This document shows, piece by piece, positions 1 through 12,777 of a stretch of 12,777 nt of DNA; position 1 is the stretch's first letter; every line of letters starts with the position of its first letter. Position numbers and translations under genes: made by a program. The stretch comes from an uncultured Collinsella sp. (GTDB lineage: Bacteria; Actinomycetota; Coriobacteriia; Coriobacteriales; Coriobacteriaceae): the NCBI GenBank assembly GCA_934650975.1, contig CAKUFW010000057.1, positions 1 to 12,777 on the forward strand, written 5' to 3'. The notes beneath the pieces were generated by a model that was given only the letters and a program-made list of their open reading frames with translations, searched no databases and was not told the DNA's origin.

Positions 1-1848
1 GCGCGCGAGCTGCGCCGCGTGTTCCAGGACGCCTGCCGCGACCTGTGCGAGCACGGCGTTCCGCGCGAGCGCCTGGAAGCCATCATCAGCAGCAACGAAT
101 ACGACCTGCGCCAGCGCGACTACGGTATCGCCGACGGCGTGGCCATTGCGTGCGACGCGCTGAGCACCTGGCTCTACGATGACGACGCCGCGACGCTAGC
201 ACTCAAGTACGGCCCGGTGTACGAGGAGCTGCGAGGTGAGCTGGACGGCAGCTATTTTGAGGACCTGCTGCGCGAGCTGGTGCTGGAAAACGGCCACATG
301 GCGCTGGTCGAGCTGGTGCCGGTGGACGCCGCCGAGGGTTCGGAGAGTGCCGAAGCCGCCGAGCTGGCAGCCAAGCGCGACGCCATGACCGATGCCGAGC
401 TGGCCGACGTGGTCGAGCGCACGGCCGTGCTGCGTGCCGCGCAGGAGGCCGAAGACACACCCGAGGCCAAGGCCACGCTGCCGCGCCTGCGCGTGTCCGA
501 CATTGGCGAGGCGCGCCCCGAGCCGCCGCTCGTCGTGGACACGACCGCGCCCATCCCCTGCCTGCGCCACGGCATCCCCACCAACCGCCTGGCCTACGCC
601 ATGCAGTATTTCGACCTGAGCTGCGTCGTGTTTGAGGACCTGCCTTATGTGACGCTGCTCTGCCGCCTGCTCAAACAGCTGCCCACGAGCGAGCACTCGG
701 CCGAGGAGCTCGACAACTTGCTTGCCGGCAAGCTGGGCTTTTTGAGCTTTACGACCGAGGTCATGACCCAACCCGACGTGGACGGCGTGCGCCCCTACCT
801 GCTGGTGAGCGCCGGCGCCCTGTCCGAGAAGATCGATGCGCTGGCGAGCCTGCCGCGCGAGGTGTGGTCGAGCACGCTTTTGCTCGATGCCGACGCCGAC
901 CGCGTGCGCGACGTTCTCACGCAGATTCGCATTGGGCTTGAGCAGGGCTTTATCAACAACGGTCACTCGGCGGCGCTCGGTCGCGCGATGAGCTACAGCT
1001 CGCCTTCGGCCATGGTGCGCGAGCAGCTTTCGGGCGTGGACTTCTATCTGTTCCTGCGCGATCTGCTCGACCACTTTGACGAGCGCGTGGACGGGCTGCG
1101 TACCAAGCTTGCCGAGCTGGCGGAGCGCATCTTTGTGGCCGATGGCTGCATGGCGAGCTTTACCGGCAGCGACGAGGACTTTAACGCGTACTGGGATGCT
1201 GCGGGCGACCTGGGGCTTGGCACGGGCGACGGCGCTGGCAGCGGCACGCTCGTGGTACCGGAGCCGCGCGACCGCCACGAGGCCTTTGTCATCCCCAGCG
1301 ACATCTGCTTTGCGGCAAGCGCGTGCAACCCGCGTCGCCTAGGGCTCGACGTGACGGGCGCCTGGGCGGTTGCTGCCAACGCACTCTCCTATGACTACCT
1401 GTGGAACGAAATCCGCGTGAAGGGCGGTGCGTACGGCTGCGGATTCCGCGCGACCGGCGAGCGCCAGGCGGCGTTCTACACCTACCGCGACCCGGCAATC
1501 GACCCCTCGATTGAACGCGTGGCGCGCGCAGGCGAATGGCTCGGCAGCTTTGAGCCCGACGAGGCCGCCTTTGAGGGCTTTATCGTGAGCTGCGTGAGCG
1601 GAATGGACGCGCCGGTGAAGCCGTACGCGCTCACCAAGCGCCGCAACACGACCTACCTGGCCGGACTCGATCCACATACACGCGAGGAGCGCCGCGCCCA
1701 GATGCTCGCCGCCACGCCCGGTGAGCTTCGCTCGCTCGGCGCCGACGTGACGCGCATTGCAGCCGAGTCGCCCACCTGTGTCTTTGGCGGCCGAGACGTC
1801 ATCGCCAAGAGCAACGCCGGCTTTAACGTAGTCGACCTGCTGGGCTAA
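1..1848 (+). CDS. M16C-family zinc metallopeptidase (PreP/insulinase-like), C-terminal part, 5' end missing
   Basis: The open frame enters from the left edge; the first possible start codon (GTG at 19) is not the gene's start because codons before it stay open. About 615 residues are visible, against roughly 950-1000 for full-length presequence-protease-like M16C enzymes. The M16C-associated linker region comes first, rich in Ala and Glu. It is followed by the two C-terminal inactive M16-fold domains. The diagnostic stretch is VKGGAYGCGFRATGE near position 1420, followed by a YRDP motif and a Gly-rich tail, as in PreP and insulinase C-terminal domains. The catalytic HxxEH zinc site would lie upstream of the window, so activity cannot be judged. 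The family degrades short unfolded peptides inside a clamshell chamber. No signal peptide can be assessed. The gene ends 9 bp before a terminator, so it is probably the last gene of its transcript. Confidence 0.93.
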   Translation, partial: ARELRRVFQDACRDLCEHGVPRERLEAIISSNEYDLRQRDYGIADGVAIACDALSTWLYDDDAATLALKYGPVYEELRGELDGSYFEDLLRELVLENGHMALVELVPVDAAEGSESAEAAELAAKRDAMTDAELADVVERTAVLRAAQEAEDTPEAKATLPRLRVSDIGEARPEPPLVVDTTAPIPCLRHGIPTNRLAYAMQYFDLSCVVFEDLPYVTLLCRLLKQLPTSEHSAEELDNLLAGKLGFLSFTTEVMTQPDVDGVRPYLLVSAGALSEKIDALASLPREVWSSTLLLDADADRVRDVLTQIRIGLEQGFINNGHSAALGRAMSYSSPSAMVREQLSGVDFYLFLRDLLDHFDERVDGLRTKLAELAERIFVADGCMASFTGSDEDFNAYWDAAGDLGLGTGDGAGSGTLVVPEPRDRHEAFVIPSDICFAASACNPRRLGLDVTGAWAVAANALSYDYLWNEIRVKGGAYGCGFRATGERQAAFYTYRDPAIDPSIERVARAGEWLGSFEPDEAAFEGFIVSCVSGMDAPVKPYALTKRRNTTYLAGLDPHTREERRAQMLAATPGELRSLGADVTRIAAESPTCVFGGRDVIAKSNAGFNVVDLLG

Positions 1849-1857
1849 CCACAACAA

Positions 1858-1900
1858 AGGTAGATTTTTGGGACATGCCTGAAAATCTACCTTTTTCTTT
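1858..1900 (+). terminator. Intrinsic terminator of the M16C peptidase gene
   Basis: A perfect 11-bp stem (AGGTAGATTTT at 1858-1868 with its complement at 1882-1892) is closed by a 13-nt loop and followed by a T-rich tract (TTTTTCTTT). It starts 9 bp after the stop codon. The loop TGGGACATGCCTG recurs, inverted, near 3899-3911, so this terminator looks like a copy of a mobile or shared hairpin family rather than a one-off. Confidence 0.85.
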
Positions 1901-1940
1901 TGCCGCTGCTTAGGCGGGGCAGCTCAGCCCGTCCCACCAG

Positions 1941-2003
1941 TTTGTCTCAATCTGTAACATCTAGGCGGCAATATCGGCTCCAGATGTTACAGATCGAGAC
2001 GTT
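1941..2003. repeat. Palindromic intergenic repeat, copy 1 of a tandem pair
   Basis: The left arm TTTGTCTCAATCTGTAACAT pairs with the right arm ATGTTACAGATCGAGAC, giving a stem of about 19 bp around a short GC-rich loop. The single internal imperfection is an A opposite a C on the + strand. On the - strand it would be a U.G pair, so if the unit is transcribed the - strand RNA folds better. The loop core is CGGCAATATCGG (1966-1977). Confidence 0.8.
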
Positions 2004-2021
2004 TCCGAATGGCGCCGGCCC

Positions 2022-2084
2022 TTTGTCTCAATCTGTAACATCTAGGTCCGATTTTGCCGAGCTACTGTTACAGATCGAGACAAA
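2022..2084. repeat. Palindromic intergenic repeat, copy 2 of a tandem pair
   Basis: Same 63-bp size and arms as the unit at 1941-2003, with a period of 81 bp. The left arm matches copy 1 over TTTGTCTCAATCTGTAACAT and continues CTAGG; the right arm is TGTTACAGATCGAGACAAA. The loop core CCGATTTTGCCG (2048-2059) is the reverse complement of the copy 1 core at 11 of 12 positions, although the arms keep the same orientation. Confidence 0.8.
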
Positions 2085-2166
2085 CCACCGCGAACATCCG
2101 CTCTTCGTCAAACCACCACGAAGGTGTCCATGAACAGCCCCCTTTGCGATGGTTTGGGTGGTGGTT
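2081..2166. repeat. Short direct repeats and a 9-bp inverted repeat between hairpin elements
   Basis: CAAACCACCGCGAA (2081-2094) recurs as CAAACCACCACGAA (2109-2122), 28 bp later, 13 of 14 identical. AACCACCAC (2111-2119) also pairs with GTGGTGGTT (2158-2166). No convincing gene is seen here. It may be the eroded remains of another repeat unit. Confidence 0.45.
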
Positions 2167-2176
2167 CGGGTGTTTG

Positions 2177-2223
2177 CCCAGATAAAACCTGCCAAAATAA
2201 ACCTGTCCCTTTTTGGCAGGTTT
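2177..2223 (-). repeat. GGGACA-loop hairpin repeat, copy 1 (inverted relative to the copy near 10382)
   Basis: The 13-bp perfect stem AAACCTGCCAAAA (2185-2197) / TTTTGGCAGGTTT (2211-2223) closes a 13-nt loop that reads AGGGACAGGTTTA on the - strand. Read on the - strand, the stem is followed by TATCTGGG, as in the copy at 10382-10427. The hairpin ends five bases before the Shine-Dalgarno of the folate cyclo-ligase gene, so it would sit in that gene's 5' leader if the transcript starts upstream. Confidence 0.8.
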
Positions 2224-2228
2224 GCTAG

Positions 2229-2234
2229 AGGAGG
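2229..2234 (+). promoter_or_regulatory. Ribosome binding site deciding the cyclo-ligase start
   Basis: AGGAGG lies 5 bases before the ATG at 2240. An in-frame ATG at 2213 lies inside the hairpin repeat and has no such site, so 2240 is the better start. Confidence 0.85.
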
Positions 2235-2239
2235 TTGGG

Positions 2240-2836
2240 ATGGACAAGGCTGAGTTGCGGCGGGCGGTGATTGCTCGGCGCGATGCTCTTGATTTGGATG
2301 TGCGGGCGGCAAAGTCAGCCGTTATCTGTGCGCGGCTTGTTGAGCTGTTGGATCGCTTGGGTGCCGCGGCGCCGCACACCGTTGCCATCTATGCCGCGAT
2401 GGGCTCCGAGGTCGATCCAGCCGCGTTTGCCGCAGCGGCCGTCGCGCGCGGCTGGCGCGTGGCCTATCCGTGCATGCTCTCGGCAACAGACACCGCAGCT
2501 TGCGGCCAGCGCATGTGCATGCGGGCAGTTGCCGCCGGCGATGCGTCCACGGCGCCGTTTATCGCCCACCCCACGCGGGCCTTTGCGGCCACAGACATCG
2601 ACAGCAGCCGCTTCCCTATCGTGCCTGCTGAGGCTCTCGACATGGTCGTCGTGCCGCTCGTAGCCTTCGACCGCGCCGGCGCGCGCCTGGGCTACGGCGG
2701 CGGCTGCTATGACCGCTACCTGCCCATGCTCTCGCCCGCATGCCAAATCATCGGCATCGCCTTTGACGAGCAGCGCGTCGACTACGTTCCCACCGACGCC
2801 CACGACCTGCCGCTACCCCACATCATCAGCGCCTAA
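2240..2836 (+). CDS. 5-formyltetrahydrofolate cyclo-ligase (5,10-methenyltetrahydrofolate synthetase)
   Basis: A 198-residue cytoplasmic protein, the usual length for the family. It uses ATP to convert 5-formyl-THF into 5,10-methenyl-THF, returning stored folate to the one-carbon pool. Visible features are the N-terminal KAELRRAVIARRDAL helix that helps bind the nucleotide phosphates, the IYAAMGSEVD strand (residues 50-59), and the signature GYGGGCYDRYL (151-161). The C-terminal FDEQRVDYVPTDAHDLPL is typical of the family. The signature has Cys at 156 where many members have Tyr (GGGYYDR), a mild variation. The gene stands alone: hairpin repeats lie upstream, and it converges with metA only 23 bp away with no clear terminator between them, so the two transcripts probably overlap. 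The start is chosen from the AGGAGG 5 bases upstream. Confidence 0.95.
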   Translation: MDKAELRRAVIARRDALDLDVRAAKSAVICARLVELLDRLGAAAPHTVAIYAAMGSEVDPAAFAAAAVARGWRVAYPCMLSATDTAACGQRMCMRAVAAGDASTAPFIAHPTRAFAATDIDSSRFPIVPAEALDMVVVPLVAFDRAGARLGYGGGCYDRYLPMLSPACQIIGIAFDEQRVDYVPTDAHDLPLPHIISA

Positions 2837-2859
2837 CGGCTGGCGCACCTCCCGACGGT

Positions 2860-3786
2860 CTAGTGCTCCTCGCCGGCGCGGGCCAGGTCGTAGGGCGTGG
2901 TCTGGTAGACGTAGTAGTTGAGCCAGTTGGTGTAGAACAGCTGAGCCTGGCTGCGCCAGACGTTGCGCGGCTCGGCAGTGGGGTCGTCGCCCGGGAAGTA
3001 ATGCGCCGGCACCTGGGGGTTGAGGCCGCGCTTCACGTCGCGCTCGTACTCCAGGCGCAACGTGTCGGTATCGTACTCGGGGTGGCCAAAGACAAAGAAG
3101 CGACGGCTGTCGGTCGACTTGACGATGTACAGGCCCACCTCGTCGGACACGGCCACGACCTCAAGCTGCGGCTCGGCCTCCACGTCCTCGCGGCGCACAT
3201 CGGTGTTGCGCGAATGCACGGCATAGAAACGGTCGTCAAAGCCGCGGACCAGCGGGCTTTGCGGCTTCACCAGATAATGCTCGAACACGCCGCTCGCCTT
3301 TGCCGGCAGGTCGTACTTCTGGATACCGTAATGATGGTACAGGCCGGCCTGCGCGCCCCAACAAATGTGCAGCGTAGAGTGCACGTGCGTGGTGGACCAA
3401 TCCATGATCTGGCAGAGCTCGGGCCAGTAGTCGACCTCCTCGAACGGCATCTGCTCCACCGGCGCGCCCGTGATGATCAGGCCGTCGTAGTGGATGTCGC
3501 GGATGTCGTCGAACGTGCGGTAAAACGTCTCCAGGTGGCCGGCGCTCACGTGCGTGGCCTCGTGCGTCTTGGTGCGCAGCAGGTCCACCTCCACCTGCAG
3601 CGGCGTGTTGGAGAGCTTGCGCATGATCTGCGTCTCGGTGGCGATTTTGGTGGGCATGAGGTTGAGGATGAGCACGCGCAACGGACGGATGTCCTGGTGC
3701 AGCGCGCGGTACTCGGTCATGACAAAGATGTTCTCGCTCTCGAGCTGCGCGGCGGCAGGGAGGGCGTCGGGAATACGAATGGGCAT
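2860..3786 (-). CDS. metA: Homoserine O-acyltransferase MetA, predicted O-acetyltransferase type
   Basis: A 308-residue full-length MetA. It acylates L-homoserine, the first committed step of methionine synthesis. The class I glutamine-amidotransferase-like fold shows Lys47 (LMPTK), nucleophile Cys142 (HICWGAQAG), and His235 and Glu237 (FGHPEYD), all at the positions numbered in characterised MetA proteins. Residue 111 is Glu ([15 protein letters not shown]). Published work on Bacillus and E. coli MetA ties Glu111 to acetyl-CoA use and Gly111 to succinyl-CoA use, so I predict O-acetylhomoserine as product despite the common 'succinyltransferase' label. The start is ATG with AAGGAG 5 bases upstream (3792-3797). 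It is transcribed away from the dehydrogenase gene; no SAM riboswitch or S-box fold is apparent in the roughly 100 bp before it. No sulfhydrylase gene is nearby. Confidence 0.96.
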
Positions 3787-3889
3787 GGATGCTCCTTACG
3801 AGTCAGTTGCAGCTATGGTACAACGACCGGCCCCATCCGCGCGAGCGCATCGCCCAGCGATGCCGCCAGCGGCCCAAATCACTCCAAAA

Positions 3890-3919
3890 GTAGAGATTAA
3901 GGCATGTCCCAAAATCTAC
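3890..3919 (-). repeat. Inverted copy of the GGGACATGCC hairpin
   Basis: Read on the - strand the segment is GTAGATTTTGGGACATGCC followed by TTAATCTCTAC. It matches the M16C terminator hairpin (1862-1890) except for one shorter T run and stem mismatches. The stem here is imperfect (5 bp GTAGA/TCTAC plus partial pairing) and no T tract follows on either strand, so it is unlikely to terminate. It lies in the divergent gap between metA and the dehydrogenase gene. Confidence 0.65.
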
Positions 3920-3953
3920 GGCACTTTAGCCTAGCAAAGTAACAGCAGAACGC

Positions 3954-3959
3954 TACAAT
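3954..3959 (+). promoter_or_regulatory. Probable -10 box of the dehydrogenase gene
   Basis: TACAAT lies 37 bases before the ATG at 3997. No good -35 hexamer stands at the expected distance. The box overlaps an in-frame ATG at 3958; if transcription starts about 7 bases downstream, that ATG is not in the mRNA, which supports the start at 3997. Confidence 0.5.
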
Positions 3960-3996
3960 GGTTCGACGCGAAAAACTCGGCCGAAAGGATACATAT

Positions 3997-4974
3997 ATGT
4001 ACCAGACGCGTAAGATCGGTGTGGTCGGCCAGGGCCACGTAGGAGCACATGTCGCCAACAGCCTGCTCATGCAGGGCATTGCCGATGAGCTGTACCTATG
4101 CGATATCAACGAGGCCAAGGTGACGTCCGAGGTCCAGGACCTGCGCGACTCCCTTTCGTTTGTCCCGTACAACACCAAGATCGTCAACTGCTACGACCAC
4201 TACGAGGAGCTGGCCTGCTGCGACGTCATCGTCAACGCCGCCGGCAAGGTCGCACTGGCCGCCGGCAACCGCGACGGCGAGCTGTTCTTTACCACCGACG
4301 CCGCCCGCACCTTTGCCAAGCGCATCGTCGACGCCGGCTTTGACGGCATCTTCGTGAGCATCTCCAACCCCTGCGACGTCGTGTGCACCGAGCTGTGGCA
4401 CCTGACCGGCTACGATCCCAAGAAGATCATCGGCTCGGGCTGCGGTCTGGACTCCGCCCGCCTGCGCACCGAGATCTCCAAGAAGGTCGGCGTGAGCCCC
4501 AAGTCCATTGACGCCTATATGATCGGCGAACACGGCTTTAGCCAGCTGGCCGCCTTTAAGTCCGCGACCATCGCCGGCAAGAGCCTCAACGAGCTTCAGG
4601 CCGAGAACCCTGACAAGTACGCCTTCGACCACATGGAGGTCGAGGAGCTCGCGCGCAAGGGCGGCTATGTGACCTACCAGGGCAAGCAGTGCACCGAGTA
4701 CGCTGTCGCCAACTCCGCCGCACGCGTCTGCGCTGCCGTGCTGCACAACGAGCACGCCGTGCTTTCCGCCTCCACGCTCATGACCGGCCAGTATGGCGAG
4801 GAGGGCATCTTTACTTCCCTGCCGTGTGTGATCGGTGCCGAGGGCGTCGAGGAGGTCTACACGCTCGACCTGTCCGAGTACGAGCTTGAGGGCTTCCACA
4901 AGAGCTGCCAGCACATCCGCGACAACATCGCCCAGCTCGACTGGTGGGACGCCGAGGCCTACGACACAAAGTAG
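3997..4974 (+). CDS. L-2-hydroxyacid dehydrogenase of the L-2-hydroxyisocaproate dehydrogenase type (LDH/MDH superfamily)
   Basis: A 325-residue NAD-dependent enzyme that interconverts 2-oxoacids and L-2-hydroxyacids. The Rossmann motif is GQGHVG (11-16), with Asp36 at the end of strand 2 favouring NAD over NADP. Catalytic residues visible are Arg92 (NRDGEL), Asp152 and Arg155 (GLDSARLR), and His179 (IGEHG). SNPCDV (123-128) is the usual dinucleotide-side motif. The substrate loop AGKVALAAGNRDGEL lacks the Gln of lactate or Arg of malate dehydrogenases. It resembles the loop of Lactobacillus L-HicDH (TGDRFAEL), as does the ARKGG motif further on. Branched or aromatic 2-oxoacids are therefore likelier substrates than pyruvate, though a fermentative lactate role cannot be excluded. 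The start has AAAGGA 7 bases upstream. It is a single-gene unit with a strong terminator. Confidence 0.88.
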   Translation: MYQTRKIGVVGQGHVGAHVANSLLMQGIADELYLCDINEAKVTSEVQDLRDSLSFVPYNTKIVNCYDHYEELACCDVIVNAAGKVALAAGNRDGELFFTTDAARTFAKRIVDAGFDGIFVSISNPCDVVCTELWHLTGYDPKKIIGSGCGLDSARLRTEISKKVGVSPKSIDAYMIGEHGFSQLAAFKSATIAGKSLNELQAENPDKYAFDHMEVEELARKGGYVTYQGKQCTEYAVANSAARVCAAVLHNEHAVLSASTLMTGQYGEEGIFTSLPCVIGAEGVEEVYTLDLSEYELEGFHKSCQHIRDNIAQLDWWDAEAYDTK

Positions 4975-5016
4975 GCCGCCGGCTGCCGCAACCTTGCGAA
5001 TCTAAGCGCGATACTA

Positions 5017-5058
5017 AGCGGGCCGCGCCGGAAACCCCCGGGCGCGGCCCGCTTTTTT
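5017..5058 (+). terminator. Strong intrinsic terminator after the dehydrogenase gene
   Basis: A perfect 13-bp GC-rich stem, AGCGGGCCGCGCC (5017-5029) with GGCGCGGCCCGCT (5041-5053), has an 11-nt loop and a run of six T. It lies about 43 bp after the stop codon. Confidence 0.95.
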
Positions 5059-5074
5059 GACTCACGCAGTGCCC

Positions 5075-5272
5075 TTGCGAATCGAAGGTGAATACTTTTC
5101 TGCGAAGTGAACGAGCAAAAACGAGCCCCCGAAGCATCGACACTTTTCAGACGCCGTTTCCTGCGGTTTCACCAAGTTTTTCCTGCAGTTTTGGCGTCAA
5201 AAAGTGTGGATGCTTTGGGGGTCCAAAATAGGTCGTTCACTTCGCGGAAAAGTATTCGCCTTCGTTTTCGCG
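5075..5272. repeat. Long imperfect palindrome of about 198 bp (MITE-like or long hairpin RNA)
   Basis: The left arm (best part 5087-5155) is matched by its reverse complement at 5193-5260, with weaker pairing extending to about 5075 and 5272. Shared blocks include GAATACTTTTC, GCGAAGTGAACGA, CCCCC-AAGCATC and ACACTTTT. The 37-nt loop (5156-5192) itself holds a near-direct repeat, TTTCCTGCGGTTT and TTTCCTGCAGTTTT. At three positions where the arms differ the + strand pairing is U.G or G.U, against one such position for the - strand. It fills the gap between convergent genes; no credible ORF or transposase lies inside. Confidence 0.8.
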
Positions 5273-5296
5273 CAGACACGAATCCGGCCGCCACAA

Positions 5297-5340
5297 CGCA
5301 AAACGGGGTCCGCGCGCAGCGCAAACCCCGTCAAAAAAAA
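5297..5340 (-). terminator. Probable intrinsic terminator of the SIS-domain gene
   Basis: On the - strand, ACGGGGT and ACCCCGT form a 7-bp stem (5303-5309 with 5325-5331) around a GC-rich interior loop, followed by TTTTG. Eight A bases precede it on that strand. It starts about 22 bp past the stop codon of the gene ending at 5354. The T tract is short, so efficiency is uncertain. Confidence 0.6.
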
Positions 5341-5353
5341 TAATTCCCGTTAC

Positions 5354-6322
5354 CTAGTACTGCTCGATGCCCATGTAGCGGCGGAACTCGGGGCTGTGGT
5401 CGAACACCTTGCCGCGGGCGGCGCGCAGCTCGCAGCTCATGTTGTAGAAGAAGATCGGCTCCAGGTACGAACGCACGCTGGCGGGCACCTCGCCCACGCC
5501 GTACTCGAGCGCGTCGAGCACCATAATCGTATCGGTGTGCGTGTTGAGGAACGCGAGCGCACGCTCCTCCATGGGGCGGCACTCGCCCGCGCCAAGCTGC
5601 ACAAAGTAGAACACGCCGGGCTCGGTGGCTTCGAACGGGCCGTGGAAATACTCGCCGGAGTGGATGTAGCAGCAGTGCTGCCACTGCATCTCCATGAGCG
5701 AGCAGATGGCCATGGCGTAGGTCTGGCTAAAGTTGGGGCCGGATCCCAGGATATAGAAGAACTTGTGCTGCTGGCAGAGTTCAGCAAAGCGATCGCCCAG
5801 CTCGGCGTTGACCTTCTCGCGGGCAGCGGGCAGTAGGGCATCCATCTGCTTAAGGCCGGCGTACATGTCGGCAAGCGCCTCGTAACCTTCCTGCTGGTCG
5901 AGCAGCTCGGCAGCAATCAGGGCGCCGATGCCCTGCGGGACCTCGGCCTGCGGCACGCCTTCGCCCCACGGATAGACCCAGGTGGTCCACTTGCCGTTGT
6001 CGATCTTTGAGCCCTCGCAGTCGGTGAGGGCAATGACCTCGGCACCGGCGGCCAGCGCCATCTCGCAGCCGTCGACGACCTCCTGCGTATTGCCGCTGTG
6101 GCTGCAGGCGATGACGAGTGACTTCTCGCCAAGACTCTTGGGAGCCATCAGGCAAAACTCGCGTGCCGTGTAGACCGTCGAGGCAAACGTGGTTGCCTCG
6201 CGCTTGAGCAGCTCGTTGGCCGGCATCAGGTCGATCATCGAACCGCCGCAGGCGATCCAAAAGACGTACTCAATCTTGCCCTTGCGCTCGATAATTTCCT
6301 GAACCAGATCGTGTGCGTTCAT
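5354..6322 (-). CDS. Two-SIS-domain phosphosugar enzyme resembling fructoselysine-6-phosphate deglycase (FrlB type)
   Basis: A 322-residue soluble protein with two SIS folds. The first covers about residues 15-140, with ACGGS (24-28) and the sugar-phosphate loop SHSGNTQE (74-81). The second covers about 180-315, with GSGPN (193-197) and HSGEYFHGPFEATEPG (221-236). The latter parallels the ESGEFRHGPLEIVEPG segment of E. coli FrlB, and the C-terminus RRYMGIEQY parallels RRYYGGLVEY. FrlB-type enzymes split 6-phosphorylated Amadori compounds into glucose-6-phosphate and an amine or amino acid. The exact substrate here (fructoselysine, glucoselysine or another conjugate) cannot be read from sequence. 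The start is ATG with AAGGAGG 9 bases upstream. A GntR/UTRA regulator gene ends 144 bp upstream, and the gap holds a promoter and paired sites. No kinase or transporter gene is in view. GlmS-like isomerase activity is the alternative. Confidence 0.87.
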   Translation of the reverse strand: MNAHDLVQEIIERKGKIEYVFWIACGGSMIDLMPANELLKREATTFASTVYTAREFCLMAPKSLGEKSLVIACSHSGNTQEVVDGCEMALAAGAEVIALTDCEGSKIDNGKWTTWVYPWGEGVPQAEVPQGIGALIAAELLDQQEGYEALADMYAGLKQMDALLPAAREKVNAELGDRFAELCQQHKFFYILGSGPNFSQTYAMAICSLMEMQWQHCCYIHSGEYFHGPFEATEPGVFYFVQLGAGECRPMEERALAFLNTHTDTIMVLDALEYGVGEVPASVRSYLEPIFFYNMSCELRAARGKVFDHSPEFRRYMGIEQY

Positions 6323-6375
6323 GCTGATGTTCCTCCTTGTGTGGCGGCTTTGAACGACGGCAGCTCGTACCTGCG

Positions 6376-6395
6376 GTCATTCTATGTTGTCCTAT
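6376..6395 (-). promoter_or_regulatory. Probable operator site B (downstream edge of the SIS promoter)
   Basis: On the + strand the site reads GTCATTCTATGTTGTCCTAT, which is two 10-bp half-sites (TTCTAT and TTGTCCTAT types). It matches site A at 6438-6457 at 15 of 20 positions. It touches the -10 box and covers the expected transcription start, a position suited to repression by the adjacent GntR protein. Confidence 0.6.
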
Positions 6396-6423
6396 TTATA
6401 GCACGCACGACGACGCCCGTGAA
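6395..6423 (-). promoter_or_regulatory. Promoter of the SIS-domain gene
   Basis: On the - strand, -35 TTCACG (6418-6423) and -10 TATAAA (6395-6400) are separated by exactly 17 bases. Transcription would start near 6388, leaving a leader of about 65 nt with a good Shine-Dalgarno. Confidence 0.6.
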
Positions 6424-6437
6424 GCCATTTCACCAAA

Positions 6438-6457
6438 CTTGTTCTATATTGTTCTAT
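6438..6457 (-). promoter_or_regulatory. Probable operator site A (upstream of the SIS promoter)
   Basis: On the + strand the site reads CTTGTTCTATATTGTTCTAT, a tandem direct repeat of TTGTTCTAT with a 10-bp period. It lies 62 bp from site B centre to centre, about six helical turns, and upstream of the -35 box. It begins 10 bp from the end of the GntR gene. Confidence 0.6.
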
Positions 6458-6466
6458 CTGTGGACG

Positions 6467-7222
6467 TTAGATGTCGAACACGTAGCGCGAGCCCACGATC
6501 TTTTGGCGCCCGAGTAGCAAGGGCCGGTCGTCCTCATCGGTAAAGTACGCCTCCATATAGAAGAGCGGCTCGCCGACCGGCACCTCCAGCAGCGGGGCTG
6601 CCTGCGCATCGGCAAGCGCAATCTCCACAGTACAGGGGTCGGACTTGAGCGGCGCACGGCCCGAATGCTCGGCAACGAGCGCAAAGATGGAATTGTCCGT
6701 GAGGTCCTTGTCGGCAAGCGTCTGCAGATAGGGATGGTCGGCCAGCACAAAGGCGTTGTTCTCGAGCATGACGGGCACGCTGTCTGCCGTGCGCACGCGC
6801 TCGACAACGATGAGCTCGCAGCCGGGTTCCACACCAAAAAACGCCGCGTCCTCACGCGTCGCCGCAACCACCGTGCGAGACACCAGGCGTGCTCCGGCCA
6901 CCATGTCGTTGGCGGCGCAACCCTCGGAAAAGCTCTGAACGTCGCCTTTCTGGACAATCTTGCGCTTGAGCTTGGGCGCACACACAAACGTGCCCCTCCC
7001 CTGCTGGCGGTTGAGATACCCCGCGCGCGACAGCTCCTCGACGGCGCGGCGCACGGTGATGCGTCCCACGCCGTAGTACTTCGCGAGCTCCATCTCGGAA
7101 GGAATGCGCGAGCCGGATGCGTACACGCCACGCGCGATCTCGCCCTTTAGGTCGTCCATTACCTGCTGGTACAGCGGCACGGCGGATACCTCAGTGCGGC
7201 CGGTTTTATCGTCGGATGCCAT
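6467..7222 (-). CDS. GntR-family transcriptional regulator, HutC/UTRA subfamily (regulator 1)
   Basis: 251 residues. The N-terminal winged helix-turn-helix covers about 15-81: PLYQQVMDDLKGEIARG, then PSEMELAKYYGVGRITVRRAVEEL with the recognition helix around 51-64, and the wing QQGRGTFV (73-80). The UTRA ligand-binding domain (about 97-246) follows and ends in the typical LLLGRQKIVGSRYVFDI. UTRA domains sense small molecules, often phosphorylated sugars or amino-sugar derivatives. The start ATG lies 2 bp after the recQ stop, with GGAG 7 bases upstream inside the recQ end, so it is probably translationally coupled to recQ. The next gene downstream is the FrlB-like enzyme, whose promoter carries the two matching 20-bp sites; this regulator is the obvious candidate to bind them. 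It is a paralogue of the regulator at 9572-10291, with nearly identical recognition helices. Confidence 0.95.
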   Translation of the reverse strand: MASDDKTGRTEVSAVPLYQQVMDDLKGEIARGVYASGSRIPSEMELAKYYGVGRITVRRAVEELSRAGYLNRQQGRGTFVCAPKLKRKIVQKGDVQSFSEGCAANDMVAGARLVSRTVVAATREDAAFFGVEPGCELIVVERVRTADSVPVMLENNAFVLADHPYLQTLADKDLTDNSIFALVAEHSGRAPLKSDPCTVEIALADAQAAPLLEVPVGEPLFYMEAYFTDEDDRPLLLGRQKIVGSRYVFDI

Positions 7223-7224
7223 CG

Positions 7225-9201
7225 TTATGCTCCATTCCGTGCATTCTCGGACTCAAACTCTTCAATCGCCGCCATAAACTGCTCGCCAAAGGCGTCGGCC
7301 TTTTTCTCGCCAATGCCGTTGACCTGGACAAGCTCGTCGCGCGTCTGCGGGCGTAGACGGCACAGACCGCGCAGGGCCTTGTCGGAAAAGACCATGTATG
7401 GCGCCATCTCCAGCTCGGTCGAGATCTCCTTGCGCAGGGCGCGCAGGCGTTCGAACAGCTCGGCGTCGTCGCCCACGCGCGGGCGCTGATCCAGCTCGGC
7501 CTCCTCGCGCAGCAGATCCACCGCACGGCGGGCGCGGGTCGAGGCCTTGCGCTTGGACGCGCGACGCTTAACGGTAAAGGCGAACGCCTCGTCCTCGACC
7601 TCGCCGGCGCGCGAGCCTAGCCCCACGACCGGGTACTGCCCCTGCGAGGTGGCCAGGTAACCGCGGCCGCACAGCTGGCCGATGATGTCCTTGATGCGCC
7701 CGACCGATTCGCTCGACAGCTCACCGTAGCCGCGGTCCTCGTCCAGATGCATCTGGCGAATGCGCTCGGTGTTGCCGCCATGAAGCACGTCGGCGATGAG
7801 CGACTTGCCAAAGCGCATGGGACGCGTGGCCACATAGCGCACGGCGGCGCGGGCCATATCGGTGACGTCCTCGACCTCGAACTGCGTGAGGCAGTTGCTG
7901 CAGTTGCCGCAGCCCTCGGCCTCGTCCGCCGTGCCACCTGTGCCGGCCGCCGCATGCTCGGCCGCGGCCTCGTCGCCAAAGTAGCGCAGCATGTATTCGC
8001 GCAGGCAGCCGGTGGTATTGCAGTAGCCCTCCATCTGGCTGAGCAGGCGGTAGCGGTTCTGAAGCGCCCACGCGCGCTGCTCGTCGTCGAGCGCCTCGTC
8101 GGCCGCATCGCCGCGGTCGATCAGAAAGCGACGCATGCGGAAATCGTTGCCGTTCCACAGCAGGTGACAGCTGGCCGGGTCGCCATCGCGGCCGGCGCGA
8201 CCCGCCTCCTGATAGTAGGCCTCGATGCTCTCGGGCACGTTGTTGTGGATCACGTAGCGCACGTTGGGCTTGTCGATACCCATGCCAAAGGCGTTGGTGG
8301 CGACCATCACCTGAATATCGTCGTCAATAAAGGCGCGCTGGCTCTGGCGGCGTGCGTCGTTGCCCATGCCGGCGTGGTAGCGGCCCACGCGAATGCCGCT
8401 GGGACCCAGAGCCTCGGCAAGCTCGCCTGCCAGCGCGTCGACGGTCTTGCGAGTCGAGCAATACACGATGCCGTTCTCGCTCGAATGCGCAATCACGTAG
8501 TCGCGCACCCATGCGGTCTTGGCCTTGTCGCCCATCTCCTCGCAACCAAAGTAGAGGTTCTTGCGGTCGAAGCCCGTCACCACGGTCGCGGGATTTTGCA
8601 GGCCGAGCATCTGCTGAATATCCGCGCGCACGCGCTCGGTCGCCGTGGCGGTAAAGGCCGCCACGATGGGGCGCTGCGGCAGCGAATCGATAAACTCGCG
8701 AATCTGCAGGTAGGCGGGGCGGAAATCCTGGCCCCACTGGCTTACGCAGTGGGCCTCGTCAATCGCCACGAGCGGCACACCGATGCCGTCGACGGCTGCG
8801 GCTTCCTGCGCAAAGGCCAGAAAGCGCGGCTCGAGCAGACGCTCGGGCGCCACGTACATAAGCTGGTAGCGACCCTCGCGCGCACGCTTGAGCACGGTAT
8901 TTTGCTGAGCCGGGGTAAGGCTGGAGTTGAGATAGCTGGGGCGCGCACCCGCCGCGAGCAGCGCGCGGGTCTGGTCCTCCATAAGCGACAGCAGCGGGCT
9001 CACCACAAAGGTGATGCCGGGTAGCATGAGCGCGGGCACCTGGTAGCAGATGGACTTACCGGCACCCGTGGGCATAACGCCCAGTGCATCGCGACCGGCA
9101 AGAATCGCATCGACCATGCGGTCCTGGCCCGGGCGAAACGAGGCGTAGCCAAAATAGGCGCCGAGCGTGTCGAGCGCCATCTGCTGCATGCTATCGGTCA
9201 T
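7225..9201 (-). CDS. recQ: ATP-dependent DNA helicase RecQ
   Basis: A 658-residue superfamily 2, 3'-5' helicase for recombination and replication-fork repair. Motif 0 is FRPGQ (22-26), Walker A is MPTGAGKS (43-50), and the DEAH box with aromatic loop is AIDEAHCVSQWGQDFRPAY (147-164 region). Motif III is FTATAT (183-188), followed by IVYCSTRK, then motifs V and VI (GMGIDKPNVRYVIH; YYQEAGRAGRDG). Zinc ligands appear to be Cys399, Cys431, Cys434 and Cys437. The spacing between the first two is longer than in E. coli because of an Ala/Gly-rich insert (about 411-430). The RQC winged helix and a C-terminal HRDC domain (about 570-650) complete the architecture. The start is ATG, with AGGA about 4 bases upstream. 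A consensus -10 precedes it. It is cotranscribed with the GntR gene 2 bp downstream, a pairing with no obvious functional link. Confidence 0.98.
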   Translation of the reverse strand: MTDSMQQMALDTLGAYFGYASFRPGQDRMVDAILAGRDALGVMPTGAGKSICYQVPALMLPGITFVVSPLLSLMEDQTRALLAAGARPSYLNSSLTPAQQNTVLKRAREGRYQLMYVAPERLLEPRFLAFAQEAAAVDGIGVPLVAIDEAHCVSQWGQDFRPAYLQIREFIDSLPQRPIVAAFTATATERVRADIQQMLGLQNPATVVTGFDRKNLYFGCEEMGDKAKTAWVRDYVIAHSSENGIVYCSTRKTVDALAGELAEALGPSGIRVGRYHAGMGNDARRQSQRAFIDDDIQVMVATNAFGMGIDKPNVRYVIHNNVPESIEAYYQEAGRAGRDGDPASCHLLWNGNDFRMRRFLIDRGDAADEALDDEQRAWALQNRYRLLSQMEGYCNTTGCLREYMLRYFGDEAAAEHAAAGTGGTADEAEGCGNCSNCLTQFEVEDVTDMARAAVRYVATRPMRFGKSLIADVLHGGNTERIRQMHLDEDRGYGELSSESVGRIKDIIGQLCGRGYLATSQGQYPVVGLGSRAGEVEDEAFAFTVKRRASKRKASTRARRAVDLLREEAELDQRPRVGDDAELFERLRALRKEISTELEMAPYMVFSDKALRGLCRLRPQTRDELVQVNGIGEKKADAFGEQFMAAIEEFESENARNGA

Positions 9202-9232
9202 GGTTTCCTAACGTCAGAATCATCTGCCGCCG

Positions 9233-9238
9233 ATTATA
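9233..9238 (-). promoter_or_regulatory. -10 box of the recQ-GntR operon
   Basis: A perfect TATAAT on the - strand, 31 bases before the recQ start codon. The -35 region is weak (only a TGTGCT-like hexamer at about 18 bp). It would place transcription start near 9226. Confidence 0.6.
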
Positions 9239-9275
9239 CGCCGCCGCAGGGACAGCAGCACACGGCCATCGCCCA

Positions 9276-9337
9276 GACTAGTCGTTGGGGACGTTCTTAA
9301 ACGACTAGTCAAACAAGAACGTCCCCAATGACCAGTC
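9276..9337. repeat. GTCCCC-type hairpin repeat
   Basis: The left arm GACTAGTCGTTGGGGACGTT (continuing CTT, 9276-9298) pairs with 9315-9337 (AAGAACGTCCCCAATGACCAG and TC) at 21 of 23 positions. The loop contains a further copy of GACTAGTC, itself a palindrome. It is a candidate REP-like element; no transposase is present. Confidence 0.75.
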
Positions 9338-9385
9338 GACAAGGAGTGTCCCCAACTGCCGGCACAAAAGGAACGTCCCTATCTG
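9315..9385 (+). repeat. Three degenerate tandem copies of an AACGTCCCCAACTGCC-like unit
   Basis: AAGAACGTCCCCAATGACC (9315), AAGGAGTGTCCCCAACTGCC (9341) and AAAGGAACGTCCCTATCTGCC (9367) stand 26 bp apart. They overlap the right arm of the preceding hairpin. Only three diverged units are visible. Confidence 0.55.
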
Positions 9386-9402
9386 CCGCATCTGGACCGT
9401 GG

Positions 9403-9572
9403 CAACGCCGATGTTTTGGCAAAGCCAGCGAGCGCCCGTCATTTGAGCCAAGGTGCCGTGAAATGAAAAGGCGCTGACCTTCTGGTCGCGCCTTTGAAAT
9501 TGAACGGCAGATTGGCCAAATGCCGGGCGCGCAGCGTCGGCCGGTTACGCGGGTTGGTAAACCCGCGTAACC
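9403..9572 (+). ncRNA. Candidate structured RNA, copy 1
   Basis: About 170 nt that align end to end with 12531-12699. Conserved blocks include CAACGCC, TTGGCAAAG-CAGCGAGCG, GTGAAATGAAA, TTGAAATTGAACGGCAGATT and CAGCGTCGGCC. A long helix pairs 9433-9451 with 9512-9529. Inside it TGCCGT (9454-9459) pairs with ACGGCA (9504-9509). A 12-bp hairpin with a bulged T lies at 9467-9495 (loop TTCT). A 13-bp hairpin at 9543-9572 with loop GGTA ends in the stop codon of the GntR gene on the other strand. Between the copies the long helix and last hairpin have different sequences yet remain paired. No T tract follows. Function unknown; strand chosen from G.U pairs. Confidence 0.68.
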
Positions 9573-10291
9573 TACATGACCATGACGTAGCGCGATCCTA
9601 CGTAGTACTGCTTACCCATCAGGACCGGCTCGTCGTTGGGACCAATAAAACCGGCGCGCAGGTTGAGCAGCGGATCGTGCGGGGCAATGCCCAGCTCGGC
9701 CGCCTGCTCGGCGTTGGCGCGAACGGCCTCGACCGTGCGGTAGCCAACCGAGACGATCGGGGTGCCGCCAACACGCTCGACTTCGGCAAAAATCGACTTA
9801 TCCTCAAGATCGGCCGTCAACAGCTCGCGATACTCATCGAACGGCACAAAGATGTTCTCCTCAAAGATGGGCTCACCATCGGCCGTACGCACGCGCTTAA
9901 TATGCAGCAGCAGCGCATCCTTCTGCAGACCAAAGAATTCCATCTCGTTTTGACGTGCCGGCACAATCTGGCGATCGACCACATGTGCACCGGCCTTCAT
10001 GTCATTGTCGGCACACAGCGCGGTAAACGTCTGCAGCGTCGAAGCATGGAACTGGCGGTTGATATGCGGCGTGGAGACAAAGGTGCCGCGGCCCTGCTGC
10101 TTAACCAGGTAGCCATCGGAGCACAGCTCCTCGACGGCGCGGCGCACCGTAATACGGCTCACCTCGTACTGATCGGCAAGCTCGAGCTCGGACGGGATAC
10201 GCTCCTTGGGTGCATAAACACCCTTCTCGATCGAATCCTTGATCTCATCGTAAATCTGCTGGTAAAGCGGTGCGTTTTTAGGTGCGGACAT
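9572..10291 (-). CDS. GntR-family transcriptional regulator, HutC/UTRA subfamily (regulator 2)
   Basis: 239 residues. The winged helix covers about 7-72: PLYQQIYDEIKDSIEKG, PSELELADQYEVSRITVRRAVEEL with the recognition helix around 43-56, and the wing QQGRGTFV. The UTRA domain (about 88-235) ends in VLMGKQYYVGSRYVMVM. The recognition helix is almost identical to that of regulator 1 (SRITVRRAVEEL against GRITVRRAVEEL), so their operators may be related, while the UTRA domains are more diverged and probably sense different ligands. The start is ATG with a weak AAGAG-type ribosome site. It is monocistronic as far as can be seen: recQ lies 370 bp downstream with its own -10. Its target genes are not obvious; autoregulation or control of the SIS-like gene at the right edge are possibilities. 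Its stop codon overlaps the end of the candidate RNA by one base. Confidence 0.95.
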   Translation of the reverse strand: MSAPKNAPLYQQIYDEIKDSIEKGVYAPKERIPSELELADQYEVSRITVRRAVEELCSDGYLVKQQGRGTFVSTPHINRQFHASTLQTFTALCADNDMKAGAHVVDRQIVPARQNEMEFFGLQKDALLLHIKRVRTADGEPIFEENIFVPFDEYRELLTADLEDKSIFAEVERVGGTPIVSVGYRTVEAVRANAEQAAELGIAPHDPLLNLRAGFIGPNDEPVLMGKQYYVGSRYVMVM

Positions 10292-10326
10292 ATTGGGTCA
10301 CTCTTATCAAAATAGCGAAATAACTA

Positions 10327-10334
10327 ATACGTAT
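10327..10334. promoter_or_regulatory. AT-rich control region of GntR regulator 2 with ATACGTAT palindrome
   Basis: The 90 bp before the regulator are unusually A/T rich for this window. They contain the 8-bp palindrome ATACGTAT 36 bp upstream of the start codon. GntR proteins often repress their own promoters, so this is a candidate operator. I cannot align it convincingly to the sites at 6376-6457, and no clear -35/-10 pair stands out. Confidence 0.35.
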
Positions 10335-10381
10335 ATAACGTCTTTTCACATGTTACCTCAGATTGATAAAACGATACACCC

Positions 10382-10427
10382 AACCTACCAAAAAGGGACA
10401 GGTTTATTTTGGTAGGTTTTATCTGGG
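10382..10427 (+). repeat. GGGACA-loop hairpin repeat, copy 2
   Basis: The 12-bp perfect stem AACCTACCAAAA (10382-10393) / TTTTGGTAGGTT (10407-10418) encloses the loop AGGGACAGGTTTA and is followed by TTATCTGGG. Compared with the copy at 2177-2223 (opposite orientation), one stem pair has changed from G-C to A-T on both sides, so pairing is preserved. It lies between the divergently placed ends of the YitT gene and the regulator promoter. Confidence 0.8.
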
Positions 10428-10468
10428 AGAACAACGGGGCGGCACTGGGCCAGCAAAGCCCGACCGCG

Positions 10469-11476
10469 CTACTTGCCGTCGTCCTGCTGCAAGCTCTCCT
10501 GCTCGCTCAGACGTGCCTGCCTGCTGGCCATACGCGCCGGTTTATCCGGATCGGGAACGGCCGTGGGCATGGGCTCGTCGACATGACCGCCCCACCAGCC
10601 GCCCACAAAGTTGAGCGTGTGGAACACGTTGATCACGGCGTCAGGATCAATGTCGCACACCAGCTTGATAATGTCCTGGCTCTCGTAGGTCGAGACAACG
10701 GCGTGCAGCAGGTACATCTTTTCGCGGCTGTATCCGCCGACTACCTCGGCGCAGCTAATGCCGTGCTGAAAATGGTCAACATAGGCGGTCATGACCTCGT
10801 CGGCCTTGCGCGTCGTGATCTGCAGCGTCACGCGGTCGTAGCGACGATAGAAGCTGTCGATGGTCTTGGTCGAAATAAACTGGAACACGATGGAATACGC
10901 TGCGTTGTCCCAGCCAAACATAAAGCCAAAGATCGCCAGGATAAAGCAGTTGAAACCAAAGATGACGCCCCAGATGGTCTTGCCCGTGTGGTTGGAGACC
11001 CACAGCGCGATAAAGTCGGTGCCGCCGGTGGATGCGCCGGACTTAAGCGCGATGGCAGCGCCCAGACCCGAGACCACGCCGCCAAAGATGATGAGCATGA
11101 TCTTGTCGCCCAAAAACGGCGCAAAGTGAAAGATGTTGAGGAACAGCGACGAAAGCACGACCTGCATCATCGAGAAGATGACGAAGCGCTTGCTGATGCC
11201 GCTCCAACACAGGAGCGCCACGGGAATGTTGAGCGCGAGCATGCCGAGCGAGGTGTCGATATGAATGCCGCCGAGCGAGGTGACGCGATCGAGCAGGACT
11301 GCGACGCCGGTGAGGCCGCTCGGGAGCAGATCGGCGGGCTGAATGAACGCCTGGATCAGGAATGTCTGGAGAACGGCGGAAATTGTGACCGCCACGGCGG
11401 TGATGGCGCGGCGGACGATGGTGAGGCGGCCGAGCACGAGCACGCGGTCCGTGAGCTGGTCGATGGCGTTCGCCAC
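10469..11476 (-). CDS. YitT family membrane protein (YitT domain plus DUF2179)
   Basis: 335 residues. The N-terminal half holds about six hydrophobic segments (near 22-45, 52-66, 72-94, 97-117, 126-148 and 166-190), including the family-typical GASTGGTDFIALW (147-159). The C-terminal cytoplasmic DUF2179 domain (about 215-300) includes YSREKMYLLHAVVSTYE and DPDAVINVFHTLNFVGGW. A charged, Gln-rich tail follows. The family is widespread in Firmicutes and Actinobacteria; its transport or signalling role is not established, and I do not assign a substrate. The start is GTG, supported by GGGAG about 6 bases upstream; no better ATG exists nearby. It stands alone between the GntR regulator and the HAD gene, both on the same strand but separated by repeat-filled gaps, with its own promoter-like element. 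Confidence 0.94.
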   Translation of the reverse strand: MANAIDQLTDRVLVLGRLTIVRRAITAVAVTISAVLQTFLIQAFIQPADLLPSGLTGVAVLLDRVTSLGGIHIDTSLGMLALNIPVALLCWSGISKRFVIFSMMQVVLSSLFLNIFHFAPFLGDKIMLIIFGGVVSGLGAAIALKSGASTGGTDFIALWVSNHTGKTIWGVIFGFNCFILAIFGFMFGWDNAAYSIVFQFISTKTIDSFYRRYDRVTLQITTRKADEVMTAYVDHFQHGISCAEVVGGYSREKMYLLHAVVSTYESQDIIKLVCDIDPDAVINVFHTLNFVGGWWGGHVDEPMPTAVPDPDKPARMASRQARLSEQESLQQDDGK

Positions 11477-11521
11477 GTAGGCTCCCTTCGAAGGCAGATG
11501 TAGTTGTGGGGCATGCCGGCG

Positions 11522-11530
11522 ATTGTAACA
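11522..11530 (-). promoter_or_regulatory. Extended -10 promoter of the YitT gene
   Basis: On the - strand TGTTACAAT is a TGn-extended -10 box (TACAAT), 45 bases before the GTG start. A TTGAGG hexamer lies 20 bases further up, too far for a standard -35, which is tolerable for an extended -10. Confidence 0.5.
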
Positions 11531-11613
11531 TGGAGCGACAGAGGGCGCCTCAATTCACCCTCTCTCGACAACCAAAACGGAACCAGCAACTCCTACGACC
11601 AAAGGGCAAAAAT

Positions 11614-11737
11614 CTAAGTGAGTAGACCTTTTGCGATCTGCCGAGCACACCCAATAATAGCCACCTCTGCGACCTGCGGTTTTGCTAAGGCAGATACGCT
11701 TTGTGCTCCGCCTGCGCCAAAAAGCCTACTCACTTAG
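11614..11737 (-). terminator. Long hairpin element after the HAD gene, possible terminator or MITE
   Basis: CTAAGTGAGTAG (11614-11625) pairs perfectly with CTACTCACTTAG (11726-11737). Pairing continues inward imperfectly through a T-run and GAGCACA/TGTGCTC, giving arms of about 36 bp. On the - strand the right end of the hairpin is followed by ATTTTTG, a short U tract. Two arm differences give U.G pairs on the - strand only. Both facts favour - strand RNA, the direction of the HAD transcript, whose stop codon is about 95 bp upstream. The 300-bp gap holds no gene. Confidence 0.6.
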
Positions 11738-11781
11738 CCTGAATCGAAGTCAAGCGGATCAAAATTGATGCCAAATTAAGC

Positions 11782-11829
11782 CAATCCGCAGCAAATGACA
11801 CGTGAACCCGTGCTTCTCGCGGCGGATTG
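11782..11829. repeat. Inverted repeat just after the HAD stop codon
   Basis: CAATCCGC (11782-11789) pairs with GCGGATTG (11822-11829), with an inner CACG/CGTG pairing. It begins 4 bp after the HAD stop on the - strand. No U tract follows, so it may stabilise the mRNA 3' end rather than terminate. Confidence 0.45.
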
Positions 11830-11832
11830 ACG

Positions 11833-12462
11833 CTACAAAGCGGCCAAAATATCGGTGAGGTTGTCGATGATGGTGTCGGCGGCGGACTGATCCAGGTTGA
11901 CGCCCTCGTGCGGACGCAGCGCCAGGACGCGGGCGCCGGAGCGCTTGCCGGCCTCGATGCCCATCGGCGAGTCCTCGATAACCAGGCACTCGGCCGGCTC
12001 CACGCCCAGCGCCTCCATAGCGCGCAGGTAGATCTCGGGGTCGGGCTTAAACGCGCTGCACTCGTGGCCGCTGATGGTGTAGTCCAGCACGTCGGCAATA
12101 CCGGCAATGTCCACCAGTTCGTCGATCAGCTCACGATAGGACGAGCTCGCGATGGCGCACTTCACGCCGCGCTCGTGTAGCTCGCGCATCACCGGCTCCG
12201 TCTGCTCGTTGAGCAACTCGGCATACGGAACGGGATGGACCGGGCTGTAGACCTGCTTGTACTCCACGCGCAGGCGCTCGCGCAGCTCGACATCGTCGGG
12301 CACCAGCGCCTGCCAAATGGCAGGCTCATTAGACCCCGAAAGGTCGGGGATCTCGTCAAAATGGAACCCCTTCTCTTCCATAAACGCCACGCGACGACGG
12401 TTGTAGAACCACTCGGTATCGACCAGCACGCCGTCCATATCAAATAGCACTGCCTTGATCAC
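11833..12462 (-). CDS. HAD-superfamily hydrolase, beta-phosphoglucomutase/phosphatase-like
   Basis: A 209-residue soluble protein. Motif I is DMDGVLVDTE, with nucleophile Asp8 and acid/base Asp10. Motif II is IASSS (104-108), motif III is Lys139 in KPDPEIYL, and motif IV is VIEDSPMGI with Glu163 and Asp164 for magnesium. An alpha-helical type C1 cap lies at about 17-85. This pattern is shared by beta-phosphoglucomutases and small phosphosugar phosphatases; the substrate cannot be fixed from sequence. In a context of SIS sugar enzymes, a phosphosugar substrate is plausible but inferred. The start is GTG, backed by AGGAGG 5 bases upstream (12468-12473). It follows the right-edge SIS-like gene on the same strand, with the second structured RNA element in the 239-bp gap, and is followed by two inverted repeats. 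Confidence 0.93.
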   Translation of the reverse strand: MIKAVLFDMDGVLVDTEWFYNRRRVAFMEEKGFHFDEIPDLSGSNEPAIWQALVPDDVELRERLRVEYKQVYSPVHPVPYAELLNEQTEPVMRELHERGVKCAIASSSYRELIDELVDIAGIADVLDYTISGHECSAFKPDPEIYLRAMEALGVEPAECLVIEDSPMGIEAGKRSGARVLALRPHEGVNLDQSAADTIIDNLTDILAAL

Positions 12463-12530
12463 GGCGACCTCCTAAAACAATTGACAATTTTCCTCCGGGA
12501 CAAATAGCGCACAACGCCATCGATATAGTT

Positions 12531-12699
12531 CAACGCCCCGTTATTGGCAAAGTCAGCGAGCGAGTCTCTGTCGTGACAAGGTGCTGTGAAATGAAAGGGC
12601 GCTGACCTTTCGGTCGCGCCCTTGAAATTGAACGGCAGATTGTCCGACAGAGGCTCGCGCAGCGTCGGCCTCTCCGCCGTTCGGTAGAACGGCGGAACC
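12531..12699 (+). ncRNA. Candidate structured RNA, copy 2
   Basis: It matches 9403-9572 in length and in all conserved blocks. The long helix pairs 12560-12579 with 12640-12658, with a sequence quite different from copy 1 yet still complementary. The inner helix TGCTGT (12582-12587) / ACGGCA (12632-12637) has a U.G pair on the + strand. The hairpin at 12595-12623 has one compensatory pair change and loop TTTC. The final hairpin TCCGCCGTTC-GGTA-GAACGGCGGA (12673-12696) keeps the GGTA loop on a different stem. A TATAGT at 12524-12529 could serve as a + strand -10 box, but it has no counterpart in copy 1. Confidence 0.68.
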
Positions 12700-12701
12700 T
12701 A

Positions 12702-12777
12702 TTAGTAGGAAAGCTTCCACATGTAGCGACGCATGGTCAGCGGGTGCTGACGGGCCTCGGCGATCTGGTTGCCGTAC
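12702..12777 (-). CDS. C-terminal 24 codons of a gene, possibly a second SIS-domain sugar enzyme
   Basis: The - strand frame entering from the right edge reads YGNQIAEARQHPLTMRRYM then WKLSY and stops at TAA. The ending RRYMxxxxY resembles the C-terminus of the SIS enzyme in this window (DHSPEFRRYMGIEQY), and the preceding HPL/HSP positions align. I therefore suspect a paralogous SIS-domain deglycase or isomerase, but 24 residues do not prove a family. The stop codon lies 2 bp from the candidate RNA copy 2. Which regulator, if any, controls it cannot be seen. Confidence 0.5.
   Translation of the reverse strand, partial: YGNQIAEARQHPLTMRRYMWKLSY

Follow-up and report, generated by a model that had tools for sequence, protein, structure and literature searches.

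attC sites of integrons keep their structure while their sequence varies, lie at the 3′ end of a gene and fold from the antisense strand. The ERIC and RU elements are intergenic imperfect palindromes of 100–170 bp with a mobile-like character, and they are not known to be anchored to stop codons. The CGTC-tagged REPs, as PMC3733652 describes them, are dispersed extragenic palindromes found mostly 3′ of genes, in which a CGTC tag lies 5′ of a hairpin with a stem of 8–9 bp, a loop of 4–5 nt and A-T as first and second pairs; in that description no dedicated transposase is known for them. In E. coli, REPs lying no more than 15 nt from a stop codon are reported to affect translation (PMC12306157). 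The Collinsella-1 motif (RF01700) appears in a table row of PMC2864571 as "Actinobacteria, human gut".

The stretch analyzed here, called the window, comprises 12,777 nt from an uncultured Collinsella sp. (contig CAKUFW010000057.1, GCA_934650975.1). It carries two copies of an element, at 9403–9572 and 12531–12699, both on the + strand. Positions 9403–9542 and 12531–12670 align without gaps over 140 nt at 80% identity, and no other direct repeat in the window is larger, bearing out the shared architecture that an earlier note had proposed for the two segments. The element consists of a hairpin of ~130 nt followed by an optional terminal hairpin of ~30 nt. The larger hairpin has the feet CAGCGAG and GCAGCGTCG with a variable outer helix between them, conserved internal loops (GTGAAA..TTGAAC and CAAGGTG..CAGATTG), and an apex made of a CTTNNG loop on a stem from which one T bulges.

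In copy 1, the alignment of copies places the left end motif AACGCCGATGTTTTGGCA.., a Collinsella variant, at 9404–9425, followed by the left foot CAGCGAG (9426–9432), which is conserved across genera, as is the right foot GCAGCGTCG (9531–9539). Fold and covariation define the long hairpin at 9432–9530 and the apical stem-loop at 9467–9495, and the outer arms read from the fold (9432–9451/9512–9530) lie where the long helix had been placed before. The terminal hairpin (9543–9572; 13 bp, GGTA loop) overlaps by its last base the stop codon of a − strand gene (9572–10291) that Pfam identifies as a GntR/UTRA regulator. In copy 2, repeat comparison and folding place the left end and long hairpin at 12531–12667, with outer arms at about 12560–12579/12640–12658, the right foot at 12659–12667 and a terminal hairpin, again with a GGTA loop as had been claimed for both copies, at 12673–12696; all are on the + strand. 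This copy matches our covariance model R1 over 12542–12667 (143.9 bits) and ends 2–5 nt from a − strand stop codon (12702–12704), whose gene has a relative (L002:470-1462) carrying a SIS domain (Pfam). The abutting − strand stop codons noted earlier are real; given these gene identities, the description "sugar-metabolism-type" is only loosely right.

A search of the window against Rfam 15 at E ≤ 10 matched neither element, with Collinsella-1 in the library, so the element keeps its unassigned status; its likeness to Collinsella-1 is one of host group, judged by name and table entry (PMC2864571), and it differs in that the window gives no RF01700 match at E up to 10. In 20 outgroup loci searched at E ≤ 1, only mir-9424 and sok touched the element, far below their cut-offs, and a known Rfam family was rejected. 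Topical literature searches returned no description of the element; an earlier listing is possible in the supplements of PMC8040213, where thousands of human-microbiome candidates are listed.

The earlier note had regarded the feature as two-copy, which was wrong, and had proposed a search for many further copies, which were found. A blastn survey of 43 genomes of the genus, in which no more than 20 candidates were scored for any one genome, detected the element in 22. With R1, which was built from 34 copies and gives rough E-values, each of four genomes showed 32–40 raw matches; counting one match per place at ≥48.9 bits left 31, 27 and 29 copies in three Collinsella aerofaciens-type genomes. 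At E ≤ 0.001, R1 matched 70 of the 297 genomes sampled from the order, in 21 of its 107 sampled genera, a lower bound because the filters were strict, and in a phylum sample of 296 genomes it matched six, all from the same order. A 21-base pattern matched 17 genome_contigs records, of which 15 were Collinsella; the others, Algoriphagus and Contendobacter, did not match the profile and look like chance matches. The element is thus a dispersed family with many copies per genome in Collinsella and related gut bacteria, apparently not previously catalogued.

A phage origin was rejected, as no phage record matched and no viral contig contained the 21-base pattern, and so was a plasmid origin: the lone "plasmid" record, NZ_OY725717.1 (899,693 bp), carries core genes, and its match coordinates agree with contig C6 of genome G007. 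Two loci (L054 and L055) are near-identical, their abutted proteins sharing 96% identity, although the genomes are placed in different families; this may reflect recent transfer or contamination.

The place of the element was determined, using heuristic gene calls, for 90 copies (96 less six near-duplicates). The gene on the 3′ side lay on the opposite strand in 80 cases and on the same strand in six, with none in the stretch in four. Among the 80 opposite-strand cases, 57 genes lay 29–45 nt from the core, which is the space occupied by the terminal hairpin, ten within 10 nt, four at 11–28 nt and nine beyond 45 nt. A set of 62 further copies from outgroups gave 55 opposite-strand genes against seven, at distances within 10 nt (7), 11–28 nt (4), 29–45 nt (30) and beyond 45 nt (14). 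The gene on the 5′ side read toward the element in only 32 of the 90 copies. In the annotated record NZ_OY725717.1, all 12 copies above 50 bits overlapped a stop codon or lay at most 36 nt from one, and the opposite-strand genes concerned encode a hexose kinase, an SDR, an M20 peptidase, a D-2-hydroxyacid dehydrogenase and DAHP synthase or are queA, tyrS, map, rpoC, lysS, proB and lacB.

Many abutted genes are housekeeping genes, such as rpoC, lysS, tyrS, pheS, prfA, tsf, groEL and ftsZ. The same gene was abutted in four genera for groEL, in three for purH and in two each for pheS, greA, tsf, ftsZ, queA and trpS, and cross-genus orthologue-like pairs numbered 21 of 5812 for abutted genes vs 10 of 9534 for the genes that flank the element on its 5′ side. 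Non-essential genes are abutted too (6-phospho-beta-glucosidase, DmsB twice, an aldehyde dehydrogenase-like gene and HypB), and six of the 30 abutted genes examined fell into no family at threshold. In Collinsella, the median codon adaptation of abutted genes exceeded that of 5′-side genes (0.659, n = 34, vs 0.582, n = 41; p = 2e-5). A strong replication-strand bias was rejected, as 37 of 46 abutted genes were co-directional with replication, modestly above the other genes (120 of 184); among the copies listed, 88 of 110 ran against the fork. In one locus, an annotated IS110 transposase gene (L201:621-1733) ends ~85 nt before the tyrS copy of the element.

The + strand, which is antisense to the adjoining gene and thus its template strand, folded far better than shuffled sequences in both window copies (z = −8.5 for copy 1 and −8.4 for copy 2, with none of 200 shuffles as good); the − strand folds beat their shuffles less strongly (z = −6.3 and −5.9). 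Covariation was assessed on 89 copies (86 distinct) in an alignment fitted to the model, with shuffled and slid versions as controls. Both sides had changed in 39 of 42 pairs, and 94.8% of cells were paired, compared with 65% in shuffles and 31–47% in slid versions; none of 500 shuffles reached the observed value. The outer helix varies freely, while the feet and internal loops are conserved over 21 genera. Selection on an RNA fold had been proposed from the two window copies: a selected secondary structure stands, and its action as an RNA is only a possibility. The covariation does not single out RNA, because a folded DNA strand or a cruciform predicts complementary change just as well.

Across copies, the + strand was the better folder in all 55 cluster representatives, with both RNA and DNA parameters. 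When only the terminal hairpin was folded, the + strand was weakly preferred (33 vs 20, p = 0.24, with RNA parameters; 34 vs 19, p = 0.016, with DNA parameters). A strand-neutral count of wobbles in 57 clusters gave 48 G.T against 21 A.C (p = 0.0016). The internal loops are rich in G.A, and a tandem U.G site (columns 31–32) is conserved. No conserved promoter was seen before the + strand, promoter-like pairs occurring upstream in 4 of 55 representatives vs 3 of 55 on the opposite strand, and the aligned copies have no conserved terminator on that strand.

A perfect terminal hairpin of at least 6 bp was lacking in 34 of 128 scanned copies, being absent in some and mismatched in others. Where present, its commonest stems measure 10–13 bp and start with a G-C pair, with loops of 3–4 nt. 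Among 46 unique perfect hairpins, 43 have a G-N-A or G-N-N-A loop, and the third base of the tetraloops is a pyrimidine in 30 of 32. GNRA loops are favoured in RNA. GNNA is presented in PMC8373063, citing Nakano 2002, as a stable DNA loop type, and the GNYA/GNA terminal loops are of this DNA-stable rather than the GNRA/UNCG type. Alternatively, the loop preference could reflect recognition by a protein.

At fixed loci the element turned out to be exchanged between strains. At gntR, where copy 1 lies, 16 of 20 close genomes had full R1 matches, two had matches cut by an end and two had kept no more than right-end remnants; next to the stop codon stood a unit of helix type D in 14 genomes and of type C in six, the window having type E, and three distant Collinsella gave no match. 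At the copy-2 site, eight of 19 close genomes carry the element, and in the other 11 (L175 and ten others of L173–L191) a different palindrome, GTTGCGGTGAAATAGTTCC.., occupies the gene end, so several palindrome families share this niche. R1 matched at lysS in 20 of 21 clade genomes, the last, cut by its contig end, showing the right-end motif (types A in 10, B in 8, D in 2, one unreadable), and at prfA in 20 of 20 (B in 10, A in 5, C in 5). Judged from these sequences, the elements at lysS and prfA are of three unrelated helix types among strains. Seven distant Collinsella had no R1 match at the lysS and prfA sites.

Some loci hold traces of earlier units. A whole unit is joined to an older one cut at its apical loop in L139, L152 and L310 and near its right foot in L301, L141, L142 and L148; the older, truncated units lack their left half, and L142 is a chimaera, one arm belonging to one helix type and the other arm to another. 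No clean empty site was found at the loci compared, where replacement rather than simple insertion was seen. Solo right ends were rejected as a class: with a strict pattern, four of 39 lacked a left foot within 150 nt, and these were three tandem units and one copy split by an IS200-like element. Such an IS200-like insertion, with a Y1_Tnp gene, lies inside a copy at L163:1200-2130 and separates its left and right halves.

Intrinsic terminators were searched for at the same gene ends. The element itself differs from the definition of an intrinsic terminator, a GC hairpin with a U-tract on the sense strand. At rpoC, nine of 21 clade genomes carry the element, with no canonical terminator within 130 nt in any of them, and all 12 others have a canonical terminator within that distance and no element; this exclusion may represent one or a few events, given the relatedness of the genomes and the close similarity of the nine elements. 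A terminator-like site lies within 260 nt in two of the nine element-bearing genomes. Among nine distant genomes, all without the element at rpoC, the detector found a canonical terminator in two, and in several more a GC hairpin is followed by a T-run that is shorter. No intrinsic terminator was found within 140 nt at the 41 loci with an element at lysS or prfA, some of which end early at a contig boundary, and distant genomes had canonical terminators at lysS in five of seven and at prfA in two of seven. Over all gene ends examined, a deficit of terminators at abutted genes was not significant (5 of 34 vs 22 of 73 in Collinsella, p = 0.10; 8 of 43 abutted vs 12 of 50 gene ends in outgroups, p = 0.62), so that rpoC is the one gene at which terminators are clearly lacking.

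Like the attC sites outlined above, the element likewise combines a conserved structure with a variable sequence, a place at the gene 3′ end and an antisense folding strand. However, its terminal stem starts with GTTNCG and not with the GTTRRRY that the outer-to-inner box of the attC consensus would require, and its copies lie at dispersed core genes and form no cassette arrays. ERIC and RU elements are like it in being intergenic imperfect palindromes of 100–170 bp with mobile-like character, but they belong to other taxa; their sequences were compared through Rfam only. With regard to a MITE, which has terminal inverted repeats and a target-site duplication, the feet CAGCGAG and GCAGCGTCG are alike directly and not inversely, and the loci compared offered no clean empty site for scoring a duplication. 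The CGTC-tagged REPs described in PMC3733652 share with the element its niche, an unpaired tag at the palindrome end and the lack of a known transposase: almost every aligned copy has GCAGCGTCG ahead of its terminal hairpin, 3–5 nt from the stem. Measured against that description, the element has a longer stem (10–13 bp vs 8–9 bp), a loop of 3–4 nt and G-C as the first pair. It further differs from REPs and BIMEs, as the cited sources present them, in its length (~170 nt), its second long covarying hairpin, the separation of the tag from the stem, and its fixed orientation and stop-codon distance. A RAYT/Y1 transposase partner was rejected, as PF01797 is absent from the copy-rich genomes G272, G102, G195 and G115 (14, 10, 11 and 6 R1 matches, respectively); Y1 transposases were present in 32 of 40 genomes searched.

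With slightly less than even confidence, we read the element as a dispersed, non-coding, exchangeable gene-end hairpin of Coriobacteriales, REP-like but larger and modular, that would spread as a single-stranded DNA fold and replace the terminator. Copies may spread, or replace one another, through folded single-stranded DNA on the template strand of the gene, with a putative recombinase or template switching at hairpins as the agent of exchange; in place, the element would probably stand in for the lost terminator as a 3′-end or boundary structure. Position, strand, turnover and the mutual exclusion at rpoC are observed; the single-stranded stage, the enzyme and the gene-end function are what we infer here. 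In favour of this reading are the copy number and range, the covariation, the better + strand fold, the terminal loops, the lack of a conserved promoter, the opposite-strand gene on the 3′ side, the exclusion at rpoC, and the exchanged helix types and truncated units. Against it, a search for Y1_Tnp (PF01797) in four copy-rich genomes found no linked recombinase or transposase, the loci compared gave no clean empty site, the terminator contrast is clear at rpoC only, and genera share abutted genes, as they would if the element served the host and were not mobile. Its most specific form, a portable gene-end cassette, is tentative and rather doubtful: hairpins of single-stranded DNA would have been moved or swapped between loci by a putative recombinase recognising the stop-codon/terminator region of strongly transcribed genes, displaced essential-operon terminators across Coriobacteriales and become their present 3′ ends. 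If the exchangeable-hairpin reading is true, this is an order-wide repeat of near base-fixed position at the stop codons of essential genes and of nearly free sequence, replacing an intrinsic terminator. The question of REP-type repeats as parasites or as gene-end machinery would then become directly testable in human gut bacteria, and the coexistence of rpoC with and without the element among strains offers a natural comparison.

A vertically inherited host device at housekeeping genes, acting in the 3′ end of the sense mRNA as a terminator, as a stabiliser of the mRNA end or, in the manner of a REP, as a brake on the termination of translation, would explain the fixed place at the stop codon, the replaced rpoC terminator, the same genes across genera and the high codon adaptation of abutted genes, and fits the reported effect of REPs ≤15 nt from stop codons (PMC12306157). 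We think it unlikely, because the sense strand is the worse folder in 55 of 55 representatives, the wobbles fall on the other strand, there is no U-tract and helix types are swapped among strains. The wobbles and fold preference would rather suit a structured + strand RNA, antisense or intergenic, ending at the convergent gene's 3′ end and acting through its fold; strong covariation, G.A-rich conserved internal loops and the conserved tandem U.G site also argue for it. Yet neither promoter nor terminator is conserved on that strand, the 5′-side gene points toward the element in 32 of 90 copies only, the loops are GNYA/GNA and not GNRA or UNCG, and interiors are exchanged at fixed loci, which makes such an RNA quite improbable. 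Mosaics, truncations and swaps, together with the other palindrome that 11 of 19 genomes have at the copy-2 site, are what functionless palindromes would show if replication errors only (template switching, ectopic gene conversion) kept them perfect and shuffled them. This seems very improbable given feet and internal loops conserved over 21 genera beside a freely varying outer helix, and a fixed distance to the stop codon.

The window contains other repeats. Three long imperfect inverted repeats of other sequence lie outside the called genes, at 5080–5267, 1940–2085 and 11614–11737 (arms of 68, 61 and 36 nt, respectively; 75–81% complementary), and the first includes a sub-threshold hammerhead match at 5149–5205 (E = 0.018, 24.7 bits where the cut-off is 52). 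Repeats that look like REPs are present at 9276–9337 (GACTAGTCGTTGGGGACGTTCTT) and at 2171–2222/10382–10433 (AACCTACCAAAAAGGGACAGGTTTATTTTGG), and sequences like them recur 5′ of many copies of the element in other genomes.
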